Below are positions 1-64,000 of a stretch of DNA of 64,000 nucleotides, piece by piece. The stretch's first letter is position 1; every line of letters starts with the position of its first letter. Location: NCBI RefSeq assembly GCF_001723175.1, contig NC_064657.1:992001-1056000 (forward strand). Reading direction: 5' to 3'. Origin of the DNA: Penicillium oxalicum (lineage: Eukaryota; Ascomycota; Eurotiomycetes; Eurotiales; Aspergillaceae). The position numbers and the translations under genes were made by a program. The notes below the pieces were generated by a model, which was given only the letters and a program-made list of their open reading frames with translations, was not told the origin of the DNA and did no database searches.

Positions 1-398
1 AATAGAACAGTGGACCGCCGAGAGTGCAACTGTCTCCGAAGATTCCAGGGGGTATCGCCTGGCAAGGTTGGCGCCGGCGCAGTTGCGCGAAATGTTTTCT
101 TGGGCGCGTTGAGAAGTGATAGCCCCAAGCTCCAAAGAAGAAAGGGATACGGGATTCGGGAAGAAGACCAAATGATGATAGGTTTGTCAACGACAGGCGA
201 TCGAGTCATGGGCCGAATGCCCCGTTGCCGGGGGGCACAAAAGGCGCCGACGTAGCAAGAGGTTGAAGCCTCGAGCCCCGGACTTGACGCGATTTTGAGA
301 CGAAGCCCTAGGACTTGCGATTGATAAGACCAAGCCGGACGATGATGTGAGTGTTTGTGTAGTTTGAAGGAACGACAGACAATGCAAACTTTGTGCAT
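1..398 (-). CDS. Possible 5' exon of an unrecognised gene running off the left edge
   Basis: On the minus strand a frame opens at an ATG at 398 and stays open for 132 codons to the window edge; a second in-frame ATG lies at 209. The stretch just downstream of 398 (CACAAACACTCACATC) looks more like a fungal 5' leader than coding sequence, so 209 is the better start if this is a gene. Two CACGTG-type sequences lie upstream at about 405-445, suiting a promoter. The peptide is basic and serine/proline-rich and I do not recognise it. It could equally be a leader sequence or chance open frame. Confidence 0.2.
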   Translation of the reverse strand, partial: MHKVCIVCRSFKLHKHSHHRPAWSYQSQVLGLRLKIASSPGLEASTSCYVGAFCAPRQRGIRPMTRSPVVDKPIIIWSSSRIPYPFLLWSLGLSLLNAPKKTFRATAPAPTLPGDTPWNLRRQLHSRRSTVL

Positions 399-788
399 GA
401 CATCACGTGCTTCCTTCTCCGTACCAGGCGCTGTCCATCACGTGAAACAGGCGTCTCATTAGCATGTGTACAAGAACACAGCAACTTTTTATTTTCATCT
501 ATTTTCTGGGGCCTAATGTGATGTACGATGCTGGCAACTCAAAGTGCCCAGCAGTGCTTCCTGTTTCTACAAGGAGGATCCAAGTGAAGAATCATTGAAT
601 CTGTAAGCATACGGGCCTGAGACACAAAGATCAAGACCAAGATGGAACCAGGCTTCAAAATGCGTGCAATCAAATAGGAGTTTATATCACACAAGGACTG
701 GAATTGAAATCACCAAAAGTCAAGTGCACTCTATTCAGATGAACAGCATCCGACCCAAGCATCGCTCGAAGAAAGGTCGTAAAAAATG
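399..788. other. Intergenic, no gene seen
   Basis: Between the 3' end of the DUF3431 gene and the left-edge reading frame. It contains two CACGTG-core sequences near 405-445 and otherwise nothing I recognise. Confidence 0.6.
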
Positions 789-2027
789 TCAAAAGCCATC
801 GCCCTCTTTCCAAGGGCGACCAGCCTCAAGAGCTCGGTTCCGTGGAATCTGGCCTCGCTCAATGGCAGCGTCGAGGAGATCCATGACTAGATTAGTCTTC
901 TCCGCGAGCTTTGCTTCAAGTTCTGCTTCGTCCGCCAGCGGAAGAAGATCCAAACTCTCTAATTCGTCCAGAAACCCTTCGGCCTTGGCGACTTCAAGGT
1001 CGCCGGCCATGAAAATCCAATCATCCAACTGCCGCTGTAGGTCTTCTCGCTCAGCATCGAGATTGCGCCAGTCTCGGTATTTTTCCGGTCCTCCAAAGCA
1101 GAATCCATACCCGTCACATAGGCAGACATTCTCCTCTACACACAGAACGGGTTGGCCTGTAAACACGAATTGCCAGAGATATTCCCAAATTCGACCCGTG
1201 ATATAATCACTCAGATCCGTCTGCAGCAACCAGTCACGGTAGAAGATGAAACGAGCACGGGGGATCGTGCGAATGCGGTCCCGCGACAGTGCGAACTGAG
1301 CACAACATGGCTGGGAAAGGACCGGTGGCACTGGCAGGTCGGGGAAGAGTTCGCCCCAGGCTCGAGCAATGATCACCTCCTCCTGTTTTGACTCGTCTTC
1401 CACCGCCGCGCCGGGGTGTATCCACGCAGGACAGCCCGGGCCAAAGGCGCATCGGGTGTTCATATACCCTTCTCGTATGACACGTTCGAGGCTTAGTCGC
1501 CTCAAGATTTCTGCCGCATCGCCATCAAAGAAATCCTCATTGTGCCAGGCCTTTTGGTGGGAATGCATAAACACCGCGACATCGGGAAGCTCATCATAAA
1601 AATCGATGATGTATGACAGGTAGACCATCACCTCGTGGCCCTTGTTTTTGGGCGGGTGAAAAGGCGCTCCAGGGTCGTCGACCACGTAGACCGCCGTGTT
1701 CCAGTCCGGCAGTTCTTTGTTTATCCAGCTCGTGTCTTCCTTTGTGGTTCGTGGTACCACTAACGTTTTGTTGTACGTTGAGCCTGGGGGTTTCGGTATC
1801 CCCGGGATGAAGCTGGGCTGAGGCGCGTAGGGGCTTCTGCTGCCATAGTGAGTGAAATTGAAGGCTGTTGAAACGTTGTAGAATATTGAATTTGCATCCT
1901 GATTGGCATCAAGACGGGCAGTCTGTGGGTAGCTGTTCCGTGACCAAGATAGCTGGCGGGCGGTCAGGACGAGGATGCAAGCGAAGGCGAAGCCAACAAG
2001 GATGACTTGCCGCCTGGGATGCCTCAT
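789..2027 (-). CDS. DUF3431 family membrane-anchored protein
   Basis: An uninterrupted 412-residue frame. The frame extends upstream to 2147, but I chose the ATG at 2027 because it begins a classic signal anchor: HPRRQ, then a hydrophobic run (about residues 8-23, VILVGFAFACILVLT). A type II membrane protein of the secretory pathway is therefore likely. The conserved DUF3431 core occupies roughly residues 80-310, seen in segments such as ELPDWNTAVYVVDD, DVAVFMHSHQKAWHN and NTRCAFGPGCPAWIHPG, with several conserved Cys and His. The last 60 residues are acidic and helical. Family members are widespread in filamentous fungi and resemble glycosyltransferase-type proteins in length and topology, but no reaction is established, so I assign none. 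It lies convergent to no close neighbour; its promoter is the 2-kb gap to the carrier gene. Confidence 0.85.
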   Translation of the reverse strand: MRHPRRQVILVGFAFACILVLTARQLSWSRNSYPQTARLDANQDANSIFYNVSTAFNFTHYGSRSPYAPQPSFIPGIPKPPGSTYNKTLVVPRTTKEDTSWINKELPDWNTAVYVVDDPGAPFHPPKNKGHEVMVYLSYIIDFYDELPDVAVFMHSHQKAWHNEDFFDGDAAEILRRLSLERVIREGYMNTRCAFGPGCPAWIHPGAAVEDESKQEEVIIARAWGELFPDLPVPPVLSQPCCAQFALSRDRIRTIPRARFIFYRDWLLQTDLSDYITGRIWEYLWQFVFTGQPVLCVEENVCLCDGYGFCFGGPEKYRDWRNLDAEREDLQRQLDDWIFMAGDLEVAKAEGFLDELESLDLLPLADEAELEAKLAEKTNLVMDLLDAAIERGQIPRNRALEAGRPWKEGDGF

Positions 2028-4011
2028 GGATGAATGATAGAGGATAAATGATGCTGATTTGATGATGCGTTTCAGCAGATCAAAGTGATCGCCCTGTGGA
2101 GCTGATTGCCAATCTCTGGCCACTACGCCTGTCTCCTCCAGCGACAAGATCGCAAAAATTCCAGTGTGTTGAGAGAAGTCTTTTTACCACGTCCGAACCG
2201 ATTCTGTGCTCAAAACTCAAACGGCATCTCGTCAATCATTCAAAAGTCAGGGGAAATGCATGCTATCAAAATAAGGTGAGATTGATTTTCGCCTCACGGA
2301 GCTTAGCATATCACAGACCGAGACGCTGTCACGATCCTGCGTGCTCACGACGTGCACTAGGAAATCTCCCTCCCCTAAATCAGACAGAAGACGGCGAAAA
2401 TATTGTTCTCTTCAGCGAGAGCCACAATTCGTGGGTGGTCCATGTTTAATATTTAAGGATAGGACCCAGCAAGTTCACTCGCCGCGGGGCAAAGTGGACA
2501 AATCAAGAACTATTCCGAGACTTCATGTGGATCGGAAGTAGTGCCCAGAAACCAGCGCCTTTTTGAAGATCCGCTCGAGGATGACGACACGCGCGGGAAT
2601 CAGACGCGGACTCGGAATGCCTGCAGCGAGGATCTTGTTCTGAGAAAAAAGTACAGACACACATGTCGCTGAGACAAGCACATCGAGGCTACTTTAGCTA
2701 ATGGCTCTTTCATAAGAATGAACCCAGGAGGTGAACTTATATGCAGAGCGTAAGACGGCACCACGCGTCGTTTGAGAGGCGCATGAGTGGGCTTCGGCCG
2801 CCAGCCGTCTACTCTGCAGATCTTTTCAGCCACCGACCATAGTTTGTTTCAAGGGGCTACCAAGCGATAAGATTGTAAGCTTGAGGTAAATAGATACAAT
2901 TACCTCGAGCGACAATGCCCGTCAGCTCCTGGATATATTGTTTGTAATGACATTGCTTGCAGCAGAATATATCATTCTTTGCGTCCATGTGGTGAGGTTC
3001 CATGAGTGATTTTCGTAGCCTCTTGACTGGACTCATCTGCTGCAATGCGTTTCATGAGTATTGAAAGCGAGTTTATGAACCCAATCAGTGCACTACTTCT
3101 TGCCGATCAGGTCCCAAGACCGAAACACGCACCAGGTGCGCCTTGTCCACAGTAGGATAGTGATCTACCCAGGACAACCTACCTATCGTACAGCGCAGGA
3201 AACAGAGACTTGATGGAAGTACCTATCGAATGGGCAATCAATGAAGTAATTGACAAGATCAATTTAAGAGATGATACCTAAATACCTCGCGCAGCCGGCA
3301 TGGAGGGCATCCAGTAAATGTTGTATGTATCAATGATCAGAGTATTTATTTTGGAAAATACCAGGCGTTCTCAAGCTATCTGCGGTGTCAGATCTTCATA
3401 TCCTTTGGGATATATTTGTTGTTACCTAGGTATGAAATTGATAAGTGCGTGACATTGATGAAGCGGGATTGCATTCTTCGGGCGTCTTTCCATCACGTTG
3501 AAGATAGGAAGACTCCGTGCCAAGTAGCTCGACATATATATTTCTCTCCCGAAGCGACTTCGCTCTATTGCCTAACTGGAAGCGACCGGGCACCATGGGG
3601 GCTGCACGATCAATCAAATGAGAAATTCGATTTCAAATGCTATTCCGTATTAATGAGTCATTATTGTTGTCTGCTGAGTCCAACAGGACAATTGATATAT
3701 GATGAGCACGTCCAAGAAGCAGGTCGATTCCTTTCGCGCACCTCGGTTGATCTACATCACGAAGGTCCTATTCGCATAGCATTTTCCTCCGGGAGCAACT
3801 TGGCAATCGAGGCCTGACGGCCTGAAAATTCAGTGGCAAACTGTGCACACCTGAGGCATTCAAGAATGGAACTTTGCATATGACAAGGCTTATCGGATCA
3901 TGTTATCTCACGTGACTCCAATCGTGCGGCGAGTTCTCCCCCCGAAAGGGAAATTTCCTGGGCCCGAAGCTTATTGTTTTATTTTTCTCTCCCCCAGAAT
4001 GCGCCATTACG
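2028..4011. other. Intergenic, shared divergent promoter region
   Basis: Two kilobases between the divergent DUF3431 and carrier genes. A 133-codon open frame at 3416-3817 (+) has no recognisable similarity or codon pattern. Pyrimidine-rich TTTTTCTCTCCCCC just before 4000 marks the carrier core promoter. Confidence 0.6.
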
Positions 4012-5246
4012 ATGCAGAGCTCTAAGATTCACGGTCGGCCCGTTGAGGAGTCGACATCAATCAAGTCCACAAATGCTCCTTCCAAAAAATCCCATGATCC
4101 CTGGGTCCATCTCTTAGCTGGCGCGTAAGTCCTGACAGTTTTCTTCCTGTTTGCCTCGTTGCATCCGCTCCCCGGAGAAATCCCCCATGCACTCATTTGC
4201 CATCACGAGAGAGATTAACGTGTTGTTGGGCTTACAGGAGTGGTGGCTTTGCTACCGCTATTGCAACATCACCTCTTGATGTTCTAAGAACACGTCTCCA
4301 GTCCGATTTCTACCAACGACCTCCTGCTCCTGCTTCTACTTCCGCGTCATCCGCTGCCGCCTCGACCATCTCCAAACACGCCACGCACAACACCGCCCGT
4401 ATCATTAGCAACATCTACCAAGCAGAGGGATGGCGCGCCTTTTTCCGTGGCCTTGGTCCCAGTCTAGCTGGCGTGGTCCCGGCGACCGCCATCAAGTTCT
4501 GGGTCTATGGAAATGCCAAGCGCATCGGTGCCCAAGTGCTGGGAACCGGTGAAGACTCTACACTCGTCCATGCGCAGGCCGCCATTTCCGCAGGTATCGC
4601 TACTGCAACCGCCACGAACCCAATCTGGCTGGTCAAGACACGATTGCAACTAGACAAGGCGCAAACCACCACCGGCACGCGCCGGTACAAGAACAGTCTG
4701 GATTGTATCCGACAGGTTCTTCGTCAAGAAGGCATCAGTGGACTGTACAGGGGACTCAGTGCCAGTTACCTGGGATCTCTCGAAACAGCCCTGCATTTGG
4801 TCCTCTATGAGCGGATCAAGACCGCTTTGCACTCATCATTGGGCTCGCCCGACGGCAAGGACACCGCGACGCAAAAAGAAATCACAAGCTGGCTGAGCAC
4901 AACTGGAGCGGCAGGATCCGCCAAGTTTGCTGCGGCCTTGATCGCCTATCCCCATGAGGTAAGAAAGAAAATGACCCTCGTCCCCGTCCAAGTCCCACAT
5001 CTACAACCGTACTGACCTGTCCTTGCGATGCCACAGGTCATCCGAACACGACTCCGTCAAGCGCCAATGGAGAACGGCATCCCCAAATACACCGGCTTGC
5101 TGCAGTGCTTCAAGCTCATTGCCAAGGAAGAAGGTATGGCGGGTCTTTATGGAGGCTTGATGCCCCATATGCTTCGCTCCATCCCCTCGGCTATCATCAC
5201 GCTGGGTGTCTACGAGTTTGTCCTGCGATTCGTAGGAACATCTTGA
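4012..5246 (+). CDS. Mitochondrial carrier, Rim2 (pyrimidine nucleotide) type
   Basis: Three exons, 4012-4124, 4238-4958 and 5037-5246, joined in phase, give 347 residues. The upstream ATG at 3999 is followed by a stop after eight codons, so 4012 is the start. All three carrier repeats are present with the P-x-[DE]-x-x-[KR]-x-[KR] signature or a close variant: SPLDVLRTRLQ, NPIWLVKTRLQ and YPHEVIRTRLR. The first-repeat wording (LDVLRTRLQSDFYQ) is characteristic of the Rim2/SLC25A33-36 group, which exchanges pyrimidine nucleotides across the inner mitochondrial membrane. The second repeat has Trp in place of Asp/Glu, as is usual for this group. Introns carry GTAAGT and GTAAGA donors and CAG acceptors. 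Substrate assignment is by family only. Confidence 0.9.
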
Positions 5247-6023
5247 GATGAAGGGAAGTTCCCAGAAAATTTGCTTTGACAACAAAAGTGCCCCTGCACC
5301 CTGTACTATATCACACCCACATCCCTCATGCTCTATCCCGTCTTCAGCAGAGGACGCATCTATTTGACCTTATTGCATGTATCTTAGAAGGGCGTTGGTG
5401 GGTCTTGGATGTTCTTGCTTGTTTCCTTGTTTTCATTCTTTTTTCTTCATGGCTGTGCATAAATCTCCCGTCCGAGGAATGTATAATATATCAGATCACA
5501 TACATCGTGTGTTATTTTGTAGGCACCCAGTATTTCACTAGGTGGCAAATTAGGGCCCTTCAGTTCGTCAGTGCCCGTACACTCAGCCTTTTCGCAGCAC
5601 AATTTAAGCAAATCAAAAGGTTGAGACGGCACGGCACATCTAGCAATCAAGAAAGTTTCATCTACGCCCCTCGAGCTGGAGGTGGCCTTTTTCTACATCG
5701 GCGATTTGATCCGGAAGGAAATCAGAAACGACAAGACTAGAAGATCAATTGACCGAAAATGCACCGCACAAGACTGAAAAAGGTATCATATTGTAATGAC
5801 ACTAAGTTGAGATAAAACCGGGTATGAGAGAGAGAGAGAGGACTTTTCCTCAGATAACGCCATGCAACGCTGGAATAAAAATGGAGTGTACGGCTGCCAA
5901 TCGGCAGATAAATAAAAAGGTACACTGAGTGGGCCAGGGTCGTTCAAAAGAGAAAGGGGTTAAGAAATAGAGAACCAGAGATAATGGGTAATAGGGATAG
6001 AAAGAGTAAATTGACCCACCCCA
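5247..6023. other. Intergenic between convergent genes
   Basis: 3' flanks of the carrier (+) and Hrd1 (-) genes. Contains a short (GA)n run near 5826-5841 and no gene. Confidence 0.7.
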
Positions 6024-8560
6024 TCAAGACATGTCCTCCTCAACGGTTTCTTCCCCCGTTGCTGCTCGACCCTTGCCTTTAGATGAGGACTCAGTGGTGG
6101 CAGACTCGAATCCTGGATTGATTTCGCCGGTCCCGGAGCGACCGCCACTTCCCCATGTGGTGGGGATGGCCGATGAGCCGGGATCCTGAACCGACTCTGA
6201 CTGTACGTCTGTCCATTCCATGGATGGCGAGTCAGCCCCGTGCTTAGTCGAAGTGGAGGCGCTGGACATGGACCAGTTGGGGATGGCGCTGGTAGAGGGC
6301 GCTGGCGCTGAACCGTCCTCAGCGCTGTCCGCAGAGCCTTGGGAAATCTCTGCAGAACGGAGGGGGTTGGAAGAGCCAGAAGCCTCAGCGTTCAAACCCT
6401 GGGGCACCTCGTTGGACATGTTGGATTGCGGAGGGTTGGATGTCGACGGTGTTGGGGCTACATCCTGATTGGCAGCTGCACTGCCCGGCACTGTAGAGCG
6501 AAGAGGGAGGAGAGTCCAACCAGGCGGCAAAGTCAACCCCTCTGGTAATCGCGGGTCGCCAGCATTCATCGGCACGGCTCCCGCATCAGACATAAATTGA
6601 TGAGCTGGGGTACCTGGTATACCTGATTGTACGTTCGTCGAAGTAGTGGTAGTGGGGGTGGGTGCCGGGACCGTAGAGTTTGCGATTTGTCGACATACCC
6701 GATCAAGTTCCGCTTGAAGTTGGCTCACATGTTGAAGGTGCTCGGCAGAAGCCCGCAAAGAAGCGATGGCCTGCGAAAGTTCCTGCTCAATTTGTTGCAA
6801 CTGACCGGAGACACTGTTCGATGAACCGGCGGTAAAGGTTGGTGGATTTTGCACAGGGGTGGGAGGTGCTGGACGACGTCCGAACCCGAATCCGAATCCC
6901 ACTTGCCGTGCACCCGGCGGCGGATTTACATTTCCTGGGGGTTGCAGCGGCGCGGCTCCTTGATGAATCTGTTGGTGGAGATTGTGGAACAGATCACCTC
7001 GGACAGCGCCAAAGCCCACACGGAAAGGCCCGAGTTGGTAGACACGAGCCTGTGGTAAGTTGCCCTGAGCGCCTGGTTGACCAGGAGCAGGATTACCAAG
7101 TCCGTTTGGCTGCGCACCATTTCCTCCATTGCCAGCCTGGTTGTTGGTGCCCGCAGTCGCTCCTTGATTGCGCTGAGCCGCAAGAACGGGACGTCGACAG
7201 GTGGGACAATTCTGTTGTCTTTCCAGCCAGCTGCGCAAGCACGCGAAATGAAGAACGTGTCCACAAGGCAGCTTTTTGGGCCGCAGACGGTCGGGCACAC
7301 GCTGTGCATTTGCCGCAGGCTCAGCAGTTTCTCCTTCAGCACCCGTGGCGGGTAGAACCGAGATCATGTCTTCACGGCAAATAATACAGACGTCCTCACG
7401 GGCGACTTCCGCGGGAGTCGCATCGGGGTATCGTTCGTTCATATCGCGAGTAGCGTTGCGGTACCGGATGAAGTCTGTAATACGGCGGGCGAAAGATCGC
7501 ATCGTGACGACGACATCGCGGAGGATATGAATCGGCAAGCCGAAGAAACGAAGCAGAATGCCAAAGAAGCCTAGATAGACCACAAGCTTGAGGAAGTCCG
7601 TCACGAGATCGAGGTAGAAGACCCAACGACCCTTGTCTTCCCAGCCTGGAACATCAATCTCCAGCTCATTGACATCATCCTCACTGGGTAGATCAGTCGG
7701 AGGAGAGCTAGCCCCCGCCCTGGCGTGTTCGCGAATCATCTCCTGTCGCGTGGCTCGAATCTCCGCACGGCGTTCCTCCATCTTTGCTTTGATCTGTTGT
7801 TGTGTGATGAAAAGTTCCGCCAACGAAATAAAGTATCGACACAGGGTCGAGGTCGATAAGATGGTCAGGATTGCAAATTCAAAGCCAAACATGATCATCA
7901 TGTCTGCGCGCGCCTCGTCAATCACCACACGGATGCAATAACGCAGCATAAACGCATTAAAGAAGACCGCCACAAGCAGAGAAATCGCCAGTCGGCCATG
8001 AGAGCCGTGGATTGGGGGCTGTTGCCTCCAAAATATTCCACTCGTCCACTGCCGATCCATCCCCACACTTTCCCAACCAGAAGCAGAACAAAAATGACCA
8101 AGAACCAGCCTCCCAACTCTCCCCGGAAGATGGTCATTGCCAGACACGTTTCAGTGATTGCAAACCACGCTCGCTCGTAAAGTTGCTCGGTCTCAATCGG
8201 CCTCAAGGGTCCATAAAGAAGTCGTTGAAACCAAAAGAGTATGAAGCCAGTGGCAAGAAGGCATAAGTTTGTGAGAATCTGCGATTGTGGCCGAGGCCGG
8301 CGGGTTAGTACCGTTCATTCGTGTCGCGTTACGCGACGGCCTGAGGAAGACAGCACTGCTCGACGTACCATGACGTTCGCACTACTCTGCGACAAATATA
8401 CACATGCAGAGTAGAAATTTGCTCTCTGGTGTAGGGCTTTCAGGAATACACCCGTGGCCAGGGCCACCGAGGCCTATGAACAGGTCAGCGGCGGGAAACT
8501 CTCCAGTTGCGAGATGAACATGTAATCATCACTTACCCCGGCATATGCAGCCAGTCTCAT
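6024..8560 (-). CDS. hrd1: E3 ubiquitin ligase Hrd1/synoviolin (ERAD), with one frame break
   Basis: Exon 1 (8537-8560) encodes MRLAAYAG, exon 2 (8369-8473) is 35 codons, and exon 3 runs from 8278 to the stop at 6024. The N-terminal half carries the multi-spanning ER membrane domain, including YGPLRPIETEQLYERAWFAI and the segment GWFLVIFVLLLVGKVWGW. A RING-H2 follows (CIICREDM ... CGHVLHFACLRSWL ... CPTC), then a long Ser/Thr/Pro/Gln-rich cytosolic tail of about 450 residues. Total length is about 793 residues, normal for fungal Hrd1, the ligase that ubiquitinates misfolded ER proteins. Oddity: at the A-run 8030-8033 the frame shifts. Upstream, GSGRVEYF is in one frame; downstream, RQQPP...HGRLAISLL is in another. 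A single missing base, or two extra bases, in the run restores one frame. The introns and the rest of the gene look intact. Confidence 0.9.
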
Positions 8561-9138
8561 GGCAAGATAGCTGGAGCTTGCGAATGGAAGACCATAAGAA
8601 TGGAGGATTGACTGGTTTGATCGGACTTTCGGGAGAGGTGGTCTATACAGCTACTTCATCTCCATCTGGACAGCTTTCCAGAATCTCGCCCGCCTCCGCA
8701 TGTTACGTCAGCTTCACCGCCGGCGGTGGATAACCCGCGTTCCCCTAACCGCTTGGACGTGCCTCCGCACGGTCGGAATTATGGGGGCTTTTTGTTCCGA
8801 TGGTCGCCTGCTGTTTATTGACTCGTCAGACAAGCCCACCGAAGCTGTCCATTGACACGGATGAATTACGGTCTCTGTATTATGCGGATGTTTCACCTCC
8901 CACTAGATAGAGAATTTTTATATGAATCAATTGAAATCTGAGCCATAACTCATATTTCATGACCATCTTGTACACTTGACTACGTTCCAATCTTATCAGG
9001 AAAGAGTTTCTCCATGAATTTTCTGTTTGATGCCAGGTTGTGACCGACCCACAATGATGTGTGTCGCCAAAAACCTCAGGTGCAGCGCTTCAGGATGAAG
9101 ACTTTCCCGTCAGCAGTCTCAGGGCATGACCCGAGGAC
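8561..9138. other. Intergenic, Hrd1 promoter
   Basis: Lies between the ceramidase stop and the Hrd1 start, both on the minus strand. No further gene or repeat seen. Confidence 0.65.
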
Positions 9139-10378
9139 CTAATTTTCCTTCGCAGGTCCTACCCTCTGTTGAATCAGTCTGGCTGCGATAGGAATGGGCC
9201 ATGCGAGGTCCTTGATGGGGTCTCCTTCATTGAGCTCATGGGCGGTGACAAGATCCACGAGCGCAACAGCGACATAGCCACCGATGGCGGTGAGAATGTG
9301 CCACCTGGGATGAGTGTCAGTAATCTTTTATCGAGCCCGCATTCAATCGTTAGAAAGCACGGTGAAAGGACTTACCAGCCATGCAGCTCGGTCAGAAAGG
9401 CCAGAGGCAGGCCAATGGCATGTCGAGTGCTGTTCAAAATATCACAAGCCAAGCCATCAATGAGCCACACGAAGAAACCAAAAGCAAAGCAGACTATTCG
9501 CTCTTGTCAGCCTAAGCGCTCTATTGTGTTCGAAGACTGTCCACTCACAGATTCCAAAAATTGAAACGTTTCTAAGCTTCTTCCTCATGTAGGGATCAGG
9601 AACTTGCTGTCCGAGAAGTTTCGATGTGCGCACCGCAATCGTAAGTACCGCGATGCCGAAAGTGATAGCATGGAGAAGAAACTCATTCAAAACCATATGG
9701 AAGAACATCACAGTGACAAACAGCACTGACAAGACAATGCCGACGAGCCGGGTTTTCTCTGGGCTGGCTTTGAAGGTTAGAATTCTGTAGAGCAGCGGCG
9801 TAGTCAGGAGGTGCATGGACAGCTCATCCGCTAGACATGAACCGCACAAGTTAGCCATCTCTGTCTCTGAGATCTCGAAAATATGATTACATACACATCT
9901 GGGTGTGATATTTCAGAGTCATATGGTATCCAGCGGAGCAGATGCCGACGCCGATCAGACCAAAGTACGAGAGCGAACGGTGTCCAGCGGCTCGTTTCTG
10001 CCGCAGCTGTCGAAGTCCGTAGATTCCAAACAGAACTGATAGATGGCAGTAAGCAAGGCCACTCAAACGGTGATTCCCAAAAAAGGTTGACATGTCGGAC
10101 TTACTGAACACAAAGCTGCTGAACGTGTTGATGAACTCTGCGACATAGCGAGTGATGACATAGTCCTACATGCCGATCTCAAAGTCAGTACGTAGATCTG
10201 TTACAATGCCTATGAAGTTCAACAGAGAATAAAGAGAGGTATCTCACCTCTTCACAGAAACTGAATTGAACACGTCAGTTGCTTAAGCACACTCGTGGGT
10301 CTGGGCGTTCAGGGGTGGTACATACTTGAGATACGATGTTGCAGGACCCCAGAAGGGATCCATAGGCTTTGACTCCAT
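9139..10378 (-). CDS. Alkaline ceramidase (Ypc1/aPHC family)
   Basis: Seven exons join in phase: 10326-10378, 10248-10260 (13 bases), 10105-10165, 9895-10035, 9549-9830, 9376-9493 and 9139-9304, giving 277 residues. Family hallmarks appear in order: DPFWGPATSYLNFCEEDYV near the N-terminus (WGPxTSxxxxCExxY), then about seven hydrophobic segments. GYHMTLKYHTQMSDELSM and, near the C-terminus, RHAIGLPLAFLTELHGWWH carry the His/Asp zinc ligands expected of the CREST superfamily. The enzyme hydrolyses ceramide or phytoceramide to sphingoid base and fatty acid in the ER/Golgi membrane. The 13-base exon encodes only FCEE with its split codon; without it both frame and the conserved Cys are lost, so I regard it as real. 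Confidence 0.92.
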
Positions 10379-10826
10379 GATAGTGGCACAACAATCGATG
10401 GTTTCTGACGTGTAGGATGGAGGGGGATCGTGGCAAGTGTCTCATGGGCTGTCTTAGAGGGACATTTTATTTAAGAGCCTGCGGATACCGCGGCGACAGG
10501 TGGGGCGATGCCGCGGGTTGAAGGTATCCGCTATTTACCCTAACGGGCGTCAGCCGTTGACAATGTCCTTTCATATTCAAAATTAAGAATCGAAGGTTGT
10601 ATGAATGCCTTTGATATTATGATATTCTCAATAGAGGTCTAATAGGCTGGTCGAGATATCCGACTGTGGATATGAGCAGAGCATTTGGGAGCCCTGCGCA
10701 CAGAATAAGCACGACTGATATTGCAACCATCCTCAACTACCTCCGCCTTTCAGCTCTTCCAGACAAGGCCAATGCAGTGTGAGCCATACGAAAGCGTTTC
10801 AAGTCAAATTTGTCTGGGGGGCTTTC
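10379..10826. other. Intergenic
   Basis: Ceramidase promoter and 3' flank of the next minus-strand gene; nothing else seen. Confidence 0.65.
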
Positions 10827-11864
10827 TTATCTCTGTTTCTGTCTCACAGGATAAGCAATTTGCTCATTGAGATCTTTGATTCGAGAATGCTGCGACTCGA
10901 TGTAGCCACTCAGTTTATTGATTTGGTTTTGCTGAGCCTTGATGATAGCCTGCATTGAGGTCAAAGTCGTATTGAAAGATTCCACAGTTGATCGCAGCAG
11001 ATAGTTATTTGCTACCAGGTCCTCGACACCAACGATTTCCTCGCCACCGTTGCAGACAATCTTGATCAGCTCCGGATGGCCATCAACACGAGTAGCTGCT
11101 GCTGTGGGGGAACTGCTTGACGCGGACGCACCAGCATTGACAGCCTTGGAGTTCGAGATTGGTGATGTCAAAATGTTTTGTACGGTCCGGTCGATGGGTA
11201 CCCTGTCAAAAGGAGCAGGTGAAGCAGTGGCAGATTCAATGCGTTGCGTGGTGATCACTGAGTTGGAAGAGCTGGAAGAGTCCGTTGACGACGATGGTTT
11301 TGGTGGGTCAACAAGCTGTGGGCGAGATTGCTGGGAAATGTGCCGAGCAGCCGCAGTTGCCCTCATATGGGCACCCAAGTCCCACTGAAGGGGCTGGTTG
11401 TCCGGATTAGGGCCGACTGAGGCAGAGCTCTGAACGGGGTTGGGCTTGTTTCGAACGTTGTCTGCATCTTGGAGAGTTGCAGGATCTGGCGAGCTTCCTT
11501 TGCGATACACAATGGCAGGACCCTCGTCCACAGGGGTCTCGATCTTGTTCGTCTTAGACTTATCCGCTCCAGTGGCCTTCTCGAACCGAGTGTGGCCCTG
11601 GAGCCGGGAGTGGACTCGAGAGGACGCGAATGGAATGACCACATCACGCATGAATTTTAGCACGGTGACTCCAGGGTTGAGGCCCATCATCTCAAAGCCA
11701 CGCCAGTATTCCCAGACAACTTTGACCTCCCAGCGCTTGAAAGTGGTTTCGTCATTTTCAAATCGGACCAGGATTTCCTCGGCCAGCCGAGTCACCTCAA
11801 TCCACGTCAGGTTCTCTAGCTTAGGCTCCGGAGAGGATGGCCTGACGGGCTCAGTATCTGCCAT
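10827..11864 (-). CDS. Hypothetical protein with C-terminal coiled coil
   Basis: A single 345-codon frame starting MADTEP. I do not recognise the family. The first 100 residues look folded (WIEVTRLAEEILVRFEND, then VVWEYWRGFEMMGLNPG and VLKFMRDVVIPFAS). The middle 150 residues are Ser/Thr/Pro-rich and probably disordered. The last 70 residues (VEDLVANNYLLRSTVESF onward to SRIKDLNEQI) have heptad spacing of Leu/Ile typical of a coiled coil, suggesting dimerisation or partner binding. No signal peptide or membrane segment is visible. Unbroken length and marked domain structure argue for a real gene. Confidence 0.7.
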   Translation of the reverse strand: MADTEPVRPSSPEPKLENLTWIEVTRLAEEILVRFENDETTFKRWEVKVVWEYWRGFEMMGLNPGVTVLKFMRDVVIPFASSRVHSRLQGHTRFEKATGADKSKTNKIETPVDEGPAIVYRKGSSPDPATLQDADNVRNKPNPVQSSASVGPNPDNQPLQWDLGAHMRATAAARHISQQSRPQLVDPPKPSSSTDSSSSSNSVITTQRIESATASPAPFDRVPIDRTVQNILTSPISNSKAVNAGASASSSSPTAAATRVDGHPELIKIVCNGGEEIVGVEDLVANNYLLRSTVESFNTTLTSMQAIIKAQQNQINKLSGYIESQHSRIKDLNEQIAYPVRQKQR

Positions 11865-14024
11865 TTGGTTGCCTTTTCCTGAAATAAGACTTCAAGAATG
11901 TCACTTGAGTGAGGCCTGAGAGTGATGCCGTGAGGTGGATTCTTTCCCACGGGGGGAAGCTGCACCACTTTCAATCTTAGCTAGGCCAGGGACAGTGAGT
12001 GATTGTGAAGCGTACGGGTGATCTGAGAGAAGGACGCGAATTTGATGATGCGAAGATCAAAATGAGTGGAACTTCGAGAAGATGGGATGACGCGGTGGAT
12101 GTTGAGTTGTTGTCACAAGGCCGTCGCCCAACGATGGGATGTTGCTAGCTGCTACATGGATGTCTACATGAACTCATCGTCATGAACCCTGTGACTCTCT
12201 AATCTCTTCCACAACACTCTACATACATGTGCACAACGAACAAAACACCAGCTACAATTTTCATCGATTGAAAGCTGCATTTGACGAGGGTTAAAATAGA
12301 AAATTTTTGAGCTGGCTACACGATTTTTTTCAGCATACTAAGATGATATCGAATCACTCATGATCACACGTGCTCCGATATCCCGTGACGGGCTACCAAT
12401 AAGCGCGGCTGAAGATGTGTTGCCAATCACTTTTCTCATTTGAGGTTCATAAAAGAGATTCTTGGATGTTTGAAGATGAGAACCAAGGAAGTTTCGATAA
12501 GTGCATATCAAGGCTTGGGCTTCTGCAGCCTTTGCCTTGTGTAAAAAAGGCTATCCTATAACACGAATCAGATTTATTGCTCTGTATGTGCATATTGCAT
12601 GCGGTTTGAACAGAGGCTTACAGCTAATCATCGAGGATAGTTGGCTCTTCCCTTCAGGTGACGGAGCTGCGGCTCTCGGATACGATTTCTCTCAGGTACT
12701 GGCGGAGCTAGTGAGTCGTACTTTTTCCAACAACTTTGCAACCTATCAACGCGATTCGGATAAGTGCCGAAGTTCGTGCCGCACGCGGTATGACTGAGCT
12801 GGAGCTTGTCTTCCACAGCTGCTACAACACAGTTAATAGCTCACTTTGGAGAGCAAAAGAGAATAATCAAAATACGTTAAACCTCCACGACCCAATCTCA
12901 GCGCTAGGAGAGCCCGAAGTGCATAGATCAAAACCTGTCGAAACTTGGTCGTGCTGGAGAGTTCAGATCGTTCACGAGAAGATCTTCAGCGTATGTTGTA
13001 AGTTTTGCCGAGCTCACCAGTTGCTAGCCGCATCATGATTTGCCCTCCAGATCAATAAAGTTATAAGGCGAGAATTACAAATCAGTCTCAAGCTTTCAGC
13101 TGATGCAGGCCTGCAGAAAAAGTGAGCACGATGCACTGCCACTTGGGCGATGGCCTAGTCTCTGACCCTGGAGAAGACCCTCGCACGCGCTAGATGCACA
13201 CCCGAACTCTTGAGCTATAGAATGCATTCAATGTTAGCCCCAGCTTTGGCTGGTCACCTTTACCAGCAGGACAGATCGATAGCTCGAGTCAAAGTCACTC
13301 GAATTTTGCCATGAATTTCAAATTTGCGGGATGTGATCATGAGATCATATTGGAGCAATGGAATTCAGGTAGGAAAGCCAATCTCTGAAAGCATTCCTTC
13401 AGTCTATTTGTTTAAAGGTGGGGGCAGCGGGGACAAGGGAACGGCCACAGCGTTATATTCGCCCGCAAGATCTGACTGTCAGCGGGACTATTTCGCGAGA
13501 TATCTGAATTCATTGGGTCAGTGCAGTACCTTCGCCAGTTCTATCAGTATGGTTTTGGTTATATTGGCAGAAGCATCTTCCATCGAAGAAGGCTTACAAC
13601 AAGGCCGTCGTTGAACAACATTCGAGAGGCCTGCATCACACCCAGCTACATTCAGTTTGAGTGTATTTGGGAAGATTGACGTGACTCGCACGTGGACTGG
13701 AATATTGGCTTTTTTGCAAAAAGACAAGTTGTGTGTATTGAAAAGTACCCAACTTGAAGAGTGTCCATCTATTTCCGATCAATCCCTTACCGCCGAATTT
13801 ATATTTTTATACATCGGAAACTTGTGTTGATTGGATCGCAGATGTAGTTCTCCCATGGATCGTGCCAAGGCGATCGCGATTTATCTGATCCCCAGTCACG
13901 TGACTTACATCCATCATCGACGTAATCAGGTTAGACAGGACCTCACGTCAAGGGTTCAACCGAGCCAGGTCTCCTTGCACAATTCCCTCCTGCAATTAGG
14001 TTGAATAATGTGCATTCAACAGCG
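11865..14024. other. Intergenic, divergent promoters
   Basis: About 2.2 kb between the coiled-coil gene (-) and the MFS gene (+). Short frames at 12501-12797 and 13324-13614 have no support. No repeat or RNA gene seen. Confidence 0.55.
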
Positions 14025-15812
14025 ATGACTACCTCACCAGTGTTGTTTACCGCGTCGCGCTCTCAAACCTTGACGTATTTGTTAGTTGTCTGTCCATTCT
14101 CAATAGCGTTTCTCGTATTTATCAACTCGTCTGTGTCATTTGTGGTGACGGATCTGATCGGACTTGACAAAGGGGAAGGGGATGCCGTTGGCACGCTGGG
14201 TTTTGCTGATGAGCTTCTCGCTCTTCTGGCATGTCCCCTTTGGGGAGTGCTTTCTGATAGAATTGGGGTGCGGCTTGTAAGTTGAGCTTATCAATAGAGC
14301 TATCTCAGATCGATTCCACTCGTTGAAATACTCAGTGACTGATTAGACCTCTAGGTCTGTACCATTGGTTACGCGGTCATTGCCGTTGCATTGATTCTTT
14401 TCGTGCAAGCTAAGAATGTTTACCCGCAATTGCTTCTTGGACGACTGTTCTTCAGTGTGGGAGGCGCTGCCGTATCCACGATGGTCACCGCGGTCTTACC
14501 GACTGTCACAGGCAAAGGTCTGCAAAATCCGACCGACCGTGCACAACGGACGACCGTCTCGCCGCATTTGAATGGAGAGGAAATCGGAAATGTTGATCAC
14601 AGCGCGCCCTCGAGCCCTCGAGCGTCTCCGTCAGCGCGATTGTCTGGGTTCGTTGGGCTGTTTGCCGGCTGTGGTGCCCTTGTATCACTTGGGGCTTTTC
14701 TTCCTCTCCCTGCGCGCTTTGAAAAAAGAGGCCTTTCGCCCGCTGAGGCTATCCAACAGAGCTATTACGTGGTTGCTGCCGTTGCCATGGTCGTCAGCTT
14801 TGTGAGCTTCATCGGGCTTCGAAACCTGCCTGACGAAGATAAAAAAGGGTGGCGTGCATCTTGGCCAAATCGTTTCAATCGTTGCCGACAAGATCATGAA
14901 GCCGAGGAAGGCCAAGATGGAGATGACGAGAGGCTTCACGGGTTGCGCGGTCTGCCCTACTGGAAGCAATTTACCACAGCATTGCTGCTAGGCTTTCGAA
15001 ATCGCAGCATCGCTTTAGGATACATTGGAGGATTTGTCGCACGCGCCTCATCCGTGGCAATATCTTTATTCATTCCACTAGCGGTGAACCACTACTATCA
15101 CGTATCCGGGGTCTGCGACGAAGATCGTGAGCCATTACCTGGGTCTGGCCTGGGTGACATCAAAAAGGCTTGCCCTCGCGCATACATCCTGGCCTCGATA
15201 TTGACCGGAGTTTCTCAATTAGTTGCTCTCATCGCCGCACCGGCCTTTGGGTATCTTACCGACAAGTCCCGGCGGTACAATATCCCCCTGCTTTTGGCGG
15301 CTTTGGTCGGTGTAGTGGGATACCTAGCATTCGGATTTCTACCCAACCCGCAATATAAATCACCTGATGGTAACCCTGGCGTCTTCGTTGTCATGGCGCT
15401 CCTTGGCATCAGCCAGATTGGCGCCATTGTTTGCAGTCTCGCTGTTCTCAGCAACGGCATCCTCGAAGTGGATGTCTTCGACGATGCACTAGCTCAAGGG
15501 CATGCCGGGCAGATCGCGGACGGCGAGACTGCCGGTGGTAGTGAGGGCGAGCACCAACCTCTGTTGACTCGCTCTCCTGATAACAGACTCCAACATCTGT
15601 CGCACTTAAAGGGCTCTATTGCGGGAGTCTACTCCCTGTACGGTGGGGCAGGCATACTTATCCTCACCAAGATCGGCGGGCTCTTGTTCGACAAAGTTTC
15701 ATCGGGAAGTCCATTCTACATTATGGCTGTGTTCAATGGGATTTTACTCGCTGCGGGAGTGGTGTGTGGAATCTTGAATCACATCGTGCGATCCAAGAAA
15801 ATTTCGGACTAG
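14025..15812 (+). CDS. Major facilitator superfamily transporter
   Basis: Two exons, 14025-14276 and 14355-15812, join in phase to 569 residues. An ATG at 14008 is out of frame with an early stop, so 14025 is used. Hydrophobic helices start immediately (TYLLVVCPFSIAFLVFINSS). The loop GVLSDRIGVRLV matches the MFS motif A (G-x-x-x-D-R-x-G-x-R) between helices 2 and 3. Twelve membrane spans can be traced. A hydrophilic insertion between helices 4 and 5 and a central loop rich in Arg/Glu/Asp are typical of fungal members. The acidic loop near residue 485 (GEHQPLLTRS) resembles a dileucine sorting signal (ExxxLL), hinting at vacuolar rather than plasma-membrane location. Substrate cannot be inferred. 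Confidence 0.85.
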
Positions 15813-17821
15813 GAGTACCACTCTAGTATGCCAGTATTCTTTGAGCTCCGGATTTCATGTATGCTATTTTTAAAATTCAAGTTTCCAAAATATTTGGTGT
15901 TCGCACCTGTGACAGTCACAGATTCTGAATCAAGCTGCGGTCTCTCGGCTACGGATCCGTTCAAGACGAGTAACGTTTCATCCCCAGAGCTTCATCGCTC
16001 ACATGGTCTTTATGCCGAGGATTCTGTCTTGATGATTGTGAGAGCAGCCTCGAGAATAGTCGGGTTCGCCGGTTGTGGGCACAGGGTCACTGGACCAACG
16101 CTTGATAAATGAGCGGGGTGTTCTTCAGGTACAAGATCTCGTGCCTAAGCTTGAACTAAGGTTTAGTGCCATGAGGCTTTGTTGCTAACTGTTTTGAAAG
16201 CGGTGCTTTTGATATTGATAAGGCTCCATCTGCCCCCAAAGATTACTTCGCATTCTCTCTCACTTATGAGTCGAGTCGCGTATTGAGTTGGCTTGTAGGG
16301 ATGTAATGCCTGAGGGAGTACTGCCCTTGGTTTAGCTCGGCACATGATCTGAAGCCCGTGATCCGTGGTCCCGTGCTGGGGCTCATTTTTCCAAAATTGT
16401 CCCCACCCGTTTAATTAAATCTCACCTCCGAGGACCCTCTCCCTCCTCTTGTCGACGGGCGGAGGTTTCATAATTTTATTTGACTACGATGAACCGTTCA
16501 TTTTAAAACTCTTGCAAGACAGGGCACGTGTACCTTGGTTTCGAAAAGTACTGACAGCTGGTTAACGAAGTCTGTCAATTTTGGGTTTCGCTCATCCATT
16601 ATCATGAGCATCGCAGCTTTCCCCATACGGGCCCAGTTACGCGCCGTGGTTGCAGTTGTAATAATTTTCGTCATTTCCAAGCCCATCCTGCTCGCCAACC
16701 CTGGGACGCACCGCGGACCCTAGTCCAGCAAAGGTTTAGTGGCGCCTCCCTAGCGTGGGATACCCCCTTTCCTCTCTGCTTGGACATTGACGGTCGTGGG
16801 CATCAACACCGCGCTAGCAAGTATTGGGCCGTCCCACAGAGTCAATAGGTCAGCCGAGATGACGATCACAACAGAGCGACAGGAGAGAAAGAGGACTTCG
16901 GGAGCCCATTCTCAAACCGATCAAGATCGTAACGCTTGAGGTCCCAGATGATACATGCAAATGTCTCCAAGGGCGCGAACGGCCTCCTATCTGTTTGAGC
17001 GTATACGCCCGAAGGGGCAAGACTCTTGTTCCTGTGCCGCGCTGTGAACCGTGGTCCGTCACCCGCCCTGGTTCCGCGGGCTTCCTCGGCAGCCGCTTTG
17101 GCCTATTTGTCGCAAATTGCATGCGATCCTACGAGGTCCGATGACTTCTGATTCCGTGATTTTGAGTGAAGCGACCGGATAGAGTCAGATCCTTGGTTGA
17201 GCTCTCAAATTCCTTCGAGAACTACACAGCCACGGTTGCCGACGTGCGTCTGAACTGTTGCAGATCACGGAAGTGCGTGTGGATGAATTGATGATGAAAG
17301 CCTCGTTCTGACCCTTTGTGGGCGTATCGCCCCTCCCCCTCGTGCTCTAGTTCTCTGACTCAAGTCAGTCTAATCCCTTTCCGGGCTTAGACCCTGTCAT
17401 CCAATCCATGTTTACGGGAGAGCCCCTGGTCCTTGCGCCCCCGGACTAATGTAGGTACACCGTACAGTAGCCCAGGGCAGGAACTACGGTAACCGCTGAA
17501 CAGTGTAAGCCTTGGCCTGGTCAGAGAATAATACCCTGGCGCGCGGACTCGATTCCTGACTTCCCCTTCTTTTTCTCTCTTCTCCTACCCTGGTCTCAAC
17601 ACTCGCGCGACGCCTTTGGCCCCTCTTTCACTCGTTATTTTTGTCACTCGTTTCAAGATCTCTATAGATCTAGTCACTCTTTTTCTCCGCCAATTGTCTA
17701 TCTCGCGCTTGTACTTTGAACGTCAAATCCGTTCTTTACGCTCTCTTCGCGACAAACCCACTACAGCTTTTAAGACATCCATTTCGATCATCGCCCAATT
17801 GCCGACTTTCTTCCAGCCATC
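15813..17821. other. Intergenic, 2 kb
   Basis: No coding region I can support. The last 300 bases are strongly pyrimidine-rich (TTCTTTTTCTCTCTTCTCC near 17570), consistent with the core promoter of the GPI-protein gene. Confidence 0.6.
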
Positions 17822-18758
17822 ATGCGCTTCAACACTATCACTCTCTTGGCCGGCGCTGCCACTGCTGTTGCTGCTAGCAACACTGCCAACTTGCTTCTGC
17901 CTGGATTCCAGGGTCGTAATCTCGAGGCGGGCATCGTCACCAAGGTATGTCATGACTCGATTCTTGTGCGCGCAAAATGAAAGATATTCGAAACCCCAGT
18001 GGTTTCCTGCGAAAGAAATTGAGAAATTTGTGCACCTGATCTGACCATCAACAGGCTGGTGATGCCACTACCTATCTGGTGACTTGCCCTACCTCTGTCG
18101 CTTCCGCCGACTGCGGAATCCCTGGCAAAGGTATGACTGTTGTCGCTGCGCCCACCTCTGCCGAGATCATTCAGTCCTACCCCAACGGCGAGTAAGTACA
18201 TCGATATCTACCTCACAGAGCAATATGTGCCTCCGGGCCACACGATTGCGCTGTCGAGTCTATGTGACAAAACTGATATTTCTCCTCAGCATCGCATTGG
18301 TCTCCTGCAGTGTCGATGGCACTACTTTCGCCTCTTGCTCTGCTTCCCAGGGTACTCTGACTGTCGAAAAGACCCTTGCGGCCAAAGACATCAACTGGAT
18401 GGCGGTTACTGTCACCGGTGACTGCTCAACTAGCACTCCTACTCCTACCGCCATCCCCACTATTACCGCCACCGTGGCTACTGAAACTTCCACCTCGACC
18501 TCACTCTCGACATCCAGCACTTGGTCAGCCACCTGGTCCGCGAGCTCTACCCCCGTCAAGTCTCCTTCTCGCTCTGCTTCCTCCACGCTCGTGAGCAGCA
18601 CTCCTTTGGTGCCTAGCCAGACCGGTGTCACTGCCACTGAGCCTGCCGCAACCGCATCTGCAACTCTCCCCGCCGCCCTGAACGGGGCTGCCTCCCTGGC
18701 CGGCAACGGCTGGGCTCTCGGTGGTGCTGTCATGGCGCTGGTCTTTGCTCTTGCCTAA
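17822..18758 (+). CDS. Small secreted GPI-anchored surface protein
   Basis: Three exons, 17822-17944, 18055-18191 and 18290-18758, in phase, give 242 residues. The N-terminus MRFNTITLLAGAATAVAAS is a clear signal peptide. The ectodomain holds few cysteines (TCPTS, SADCGIPG, SCSVDG, SCSASQ, GDCST) that probably form disulphides. A Ser/Thr/Pro stalk of about 75 residues follows. The C-terminus is a GPI signal: small residues (NGAASLAGNG), then the hydrophobic tail GGAVMALVFALA. A cell-wall or membrane-surface role is inferred from this architecture; no enzymatic domain is evident. Confidence 0.88.
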
Positions 18759-19237
18759 GTAAAGAACCATTGAGCTCGATCCTCTAGGACCTTTGTCCGC
18801 TTTTTCCTTGTCAGCCTGCCGCAATCAGTGTATCCCGCTGGGATACATGATTGTGCTATGTTTTCCCTTCTTCCCTGGGACTCATTATGGTGGTGGTCAT
18901 GTTGATCTTCCCACGATGTCGACCACTTACTCCCACCTATACACATGAGAACCCTCTTCTTTTTTTAATATTCTTGATGATTTGATACCTTTTTTTTTTC
19001 GACGACAGCATGATCCAGCGCACCGGTTCCTGTGGACTTTTCTTCTTATTTTATTCATATTCACCTATATTTTTTTTCAAGAGACACATGGTGTTTCCAA
19101 GGCAGATAATTGTTATCTCCAACATAATATTCTTAAGCTGTCGTGTAAATGATAATCTATCATCGTACGACTTCCCACACTGAAATTTATAAAGCAAAAA
19201 TCAACAACAAAAAACCAACATGAATAAAATAAAAATT
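18759..19237. other. Intergenic between convergent genes
   Basis: AT-rich 3' flanks with homopolymer T runs; no gene. Confidence 0.7.
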
Positions 19238-20977
19238 CTAAGACTCCCCACTGATTCCCATATCACCAAACTCAGGCCCATCATCAACATCAACCTGCTT
19301 TGGCACTATATCCGCCTTTAATAATACCCCCTCAACACACTCTCCCAACCACGCGCTCTCCACCCCAGAAGTCCAAAAAGCCGGTGTTCTCCCCATAGCA
19401 ACATCCACAAACGCCTCCAGTCTCCACCGACTACAGCTCCATCCTCGTCTACCGCCCTTTTCACCCGTCGAAACTACTCTCGCTCCCCATAGCGGTCCTC
19501 CACAGTAAGCCCTGCTGTACTCTACGACACCGGTGCGTTTGTCCATCACCCTGATATAATGGTAAATGTGCGGCGATGTAAAGTTGAAGTACTGAATCAG
19601 TGCGAATTCAGTTTCAACTTTGATACAAGGGACGGTTAAAAAGCGGAGTAGTGAAGATGTTGCGTTGGTGAGAAACGCACTCACTGCACGTGCTGGAGAG
19701 GTGTAGTCGTATGTTGTGACGAGGCTGTTTGATGTGATTGCCGTGTAGATTCTGGTGTAGACTGGGTTGGAGGATGGATCTGGGAATAAATGGTGCGCTG
19801 TGAGTGCGGAGATGGGGTGTGAGTTTGTTTTTGCTTTGGAGTGTTGAGGTGTGCTTGAGAGGATTTCGAGGGGGAGAGATGCGTGGAGAGCGAATCGAGT
19901 TGCTGAGAGGGCGTTGGATGTGGTGCTTGTGATTTCTGCTGCGGTGGAATTAGTTTTGATGGAGAGCTTGAGGGTGTAGCGAGGGTGGCTGGGATAACAG
20001 AGAAGAATAAGTGGAAAATGAGGTGGATTTACCGGATCCAGTGGGTGTTCGACTCCAATTTGCCGGCACTGATGTTTCGATATGGAGGATTCTTCCATAG
20101 TCTCGATTATCTACAATCTTCCGCCACGCATGTGTTGCAGGATGGAATTGCCAGTCTGGCTATTTCTCGTGCAAATCAAGCATGATCATCAAAGTCAGCC
20201 CCATTTAAGAGTACAGTTTAAAGATTTTGAAGAATTCAAAGCTCCATATAGGAAGAAAAAAACCTTTAAAAGCAAGCTGGTGAAAACGTGTTGAAAAAAA
20301 CTCACCCCATCAAGAAGAATCAACCCCCTCTCCTCAGCAACTTTATACAGTTCTCGCAATTTCCCCGCCTCATCCGCAACAGGACATTCACAAAGAACGT
20401 GTTTCCCAGCCTGAAGCGCCTTCACTGCAAGATGATACCGCGTTACAACGGGTGCGCAGATATAAATCGCACTAATGGCCGGATCATCGAGCAAGTCGTG
20501 GTGAGACCTGTGGAATTGCGTGAAGATATGCTTATATCTCATTTTCAAGGCTTCGTGATAGGCCAGATCCAATGTTGACAGAGCGTAGAGAATCGTGGAT
20601 GGGTGTGTTGAGCAGGGATATATGACTGAATGATTCCGAATCGTCAGACGAGAAAAGTGTTTCAGTTTAGAAAACGCATCAAAAATGCCAGCAGCAGAGT
20701 GAGATCTACTCTTTTGATACTCAGGTGCTGGTCTGTTGTGGATGGAAGCCAACAGAACGAGCCCCATCAGATATGCCCCCCACACACGACGGGAGAAAAG
20801 AAGAGAAGGAAAAGAAAAACAAAAACAGAGAGGAAAAGGAGATAACCCACTCGATGACGGATCTAGATCTGTGTTTTCGACGATGACACCAAATCTGATA
20901 GCATCTGGACGCTTAATCGGCGTAGGGTGAGAATAGAACCATACAAGCTCGTGGAGAGAGTTTGCGAATTGCATCAT
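19238..20977 (-). CDS. Gfo/Idh/MocA (dihydrodiol dehydrogenase-like) oxidoreductase, catalytic motifs eroded
   Basis: My best model has four exons: 20851-20977, 20306-20625, 20033-20159 and 19238-19938, in phase, 424 residues. The last intron acceptor is uncertain. Similarity to the family is clear in the Rossmann part (PDAIRFGVI, then HHDLLDDPAISAIYICAPV and KALQAGKHVLCECPVADEA), in WQFHPATHAWRKIV, and near the C-terminus (IKVETEFALIQYFNF, YCGGPLWGARVVS, WRLEAFVD). Three hallmarks are damaged. The glycine-rich GxGxxG is GVIVENTD. The catalytic Lys of EKP is Cys (ECP). The GGGxLMDxGxY segment before the C-terminal sheet is missing from every frame I tried. It may be a pseudoenzyme or a decaying gene. 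Confidence 0.65.
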
Positions 20978-21561
20978 GGACGGTATTCTAGTTGGAGAGA
21001 TGCATGCAGACGCTTGATTATGCCTTGTTCTTTTGGGGTTCTGAAAAGAATCCGCACTTTGACCTGGGAAGATAGGGATGAGTGTAAGAAGAGATGACGT
21101 GGGAATCTCGTCAAAGTCGATAAAAGTGTTGCTTGATGGACCGGAGCGGGAGCAACAGTGCCGATGTAGGGCATAACCCGTGACTCGGGCAGTATTTGTG
21201 ACGAAAATGCAAAGGGAGAGTGGCCATCAGTTCTTTGCAGGTTAGAGGTTGACCTGGTATCCAAGGTCCATTAGGTGAAGTATTTCTCTGCAGAATGCAG
21301 CTGATATGATAATTTGGGCATATGTGATGATATTGAGACAGTTGCATATGTACAAGCACCAGGTAGTCAATCTGATCAAGACGTTCAAGCGGGGATGTCG
21401 GAACAACATTCCGCTTTCTCGTATGTCATTCATCACTCATGAACAGACTGAAGGAGAACAAACCAAGACAGGAGAAAATTGCGTCGCTCAGATCGTCCTG
21501 CCCTGTCCGGTCCGCCACCTAGTGATTCCAGTTCCACCAGCCAGGGACTTCGTAAGTGACC
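20978..21561. other. Intergenic
   Basis: Between the P450 stop and the oxidoreductase start (both -). Short overlapping frames only. Confidence 0.6.
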
Positions 21562-23334
21562 TCAGAAACTCTTTTCGATATCAGCCTCAAAGCGGTCCCG
21601 CAATGTGACCGCCAGACGTGGCTTGTCCCAAACGAAAAAGGATCGCTGGTCGATCCAATTTGTACTCTCAGGACAAAGCGTGATATCAAAGTTGTAGAAC
21701 AATTTACAGAGAATGGATCGCATCTCACAATAAGCGAGACTATTACGATTTGGAAAATGAGTTAGCCCACAATCAATATGAAATGAAAACCGTGCCGATG
21801 AACAGATCGGAGTGACCTACGTCTTTCCAATGCAGCCTCTCGGTCCAAGACTAAAAGGCTGGAGGACATCCCGATTGTCGTTGGCAAAGCGGGGGTCTGT
21901 CCCCAGCCAGCGCTCCGGGATGAATTGATGAGGCAGCGCAAAGTTGCTTGGAGACCGATACGAGGCGTAGTGATGACACCCAACCCTGGCCTGTTCGGAG
22001 AGAGTAACGATCCAAAGGTGAGCTAAGGCTCGCTCACAAACAAAGGGATTGGAGGAGACTACTACTTACTCCACCGGGGACAAATTCCCCATCGATCTCT
22101 ACGCCGCCTGCCGGCACTCTGCGGTAAGAAGTAGTTGCCAGAGGAGGATACATCCGGAGCGACTCTTCAACAACCGCAGCCAGATAAGGCAGTTGAGCAG
22201 TACTTGAGAACGTGATCTCGTCAGCAGAAGCAAAAGATGACCGAACTTCGCTCACAACACGGCGCATGGCCTCTAGGTTCGAACAAAGGTAGAAGATACA
22301 GCCAGAAAGGAGAGTTGCGCTTGTTTCGCTCCCGGCAATGATCAAACTAAGATCATGTGTTAGCTTGTTGCTGGACGAATCCAACAGTTCTGTCGGGTGA
22401 CATTCAAGAGAAACACGCACATAAATGCGTTAGAGTGAAGCTCTGCTCGCGCCATGGCCTTCGATCCTTTTCCATCTTTCTCGCCGTCCTCCCCGAGTCC
22501 ATGCTGCAGTGCAGCAGAGATAAAATCCGGTCGCTGATGATTGGCCTCGAGGCGACGGTCCACTCGACGAGCTGCCAGATTAAAGTGATCAATGGACTTT
22601 TGCTCCAATCGCCTCGTAATCAACGCAGAGAGCAACTTATGGAAGAGCGGAAATTGTCGCGCCGCTGCCTCAAAGGACAAAAATTGAATGGACTTGAACG
22701 TCAAGCTGACCCAAGAATGTAACTGCGAGTCCCGCAAACAGTCAAAGGACTCGCCAAACATCAGGTCGCCGGTGATATCAAAAAGCGTATAATTCATCCA
22801 ATCCTTGATGTCCACAACATGGGACTTCTCCTGGATTTGCGCTCGCAGTTTGGTAATGAGGGTATCCACATAGCCCATGATCAGGCTTTCCTGATCATGG
22901 AGCGCCCGTTCCGAGAATGCAGGTGCCAGTAACCTTCTCTGGCGAGCATGCACGGTCCTGTCCAACGCGGTTACCACGTTATCCGCACCGTTGGGTGGCG
23001 GCATGAAACTGGATGGATCTTTGGGAAGACATCCGCCCGGTCGGGAAGCGTAAACGTCCCGAAAGGCGCGAGGCGTGGAAAACGCCAGCTCAGTGGGGCC
23101 TAGACGAACTACAGGGCCGTATCGCTCGAACAAAGTTAACACATCTTGATGGTGACGTCCACGTAACGTAGACCATTGACCTGGAATGCGGGATATCGCC
23201 CAGAGCCTTGGTCCCGGGAACCTCGCAAATGGGGACCACCACAGCTCATATACAACTTGGTAGATAATCACCAACAAAGTCTGTGGTAGGAAAAATCCCA
23301 CCAAACTGGTAAGCGGCCGATGATCACTCGACAT
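21562..23334 (-). CDS. Cytochrome P450 monooxygenase (CYP65-like clan)
   Basis: Four exons, 22421-23334, 22070-22346, 21821-21990 and 21562-21739, in phase, 512 residues. An N-terminal membrane anchor ([19 protein letters not shown]) precedes the Pro-rich hinge [10 protein letters not shown]. The I-helix oxygen motif is AGSETS, the K-helix ExxR is EESLRMYPP, and the heme loop [11 protein letters not shown] is complete with its Cys ligand. Wording such as [21 protein letters not shown] is typical of the isotrichodermin C-15 hydroxylase-like P450s of secondary metabolism. The enzyme would act on the ER membrane with P450 reductase. It is followed upstream by a methyltransferase on the same strand. 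Substrate unknown. Confidence 0.9.
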
Positions 23335-24028
23335 TCAAGTTACTAATCAAGACCGGGCATTGGACTTACCAAAACTCCCCCAACGAGACCCCATGAAAGA
23401 AGATCGAACCCCGGATGGAGTGACAACATCATGGATTGTGAATGGAAGCGCAGCTGCGGGATGACAGCAGAAATAAACACATCCAGCGAAGGGAGTTCTT
23501 CACCAACTTATGTACAAGCGCAAAAGCAGTCGAAGAAGAGTCGAACGTCCATTTGCGAACAACGAACAAAGATCATCGCAGCCATGATGAGAGGGGTAAG
23601 GTGGCGACAGGGCCAGCCAGGAGAATGAATCGAGACAGGTCCGGTCATACATCTCCAGCTGGTCATTGCTCCTTTGAGCGCCGCTTGGTGTGACGCTGCA
23701 TGCACGCTCCCTGTTTATCTGACACTCTCAACGCAGGTCTTCATGGGGGGGGGGGGGGAGACGATTAGGACGGGATCAGCCCGACTTCTTGCGACTAAGG
23801 CAAAGTAGCGAACATCCACCTGGATTCATTCTCCATTCTTGACGGCCATGGCCATGGCCATGCATGGGTCCCGTCACGAGTCCTGTAGCTCACGGTCTCT
23901 GGTGACCAAACAACTTTTTTTTTGGGGCGAGCTGCATTCAGCCTTGATGGCCGAAGAGTCAACACCACCCCATAAACCCCACTCGGAGTCCAGACATGAA
24001 TCAGTTGAATCAAGGTCCCCATGCCGCT
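23335..24028. other. Intergenic, P450 promoter
   Basis: Contains a run of 14 G at 23745-23758, possibly length-variable. A GTAAGT just upstream of the P450 ATG could belong to a 5' leader intron. No gene. Confidence 0.6.
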
Positions 24029-25349
24029 TCAAGTAATGACGCGCTGTGATTCGTGATCCGGCTTGCGACCGTAGACAACGTGCAGATTGCAGTACGTGTG
24101 GACCTCGGGATTTCGGAGGTCTCTACGAACGCCAGCCAGGAACACTTGGGTCTCCGTATTCGACCAGCCAAGCACCCTGGTGAACAGCGCCAGAGAGTAT
24201 GACTCGACTGCCATCAATAATGAGCAGAGATTGTAGCGTCCAATCTCTTGCTGAACTGGATCGGTAGACCACCCACTTGATGGAACCTAATTGTAAACGA
24301 ACAGCACGGGAAAGGGCCGCCGCGTGTGGAATTAGCCCCGCCTGTCTGATACAAAAGTACGAAGAATGCTGGCCAAATCCCCCGCCCAAAGAGTATTTCG
24401 TTCGGTACAGCTGCCTCTGGCCTCATGGCTGACAAATAGGAACAACTCCACGTACCTTGTAGATCTCGTCTCGCACCTCTTCAAAGCCCACGCTCACCAG
24501 TCGACGTCGATGACCCTCGGCAATATTCATCGGCCTTTGAATCGCCAGACTTGCTTGGTGCAAGTGATCCAGATACTCGCGCAGTGTGGGCGCCAGATCC
24601 ATTGATCCATCGTCTGACTTGAGAGTGACCTCAAACTCTTGCAACTCAATCCAGCCTCCAGGCTTAAGATGATCATGCGCCTGTTGCAAGAGCCGCGGCC
24701 AATCTGCGATGGCGCCGCCCAAATCGCGCGCATGAATAAAGTCAAAGGGCCGATTTTTGTTGAAATACCAGGAGGCCTCTGCGTCGTCCACCAAGAATCG
24801 CAGATTCGGCGGGATCCAAGATGGCTGAATGGGGCTCAGATCAGTACCGATGACCTCGGTGCTGGGATAACTGTCTGCCAAGTCGATGGCCCAGATTCCA
24901 GTCCCTGTGCCAATGTCCAACACTCGTTGGATGGAGCCATTCTGTAACGGTGCACGAAAGAGCGCGCCGTCCAGGACCAGATTTCGGACGTGATGGAGGA
25001 GATCCTGTCGGTCTTGTTCCTGCTCATCATTCGGCAGGACGTATTGGCCTTCGCGATAGGAATGGTACCTCCGGCCATTCTCGTAGACGTGCTCTTTAAT
25101 ATCTGAGAGCAACGAGGCCGTAAGACTCGACGTGTCGGACTCATAGACCTCATCCTCGTCAAAGATGGAGACTTCTGTTTCGTCTTCCGCGGACGAGGGA
25201 TCCACCGCATCCTCGGTGCCTGGTGGGCGAGGGGTCCCTGAACAAGAAGAGTTCAGAGACGGTGCGGTGGGTGTGAATTTTTCCGAGGACATTGGGTTCA
25301 AAGTCTTCAAGTCTGCCTCCTGAAAGGCGACGGTTGGAGGGTAGGTCAT
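24029..25349 (-). CDS. SAM-dependent methyltransferase, LaeA-like group
   Basis: Two exons, 24456-25349 and 24029-24286, in phase, 383 residues. An in-frame Met 19 codons downstream (about 25292) is an alternative start. After an acidic, Ser-rich N-terminus (about 90 residues) comes the group's typical entry YENGRRYHSYREGQYVLPND. Class I methyltransferase motif I is RVLDIGTGTGIWAIDLAD, followed by the acidic VIGTDLSPIQP (motif II) and HLKPGGWIELQEF. The second exon contains VPSSGWSTDP and ends in HVVYGRKP, both usual in LaeA-type fungal enzymes. These range from nuclear regulators of secondary metabolism to tailoring enzymes. Beside a P450 on the same strand, a tailoring role is plausible. 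Confidence 0.88.
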
Positions 25350-25946
25350 GGTTTTACGATGCAGGCCATCGTTGGATCTTCTCGATTTGCTTTGTTGCCG
25401 ATCTCCGATCCCCCCACAAAGTTGGAGGTCACCGCCCGCGACTTGTTTTCCTTCGCGGAACGCTGCCTTTATGCACGTAACGACGCAGATTCGAATCCGC
25501 CATTTATGCGTGACATGAGAGCATGTTGGAAAGTGGGTCAGGATAGCAGGACAATTAATTTACATCAACTTGATTAAGCATAGATCTTGGTTTCTACCCT
25601 AGATCTCTCAAGGTCCGAGCATTAAGGTTCAGTGGCAAGACGCCCGCTGAATTGGAAACGCCACGTGGAAACTGTATGCGACCCTGAGCACGCTGTCGCT
25701 GTGGCGGAGTGAATAAATAAGCCATCATCGCCTCAGTCGAAACATTTCTGGACAGACTGAACCAAATGCTGAAATCAGTCATGATATCACACGCGCCGGG
25801 TCTGTCTGTTGCTTCAATACGGAACCAAATATCCGTGAGGGATTGAGACAAACATTAATCAAACAAAAAGAAGAGGCTACTGGCATCTCGTCAAATGTAC
25901 ATTCTCGATTTCTCGAGCCCTTCAGGCGATGGCATCGGCCCATGCA
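25350..25946. other. Intergenic
   Basis: Between two minus-strand genes. A GATTCGAATCC sequence near 25490 resembles a tRNA T-arm but no cloverleaf forms around it. Confidence 0.6.
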
Positions 25947-26838
25947 CTACAATTCTCGGCGCCATGGCAGTGGCCAAGGTGTCATCACTCGAAGGAGCTC
26001 CGCTCTCTCTAATCTATATTGTGTACCCTTTTCATCTTCCAGGAACTGATCACGAAAGTGGTACGCCAACTCCACAAGCGTACAGGTTGCCGCGTTGATG
26101 CCACGCCCAGTGATGGATGAGATCTTGGAAAACGCACAATCATGCTGAGTGGCAAAAGCTTGAGCGTCTTGCTCCGGTACAACGCCTTCACCGTCGCCCA
26201 CAGCAACGATCATCGTCCCCAGAATAGGTCGGGCTCCTTTCTTGCAGCGATGGAGAAGCGCATCGTAAAAGGTGGTCATGTCATTCCATGATTCCAACGA
26301 CGAAGCATCATACGTGAGCATGAGACAGACATTGTGAGAATACTTAGTATACTCGCCGAATATACTGCCCCACCAGGCTAGGAATTCAACACGGAACATT
26401 GTGTCGCCACAAAAGTAACGATCTGTCGGTACCTCCAAAGTAGGATCGAAATCTTGCAGGCCCCTTTCCCGTAGAAGTAACTAGCAAGTCGCTTGAGATG
26501 AGCTTGACAGTAACCATTGACACTAAGACTCAGTGCACGCTTACCGTGTGATAATTATTACCCGACGGGGTGCCCTTGGCATTGATCACACAAACAAACA
26601 TATAATGATCACGCTTAACGCGTATAGGTTGAGCCGCTGAACCATCTAGGCTGTAGTCTGCCTGGTGGATGGCAATGGGATTTGGATCAGTAGGTGGATT
26701 GTCTTCTGAGTCATCCGGTGGTCTCTCTGCTGTCGTGGATGAGATAGGCGATGCAGATGCGATAGTATGGCCGTCATGACCACGATGACCGCCCCTCTGG
26801 CGGAGCCTGCGGAGGGCAGCGCGAGCGCTCGATAGCAT
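25947..26838 (-). CDS. Ras-superfamily-like protein without intact GTP-binding motifs
   Basis: Two exons, 26545-26838 and 25947-26480, in phase, 275 residues. The fold order of Ras is traceable: strand 1 and loop (YMFVCVINAKGTPSGNN), switch-I-like LLLRERGLQDFDPTLEV, strand VCLMLTYDASSLESW (compare VYDITSRESF), MIVAVGDGEGVVP at the NKxD position, EQDAQAFATQHDCAFSKISS and TGRGINAA near the SAK site. Every nucleotide motif is altered: GxxxxGKS reads GNN, DTAGQ reads AWWGS, NKxD reads VGDG. The N-terminal 75 residues are a basic, Arg/His/Ser-rich extension. I infer a pseudo-GTPase that acts by binding rather than by a GTP cycle; real expression is unproven. No CAAX prenylation box is visible. Confidence 0.65.
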
Positions 26839-28147
26839 TGATTGAACTGGTCAAAGACCGTAGAAATGAGAAACAGGGATAAAATCAGTAAAAATGGGCC
26901 TTCTATAAATTTCACATGCGATCGCGCCTGGCTTGCCGCGGTGTACACAAAAGGGCTCCTGGTCGTGTTGGGCAGAGACAGGATTTGAAGTCAAAGACAA
27001 GAGAGACTTGGGGTTCTTTTCACCAGATAGTTGATCGGCCACGAGGCTCAGTGACAGAGACTGACTGAAGGGGCTGGAGGAACGATCCAGGGGTCAATTC
27101 CCTAATCGATCACGGGGTAGGGACAAATAGTGCGATGGCAGGCATCAGCGCGCATGGAATGGCCCCCTCCTGCGCCGGGAAGCACACTTAGCGCCATTTT
27201 CTCTTCGACTCAACAGTGAGTTTTTTGATTGGCTGGGCTGATTGATTCACATGCTGCAGCCCTAGCTCCGCGGATGTTCCTGTTGCGAAGTGTTAGATTT
27301 GTCTTAGAAATCTATGCCCTTGTGCGATGTTGGTGGGTCACTGAGTATGGGTTCGATGGCACGAGCACTTTACCCGTGACCCGACGGGCGGGCCGGGTAA
27401 GGACCATCAACCTTATCTGTTTCTTGATCGGGTAAGATCTACGCTCACGATATAGCAGCCGAAAGAGGTAAGATTCGTTGATTGTCTCACGTTCAAAACG
27501 TCAAGTCTGCGTTTTTCTCAGCATGAACGGGGCAAGGCTTTCTAAGAGAAAAGGAAAAACATAGTCTGCAGTCACAGGCTTTCTCATCAACTATCATGCT
27601 CTGGAGCAGCCCGAGCGGTGGCATGGGACGGAGGAAACTGAAACCGCCGTTCGAGGCCAGGGTGGTGGCTAGGGTCATTGGAGAGCGCATCGGGGGCCAA
27701 ATTGGTAGAAAGAGCACCTGCAGGAGCCTATATTCTCGGATGTATAATGGATGTTTGTCCAAAGATAGTGCAAGAGTGGTCAGCCGGTCGTTCTTCTCGC
27801 AATTGTGATTCGTCGCTGCGCCGAGTCTACGAGCAGCGCAGCGTATGGTCCCTACCATGAGGCCATCTTCACAATCACGCAAGATTCCTTTACCCCGCGT
27901 CCCCCGCTGTGATGGGATCTAATCCAAGCAATTGTGCCAGTATCAATCAATCACCTAGAGTCACATTTGCAACAGTCAAGGCATTCGACGGCGTGGGCTC
28001 CGTCGAGGTAAAAATAGTTGTGGTCACCGAGACCAGGAGCAATGACAAGTCCGCTTTAAGGTATAAGTATCAGCAAGCTGGGCGCTCTTTTCGGTGAATT
28101 CAACCCATATGCTCACACACCGAATTCAACACGACTAGCAAATCGCG
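26839..28147. other. Intergenic, divergent promoters
   Basis: 1.3 kb between the Ras-like gene (-) and the GH71-protease gene (+). Short frames only. Confidence 0.6.
28061..28070 (+). promoter_or_regulatory. TATA-like box of the GH71-protease gene
   Basis: GTATAAGTAT lies 78 bases upstream of the ATG at 28148, a usual distance in filamentous fungi. Judged by sequence and position only. Confidence 0.4.
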
Positions 28148-31100
28148 ATGAGGGTGCTTGCTGCCCTCACTTCGGTCTTGGCATGGGGAGTAAGCCTTGC
28201 CGAGGCCAAGACTGTGTTTGCTCACTTCATGGCAAGTCAATTCCCATTCCAGTTCAATATTGAAGTCTGACTCAAGATACCGGTCCTTTGCAGGTGGGAA
28301 ATACCAAGCTCTTAGACACAGACGATTGGAGTCAAGAGATCAAGGCCGCCCAAGATGCGGGTATAGATGCCTTCGTGCTGAACATGGCGAACAAAGATAG
28401 CACAAACGACATTGCATTGCCCAAAGCTTTCTCCGCGGCCGATGCCCAAGGCTTCAAGCTTTTATTTTCATTCGACTATGCCGGCAACGGCCCCTGGGAC
28501 AAATTAGTGGTTATTAAAATGATCAATGAATACGGCACCAAGGAAACCTACTTCAAGAATGACGGGAAGCCATTCGTTTCAACCTTTGAGGGACCCAACA
28601 ATGCAGATGACTGGAAGGAAATCAAAAAGCAGACAAACTGTTTTTTCATGCCAGATTGGTCATCCGTCGGTGCCCAGCCGGCCGTTCATCTGGGTGACGG
28701 CATTGCCGATGGCCTATTCAGCTGGGACGCTTGGCCAAAAGGACCAGCCAACAGCACAACCTATCCCGACGCTTCATATTACGACTTCCTGGGTTCAAAG
28801 CCGTATATGATGCCCATTTCTCCATGGTTTTACACCAATCTTCCAGGATACGATAAGAATTGGCTGTGGCGTGGCGATGATATGTGGTTTCAACGCTGGC
28901 AGCAGGCCATTTCCCTCGACCGCCAGCCTGACTTTATCGAGATCATCTCGTGGAATGACTATGGCGAGTCACATTATATCGGCCCCCTGGATGATCGCCA
29001 ATATGAGGCTTTTGACATCGGCCGAGCTCCTTTCAACTACGTCAAAGATATGCCCCATGACGGATGGCGCGAGACGCTCCCATACTTCATCTCCATGTAT
29101 AAGACAGGATCCGCCCTGGTCGACCAAGAGCGGCTAGTAACATGGTATCGAGTCAACAAAAACGGTGCTTGTTCCGACGGTGGCACCACCGGCAACACGG
29201 CAAACCAGCTGCAGCTTGAGTATTCGCCAAATGTTATGATGGAAGACAGGATCTTCTATGACGTGCTTCTCACGGGCGAGGCGCACGTTGAAGTCAGCAT
29301 CGGTGGCACTACTCAAACTGGTGGATGGGACCAGGAACCCTACGGAAACATTGGTCTATACCATGGCAGCGTACCAATTGGGGCGGCAAGCGGCCAAGTA
29401 GTGGTGACAGTGAAAAGAGGAGATGATACTATTGCCACTGTCAAAGGAGCTTCCATCACCAGCAATTGTAATGCAGGACTCAACAACTATAATCCTTGGG
29501 TTGGAAGCGCTAGGGGCTCCAACAGCATCACCCCGAGACGAACCCAGGTCGACCTCGCACATCTGCAGTGCATCAAAGGCTTCGGCGTGTATGACTTTAT
29601 CGGCGTCTGCGACTTCGCCTGTGCAAATGGCTAGTGAGTGAATTCCAGACCTATCTACCCCGACTCGTTCGATGTCGGAACGTTCACGTATGGAACAATC
29701 CCACTGACAATGCGGTCTTCACACCGTCTGATACAGCTGTCCAAGCGCTGCTTGTACTTGCCTCAACAAAGGCGAAGCCAATGCCCCCAACGAGACGGGA
29801 GTGGTGGGATATCCCCTTCCTGGTAAGAGTGGCTCCTTCGCAGGGCTCTGCAGCTTCAATTGTAATCATGCGTACTGCCCGGACTCGGTTTGCGGTACGA
29901 CTCCTAGTAATGGAGTCGTCCTGGGCTACTCGCCTTTTTTACCTCCAGCATGTACTGGTGGAACCGGTGAAGGCGCCTTTCAGGGCCTCTGCAGTTTCGG
30001 TTGCAATTTTGGCTTCTGTCCGATGCACGCTTGTACATGCACGTCAAGGGGTATCCTTATTCAACAACCCCCCAAGACGGATGTGACTGGATACTTTTTG
30101 GACTCGTCCACAAATGACCATGGTCTATGCAAATTTGCATGCGAGCATGGCTACTGCCCCGATATATGTGGTAGTCGATCGATCGACCCGAGCGGAAATG
30201 ACAGCTGTTATCCAACTATCACATTGGATCCAGTTGTCTGGCACAGCAGAACAGCTCAATGCGTGCCACCCTGTGTTCTCGTCATCCCTCCATCTACTCT
30301 AGGATCGACGATCACACTCTCTTTTGAAGACTTGCACACTCAACTCGAAGTGGGTTGGACGGCGACAGACACAACCAGCGGGAGTGTGATATCTCACTAC
30401 ACTGCCACAACCGTGAGTGTGGTTGTTCCCATTCCCCCGATGACCGTGGATGTCATCAGCTTCTCGGAGGAGCTTATACGAGCATCAGCCGGTGGTATGA
30501 TCCCCGCTGTGATCACCCCGAGGCCGAGTATCAAGCCGCCACCATTGAGAATCACGCCTAGTGTGACCGGGCTACCAGTATCACCCATAGGCCGAATGAT
30601 CTTCCCACCTCCGTGGCCAGGGACTGGATCGGCGCCGTTACCAGGCCCCAGCGGGACTCCCCCCGCGAACAGAACTACCAGCCCTATTGCCGCTGTTCCA
30701 ACGGCTGATGGGTCATCACCTACCACCGTGTTTCCTACCCAAACTGTAAGTTGGGTTCAGCAATGGGTTCCAGAGCCCACAGTGACCCAGGTGGGTGGCG
30801 GTCCCCCTGTTCCTGTCATCCCATGCTGGGTTTGGTTCATATGGTCATGCCCCCCTAATGTTGGTGGGATCGTTCTGTCGGGTTTCGAGAAGCCAGGTGT
30901 CTACCCAATGTAAGTCAATCTTCTAAGTGCGAGGCTCCGCTACTCTTTTGCACAGTTCGGTCGTGCTCACCCTTCATACAGAGGAGGCCCACCACCTCTT
31001 GGCCCAAACCCACCCCCAGGTCTGACGTTGAAGATTCCGTGGCCTGAAATCACGTAAGTTGACACGCCAGACGGTTTATTGGCTTCAACCACGAATTTAG

Positions 31101-33596
31101 TTTCCCTCGTGTGAAAAAATTCAGTATGCAGTGCCTTCGCTGACGCTAACACTGGATCGTGCTGCTAGCATCGGCTCAGATATCAAGCCCAAGTATCCGG
31201 TTTCCCCAGCACCAGAAGAGACCTTCTGCGAGACAGCAACAGCAAGCGTGTGTACCACAACTCTTTCATATGGCATCGTGGACAAGCGGGCCAATGAATG
31301 GGCAACTCCAACCCCGACACCCCGAATCCCATTTATAGAGCTTCAAGAGCTCAACAAGCAGGCGGTCACCACCACCTTCACCACCCTCTCTTTTTGCATC
31401 AAAGTGACGGGCTGTGGTGCAAGTGATATTACAAAAACAACTGAAATCGAAACTATTGCCACAAACAACCCCCGCGTGGTCATTCCTGTGGATCCCCAAA
31501 ACGTGGGCGGTATCAGAGCTCTGCTGCAGAAGGAGTTCACAGGCTCTTCGAAGGATCTGTTTGAGTCGAGAACGGATCAGCTTGGAACCATCTTCTTCTT
31601 TGTTCCAGCTCTGACCGACGACCAAACCGCTACCATCAGCGAAGACAGGGATGTTTTGGAAGCCTATATCCCGAAGGGTATGCTGACCCGCGCCTATTGG
31701 GGAACGTATCGCGACCCAACTGTGGACAAACCAACGTACACAAAGGATGATGACTGGCTCGGAGAAAGCCTGAATGTCACCGTGAATGAAATGCGAGAGC
31801 GTTCCATTCTTTCAAGGCGATCTGAGATTGTGCAGTCAGATGTGTTGGACCAGATGGTCTTGTTGTCTTGGCCCCCCATGGGACTTGTTGTCCCAGCAGT
31901 TGGGCAATACAGGTGTGTCTTTTGCCCTGCTGAAACAATTCGCTTCCTTCATGAAGAAGTTGAGAACAGGGAAGAGGTCGTTGTGAATGCACGTGTATTA
32001 GCCAAACCTTGGCTAACCAAGATTTTGACAGGTACGATTCGTCAGCAGGCGAGGGCTCTTATGTGTACAACATCGACCCTGGTGCCCTGCCAACACACCC
32101 AGAGTTAAGCGATGTGACTTTCGACCCTCCCCTGTTTCCGGGTCCAAACCCTGTGAGTGAGTGGATGGAAAACGACGAAAAGCGACATGGGACCAAGTGC
32201 ATTTCGAAGGCAGTGGGGAAGAAACTCGGCATAGCGCGCAAGGCGACCGTTGTGGCAACAGTCTGGGATTATGAACAGGCCATTCTCGAAAATTACATCG
32301 ATGCTCTCGTCAAAGTCCATGGCGACATCTCTTCAAAGGGTCGAGGACCCAAGAGTGTTGTCAACTTGGCCATCTCGGATGCTTATTTGCCGCCAAAGAT
32401 GCAAGACACTATGGGTGAGATTCAATTCTCTTCTCTGTCCCTGAAAATTCGGTCGTGCTTCCCCACTGACGCTTTCTGCCTCTGATCTAGCCTCGCTGAT
32501 TCGAAGTATCATGGATTTGGGGGCTGTGGTTGTGACAGGGTCTGGAAATCAAGCAGGCTACCCTTACGGCTACCCGGCGCTTTTTGGAGACCCCAACAAC
32601 AGCAACTACATCCCAGATCTGATTGTCGTTGGGGGAGTAGACGGTTCAGGCGCGAGATCCCCAGAGACATTTTCTGAAGCAGACTGGATCACCTGCTGGG
32701 CGCCTGGCTTCCGCCTGTGGGTGGCCACATCGCTATTTGTAGAGAGCTCGGTGGTCCCTGAAGGATACGACAAAGCTGATGGAACATCATACGCCTCTGC
32801 AACGGTCGCGGGTCTAGTGGCCTATTATCGCGGTCTTGATCCCAGCTTGAACACAGCCACAAGTGTGAGGCGGAGAATCAGGGAGCTGGCATACCGCCGA
32901 GAGGCGCGACCCAATGCAGGAACCACATATCCAAACAAAGTGATTTGGAACGGCCAAAGTTGGGGAGAATCTCTCGTTCTGCCGTGTGGCCATGACTTGA
33001 AAACAAAACGGCAGGATGGAGAAAATACCTGTTCTATCTCGTCCCCACTGCAGCCACCGTCGATTAACTTCGGGTCTGGTCCAGCCCAGCCACTTTGCGC
33101 CGGCACTGGCTGCGGAGTCAGCTGCGCGGGCTTCTTTTGCTTCGACACGAGCCTCAAGCGGAACCCAGATTTCCAGGACCCCCGCAACCCGGACAGCGTT
33201 CAGAATCCGGACAGTCCTTACTGGAATGATTGGAACGGGACCATCAGTCGTCCCGATCCAACCACAGAGCCTCCGACCAAAACCACCCACACATCGACTC
33301 CAACCTATTCCAACGTCCCGGTTGGAGGCAGCTGCAGCTCGACTGATCAGTGCATGGATGACTGCTTGGGTACAAACAATCGCATTGAGTGCAGTGATGG
33401 TACTTGCAGTTGTATCGAGGCGGCGCAGCCCAAGGACACTCCGCCGCCTGTGGCTCAGTGCGGTGGTAATGTCGACAGATGCACCGACGTGTATGCATGC
33501 CGAGGTAGTGATGTGATGATCTGCGGGCCACTTCCTGATTCCAATGGGTTTGATGTCTGTTACTGTGGAGCAAAGAGCAGACGACTGGGATTTTGA
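28148..33596 (+). CDS. GH71 alpha-1,3-glucanase fused to subtilisin-type (S8) protease
   Basis: Seven exons (28148-28231, 28294-29633, 29737-30909, 30982-31053, 31169-31912, 32032-32414, 32491-33596) join in phase to 1633 residues. Residues 1-20 are a signal peptide. The GH71 domain (about 21-325; DAGIDAFVLNMA, LLFSFDYAGNG, EIISWNDYGESHYIGP) would cleave alpha-1,3-glucan of fungal walls. A beta-rich domain with the GGWDQEPYG segment follows to about 425. Next are four Cys repeats of the form C-x-F-x-C-x(3)-G/A-Y/F-C-P (about 465-610), a Pro-rich linker, and an I9-propeptide-like stretch (about 991-1060). The S8 domain keeps its triad: D1153 (YNIDPGA), H1190 (RHGTKC) and S1365 (GTSYASATVAG), plus oxyanion N1285. 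A Cys-rich tail ends the protein. Intron 1 is GC-AG. No ATG or signal peptide precedes the protease part, so one fusion gene is favoured over two genes. Confidence 0.8.
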
Positions 33597-34720
33597 TGCC
33601 CAATGAATGGGGTTGCAGTCTGTGTTGAGAGCGGATTGTGGCGTGATCATGTCAGGCGACATATTGGAATACTCAGAAACCAATGCTCCAAAGAGCCCTG
33701 GTGGCTCGTCGGGCGAGAGTTCCTGTCGAGAATCGCCTTCATCAACCAACAGAATGAACTGTACATGCATCTCAGCCTCGGTGTACAATCCACTAAGCCC
33801 TCCGTTTCGTAGCTAGACTGTAGTGTCTGCCGCCGAATCCATGGCTTGTCGAACCATAACGGTACACTTGTCCAAGAAGAGACTTCGATGCCTTCTGTCC
33901 AGGGCCATGCTGCATCGTGTATATGAAACGTCGTTTTCTCAGCTGGTAAAAGAGGGGAAGCAGAGCTTCTCTCAAAGCCCACGTTCGTGGAGGCAAAAAA
34001 CGAGAAAGAGACCACAGAGTTAGGTCGTTTTGCAAACTGAGTCATATCATGCAGACACTGGATGTAAGCAAGTCAAGCTACGCGTTGAGAAGCGGAAGAG
34101 CCAAAGCGGTGACTCGGGCACCGGTGAAGGTTCATCGGACAGGATGAATGCCCCACGGTCCGCGTCCCCGCCGAAGAGGATGACCAGATGGTGACACTGA
34201 GATCATTCCATCCAGCCTCCAGTTAAAAATGACTAATCGGTCCTTCTCCAGGGCCGGAGTTGAAGGTATCATCATCATCCAGTCAGTGGTTGTTGTTCAG
34301 AAGACGGGATAGAGGTCATGCTCGCTTGCAAATCGTTCGATGTCAATCTTTTGTCCCTCCGTCCCATTCCCTAGGCTTATATCTATCTATTTATTTTTCA
34401 TCTTTCGGCCTCCACAGTCTGATATCCTGTGGAGCACATTGAGGGATGTAAAGCCTCATTTTCTTTCGACATGGTGAAAATGAATTATTGATCTAGACAT
34501 CAAGATGTGGACCTATCCGCGGAGCTTTGAGGTGGACCTGCTTCCACTGAGTTGGGAGCGCAATAAAAGTATTATCTAGTTGAATTCCCGGCGAAGGGAA
34601 ATTGATCCTATCATTTCGCATAAGCATGTGTTATATAGCCATTTAATTTCATCGTATTGCAGCGCAGAGGTCACTCATCCATGGTCAGTAAGAACAATCT
34701 GGAGGATTTCCAATCGCACT
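33597..34720. other. Intergenic between convergent genes
   Basis: 3' flanks of the GH71-protease gene and COP9 subunit 1. A 132-codon minus frame at 33647-34045 is unsupported. Confidence 0.6.
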
Positions 34721-36472
34721 CTAGACACGCGTCCCTCCACGAACAGGTCTCTCCATCCCTCTACCGGACTGTCCCTGAGGCTGGCGAGGTCGCCTTTCGC
34801 TCTCCGGACCTCTAACCTCCAATCCAGCCTGCAGAACACCGGCGCGAAGAATCCGCATATGTGCCTCCTGGTTGAACGAACGTAGGCTCTCCAGGGTTTT
34901 CTCTTGCATGTCGTCTCTCAGATCAACCTTGTTAGAAACGAGAACGTTGTTCTCCAGATCAATGCGCGCGTCCAAAACGCCCTTTTGAATCAGGCGAATG
35001 ATTTCTTGAACAAAGGAAGATGAGATGCTTGTAGGTTGCGCCTCGCCGCCAATCACCTCGGGGGCGAAGATGGTAGCCATGGACGTCAAGGTCACGCGGC
35101 TAAAAGGCACCAAGTATTGTTTAATAGCCTTTGTGCGGATCGAATTATAGAGGTCGGAAACGTGACGCTGAAGGTGAAGATCGAGAAGATAATCCGTTCG
35201 GTAGGATTCCAGAATGTCGAGACAAGGTCGGAACTTGGAGTTGCAGAAAAACACAATCGCTCGGCGAATATGAGGCTCAAGCTCCAGGAAGTTCCGGAAT
35301 GTACTGTTCTCGAGGACATCGCGCCGCAGACTTTCTCGGTCCATCGATGCCATTGCACACAGACCACCATAGACAGCAACATCGTTGGCCGTAATGACCT
35401 CATTGAATGTATCGGTCAAGCTCACATCGGATCCCAGAAAGCTTTTGGCAGCCTCCGCATACGACCCCGAGTGCATCAGGGCCAGACCAAGCGCCGCTGC
35501 CATTTTGGGCTGACTCTTCAGTCGGTCCTCGGGTTTGGACTGCGCCGCGCGCAAACGGTGTACATTTGACTGCACGGCGAGCCAGTCACCGCGCTCGACG
35601 GAGACGTTGATGAGTTTGAAGAGCATCGAGATGATGTGGTTGGGTGTGGTGCAGTATTCGCGCATTCGATTGTAAGCTTTCGAAGCAGCGACCAGGTCAC
35701 CTGTCTCGTAGTAGTGATTTCCAATATCCTCATTCCCCATCTAAATATACAAGTCAGAGAATCGTTGTTGATATCAAAACTCGGGCGGGATAGCAGCGTA
35801 CCCGAATACTCTCCTTGATCAGGTTGTTTTTGTATCCCCTCAGTTCTTGCTCCAGTCGTTCAGATTGCGCTTGAACCTGTCGTTGCACCCTTTGAACCCA
35901 GGCTGCATCAAGAGTGGCTTCCGACTCGGTTGGAGACACCTCCGACAACGCCCGAACTGCTTTTTCATATCGAGCGACATCCTTTCCAGACTTGGCCTCG
36001 GCGACAGCAAGCTTCAAAGCTTCGGTGGAGAGGGCTGTCGATGACGTTCCGATAAGATATAGGCGGTCGAACCGAGTACGCCCTGCAATGCTGGACGTTA
36101 GACAGAGCACTTCGGGAATCGCGACTATAGAATGGCAGAGAATGAGGGAGCCTACCAGCATAATTTGCAATGTAGGAATCAAGATCAAATTTTGGAGGAT
36201 CTGTTTTTTGCCAGAACTGTTAGCGTGTGCACCGAATCCCGGACGATGATAGCAGCAGGTTGCCTCTTGTCCGCGCCGCAGAATAGTGTATGTAACATGC
36301 CGTGGACTTTGATCCGAGGAGTTTGTTCTGTCTTTTCACTCGCTGTAGATTGACCATTGTGGGAAGAGCTGTGGGCCGCTGATTGTTCATGAAAGGAGAA
36401 GCTTTGCGATGCCGACGGGAACTGAGCGGCAGATCGGCCTTGTGAGGGGAAAGCGTCTGGTAGCGTATCCAT
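34721..36472 (-). CDS. csnA: COP9 signalosome subunit 1
   Basis: Four exons: 36308-36472, 36156-36216, 35802-36082 and 34721-35740, in phase, 508 residues, the usual length for fungal CSN1. After a Ser-rich N-terminus come the conserved DPPKFDLDSYIANYAGRTRF and LYLIGTS, then TPR-like helical repeats (IGNHYYETGDLVAASKAYNR), and the PCI module near DLHLQRHVSDLYNSIRTKAI, YLVPFSRVTLTSMA and VLDARIDLENNVL. A Gly/Arg-rich tail ends the protein. CSN1 scaffolds the deneddylase complex that removes Nedd8 from cullins; in Aspergillus it affects development and secondary metabolism. The first donor (GTCCAC) is non-canonical; the phase fits, but this junction is the weakest in the model. The 26S subunit Rpn7 is the alternative, less likely from the N-terminus. 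Confidence 0.88.
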
Positions 36473-37562
36473 CTTGCCCAGACTGTTGCAGGACAGAGCA
36501 CTAGCCCGAGGACACTTTGGGGGCAGATGAGTGATAGATGGGCTTTGAATCACTGTCAGTGAGAAATCTCAGTGTCTCAAAATCACAAGGCTGAAAACTG
36601 AACACCCAAGAATTCAATCTACGGAAGGATGAAGGTATGATGTTTATGCTCTTCGTTGAGATAGCTTGTGGAGCTGGGGAAAGGCGGGCAGAACGCGACC
36701 GCTCTGCAGGCCGCCACTTCAGCCTGAGCGATAAGATCATATCGGCCGTGGTTCACAATCAGCTCCGTCATGGGGAGTTTTAGAAGCAGCCTGCTACTAC
36801 TATGCCAGTACGAACGGTGATGAAGTCCCAACCAGCTCGAAGATTGACGAAGGTTCCATGCTGTGTCATACATAGGCAAATATCCGAGACTGTAATGACA
36901 CAAAGCAGAGAGAGATTTGACTACAGCGTCATTAAATGATGTGTATGCCAATGTTCTGATGTCTGGAGCCCTCGATATAACCAAGCTATCATTGTGGAGG
37001 TCAATTGAATTTAGACTGATATTCCTTGTGATTTCATCTATTAGGCCAATGCAGTAACAATGGAGGATCGACCGGACTGCAACCTTTTGATTATGACAAA
37101 GATTGCTGCCTCAGGCCAGCAGTCTCTCGTCCTGGCCTCAGCCTCGGTCCAATGCCAACAGTAATCAATAATCTGGAATCCCCCGAGGCAATGTAGTAGG
37201 CCCGTACTCTCAGATTCCGAGATAATGATCGCGTAATCGAAAAATGGCCCGAGGTCAATGCGACCTCACAATGCACAGCTTCGACTTGTCCCCGTCAAAG
37301 TGCCGCGCAAGAGTCTTCTCATCTCGAGTGTAATTTTTTTTTTGTTTTTCGCCATCGTCATTACTGCGCTGTATGGTGTCTGGTCCATCCTCTATTCGGG
37401 TTAAATTGAGGTTGTTGATGATAAATATCTAGCAACATCGCCCCCACCGCAACTGGACCTGGTCTGCATTATATGTTGCAACTTTTTGTTGCTGAGACAA
37501 ACTACCGATATATTTAAACCAGCCTTAGGTGGTATTGAGATATCACAGTCAAGTCAGCTACA
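36473..37562. other. Intergenic, divergent promoters
   Basis: 1.1 kb shared between COP9 subunit 1 (-) and the SDR gene (+). No gene seen. Confidence 0.65.
37509..37518 (+). promoter_or_regulatory. TATA-like box of the SDR gene
   Basis: TATATTTAAA lies 45 bases upstream of the ATG at 37563. Position and sequence only. Confidence 0.4.
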
Positions 37563-38934
37563 ATGAAATCAGCCAAGCCTGCCGCTCTCGTTATTGGCGC
37601 CTCTCGTGGTATAGGTCGCCAGATAGCGATCGATCTTGCTCGAAATGGCTACGCAGGTATATCTATCAGCTCTTCTCTCGATGCACATACTCTCAACAAA
37701 CCATTCAATTTGAAATTGCTGCCTGGCCTTCCATATAAAAAAAATGTAGAAAAGAACAAGACCCATGGAGTGCAGCCCAGCTAACGTCATTGACTCCCAT
37801 TCCTCCAGTAATGCTCTCCGCCAAAACGACCTCAGACCCGAGCCAAACAACTCCCTTTCCCCCCGACCCCAACTCCTCCTCATCTACCATCAACACCGTC
37901 GAGCGCGAGATTCACATCTCCGGCGGCACTGCCGCCTCCATCGCCGCCGACGTGCGCGACTCGCAGCAAATTCAAAACGCAGTGGCCGAGACCCTGCGTG
38001 TCTTTGGACGGCTGGACGTCCTCGTCTACAACTCCGGGGCGATCTGGTGGTCCTCCGTGGAGGGTACACCCCTGAAAAAGTTCAAGCTGATGCAGCAGGT
38101 CAATCCCGAGGGACTGTATGCAAGTGTACAGGCGGCGTTGCCTGCGTTTGAGAAGAATGGATGGAAGGGGCGGATTGTGGTGGTATGTCCGCCGATTTAT
38201 TCAAGGTTTTTCCGAGGAAAGACGGGGTATGCTATGGGTGAGTCTTGGTCTTCTTTCTTTCTCTTTGCGGGATGCCGCGGAGATCTCGAGCGCAGGAGCT
38301 TGGAAAGGTCATTTTGTGGAATGCGAGTCTCACAATGGAGACTGCGTGGCGTGAACAGGCAAAGTCGGAATGAGCGTGTTGGTCAAGGGTCTCGGTATGG
38401 ATTTTGTTCGACAGCAGAGGACTGAAATGGCGATTACTGGGATATGGCCTGCCGTGGTAAGTATACTGGCGCCATGCCATGATCTCGGACAATATCATGT
38501 TCAGCGAGAACACCGGCTCATACAAGCACGCCTAACTTTCGTCTAGGCAATCGAGTCCGCGGCCACCGAGTTTAACAATTCCGACGACAAATCGTACAAG
38601 AATGACCTGCGTAAACCGGTACGCCCAAAGACCAAGGGAATGACTGACATGTGCCATGGAAATAGACGCTGAATTCATTTGGCAGACCATCTTCTCGGAT
38701 GCAATCTTAGCCATGCTTCGTGCTCCCCCGGCACGAGTGAACGGCCTTCTAGACACCGACGAAGACTTTCTCCGGGAAGAATGCGGGGTGACCGATTTCT
38801 CCAAGTACGCGGTGATCCCTGGATCCACGCCTCGGCGGATCATGCCAGCAAAGTTCCCCACTTTGGAGGTTGCGGAGCAAGATGACGAGGGCAAGAGGAT
38901 GGATAGTGCAAAGACACGGGCCGCTAAGATATAG
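37563..38934 (+). CDS. Short-chain dehydrogenase/reductase, HSDL2-like
   Basis: Five exons (37563-37656, 37809-38237, 38359-38456, 38547-38618, 38686-38934) join in phase to 313 residues. The Rossmann start ALVIGASRGIGRQIAIDLAR carries the classical TGxxxGIG-type loop, here GASRGIG. DVRDSQQIQNAV supplies the acidic turn, VYNSGA the NNAG position, and TGYAMGKVGMSVL the catalytic Tyr-x-x-x-Lys. The stretch between strand 2 and helix C (SAKTTSDPSQTTPFPPDPN) is the insertion seen in hydroxysteroid dehydrogenase-like 2 proteins. No SCP2 lipid-transfer domain follows, unlike animal HSDL2. It is a probable NADP-dependent oxidoreductase of unknown substrate, with no evident peroxisomal or mitochondrial signal. 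Confidence 0.88.
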
Positions 38935-39281
38935 AGATGGCAAAAGGCCGCGCGAACATGAGCGAGAAATTCTACGTTGAAGCTGGCAAATGCAAGTTCA
39001 AATTGACTCTAATTACAGAATTTTTTTTGCCTTGGTTGCAGACAGGAAAGAGTTTCCGAATTCGATATGCAGTCGATCTCATTAAAACAAAAGTAAATGA
39101 AAGCAGCGCTCAACGCCCATGCCAAGTAAATGAGAGAAGATGACAAAGTATCCAAGCCTTTGGCCCTAACATCACGGCCAGTACCAAGTGAAAGTCAAGA
39201 TCGTGGGGGGAAATGTGGAAAATGGTGGGTTCCGCTCTGGATGAGAAGCACCGTGGTCGTTCAATTATAGGATCTGATCCC
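38935..39281. other. Short intergenic, convergent 3' ends
   Basis: 3' flanks of the SDR (+) and DUF7707 (-) genes; nothing else. Confidence 0.7.
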
Positions 39282-40013
39282 TTACAGGAGAACCGCAAAG
39301 CCAGCTGCAATACCAGCAACCAGGACGCCCAGCCCGTAGAACTGGCTGATCTCGCCCATCTGTCCTCGGGCAGCTCCTCCGGTAGCTTCTTGCGTCTGAG
39401 CAGCGCCGCTGCCCGTGGAGGCAGTGCTACTGCCGGTGGCGGTCATGGAGGCGGTCGAGGTGGAAGCAGTGGTGGTCACGTTGACCCGAATAGGGTCTTG
39501 AGCACCGCAGGGGTGGGCGGTGCGGCACTCGGACTGACAAGCGCTGTCAGAGCAGGCCTTCACACATTGTTCGTTGGCCTCAGTACAGATGAAGTACGGC
39601 ATGGTCTGGGAGTACTGGGAGGAATTGGGGGAGATGTTGTTGCTGCAGATGCAGTGGTAATCGAGGGTTTTCTACAGTTCGAAGAAGAATCATTAGTCTG
39701 GGGTTGACGGATCCAAGAAAGAATTCAAGTGGGGAACGCACCGGCTCGCAGTCATTGGCGATGGGTTTGCCAGTTGAGAGCTGGAGGCACAGCAGAGGGC
39801 ACAAAGACTTTTGTTGGTCACACCAATACTCTAAGGTGACGTTAGAAAATGTTTCCAGAGACTTGAGGAGGATGAAGTGGAGGAGCACACTTCACAATGC
39901 TGTTACTTACTGCGAGTCTTGAGGTCCACGGTGTTTGGGTCGATAGACCCGGTGCTTTGGCTGCTCACCAAGGCAGTGGTCGACGCCAAAACCAGCAACA
40001 GATTTGAAAGCAT
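39282..40013 (-). CDS. DUF7707-type secreted GPI-anchored protein
   Basis: Three exons, 39911-40013, 39742-39830 and 39282-39671, in phase, 193 residues. The signal peptide is MLSNLLLVLASTTALVSSQ. The Cys-rich module begins SIDPNTVDLKTR and runs through KYWCDQQKSLCPLLC, NDCEP, DYHCICSN and MPYFICTEANEQCVKACSD to SECRTAHPCG, giving about eleven regularly spaced cysteines. This order matches fungal DUF7707 proteins, which are surface proteins without known activity and are reminiscent of CFEM in Cys density. A Thr/Ser/Gly stalk leads to a C-terminal hydrophobic GPI signal (GVLVAGIAAGFAVLL). Confidence 0.85.
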
Positions 40014-43013
40014 TTTGAGAGATGGAGAGAGAATTGGAGCCTTGAAAGATTGCAATGATGTGATGAGGAGGTCCTGGTGGGCGTAGGTCTTTTGAAAGGA
40101 CTAGAGAAAAAAGCTAAGATGTCAGTTGCCATGACATGGTGCGGAGGCGTTGCGTTTGCATGTCATTCACAGGCGAGCCTCGCATGGGTGCCGGGTTTGT
40201 CAAAGCCCAGATCGGGCGGCAGGTGGAATGTAGGGAGCAGGGAAGGGATCTGACAGACAGAGTCGAGACCACGCCGACGAAGACTTACCGTGAAAGCCAG
40301 GAATTCTGGGGTGTTGTTTTGGGAATTTCCAACAGGAGGTGGAAGAAGCAGAAAAAGTGAGGAGCAAAGCCAAGAGCAACGCCGGTTGAATGCAGGAGGG
40401 AAGCTCGGTAGCGACCGACTGAGTGTGGAGTCGAGTGGGAATATGAGATGTAAGATAGGGGAGGATCAGACAGAGGAGCAGATCGGACGAGCAGAGTTGT
40501 GGAAAGGGACTTTCACGGGGAAAAGTGGAGGAGACGAGGATTAAAAGCAAGGAGTGGAGTCAAATGGATTGATCGATCACGAGGCCATCGCCGAAGTCTG
40601 TCTGGCCATCAGGGAGCAGTGGTGTACAGGCTTGGCCAAACTGGGTTTCACTGAAGAGTGTGATAAAGCTCAAGACAACAGTATGTTTGTATGGCGAATA
40701 CGACGAGCATTGCTCGAATGGTCCTAAATATAAAACCTCCGTGATTAATACTTTCTAGGTCCCTCCTGCAACTGTAGATTAAAGCCACGGAGCTGGACGG
40801 TGGTTTGTCGACCCGAATCTTTTTTTTTCCGTCTCTGCGCTTGAATGGATCATGAGCTCGATTCACCAATCAAGGCTGTCAAAGTGAATCAAAGTTTCCT
40901 AATCGAAGCTAGGCAAGTCACTAGCGCGGTGAAGTGTGGAGCATGGCACCATTTTTCCCAGCTACACTTACCGACTGACTTGGTCGGTCAACCAGAGATC
41001 GAAGTTGCTCCAACGGTTACGATTGGAAGACTGCGCCATCTGTGCGTGGAAGCCTTGATCTCCACCAATACAGACCAAGGGAATTGGCTTGCACTGAGTA
41101 ACAAAGTCTTCCCGAGAGCCCATCGGGGGTCTTTTTTTTTGTTGACATTTGCCCCTAATGGGCAATTAAGTGGCTAGTGGGAGCCAGCTCCGAGGGTCTA
41201 ACCTAAAGGGGCACTGAGGCAATGCCGATCCGGGGATCTCGGCTGCCGAGCAGACCTGGACTCCATCGACCAGAGAACGCTGGGTTCCAAATTGATTACT
41301 CAAATCAACCCAGTCAGGGACTGGGACCTTCCATGGGAGATTGACTTTCGAGCAGCATACCCCCTTTTCCCGGATTGCACACATGATGCATAAAGCACTG
41401 TAGTGCACACGCATCGTATGTCTCTAAAGTTGCACAGCTTTTCATGTACAGCCAAATGTCGGCGGACAATTGCTTCAAGTGGCACTACAACTGAGGGGCT
41501 GGCTAGTCCAGTCTGACAGCTGCAGCTGGACCAAATAAGAAAATTAGTCTGCACTTCCACAATTCTGTGTGGTGCCCGCCACTCGGCCCGTCTGACGAAG
41601 GTGACTTGATTTGGGCATGCGATAAGGAATGTCTCACGGACAGGTTCTGCGCACAGTCTTGTGGACCGTAGACTCTAGCGGGTAGCGACCACGATGGGGT
41701 ATGCGAACCAGATTGAGACTAGGCGGAGGAGACCGATCAGAGGTCCGGCGGGGGGCCCAGCGTTGGGCAAGTGGCGACCATCGGTATCTCTCCCACCATC
41801 TTGATTCATACCAGATCGATGTTTCGAGGTACACTATTTACAGAAAGCTAGAACATTCGAGATTCGGGTAGACAGACCGGGGAGAAGAGGAGTCAAGAAT
41901 CCGGTTACCGAAACAGGAAAGACACAGTGGAGTTGGAGGAACTTTCAAGGCAAGCATGTTGCTCCGCAGGAATAAAGTTGGTTGACTATGCGGAGAATGA
42001 AACCAACCAATCAGAGGACTCACTTGAAGCATTCCTGCGTACAGATGCAGGTTAGCGACAGTTCACCTCGCAGTGCAGCCTGAACGCAGAACACGATGAG
42101 TATGCGATGTGATTATCTTCGGAGAATCATGGATCATTCATCAAGTACAACTCTATATCTGAAATCTGGTAAGGGATCTAACGATAGCCCTTTTTCTCCA
42201 ATCATCAACATGATCGTTATGATAGCGACATTGAAAGGCGTTATCATCCGACTTTCAGGTCATGCGGAAGGGTTGTTATCTTATCGAGGACCACGCCAGT
42301 TCTCAGCCATCGTCCAGAAGAACGTCTGTTACGCGCTCGACGCATTTGCTGACAGCGAAAACATTCAGCCTTGCCAAGAAAAATTATGTGCCTTATTCAG
42401 CTACAATTTCCAGTATACGTTACTTGCAAGTACCACCGATAAGGCTGAAGGGCACTGCAAATGTGATCGATTGGCTGTGAGCGCTTGGATGCCCGTGGCT
42501 GTGCTGGCGCAGTCTTCTTGAAACTTCCCATCCACAATATCCTCGTGGGCTTTCCAACTAGATACATCTCTGACCTGAACAGCGAATATTCTCAAAAAAA
42601 TAGATAACACACGGTATATGCCCTCGGAGCTGTGGTGCCCACTGACAGGCAGCCATTGCGTTCTACTGGGCTGTATCCCGGATTGTTGGCCGCCAACGTG
42701 CATCTCCATCCGCCCCCATACTCTTACGAGGGCATGTTATCCAGTTCATTCAGTTGGCTGATGAGCTTTGTTACCTCAAGCCTGGTGCATCAAAGACATT
42801 TTTCTTTTTTGCACAAGACAGAAGCAGCAGCCTAGAGTGCTCAGCCTCCAGCATCCTGCCGCAGTCTCATGTAGCCTTGAGGCCATTCTGGGGGTTAAAA
42901 AGGCCTTGCGAAAGACATGTAAATCATTCTGAAAGGGAAAAATCTTCAACTTAACATTCTTCAGACCTTCTCTCCCTCAAGATATCGAAGAGCACCTTAT
43001 TTTCCATTTCAAG
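40014..43013. other. Intergenic, 3 kb without recognisable gene
   Basis: Short frames at 40290-40544 (+), 41300-41560 (-) and 42096-42521 (+) have no recognisable domains, starts or splice partners. No terminal repeats or transposase remnants were seen. Confidence 0.55.
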
Positions 43014-43985
43014 ATGGCCCCAGCGGAAGACCTTAGCGAGAAAATGCAAAACATCAACCTGGATGACAGAAATGCCATACCAGAGCTCATCTTCCATCCT
43101 CGGCACGGTAGTATTCACGAGACATCCTTGGACACGATTCCCCGATACCTGTTCCGCGTGGTATCCCCTCGATCGAATGGCATGACAAACGTAAACTTGG
43201 CGCTTTCAAACATGGCACGTGAACAAGACATCAGGGAGAATTTACCGGAGCACGACATCTTCTACAACTTTCACGACAGTGAGGTCCAAGCTCGCAACGC
43301 AATTATCGTGAATGCTCACTTGAATGAATGGCGGAACGTCCACAGCCAAGATAATTTTGTCTCCTGGACGAGTTCGCTGCTTTTTGCCATCCAGTACATC
43401 TATTATCGGCACTTGTGGACAGAGGACCGGTCTGACCTTGCGGACATCAAGTTGTTTATCATTGACACGACTCGATTCACAAGGGGCACGTTTATACGTG
43501 ACCTTGATCTGATTGGCTCTTTCTCCAAATTCAATGACAGCCTGCGGAGATTTCAAAGACTGCGCCGTGGAAACAAATATTACTTTGGGGAGTATCTCTC
43601 TCAAGGCAGATTGAGTATCGAAGGAAAATGCCAAATGATCTCCGCAGATGTTTTGTTTGAGCAGCATCGACTTCAACGTCTGCAACCTCATTTTCATGAC
43701 CCAAACCTGATGAGACCCTCCTACAACCCCGAATGGGCCAATGCCGTCGTACGCCTGCGAGAAAGAATCTGGGCTCAACATGTCATAGTTTTGGAGACTG
43801 AGATGAATAGCCGGCTCGCAGCGATGCGTGAGATTATAGACCACTTTGACGATGGTTGGAAAGCCCCCATGGCCATCTACTTTGTCGCGCTGCTCGGTTA
43901 TCCGAAAGTTGCTACGGTTCCTGGTGAGGGCGGAGGCATGATGGGGTTGAAAGCATTTGGTGTCGACCTCTTCTCAGGTCGGTAG
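43014..43985 (+). CDS. DUF7587 protein, ADP-ribosyltransferase-like motif pattern
   Basis: A single 323-codon frame. The core PRYLFRVVSPRS, VNAHLNEW, DNFVSWTSSLLFAIQYIYYRH, IFIIDT-like KLFIIDTTRF and NKYYFGEYLSQGRLSI matches the fungal DUF7587 family. The order of an Arg in a YLFR strand (R48), a Ser-Trp-Thr-Ser-Ser strand (117-121) and a late Glu (E193 in FGEYLSQG) mirrors the R-STS-E arrangement of one clade of ADP-ribosyltransferases. I infer a possible ART fold; no enzymatic activity is known for the family and no secretion signal is present. A downstream frame (44030-44305) may be a separate gene or a 3' exon. Confidence 0.75.
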   Translation: MAPAEDLSEKMQNINLDDRNAIPELIFHPRHGSIHETSLDTIPRYLFRVVSPRSNGMTNVNLALSNMAREQDIRENLPEHDIFYNFHDSEVQARNAIIVNAHLNEWRNVHSQDNFVSWTSSLLFAIQYIYYRHLWTEDRSDLADIKLFIIDTTRFTRGTFIRDLDLIGSFSKFNDSLRRFQRLRRGNKYYFGEYLSQGRLSIEGKCQMISADVLFEQHRLQRLQPHFHDPNLMRPSYNPEWANAVVRLRERIWAQHVIVLETEMNSRLAAMREIIDHFDDGWKAPMAIYFVALLGYPKVATVPGEGGGMMGLKAFGVDLFSGR

Positions 43986-44029
43986 CTGATACTCAAATTG
44001 CTTGAAATTATTTAACGCACAAGAAATAC

Positions 44030-44305
44030 ATGGAAAGTGACGGGGAAGAGCAAATGGCTGACTATCTCGAAGATCTTGATCACAACCAGGAACGTCCGCA
44101 ATTCGAGACTCAAATAGTCGCGCCACAGACCATGCCCGAGCTGGTGAAAGTTGACAAACTTTTCCAGATCTGGAAATGTATGAGCAAGCTGAAGGTCACA
44201 TATGGTGAGTTTCGACCTGGGAAGAGGCCTGCGGTTCGTGGAATTGGCTCACAGATGTTTCCAGATGAACTGATGCAAGCCATTGAGCGGGGTGGGAACC
44301 CCTGA
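44030..44305 (+). CDS. Small hypothetical frame, possible 3' exon of the DUF7587 gene
   Basis: A 91-codon acidic-to-basic frame (MESDGEEQMADYLEDLDH ... FPDELMQAIERGGNP) 44 bases after the DUF7587 stop. Its composition looks protein-like, but I found no splice pair that joins it in phase to the upstream gene, and I do not recognise it. It could be an independent short gene or chance. Confidence 0.3.
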   Translation: MESDGEEQMADYLEDLDHNQERPQFETQIVAPQTMPELVKVDKLFQIWKCMSKLKVTYGEFRPGKRPAVRGIGSQMFPDELMQAIERGGNP

Positions 44306-45345
44306 TGAAACTTGTTTCCCATGAGAGAAAGGTGCCTGGCCTTTGTGATGGGAACTCCAGACTCGCAGGAGATGAGTTGGAGTATTCGGGGTAAAATTTT
44401 CCACGAGATTAGTTTCGAAGGAGTTTCGTCAAGATGTAGCGCGATTAATGGAGGACCGAAGGGAGACACTAGGCTTGGCAGACAATGAACTCGACTGTTT
44501 TAAAGAAGGACAATGCATTTGTTCATTTGCCGTGGAACTTGGGAGAATGACCCTAGTCGAGCATAGTACAAGGACTTGTGGCCTTCATTACACTACATGA
44601 TCCGCGACTGCACAGCCGAATCCTTAATTCCTATACAATGCAATCAACAACGAAGGCCTGTATGCCGGAGCGAGCTCGGTCATTCCTCCTCACAGATGAC
44701 GTCATGAGATGCTGGTGAGCGCATGTCGGCTTACCTAAGACATCTCCGCAATCTCGCCAGCACCCCAACTCCATCTCCGACCTGAGGTCTGATGCTGTCT
44801 TCAGTATCAAGCTAAACAGCTGTATCTTGTCTGTTGTACACATCCAACGGCGTGGACCGAATTCAACGTGAACATAAGGTAAGCCCAGCCGTGACTCAAG
44901 TTCCAGTCCGAACAACAATCATTAGCGGAAGCTCTCTACCTACGCTTTTGATCGGACTTACCCGGTGCACCTACCGAGCGCCGATTCTATTCTTGTCGCG
45001 CTCCCCCGCACTGGACCCAACCTTTCCGCATGAGACATACATGCAAGCACTACGTTGATCGGGTGGATGCAAAGTTCAGCTAAAGTTACACTGACGAGAA
45101 AGTGCAAATCCGCCGCTCAGACCACCGGTTGGAAAGACGGATCCTCTTGGAGGAATCCACTTTTGACCGAACCGAGGTCCTGCACCACTGAACTGGAGGG
45201 GAGAGACATTGAAACCTTGACTGATCGAACAACCGCTGACCTTGGACTGATCTCTCTTTCTAGCCAAGGAATTCATACTCGGAGCAATTGGAAAGGGCAG
45301 AAGAGGATCTCCACCACCTAGTCTCTGGTTTCACCATCTTCATGG
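44306..45345. other. Intergenic, Ypt35-like gene promoter
   Basis: No supported gene; short frames only. Confidence 0.6.
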
Positions 45346-46616
45346 ATGGAGTCTGTGATTGAGGAGACCGCCCCGACACCGGCACCGGCCGTTTTGCCCA
45401 AGCCCGTGTCAAAGCTCTCCTCCGCAAACTCCGACGGTATCCACGACGGTCAAGTCGACACGACTTTGCCGGCAGGAGGAAAAGGAAACGAGGGTGACGA
45501 CACCATAACTTACGATCATGATCACACCTCCAACCACAATGACCAAGACAACGGCAGCGCGTCAATTACGACCACCAATGGCCACCTCGAACATGTAGGC
45601 CCGGCTCCCCTCGACAGTCCTGCATCAAGCTGCAAGTCTCGACCTGTATCTAGCATTGTTCCGCCCTTCTGGCAGCGCCATGAGCGGTCGGTCTCCCGAG
45701 CATCGCTGAGCTCGCTTGCTCAAAGCAGGATCATCCGGTTAGAAGATCATACTGCAGATCCCAACTCCGAGACAAGTCGGGGTTTATGGGCGAAGAGCGT
45801 GGCCATCACGGATCATGTTGTGGTCCAAGGGAAGAGCGGCGTCGGGTCATACGTGGTCTGGAACTGCACAATTCAGACTCTCGATGTAAGATGAATGTTG
45901 ACGAGCGGGATGAAAGGATCACAACAAGTTCACTTTACTAACGTCCTTCACCTCACTAGGGCGGTCCGATAGTCGTTCGCATGAGGTACGTTTGAATCGG
46001 CCTCGATGAATCAATGTTCCTGTCATCAGCCAGAGCTACCCACCTCTACCACCCTTCTCTCTTTTTTTTTCTTCTTCTTTTTTCCCCCCTGTTGTCACTT
46101 TCCATGCTCCATACGCACGCTCACGCCTCCATGTTCATGATCAGATATTCTGAATTCGACGATCTCCGCCAAAGACTCGAATCTGCATTTCCCCACGCCC
46201 GAAATGCCCTGCCGGCGCTTCCACCAAAGAGTGTGCTATGTGCGTTATCTCAAGCCATCGCCAGAAAAAAACAATGTCTCGGAACTCTCCAAAGTTCTAC
46301 TCAAAAACCGACAGAGCGTGTAGACTGACCTGAACTTTTTCCTCGCCGTAGTCAAATTCCGCCCCAAATTCCTCGAAAACAGACGTGTCGGGCTAGAATA
46401 TTTCCTCAAGTACGTCCCATCCAAATCGTCTCCTTTCATATCCTGCCATTCTGAGACCAAAAAACAAAAAAAAAACAACAACAAAAAAACCTGGAATGCC
46501 CCGAGACCCGTCAGTGCTAACAGTTGCCTCCATGTACTTTTAGTTGTGTCCTACTCAACCCGGAGTTCTCAAGTTCACCTATCGTCAAAGGTTTCCTCTT
46601 TGGTCGATCTTCATAA
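45346..46616 (+). CDS. ypt35: PX-domain endosomal protein, Ypt35-like
   Basis: Five exons (45346-45885, 45960-45985, 46145-46239, 46352-46409, 46544-46616) join in phase to 263 residues; the second exon is only 26 bases. A long low-complexity N-terminus (about 115 residues, His/Asp/Asn-rich) precedes a PX domain from about 150 to the end. Its PI3P-pocket residues are visible: MRYSEFDDLRQRLES (RYSEF), the proline loop ALPPKSVLFKFRPKFLENRR and the following basic helix LEYFLNCVLLNP. In yeast Ypt35 recruits Vps13 to endosomes and vacuoles through a short N-terminal motif; I could not identify that motif with confidence here. An ATG at 45342 is out of frame. Confidence 0.87.
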
Positions 46617-48247
46617 GTCAAAGCAGACGAGATACGAGTCGGACAACGTGTAACCTCGCATCAGGGACAATCACGGTTATCTAAATATTATCCTGCTCAG
46701 ATGGCATTGGTCAACCGGGCTCAATCTAAATTGGCCTATGATTTGATTTTCACGCAAGAGCGGTTATTTTCTCGTCTCAACTTTTCTTTTCCTCTTAATT
46801 TGTTGGTGTACCCCGGTTTTGGACAGGATATCATACTTGGCGTTCTGTCTCTTGGTTCATCTTGTGATACTTTTGCTCTTTCTTTACTATTTCATCTTTC
46901 TTGTCATCTCTTAATATCCACCTCTTGACGAGCGCTGTTCTCTGGACCGGATCACCTTTCCTTCTCACTCTCTACTTTTATTTTTTTTTCTCCTAATTTT
47001 TGTCTCTCTCGTTCCTTTTTCTCAACCCCACGACGTGTCCGAATACTAAAATCATAGTGAGACGTGTAAGAATGCTAATGCGAAATCATTCATCCATCCA
47101 TTTTGAACTGAGTCGGGTCTCGATACCTCTACTAGACCTATCTCATATCATTAAACGCCATAAGTCTTAGGCACCTACCTCGTTCCATCGGAGAAGAAGG
47201 GGTAATAACATACCGTAGCAGCAGTACTTGCATCAGCTCCCCAAAAGTGAAAAATTTCAAGAATTCTCCATGACGAGCACTATAGAACAAACTACTAGAA
47301 CTACTACTACAACTACTATTACTTTACCAATCATATGCCAATCAAAATCAAGGAGGAAAAAAAAAACATCAAAAAAGAGATAAGCGTATTGAATCAAAGG
47401 AAAGCCGAGCCATTTTGAGAAATCAATCCATGAAAATAATATTCTTTTAATAAGAAATCAGAAAATAAGAGAACGGACGAAATAATAGAAAAAGAAAAAG
47501 AAAAACCCAAAACCAAAACTAAAAAAAAACGGGGTATCGGTTCAGTCAGACTTGATGAAAAGACAAGATGAGCCGAGTGCTGCCCGTTCATTCAGAAAGA
47601 TAAAAAAAGAATCAAACACCAAAACACCCAGCAGGGGAAAACTCCACCAACTGTCATCAATGTGATGATATCTTTGAAAAAAACACCAAAAAATCCAGCA
47701 TATGCATCTGAAGAGAGCAAAAACCCTTGCCTCACTTGAAGTACGGACGCGCAACGCAATGCCAATCTAAAGCCAGGAAGAACGCGGGAAAAAAAATAAG
47801 AATGAAAAGAGCAAAGTGCGAGTGACGGGGAGAAGGAACCACGGGTTCGCATCCGTTGACCAAAGAAGAAAAATGGAGAACATAAACTTCCCAAAGAGAA
47901 ATCAGATAGAATATGGAAACGAGAAAAAGAAAACAGCCAGGATATGATGAGTCTTAAAAGTCGTGTGATCGTTAAAGCGAAAAACCAGAACAGAAAGGGA
48001 AAAAATAGTAAAAAGAAGGGGGACAATATTAATAACAGGGAAAGTTGTCGAGTGAGACAAAGGAGTGGTCGACAAATTGTCGACCAAGTCAAAAGGATGA
48101 CATAGTCGGAGAGAAGGGTCATTCGAGCGAGCTTCTCATCGGCGGTGTGAGGGTATTGCTTTTTTGTTCTTTTCCGATTGGATCCAGAATCAGAACACTT
48201 CATGTCTTTGCGGGCGAGGAGAATTTCAGAAAGACTCTGAATGACAG
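46617..48247. other. Intergenic between convergent genes, T/A-rich
   Basis: Contains an (ACT)n stretch near 47285-47325 and long A-rich tracts on the plus strand. A 219-codon minus frame (47592-48251) is compositional and probably lies in the 3' UTR of the DUF2156 gene. Confidence 0.6.
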
Positions 48248-49933
48248 TCATGACGAGACCTGCGGAGTCTGTGTCCGATTCTCCTTCTCACTCCCCTCGT
48301 CACCATTCTTGTTCGTAGTACACCGAGACATCCAGGATTTCATATCCGCAGTGAGAACCTTTTTCAGGCTGATATTCGCCATGTGAATCATCCCCAAGAA
48401 TTGCCGCGGACCCGGCATACCTCCCGGGAACACCAGATACAGCCCGCAGTCCTGCTCCGCATCGGGTCGGAACTTGTCATTGTATGCCTTTTTCCCTTGA
48501 ATCGGCAGTCTCTGGAATGTATGTCCGTACAAGGTCCGCGTGAGACGGGCCAAGGGTCGCGACATCCCCGTGACATCTTCCGGGACCAGAGCATGCGAAG
48601 GCTCGAATCCGAAACCCAAGTACGAAACTCCCGCACGGTGCAGCAAGGCCATGGTCGAGACAATGAGCAGATCACTGATGCCCTTTGGGGCGCCGGGAGC
48701 CGCAATGCAGGGGTCGACGTGGTAGCCTCCCTCGCCCAGACGGCGAAGGGCAGCGAACCCGTTGATTTTCCCATCAGGCCCGCGGCTGTAGATAAAGGTC
48801 ATCAGGGAAGGAAGGGCGAATGGGTCGTACACCGTGATGAAGGCTTGCGGCCCCCCCGAGGCATTTCGTTCTGCGCGCCACGAGTCGTAGATCCTCACCA
48901 GCTCTGTTTGTAGCTGGGCATCAGTCCCATGCACAGCAGGCGCATACACCCCCAATCGAACCCCCCCCTTGTCGGGATTGAGGAGCTGACGGTTTTGAAC
49001 AGCGATGCGTTTCCCACTGCGCTCCATGAGAACCTCATTGGTCTGCGGATTCAGAACACGCTCGGTTCCGAAACGAATGGTGGTCCATCCCTGGGGTTGC
49101 GCAATCTCCTTGACAAAGGCGGCACTGGCTCCCATGAAAGCAATGCCCCATTTATGTTGGCGACGATAGACGGCGAAATCGGCCAGCAACGACAGGATCA
49201 TGCGCGGCTCGCAGAGAGGGTCACCTCCCACAATGGCCACTTTGTTGCGGACCTTGAACGAAAGGGCCCCGGTGCGGCTCTGATTGACAAAAAAGCGATA
49301 ACTGGGATCCAGAATCCCCATGTTGGCGACTCGGCCGTACTGCGCGGTCAGGCGCTGGATCGTGGTCATCGTGGCGAAGTCATCGAGACAGAAGACGGCA
49401 CCGGCCTCCCCGACCCGAGGAGGAGGACATTCATCTTCAAAGGACGATCGCGACTCGGAGGAGTCCGTGCTGGCTCGCTCGTCGCAAGGCTCTGATGGCG
49501 CGAGGGTCGATGCGGTGGAGATGTCGGTCTCTTGGGAGTGGAGGCCATCACTGGTACATGTGCGACTACTGCTGCCCCGCGAGCTTGGATACGAGGAGAG
49601 GGTGAAAGAAGCACTGAAGTCGTTGCGAAGATGATCAACCACTGATGCGCTGGATATGTGGATGCGAGTGGGGAGGTTTGAGGAGGCGGTGATGGTGTGC
49701 ATCTGATCCGCCAGCGCTTCTCCCAGTTCCTCCACCAGAGTCGTCTTCTTCTTGTCTTTGGTGGCGGGGGCATTGCCACCGATGTTCTTGCGACCTTTTC
49801 GCCCCCGAGCCTTCTTCTCAGGCGCCGGTGTGATGGAGATGGTGGGACGCATTTTCGATTTGAGTATGTCGTCGGAGGAAGTGTCGATTGCGGATGAGAG
49901 AGTGGGTTGTGAGGAGGGCAGGATGGAGGCCAT
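48248..49933 (-). CDS. Free-standing DUF2156 aminoacyl-tRNA transferase, candidate ergosteryl-glycine synthase
   Basis: One frame of 561 codons from the ATG at 49933; the frame extends upstream to 50029 through a hydrophobic leader that I consider non-coding. A disordered, Ser/Lys-rich N-terminus of about 175 residues is followed by the DUF2156 (MprF C-terminal-like, double GNAT) domain: VAIVGGDPLCEPRMILSLL, WGIAFMGAS, GWTTIRFGTE, then FALPSLMTFIYSRGPDGKING and SYLGFGFEPSHALV. DUF2156 enzymes transfer an amino acid from charged tRNA to a lipid. In Aspergillus one member fused to AspRS makes ergosteryl-aspartate, and a free-standing one makes ergosteryl-glycine. Absence of a tRNA-synthetase domain fits the latter. 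The specific substrate is inference. Confidence 0.8.
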   Translation of the reverse strand: MASILPSSQPTLSSAIDTSSDDILKSKMRPTISITPAPEKKARGRKGRKNIGGNAPATKDKKKTTLVEELGEALADQMHTITASSNLPTRIHISSASVVDHLRNDFSASFTLSSYPSSRGSSSRTCTSDGLHSQETDISTASTLAPSEPCDERASTDSSESRSSFEDECPPPRVGEAGAVFCLDDFATMTTIQRLTAQYGRVANMGILDPSYRFFVNQSRTGALSFKVRNKVAIVGGDPLCEPRMILSLLADFAVYRRQHKWGIAFMGASAAFVKEIAQPQGWTTIRFGTERVLNPQTNEVLMERSGKRIAVQNRQLLNPDKGGVRLGVYAPAVHGTDAQLQTELVRIYDSWRAERNASGGPQAFITVYDPFALPSLMTFIYSRGPDGKINGFAALRRLGEGGYHVDPCIAAPGAPKGISDLLIVSTMALLHRAGVSYLGFGFEPSHALVPEDVTGMSRPLARLTRTLYGHTFQRLPIQGKKAYNDKFRPDAEQDCGLYLVFPGGMPGPRQFLGMIHMANISLKKVLTADMKSWMSRCTTNKNGDEGSEKENRTQTPQVSS

Positions 49934-52900
49934 GATGGATGAGATCAAGTATGAAAGGCAAAAAGAAAAAAAAATCAAGATCAGAGTCACGAGTGACGAG
50001 GAGATGGTCACCGGAGAACCAAAGCACACAAGTCACGATGGGGTGTTGACCGACGGAGTCGACCCTGACTGGAAGGCAGGATGAACCGAATAAGTCAAAA
50101 AGAAAAAGAAAAGAATTGCGCTGGTAGAGTGTTTGGTGACCCCTGCAATGAATGCGTTGAATCTGGTTTGAGTGTGACTGCGAAAGTTGAATACGAGACG
50201 CTGAGTGCAGGAAGCTCGTGTTTTTAAAAAAGAGCAGAGCGCTGGAGCGCATGCCAATCAAAGTGTCCGACGCGAGGTAAATCCTGGAGCCTGAGAGCAT
50301 CACCACCTTTGCAACCCACCCTTTGAGACTTCCGAAACCCGGCCGGCACTCTGAAGGGGACTACTCTTTTTGGGTGACCGATTCTGAAAATAAATCAAAG
50401 CATGAAAGGGACCTTTGGTCTCCACCTTGCCTGGACCTCTCATCGGTCCTCATCGGTCTTCATCGCTGGGAACTCCCAATGCAAGGCCCAAAGGGAAGGC
50501 GCTGCAGAAATGATGCCGCACGGCCTCATTCCACCAGATTTACTTGATCTACTTCATCTTCACTTGTACAGACTGCGACTGGCCAGCAGTACTCGTAACT
50601 GATGACGGTTAGTCCCTCCTGAGTACCAGGACCCGACTGTGTAGTACGCAGTCGGTACTGAGCAGGTAGCAGAGACAAGGTCCAACTTCCACAGAACATC
50701 TCGTCGCCCAGCTCGTCAATTCCCATCCACCGAATTCCCGGAGCCAAAAGAACTGCAAAAAATAATAATCATAAAGACAGAGGGTCTGCAACGGTTGCCT
50801 GGTAGATCACGGCGTCATTCTGACCTCGTTTCCGGCCGGATCATGGACAGATTCTGGTCACACTCCATTCTCGAGAGACTCGATAGGAAGACCTTGGCCT
50901 CCGCCCGGGAAGCCGAATCCGCTAGGCAGAGATATTCTTCGAGGCTGACTGCAGAGCGGGTGTGGATCATGATCCCATTTCTCGCATGAAGGAATCACCT
51001 TCGACCCGACCCAAAGGCGGAGTGGCCCTGGTCCCCTCGTCAGCCAATGAGAAGGCTGGACAGAAGAGCGTTGGTGAAGCGATCGCTGCCCGGGGTTGAT
51101 CTGCAGGGTCAGGCCGATGTGGGGGGCTGAAGCTTCACTCTGCGTCTTTTGATTCTCTTCTTTCATTTTCTCTCTTTTTTTTTCAGAGAGATTTCCGAGT
51201 CGCTCTCTTTTCTCTCTACATGATGTCAGACAGAGTTCTTTGATCATGTCCGCGCATCCATAAATCGAGCAGAAACGATGTACATACGAGCACACATAGA
51301 CAATCTAGACATCCCCGCGGTATTCCTGTCATTTTCTGCGCCCCTGAGACGTCAATGTCAAGCTCGGTCCTGCCCGCAAGTGAATTCCAGGATCGACCCG
51401 GACACTCCGACCTCTTGACAAGTCAACATCTTCCTCATGGCTTCTGGGGAATCCGCTCCGACCCAGCAGGCCTGAAACCTCAACCCTGAAATGAAAATGC
51501 TGGTGCCTGCGGGCCCACTGCCGAGTTTTTCAGGCACCCATCCGACTGCCGCCCATCTGTCACGCCACAGAGCGAGTCAGGGACGTACACCTGTTCGAGG
51601 ATCCTTGATGTGTGTATGTGTATGAATCCGCTGTACTTCATCACGCAATCTGACTGATTGCAATTTTCCTCTTTACTTTCGTGGCTCCCCCCTTTTTGGT
51701 GTGGTATTTCTGGGGGGATTCCAGGGCCGATCACTGGCAATTTTTAAGATTCGGACAAGCCTCGTTAGTCCCGTCTTGGCAGTTTTTAAACTTTTTGCCG
51801 TTCCGAGGGCGATGGCCACCCGAGGTTGTTTACCGTGGAGATGTGCAGGGATAATGTGCAGTCTCAAAATGTAGATAACCGTTGAGAGGGGAGATGAACA
51901 AAAGAGAGTCCTTTAGAGATCGGTTGAACTTCAGCACACATTACACCCGGCCATCCACATCTGCTGGACCGGCAGCTAGTTAGGGCCAGACCATGCAACC
52001 TCCGGTAAAGCGTACAAGCGTCATGCCCCAACGAGACGCCCTAGAGCCATTCAGTCGGGGTTCAAGTCACATCCGTCACTACCTCAATGCCCCAGGACCG
52101 AGACTGCCTCTCTCTTCAAGGACAAGACCACCGGACATGCCGCGTGACTCTCCAGATTCTGACTTGCACCCTCGGCTTTTCTCGCCGCTGCTCGTGCGCT
52201 CGCCCAAGGCTCCCAACTCGCATGGGATGAGTATCGGCGAGAGGGCCATACGGTGTCCATGATCGTATTTGGTAGCGTGTCTCGTGACTCTCACTTGCAT
52301 GGCGCTGTAGACTAAAGGGAGGAGGTCTCAGTCTTCCCTCCGCTCACAGCGGTGATACAAGAACCTCCTCCCTTCGCTGTCCTGAAATCCCTCAAATCAC
52401 TCCTGTGATCGTAGACTGTTCAACATTCGATTGCTCAATTCCCGCATTTCCGTCCCCAGGGAGAACAAGGGGCGGAGCATGGATGCACTCGGTTCATGCC
52501 GCCGCAGGGGGCTTGCTGGCAAAAGTATCCACTTTCCGTCGCGCACCAGGTCCAGGCATCTCCATTCTCATCTAGCATGTTCAAACGGGTAAACGAGCGG
52601 ACCGAGCAGGGGCCATAAAAGGAAAAAGATGGAGTCCGACCTCTAGTCTCTCGTCCCATATAGCCTCCGTCAACGCCTCGTCCCCGAGCTCCCCCAGGTT
52701 GGTCGGCGACCCACCCCCTGCATCGTCTGGATTGTGACACTCACCGAGGCATTGATGAGTTCAATAGCGCACAAATGCTTGGCCTACGCCAAGCTCATGG
52801 GATTTCGGACCAAAGTCGGCATTCATGCCCCGCCAGGCATCCGGGGGAAGAAAACCGATCGTCCTTGGAAATTGAAGAAAATCATCGCCTTCCCTTGCCG

Positions 52901-54440
52901 AGTGGAATATTGATAACTTCACGAGCGACTTTTTCCAAGAGTGCAGCCCTTTCAGTTTGTTTGCTCAAGTGATGAAGATGCTTGGCCGCCCGAGTATCTA
53001 CCTCTCTCTCTGCCTCAATAACCCACCTTGATTGCTCAAACCAAGTCGCGTCTGGTATCGCCGGCAGATCGAATCCATGGCCTCTCCCTACTCAGTCTAC
53101 CCCCCGCTCGAAAACCTCAGCCACATACCGCCAGTAGGTATTGCCACAACTCACTCTTTGACAAACTAAACGATGGGTCGACCAGTCAACTCTGACTCCA
53201 CTGCCATCTCACCTTCTTGTGTAGTTCAGAAGCGCCCAAAGAAAGTCAATCTCGGACCCGCCAGGCCAGTACATGGGGTCTCTGCATTCGGCGGGAATAT
53301 GTCCTGTCAGCGGCTGCCAAGCTGATGGTTGCCTAAATGCTCGGAACGGAACCGCCGCTCCCACGAATTCCCCCAGCCCATCCAAAATCGACAGAGTCTT
53401 TGACGTAGACACCACGACACTAAGCTCAAGTCCAAGGGTCCAGCGGCCACAAGTCAAGAGCCAACAGGAATGGTCGTCCATCCTCGTCCGGGTGTGCGAA
53501 AAAGGCTGCCTAAATCTCATCCCCGCCAAACCACCACCACAGAGATATTGGAGAGACTGCCCGGGGCGATTCGGGATGGCTTGGCGCTAGCTCGGGCGCC
53601 ACTGAAGGTTGGAACATAACCCTTGTAGGGCATGTCTTCTGCGAGATGGATGGAGAAATAACCGAAGACATGCGATTTGTCGGAAATGGGGGTCTTGAAT
53701 CGTAAAGCTTGTCGGCCGGTTGATGCAGACCAAATCATCAATTCCGAGCAAGTGATGCCAGATTGACGTGTTTTCCATCCACTCTGAGCCCACCCAATCC
53801 AATCCCCTCACAGGCAGACTCGGACCGTGAAAGAATGGTGGCAGTGAGAAAGCACTGAGTGATCCCAGAAGGAGATGACTTGGGTCATCGGCCAGTGTCA
53901 TACATCTAGACAGCAAAAGCTGTAGAAAATGAGTGTCTCGTGGGAGACAGTACACCAGTACGCAGAGCAGAGAGGATTTCAAGGTTGACTTTGAGTCTTC
54001 AATTGGACTCTTCGGTTGGCAGTCAAGGCGTACACTTACCCCCAGTGGCACATCACCTTCTCCGGGTCGATCTGGGTATGGTTCATCCCACCTCAGAAGG
54101 TCTTCACCGAGGGCATATTGCCAACAACAGCTCAATTATGCTCACGCTCACAGAGTTTGATATGGCTGAGTGCAGGGTGAGTCAATCTGCAGTGATACAA
54201 AAGAGCTCACCGGCAGGAAAGAAAAAGGGACAGAATTTGATTGTTTCCCTAACTAAGTACATTTGACGGATCTTGCCATGGGCATCATCTGTCGTGTTCA
54301 GGGGCGCGGAAGAATTCCAACTGACGAAACATCAGACAGGGGAGAAAGAAGTCAAAAAAGAGGCTTGTGCATCAGCTTCTAGCCCGAGAGATCAAAATAA
54401 GCTTCATCCACCCCAGCTGCTGACACTCGATGCTGTACTT
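49934..54440. other. Gene-poor region, 4.5 kb
   Basis: No frame here has a recognisable domain, signal peptide or convincing splice partners. Longest frames are 50858-51295 (-), 51993-52262 (+) and 53587-54135 (-). The first 350 bases are the DUF2156 promoter, with pyrimidine tracts on its sense strand. No terminal repeats or transposase remnants noted. Confidence 0.55.
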
Positions 54441-56733
54441 GAGTTTGTCCTGACACAAGCACTGTAAACAGTGAGGTGATGCCTGTCCAAATAACTATGC
54501 AAGGAGTGCCAGATTGAGAATTTGAAAATGAAAAAGTGCGTTCAGCCCTAGGGGATGACTTCAAGGCACAAGTGAACCAGAAGCTTTGAACGACATGTCC
54601 ATATGACCGTCTCAATGGATTTGTCCTGACGGGCAAACGGCTGTTTGCGTGACATCTGTTCAGAGAAGACAGCAAAAATTTGGAAAGTCGATGATGGGAA
54701 GAATAGAGTAGGAAGATCGAGGAAAAATGCCGCGGGGAAGGTCGACGTCGGAGGGATACTCGATACTGATCTCAGTGAATTTGTCCTGACGCGTGGAGCG
54801 ACGTCCATGCGATGCCTGTTCAAAGAGAAAAGCAACGAATATATCATATCGTAGAGAAACGTGGCATCAAAAACTCGAAAGTGCGTAACCGGAAGCGAAG
54901 GGACGAGAAATCATTGCCCACATGCCCAAATCCTGTCTCGATGAATTTGTCCTGACGCATAGAATGATATCCACACGATGCCTGTTCGAAGAGAAAGAAA
55001 GGGGCGTATGGTGTCGAAGTGAATTGTGACGCGAGCGAGATTAATGTTGGAGACGGAAAACGGGAAGGTTACGGTGGTTGTCAATATACCCCATACCTAT
55101 CTCAATGAATTTGTCCTGGCGCAGAGAATGATATCCAAGCGCTGCCTGTTCAAAGAGAGGAGCTAAGAGAATTGGAGGAGAATTGAAATCACAAGGGAAA
55201 TGGGTATGCTTTGGGAACTCTGAATCTTCATCGCTGGATTTGTCCTGACACGCAGATTATGGTAGTCTCGTGACGCCTGTCCAAGGTAGAAATTCAAAAG
55301 CCCAATGGTTGACACTGAAGTCGGAGTTGATGCGCAGATTTTGGTGGTGCTGATGCTCGATGCTTCATTTGGATTTGTCCTGACACGTAGCCTCAGTAGC
55401 AACGTGATGCCTGTCCAAAGGAATATGCAAGAAGCGCCAGACTTAAAAGTTTGTTCAAAAAATTGCGCTCAGCCTGAAGGCATGAGTAAAGTGCTCGATA
55501 GGCCAAAAAAGGGCCGAGCGACATGTCACCAGAAAAATGGCCATAATCTTTGCATTTTTTCTGACACGTAAAGTTCGATGATTACTTTATGCCTGTTCAA
55601 AAAGAAAAGAAAGTTGTAGACGGTCGAGGTGCGTGACAGAAGCGTGAAAAATAGAGCGGATGTTCGAATTTGGTTGCCGGAATATCGAATGCCCCTCTCG
55701 ATGAATTTGTCCTGACGCGTAGACTCACGTCTACACGACGCCTGTTCAAAGAGAGAGGCATGTGATATGGATGTCGTGGAAAATTCAGGCGATAGCGAAG
55801 AACGAGATGAGGGTGGGAAGCAGAATCGTTGTTGGAAGGTGGTGGTCGGAATACCAAATGCTTTTTTCAATGAATTTGTCCTGACGCGTGAATTTTCATC
55901 CACGCGATGCCTGTTCAAGGAGGAAAGCAGCTGGTATGGGTGTCGCGGATAATCAAGACGGCGGTGGTGGGCGATACGAGAACGAGAAAAAACGAAACGA
56001 GTATTCGTTGTTGAAGTTCGAAATAACATGTGCTCTTCTCAATGAATTTGTCCTGACGCGTGAATTTTCATCCACACGACGCCTGTTCAAGAAGAAGAGC
56101 AAAGATTGTCGATACCAAAGGAGTCGAGAGAAGGGGCCTAAGGAGCGAAGCGATGCGAAAAAAGAAAAAACAAACGGTGGTTGAGAGCGGTCGATGAGCC
56201 CAACTTCTGTCCTGATGAATTTGTCCTGACACACAATGTTACTTGTATGATGCCTGTTCAACAAGACAATCGAAGGGCGTTGATGTCGTGAGTGGGAGAA
56301 GAAAAAGCGATTGTAGAAGCGATGCGGAAATCGAGAGCAACGGACGGTGGTTGATAGTGGTCGGTACACCCAGTGTCTATCTTAATGAATTTGTCCTGGC
56401 ACACAATGTTACTTGTGTGATGCCTGTTCAAAAAGAAGAGCGGAGGGTGTCGATGTCGTGGAGAAGGAGCGAGATAATGATCGTAGAGGCGAAGCGAGAT
56501 TTAATGCGAGAAGAACGGACGGTGGTTGAAAGTGGCCGATACACCCAATGTTTTTCTCAATGAATTTGTCCTGACACACAATGTTCATTGCGTGATGCCT
56601 GTTCAATGAGGAAACAGAGGGCATAGTTGTCGAAAAGGATGCAGTGGCTGCTGGTCGTCAATCCACCCTGTCTGTCTCGATGAATTTGTCCTGACGCACA
56701 AATGGGTATTTGCACGATGCCTGTTCAAAGAGA
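54441..56733. repeat. Array of about 15 stem-loop cassettes, roughly 165-base spacing
   Basis: Copies begin near 54441, 54615, 54775, 54941, 55105, 55234, 55371, 55551, 55701, 55869, 56041, 56213, 56384, 56559 and 56679. Each has a left flank close to GAATTTGTCCTGAC, a variable 17-24-base centre, and a right flank close to GATGCCTGTTCAAAGAG (plus strand). The centre is usually an inverted repeat whose arms differ between copies: CACTGT/ACAGTG (copy 1), GCAAAC/GTTTGC (2), GTAGAC/GTCTAC (9), CGCGT/ACGCG (10), CACACAA/TTGTGTG (13), CAAAT/ATTTG (15). Copy 8 has lost part of the left flank. Intervening stretches of 80-130 bases are purine-rich on plus, and some share TGGGTGTA-like text. Minus-strand reading frames through the units are not conserved. 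Function unknown. Confidence 0.85.
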
Positions 56734-56817
56734 CGAGCAGAGAGGAAGACACGAAAGAACAAAAAACAAGATGCAAAAAAACAGAGCAAAAAAAAAACAA
56801 AACAAAACAAAAGAAAA

Positions 56818-57001
56818 CGGCGTTGCTTGACAGAAACTGGAAACCAGTCTGACAAGCGTGGGTTTCTGATAGAGGGAAAGCGGAGTTGTCTGACAGGGAC
56901 TGGAGGCCAGTTTGACAGGCGTAGGTTTCTGAGAAAAGGGGAAAGCGGAGTTGTCTGAAAGGGACTGGCGGCCAGTTTGACAGACGTGGGTTTCTGATAA
57001 G
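56818..57001. repeat. Three tandem repeats of about 62 bases with a small hairpin
   Basis: Three adjacent units share GTTGTCTGACAGGGACTGG, a loop, CCAGTTTGACAG and GTGGGTTTCTGA. The centre is ACTGGAAACCAGT, ACTGGAGGCCAGT and ACTGGCGGCCAGT, so ACTGG/CCAGT arms are constant and the loop varies. Adjacent to the stem-loop array and probably part of the same locus. Confidence 0.85.
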
Positions 57002-57445
57002 AAGACAACATTGATCGGAAGCCGATATGCTGTGGAAGAAGGGTGAAAGTGACGCAAGACCATGATTGTCCATCAACTTGTCAAGCGTGGGGAGTCTTTT
57101 GTAAAAGTACCTAATGGTCAAATCGTGTTGAGCATGTGTTATGTGTATGAGTGACTTACCACAATATAGTTGGTAGATAGAGGTTGGCAGATGTGACACA
57201 GGTCTAACACTTGTTAACATATCGATGATGTAACAAGTCATGAAGGATGATGATGAAGGATTATGGATGGTGATGATGGATGGTGATGATGGATGGTGAT
57301 GATGGATGGTGATGATGGATGGTGATGATGGATGTTGATGATGGATGTTGATGATGGATGTTGATGATGAAGAGTGATCAAGTATCATGAAGACATACCT
57401 CATTGTAGAGAGTGGAAGTTGGTTTTGATTGTGAAAAGAGAGATG
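57001..57445 (-). ncRNA. Predicted 5' end of a spliced minus-strand transcript entering the hairpin array
   Basis: Downstream of a TATA box on the minus strand, a pyrimidine-rich tract leads to an ATG at 57403 followed directly by a strong donor (AG then GTATGT, 57398). An acceptor, GTTAACAAGTGTTAG, lies near 57208. A second donor GTAAGT (about 57160) pairs with the acceptor GACCATTAG near 57113. Joined, the frame gives only 28 codons before a stop, so I favour a non-coding or short-peptide transcript running towards 54.4 kb. On this strand each array cassette is preceded by pyrimidines and TTGAACAG, which also resembles an acceptor. No transcript evidence is available. Confidence 0.35.
57254..57372. 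repeat. 13-base microsatellite (GGATGGTGATGAT)n
   Basis: About eight near-perfect copies; the last ones read GGATGTTGATGAT. The period is not a multiple of three, so it shifts frame at each copy and is unlikely to be coding. Confidence 0.9.
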
Positions 57446-57488
57446 AAAAAGAGAAAAAGAAAAGGAGGGGAGCTGGGAAATTAGGGGA

Positions 57489-57496
57489 TATTTATA
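57489..57496 (-). promoter_or_regulatory. TATA box, minus strand
   Basis: TATAAATA on the minus strand (within GGGTATAAATATCCCC) is followed by a long CT tract and then CACAATCAAAACC, the usual layout of a strong fungal core promoter. Confidence 0.45.
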
Positions 57497-57618
57497 CCCT
57501 CCAAATGGCACTAGTGAGATGCGCTCCTTCCTCAGTTGAAGTTTGCGTGTCGCTTCACTTGATAGGTTTGTTAGCGAGAGAGTTTCGCGCTCCTGCCTAC
57601 TCAGAATGTTTGCTTCAC

Positions 57619-57881
57619 AAGATCAGAAACGTGATTCTACCCGCAAACAGGGTCAGCGATTGGTCCTCTTCCCTGGCGAGATCAGGGAGGTGATCCCTCT
57701 AAGTGAGACCAGTCAAACAATTCCATTCGTAAGTGAGATCAGCGACGTGATCTCACGGACAAGCGAGATAGGGCAAATGATCCTATCTACAAACAAGCAC
57801 GAGCAGGTAATCCGATCTCACGGCCAAGCGAGATGAGCCAGGTTATTGTATCTATAGGCAGTATTAGGAACGTAATCTCAC
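57619..57881. repeat. About nine tandem 30-base hairpin units
   Basis: Units follow the pattern AAGCGAGATCAGCGACGTGATCTC plus a short spacer (often ACGGACAAGC). The arms vary but pair: GTGAGATCA/TGATCTCAC (57733-57756), AGATAGG/CCTATCT (57766-57788), GATCA/TGATC (about 57680). Outer units are more diverged. This family differs in sequence from the 165-base cassettes yet shares the variable-arm hairpin design. Confidence 0.75.
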
Positions 57882-57903
57882 ATGAAGGGCCAGGTAGTGA
57901 GAC

Positions 57904-57956
57904 ACAGCATCACGACGTGAGCGTAGGTGTTTGATGCTGTCACGACGACGCTCACG
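57904..57956. repeat. Two interleaved 9-base inverted repeats
   Basis: ACAGCATCA (57904-57912) pairs with TGATGCTGT (57932-57940), and CGTGAGCGT (57916-57924) pairs with ACGCTCACG (57948-57956). The order A-B-A'-B' is that of an H-type pseudoknot in RNA. Confidence 0.8.
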
Positions 57957-60881
57957 AGGCATGATGGTTTCTCTAATCTAGACTTCAAAACACGAGACTA
58001 ATACCCAGTATAACATATCAAATACATGATCCACATATGTCATAGAGACGGGCGAGGAATATTGAGATCTCCATCATTAATTCCTCACCAGATCCAGCAG
58101 TGGTAAGCTCACCGGGCAACCCTGTCTCTAGCTCCACGCGCGCGATATGCTCGTGCCTTCCATGAGGGCAAGGAAGTCTCCTGATGAAAATCGATATGGA
58201 AGCACTTCAATATCTCTCGTCTCGCCAAAACAACAAGAAATCTGGAACCTGCTGTCAATTCTTCTTCCCACCTCATCTCATTGTATATGAGTACATTCAT
58301 ATCGGCTGCAGCTCGTGGCTTTTCGTAATGTAATTCCATTGGGGGCTTAGTTGATCTTGAGGCGCATGAAACAATAAGCAAAACTTACGACTTAGAGTCT
58401 TGGCTCATTATATATATACATACATGTTTGCTGCTTTAACACTGCTGATCATGGATCCTGCCTAATCAAGTAAAGATGAAGGGGGACATTATGCGTGGCA
58501 ACGGTGGATATGGTAAAGGTCGAGAGAGACGTTAGATGAGACTTTGCTAGATGCTCATGCACAACCGCAATACCGAAAAACGAAATGTATATCGAAGATC
58601 AGGTGAAATGTCACATTAGAGGCTCGAAGTTGATGACATGGAGGACGTCGTGTCCTGGATACCGCTACACAGTTCTTTGACTGCTTGTGTTTCTTCCGTT
58701 GACTCTTAATTTGGTGTGGCCTAACAAGAAAACGCGGTTTTATATCAGTATAGATTCATCCATAGAGCCCGAGCGTTGCTCCTGCGAACTGCCTGAATGC
58801 CCGGCGTCTTCAGGGGCATGAATATACTTCCTTCGGAAGGAGTGACGTCGGGAAACGAGTTACGCTCGTCAATTTGACTCATCATTCTTGTCTTAAAGAG
58901 AGACGGAGGGCCCGAATTCTATGTCAAGTCAGGATTCCGAATAATTGAAAACAAAAATTGTCTAGGAAGAGACTTGGGAAAGAAGCTTAGGAAGAGGGCT
59001 CAGATACGGTCAAAACTCGGGGGTATTCGCGGCAAAGTTTCAGTAGCGCGAATTATTCTTTAAGCCTTGGAAGAAAGTGAAGAATCAGGCCAGACTTCGT
59101 CTTCTACCGAGGGCCATCGCGTGGAATTCAAACTATACAATACGTCTTGCTGGGTAATCAAATAAGAATTCTGTGCAGGGGGGGGGGGGGGGGTTGCAAG
59201 TTCTATGGAGACTCGGTGAGGAACGATGCAGCATTGACAAGTCACCTGACTGTTATAAGAGACATTTATTTTGCGTTGGATCGCGTCTGAGTCAAAGAGC
59301 TCTATACCAGGTAAGATTCTGTTGCCTGTATCGCATCCCCTCGCCCCATTCTCGTCTTTTGGTCTGACGATCATTAGTCATGAACAAATTCGGAATTTCA
59401 ACAATTCAAACGAAGATAAAGGGAGATTGCATAAGGGTTGAGCATTATCCACGAATCCACGCAGCTCACAAGAAGCGACAAAAGATACTACGGGTTCTCA
59501 CCGCGAGAGTACAGTCATGAAATTCTTGACCCAAGATTCTTAGTCAGCAAGTCAGAAGATTGAAGAATCGTGCGTTGAATCACTGTTACATGATGCTTCA
59601 ACTACAGTCCAAGCTGACGCGCGCCAGCGATCAAGACAGGAGAGCCGTCATGCCGATTCACTCGAAAGCACGTGGTCCTTGCTGCCAAAGCTGATGGACC
59701 GTTCCAGTTTGTGGGCCACAGGGCATCTTTCGGTGACTTCACGAATGTCTACTTGAGCCCCACGTGGTAGCCAGAATCCAGCCCTCGTGTTATTTCACGT
59801 CACGCTGCTGTGGACACAAAAGTTGAGTGATGTCGCTTGGCGCCAGGTGTCCATCCGAATGGCACTCTGAGCCACAGGCTTCAACTTCTGGGCACAAAAG
59901 TAAGCTTTTTCGAAAGCGTACGGAGATGACTCGATGCCGCGTGTAGCACGGAACGAGACTCAGCTTTTCATAGGCCACTGCGGCGCGTCTGCAGCACGTA
60001 TCTCATTCCTGCGTGTCGGTACAAGCGCAGAGAATAGTCGAGAGAACACACGTGCTTCTCAAGGACATGATCCGATCAAGGACTGAGAAGTGTCAAGCGG
60101 GTCAACTATCTTTATCCATCAAAGGTCACCGTTTCGACCAGGATTGTAACGGGGGCAATCTCAGGATGCATCCTCTCAACGATGGTGTGTCGCTCGACCG
60201 GATCCGCAGAGGAAGGGCATGTGTTCAGGAGCGCTCATGATTGGCGATTAAGTAGAACGCCAGTCCTTTTGTGGCAAAGCTTCGCCGACCTGCAGATCGC
60301 GGGTGATTGGTGGACTCTTGTTGACAATAACGCCAAGACATCCCCAGTTGGAGAGAGAGGGGCACATGATCCACTTCTTTTTGCCGGCTCTTCAGGTACA
60401 CCCTCCCGTTTTCCCGGAATGCTCGACTCAAGTGGCGGGTTACTGACTTGCATGGCAATAGCTACAGCCAGCAGACCCCTAAGAAGAACACTAGTCGGTG
60501 TGCGCTTTAGAAAAATGAGCGTAGTCAAACGGATCAATCTCAGACTGTCGGAAGAGAAAGGCGTAGAAAGCTTGTACCGCAAAACAACAAGCAAAGAATC
60601 TCTGGAGACTCAGATATGGAGACAGGGCAAATATGCCGTCTAAGCACCGTCCAAGCTTCCCGTTGCCGAGTACCGGCAATCAAAAAGCAGATGTTCATTA
60701 TGGGCCTGACGCTCTACCGGTTTGTTATGCACACCGGGTGCTCGGGCCTTATTCTAATTAGAGTGCAAACGACCCTATAGGATTCTTGCGCGTTGACATG
60801 TGCATCAAGGGATCGTCGCCAATTTGACCACCTTCCTGAATAAGATATGAAACGGTTCGATACTCCAAAAAAATGTGCTCC

Positions 60882-60932
60882 CACGTGCCTCACGACATTC
60901 CCATTCCCTTTGAAGGCTCGACGATGCACGTG
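60882..60932 (+). promoter_or_regulatory. Two Pho4/NUC-1-type CACGTGGG sites
   Basis: CACGTG at 60882-60887 (reads GCACGTGGG on the minus strand) and at 60927-60932 (reads GCACGTGGG on plus) lie 114-164 bases upstream of the phosphoesterase ATG. Flanking GGG matches the high-affinity context of Pho4-family bHLH regulators. Confidence 0.5.
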
Positions 60933-60947
60933 GGTACGGATCGGAAA

Positions 60948-60956
60948 TTATAAAAC
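60948..60956 (+). promoter_or_regulatory. TATA-like box of the phosphoesterase gene
   Basis: TTATAAAAC lies about 90 bases upstream of the ATG at 61046, just after the second CACGTGGG site. Confidence 0.5.
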
Positions 60957-61045
60957 GATGAGATCTCCCGGAGCAAAAGTTCTTCTTTCTCTTCAACCAG
61001 AAAATTGATATCTTTACTGCAGTAGAGGCCGAAACTACACGCATC

Positions 61046-62495
61046 ATGAAGACCAACTCTCTTCTCCCTTTACTGGGTCTCTCCGGCGCTGCCGTTGGCG
61101 CCGCTGTGAGCCACAAGCAGTCTCCCTTCGGCTACACCTCGGGTTCCAAGGAGTCCATTGCGAACATGAAGGACAAGATTGAGAATGTTGTCTGGATTTT
61201 GATGGAGAACCGTGGTTTCGACAACATTCTGGGCGGCGTTCACAAGAAAGAACTCGACAACGTCGTCAACAACGGCCCCTTCTGCAACCCGCTCTCCGTC
61301 TCAGACCCCAAGGGCCAAAAAATGTGCAGTCAGTTCAAGGACTTTGACTCGGTCATCCACGACCCCGACCACTCAGTGACTGGTGTCAACTTTGAACTCT
61401 ACGGTACCTGGAATCCCGACAATGAGGCCATTGCCAACGGCACTCTTAAGGCCAACTTGTCAGGCTTCGTCCAACGCCAGGTTGAGCGCTACAAGATCGA
61501 TCCTAAGCTCGCCACCGAAGAGGTCATGGGCTACTACTCCGAGGATGAGATCCCCACCATGGTGGACTTGGTGAACGAGTTCACCACTTTCAACTACTGG
61601 CACTCTTGTGTCCCGGGCGTAAGTCGTCTACTTTGCAGGCAGAATCTCTTACCATAAATCCCCCGATCAATTGGCCTGATTTAGATTTTCCGTCCAGCCT
61701 ACCAACCCGAACCGTCTCTGCGCTGTCGCTGGTACCCCTGACGGCCACGGCAAGAATGACAATGACTTCGACGTCTCCGCCATCCCAATCCCCAGCATCT
61801 TTGAGGTGGCCTCCAGCAAGAACATCTCCTGGAAGAACTACGATGGCACCAACGGCGCTTTCCTTTCGGACGCCATGTTCTTCGAATGGACTGCCGCCCA
61901 CGCCAAGTCCAACGTCGTGCCCCTCGAGCACTTCTTCCAGGATGCTCTCCTGGGAACACTCCCCAAGCTCTCCTACATCAATCCTTCCTGCTGCGGCCTC
62001 GACACCAACTCCATGCACCCTTCCGGCCAGATTTCTACCGGCCAGGTTCTCCTGAAGCAAGTCTATGATGCTCTCCGCGCCAGCCCTCAGTGGGAGAAGA
62101 CCATGCTGCTGATCACCTTCGACGAGACCGGTGGCTTCTTTGACCACGTTGCTCCCCCCTTGGCTGTTCGCCCTGATGACAAGACCTACACCGAAACCGC
62201 CAAGGACGGCAGCGTGTACACTCTGAACTTTGACCGTCTCGGTGGCCGTATGCCCACTTGGCTCGTCTCACCTTACTCTCCCAAGGGATACGTTGAGAAC
62301 ATGGGTGTTGACCCCGCCACTGGCAAGTCCTCTTCGTACTCTGCCACTTCCGTCCTCAAGACCCTGGGCTATCTCTGGGATCTGGAGGACTTGAGCCCTC
62401 GTGTCTCCCACTCTCCCACCTTTGATCACTTGATCGGTCCCAAGGTCCGCAAGTCGGCTCCTCAGACCCTGGCCGTTCCTCACCCCTTCCCTTAG
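61046..62495 (+). CDS. Secreted phosphoesterase (phospholipase C / acid phosphatase family, PF04185)
   Basis: Two exons, 61046-61618 and 61698-62495, in phase, 456 residues. The signal peptide is MKTNSLLPLLGLSGAAVGAA. The metal site is built from IENVVWILMENRGFDNILGG (the ENRxFD motif), SCVPGPTNPNRLCAVAGT and LLITFDETGGFFDHVAPP (DExGGFxDHV), all intact. Family members hydrolyse phosphomonoesters or the phosphodiester of phospholipids; fungal ones are secreted acid phosphatases or phosphatidylglycerol-specific phospholipase C, and sequence alone does not decide. Pho4-type motifs in the promoter suggest induction by phosphate starvation. Confidence 0.92.
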
Positions 62496-63505
62496 ACAGT
62501 TTGATTGCCTGGAATTATGAACACCTGATGATGTGAAATTCTTTTTGCTTGAACTTCTTGTCACTTTTTTCTTTCACTTCTTTTCTTCCTATGTCAAGGA
62601 TGCCTGGACAACTTCACGAAATATTTTGAATGGGCGGCATATCGTGAGTCGCCATCAAACTGGCACTTTCATAAAACTTTTATGACTGAATACCATCTTT
62701 TCTTCGTTTATAGAACATTTTTACACACAGCTATGTACTTTTCATGTCCATTCTTTGCTTGATGTCCACCAATACCTCACATTCTAGCCACTGCTCTGTA
62801 ATCATTTGAGTACCTACTATCAATCCGCATTGCATCTACACAGTAATCCCATCGAACCTTTCCATTCTATAATAAAAATCCTCGTATTAAACAAGTATTT
62901 GACCTGCACAATATCACAAGGCACATAACATGGTGACTGCACATGTTATGTCATATCCTCTTGGATTGAAAGAAAATCTAGTGGAATTTCTGCATTTCCC
63001 TGGTAACTCAAGACTATCCTGTAGCTACTTGAGGAAATTGATGCACTACAGCGGTCTTTTATCTCTGTCTATAGAGATAACACCGCGGTTCAATTATTGA
63101 GTTTAATGAGGCCCAAGAACACAGTATCTCAGGAAATTCGGCAATTTCAAGGGTGTGAGGCGAGTATTACCCTGCATTTCTCGCAAATGATGAATTTTTT
63201 CCAACACAATGTCACCCTTGACGACCTCTTTCTCTGGAACCGCTCAAGTCAGTCAAAAGGACATCTACAACTGTACAGGGCTCAGCAGAAGGGAGCAGAT
63301 AAGAAGACACAAAACCTGAGTGATTTTGTTGAGATAGAGACCTAGGCAAAGGCACTACATACCCACTTGAGGTCGAAACTAAATGCTCTTATCATGCATA
63401 ATACAGAAACGCACAGTGGACTCAGGATAATCATAAAAAGGAAAATTCAATTTCACATGGCTGCGGCCTTGAGCCAGAAAGATATCATGCCATGACTACC
63501 GTTGC
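62496..63505. other. Intergenic between convergent genes
   Basis: 3' flanks of the phosphoesterase (+) and wall protein (-) genes; AT-rich, nothing else seen. Confidence 0.65.
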
Positions 63506-64000
63506 TTACAGCACAACCAGAACGAGCATCGCATAAAGAGTGCCCACAAGAGTCGACACGGCCTTCTTGGAGGTAGCAGCATTGAAGACTGGAGACTGAG
63601 TAGGGCCAACAGGAACGCTGTAGGTCGAGTGTCCTCCAGGGTACACGCCACTACTCTTCATGGTGGAGCCAGCACTAGCTCCCACAGGAGTGTTGACATG
63701 AGTGCTGGACGCGTGAGGAACAGAGGTGGTGACGACTGGATTGGGGCCAGCAACAGGAGGCACAACAGTGGGCCAAATGGTGTTGGTCACCGTCACAGTT
63801 GAGACCTTGCTAGTGGTGATCGTGTGGGTGCTAGAACCAGAAACGAAGGTCTCAGTCACCGGGCAGACAGTGGTAGTCTCAAAGGTCGTGAGAGTTGTAG
63901 CAGGCGCAGGAACCACAGTCACGGTAGACACAGTGCTGTAGACGGAGGTCATGGTGTGGGTTCCGGAGATCACAGTAGTGGTGACAGGGCAAACAGTGGT
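63506..64000 (-). CDS. Ser/Thr-rich GPI-anchored cell-wall protein, 3' part only
   Basis: The frame is open from the right edge to the stop at 63506, about 165 codons; the 5' end lies outside the window. It contains repeated valine/threonine modules with a single Cys-Pro: TTTVCPVTTTVISGTHTMTS and TTTVCPVTETFVSGSSTHTI, separated by VYSTVSTVTVVPAPATTLTT-like text. A Pro/Ser stalk and a C-terminal hydrophobic GPI signal (STLVGTLYAMLVLVVL) follow. This is the usual design of fungal wall mannoproteins; role structural or adhesive by inference. Confidence 0.85.
   Translation of the reverse strand, partial: TTVCPVTTTVISGTHTMTSVYSTVSTVTVVPAPATTLTTFETTTVCPVTETFVSGSSTHTITTSKVSTVTVTNTIWPTVVPPVAGPNPVVTTSVPHASSTHVNTPVGASAGSTMKSSGVYPGGHSTYSVPVGPTQSPVFNAATSKKAVSTLVGTLYAMLVLVVL

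Follow-up and report, generated by a model that had tools for sequence, protein, structure and literature searches.

The locus

A tandem array of 15 units occupies positions 54426-56741 of the window, the 64-kb stretch of DNA that was analysed (contig C8, 992001-1056000; the genome comprises 30.77 Mb in 17 contigs). Towards lower coordinates, the first gene that could be recognised is that of an LPG-synthase-domain protein; a phosphoesterase open frame lies on the other flank (Table 1). The former product is a stand-alone LPG_synthase_C (DUF2156) protein with many relatives in Penicillium. Among the best 120 of its 355 matches the named relatives are mostly from this genus, the closest being that of Penicillium diatomitis at 82% identity; the host would thus be a Penicillium or a close neighbour of that genus, in keeping with the eukaryotic host assumed in the preliminary description. 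Fungal relatives of this protein act on ergosterol with aminoacyl-tRNA. A frame with DUF7587 was also found at 42933-43985.

The units are 73-78 nt long (about 75) and separated by spacers of 47-105 nt, the start-to-start distances being 176, 160, 166, 164, 129, 135, 181, 151, 169, 172, 173, 170, 175 and 120 bases. A covariance model trained on these same 15 units in their minus-strand reading gave exactly 15 matches in the 64-kb window, namely the units themselves, with 50.7-86.4 bits and E ≤2.7e-12; on 100 unrelated loci (805 kb) its top score was 20.3 bits. The preliminary description had spoken of about 15 cassettes with constant flanks, spaced by some 120-180 bases; the count is 15, the flanking strings that it quoted are correct and the spacing is 120-181 bases. 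Its account of what makes up a unit was only partly right: the inner hairpin had been recognised, but neither P1, the covarying helix on the outside, nor P2 further in, and hence not the full span of the array. Three units are degenerate, u1 in its stems only and u2 and u8 in stems and loop.

Table 1. Features of the array and its surroundings (window coordinates; bits are covariance-model scores)
Feature	Position	Strand	Remarks
LPG-synthase-domain protein gene	48248-50032	-	PF09924
u1	54426..54503	-	50.7 bits; stems degenerate, intact loop
u2	54602..54676	-	63.0 bits; degenerate, loop CAGATGT
u3	54762..54836	-	78.6 bits
u4	54928..55002	-	75.5 bits
u5	55092..55166	-	71.4 bits; loop position 25 T->G jointly with position 51 T->C
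u6	55221..55297	-	64.6 bits; P2 is UGGA/UCCA
u7	55356..55431	-	71.4 bits; P2 is UGGA/UCCA
u8	55537..55613	-	52.7 bits; degenerate, 3' loop strand UCAGAAAAAA
u9	55688..55762	-	86.4 bits; standard pairs at 23/23 consensus positions
u10	55857..55931	-	82.2 bits
u11	56029..56103	-	84.4 bits; standard pairs at 23/23 consensus positions
u12	56202..56274	-	73.2 bits; P3 down to 7 bp
u13	56372..56444	-	73.4 bits; P3 down to 7 bp
u14	56547..56619	-	73.9 bits; P3 of 7 aligned bp
u15	56667..56741	-	82.0 bits; first unit along the proposed transcript
Second repeat family	56811..57000		3 copies of ~62-65 bp, short hairpin; plus folds lower in 3/3
Predicted 49-nt intron	57111..57159	-	GTAAGT...TTAG; read in sequence
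Predicted 195-nt intron	57204..57398	-	GTATGT...TTAACAAGTGTTAG; read in sequence
First ATG past TATA box	57401..57403	-	ACAATGAG; GTATGT directly after; read in sequence
TATA box, then CT-rich leader	57489..57496	-	TATAAATA, context GGGTATAAATATCC; read in sequence
8 ATCTCRC sites	57514..57881	both	just upstream of TATA box; 8/31 of the sites in the window
Phosphoesterase open frame	starts 60962	+	PF04185

Secondary structure and conservation of the units

Alignment and folding of both strands gave, for a unit read on the minus strand and from the outside in, the helix P1, a 2 x 2 loop, the helix P2, an internal loop, the helix P3 and an apical loop; the fold tested below was derived from these same 15 units. 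P1, the outer helix, has up to 10 bp and a pyrimidine-rich 5' arm. P2 is a short helix, UGAA/UUCA, for which u6 and u7 have UGGA/UCCA. Between P1 with P2 on one side and P3 on the other lies a conserved asymmetric internal loop, CAGGCAU / UCAGGACAAA, of 7 x 10 nt. P3 is a variable hairpin of 7-9 bp in the well-kept units, and its apical loop is unconserved. P1 was derived from single-unit folds and then counted; the minus-strand consensus of RNAalifold includes pairing in P2, in P3 and in the loop but leaves P1 out.

Conservation is very uneven along the unit. Mean pairwise identity between units reaches 92% in the loop and 87% in P2, but only 50% in P1 and 52% in P3. The pattern RACAGGCRT...CAGGACAAA is exact in 12 of the 15 units, the exceptions being u2, u5 and u8; ACAG is invariant (15/15) and ACAGG is found in 14/15. 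The 5' arm of P1 is 84% C+T against 65% in the spacers, and at least 83% in 11 of the 15 units, a value that 16.5% of spacer 12-mers reach.

The spacers tell how the array arose. Similarity with z >3.0 (60 base shuffles for each comparison) was obtained for 18 of the 91 spacer pairs and the remainder are at or near background, which agrees with the earlier remark that the intervening DNA is largely different. The strongest likenesses join spacers 12-13, 11-12, 11-13, 1-7 and 9-10, with z values of 7.9-13.2 among spacers 11-13 and of 7.7 between spacers 1 and 7. From these likenesses, together with the identities of the individual regions, it follows that the array grew by duplication of single units and of blocks, followed by drift, while the loop was kept.

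Covariation of the helix arms

When the 3' arms were reassigned between units, Watson-Crick cells in P3 (93/135) exceeded the expected 66.6 (sd 5.5), with none of 10,000 reassignments as high, and those in P1 (88/150) exceeded 73.1 (sd 4.4), with 11 of 10,000 as high. In P2 the count was 55/60 against 52.4 (824/10,000 as high), a test that is uninformative because P2 barely varies. The excess persisted when G.U was also counted as paired, with 108 against 95.4 in P3 (0/10,000) and 106 against 97.1 in P1 (62/10,000). Over all 23 pairs, 79.6% of the cells are paired, compared with 72.8% in shuffles (0/500), and change on both sides affects 16 pairs against 10.1 and 41 cells against 18.6 (0/500 shuffles in each case). 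Sliding the partners by 1-3 columns left 32-47% of the cells paired and 10-21 cells changed on both sides.

Since the kinship of the copies inflates shuffle tests, the paired changes of P1 and P3 were also placed on a tree. The tree was built with FastTree from the same alignment, has several branches of low support, and changes were assigned to it by parsimony. Fifteen branch events with both sides changed were obtained, against a null of 9.9 (sd 2.7; 247/5000 as high), and eight of these replaced a Watson-Crick pair by a different one (null 0.95, sd 1.0; 0/5000). Hence the arms do change together, as the preliminary description had stated: two-sided changes exceed the arm-reassignment, shuffle and tree-aware controls, and by the tree-aware count the covariation goes beyond phylogenetic expectation, on which the preliminary description had made its reading depend. 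Selection acting on the nucleic acid in its folded form is thus well supported.

Strand

The preliminary description had placed the inner hairpin on the plus strand. The consensus fold, the wobble pairs and the restricted and in-context folds all favour the minus strand instead. RNAalifold gave -7.67 kcal/mol for the minus consensus and -1.16 for the plus (from two separate alignments, with P1 absent from the minus consensus). The wobble cells of P1 and P3, read on minus, number 33 G.U to 14 A.C (two-sided binomial 0.008; 18:11 in P1 and 15:3 in P3), although these cells are not independent because the units share ancestry. Folds restricted to the register of the unit amount to -277 kcal/mol on minus and -244 on plus, and minus is the lower in 10 of the 15 units. 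Within a 2.7-kb RNA, folded with pairs limited to 250 nt, the mean pair probability of P3 is 0.64 on minus and 0.21 on plus; it reaches at least 0.5 in 11/15 units on minus and in 2/15 on plus, the corresponding figures for P1 being just 6/15 and 2/15. The covariance model also separates the strands (50-86 bits on minus and at most 14.4 on plus), a contrast that is not independent because the model was trained on minus.

Several results go against the minus strand. The loop pairs 24-52 and 23-53 are A.C / C.A on minus but wobbles on plus, and P2 has one G.U to three A.C. When single units are folded freely, minus is the lower in no more than 8/15 cases (six plus, one tie), the total energy of the long RNA is lower on plus (-727 against -626), and so are the folds of all three copies of the upstream 62-65 bp repeats. 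An RNA from the plus strand, with its poorer consensus fold and poor in-context formation of P3 and P1, is nevertheless less favoured, and we consider the minus strand to be probably the source of the RNA.

Upstream region and coding potential

Upstream of the first unit on the minus strand, at 0.37-0.76 kb, the sequence contains a TATA box, a CT-rich leader and predicted introns, from which we infer that the array would be transcribed on this strand by RNA polymerase II from a TATA-type promoter near 57.5 kb. The eight ATCTCRC sites that precede the TATA box are not independent, because they are partly tandem or inverted copies. At 57620-57875 there are tandem and inverted repeats of the GATCTCAC/GTGAGATC type, which resemble a cluster of regulator sites. 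The predicted 195-nt intron includes a 13-bp tandem repeat at 57259-57369 (8.5 copies, 97% matches). In the second repeat family, the hairpin is formed by ACTGG/CCAGT, with outer arms that vary by copy (GCTTG/CAAGC, GTCTG/CAGAC).

A single strong match was obtained for the frame beginning at the first ATG (57403-56603): P0121, a protein of 151 residues from a 12,050-base ENA contig, identical at 98 of 101 positions. The continuation of P0121 follows another frame of the window, which fits the loss of one 65-bp repeat. This indicates that P0121 would come from another isolate or a close relative with the same region, in which the frame is not kept. The number of repeats at 56811-57000 thus seems to differ elsewhere, P0121 reading as two copies. 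A second match, P0122 (E 3.4e-6, 18% of the query), was taken to reflect low-complexity sequence, and the third has an E of 0.38.

Eight frames of at least 130 residues lie wholly between the flanking genes; in the five that were scanned no Pfam match was obtained at cut-off, and one weak match, with an E of 0.088, lay below it. The frame 55526-56038, the sole in-array frame searched, has no protein homologue at E ≤10 among 117 candidates. The stretch from RACAGGCRT to CAGGACAAA measures 39-44 nt in the 12 units with the core pattern, and therefore the reading frames shift between units. Protein-coding exons were rejected, the units having neither a common donor site nor a common frame. Both the shift of frame from copy to copy and selection on the fold and not on a protein had been put forward in the preliminary description, and they are supported: tree-aware covariation, shifting frames, the lack of a Pfam match in the scanned frames and the lack of a homologue for the in-array frame all point the same way.

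Searches for related sequences

No second genomic place was found for the unit. In the own genome (30.77 Mb) all seven matches of a DNA search and all 12 matches of the exact pattern fell inside the array, these counts being lower bounds; further searches of this genome likewise led only to the array. Within that bound, the searches gave no sign of a dispersed MITE or satellite, the kind of family whose match was to refute the preliminary description. Rfam 15, ribozyme and riboswitch models included, gave no match at gathering score in the 64-kb window. At E ≤10, two sub-threshold matches only were obtained in 54300-57100, to FTX_4, a lncRNA (25.1 against a cutoff of 80), and to DUF805b, a cis-regulatory family (14.5 against 35.6). 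ARAGORN detected no tRNA genes. A CRISPR array was rejected, as it had been from the start: the stems of the units are only about 50% alike, spacers and units have the irregular or excessive lengths given above, and the host is eukaryotic.

The strict pattern matched no stretch in IMG/VR. A loose pattern that fixes 18 letters, one of which may be either of two bases, matched 37 stretches in viral contigs and at least 118 in prokaryote genomes, with a single match per locus among the matches listed. Of 117 such loci, 100 (L016-L115) were scored by the model and 17 (L116-L132) were left out; since the best of the 100 reached 20.3 bits, the matches were taken as chance.

Discussion

An asymmetric loop that hardly varies while the helices on either side drift is what one usually sees at a binding or catalytic site. 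Tandem ribozymes occur in repeat arrays, and each unit might be a small RNA domain of a new class that cleaves itself or binds a ligand; the loop would then be its active site or its aptamer, with the array either cut to monomers or acting as a cooperative ligand sensor. The constant loop amid changing helices does resemble the cores of ribozymes and aptamers; the absence of any Rfam ribozyme or riboswitch match at gathering score in the window, and the single locus found, make this unlikely. A little less likely still is a precursor of small RNAs, from which the 15 hairpins would be processed by Dicer into milRNAs or would serve as single-hairpin guides resembling an H/ACA pocket. Clustered hairpins of about 75 nt would suit such a precursor, and for fungi PMC8216456 has proposed that intergenic RNAs of one hairpin, whose interior loops are conserved, may serve as guides. 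However, a 7 x 10-nt internal loop would lie midway in the would-be duplex, inspection by eye revealed no common H (ANANNA) or ACA box within 40 nt after the 15 units, and there would be no need for 15 copies of the same guide. The pyrimidine-rich 5' arm of P1 makes the start of a unit resemble a 3' splice site, so that this arm, together with GAACAG|G in the hairpin, could supply decoy or alternative acceptors, as a sponge for a splicing factor or as competing acceptors. The invariant ACAG and the predicted 5' splice sites upstream go along with such decoys, which we hold to be improbable all the same: on the minus strand of 53001-57500, CTRAY followed by YAG within 4-30 nt occurs three times and never before a unit, no donor site common to the units follows them, and the acceptor would be hidden by the pairing of P1.

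Covarying inverted-repeat arms would also result from selection on a cruciform, and the preliminary description had left the choice between a folded RNA and a DNA cruciform. The first of these two is strengthened and the second weakened by the wobbles of P1 and P3: their 33:14 asymmetry on minus makes the cruciform the less likely, because a cruciform has no strand preference. An element acting as DNA, through a cruciform or as inverted repeats bound by a protein, for example a recombination or chromatin site, would leave both this asymmetry and the asymmetric conserved loop without a reason in duplex DNA, and stems of 7-10 bp would make weak cruciforms; we find it quite improbable. The poorest prospect of all is that a segment carrying a hairpin was duplicated in tandem by neutral events and has no function today. 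The units did arise by duplication, as the spacer likenesses tell, and three of them are degenerate, but loops that are 92% alike beside stems at about 50%, with most spacer pairs at background, and the compensatory changes on the tree make it very improbable.

The explanation that we prefer, and to which we would give about an even chance, is that the array is the main part of a hitherto undescribed noncoding RNA of this Penicillium-like fungus, made by RNA polymerase II, and that this RNA serves as a scaffold or sponge with many sites for a protein. A noncoding RNA transcribed on the minus strand from the TATA-type promoter near 57.5 kb would present the same element of about 75 nt fifteen times. 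In each copy the helix blocks, P1 with P2 and P3, would frame the internal loop CAGGCAU / UCAGGACAAA, at which one RNA-binding protein or RNP may recognise the RNA, and the array RNA would thereby concentrate or titrate its protein partner. With a scaffold or sponge, the helices would be allowed to drift, the copy number would be high and the degenerate u1, u2 and u8 would be tolerated. Fifteen tandem copies speak for multivalency, while the conserved loop could equally be ligand-binding or catalytic. That the locus holds a new functional RNA domain, whose internal loop would be protein-binding, ligand-binding or catalytic, as a 15-mer in one fungal noncoding RNA, which would make it a counterpart of roX or CsrB without known relatives, is a possibility that we put slightly below an even chance.

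RNAs built in a comparable way are known. Those of the CsrB/RsmZ type in bacteria offer one motif in many hairpins of a single RNA and titrate a protein, the roX and CsrB RNAs gather or titrate an RNA-binding protein, and the Xist A-repeat consists of tandem structured repeats that recruit protein in a mammalian noncoding RNA. With roX-like RNAs, in the functional sense, the array shares several tandem copies of one stem-loop motif that are kept under structural constraint, here 15 units with covariation. In CsrB the motif is GGA in hairpin loops, whereas the present array, which is eukaryotic, would have an asymmetric internal loop in its place, with a putative binding partner. Xist likewise has tandem structured repeats, but it is mammalian, its repeats are different, and the likeness implies no shown relation. 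Drosophila roX1 and roX2 are, according to PMC4719309, likewise noncoding RNAs with repeated stem-loops that otherwise evolve fast; the likeness to them would be functional only, the present locus having 15 copies, in a fungus, of an internal-loop motif between two helices without an Rfam match. The fungal noncoding RNA motifs of Li & Breaker 2017 (PMC5640933) and Gao et al. 2021 (PMC8216456) were likewise found by comparative structure analysis; in their main texts 'tandem' occurs 0 and 0 times, 'repeat' 0 and 0 times and 'array' 0 times and once, in another sense. In the open-licence literature searched, no title or abstract opening among the papers listed describes a fungal noncoding RNA with hairpins in a tandem array.

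Whether long noncoding RNAs have conserved structures is a matter of dispute, and this locus amounts to an internal comparative experiment, with compensatory change among 15 paralogous copies in one genome. If transcribed, it would give a tractable genus a fungal noncoding RNA composed of recurring folds, and the identity of what binds to such an evolving array, together with the reason for its high copy number, could be tested directly.
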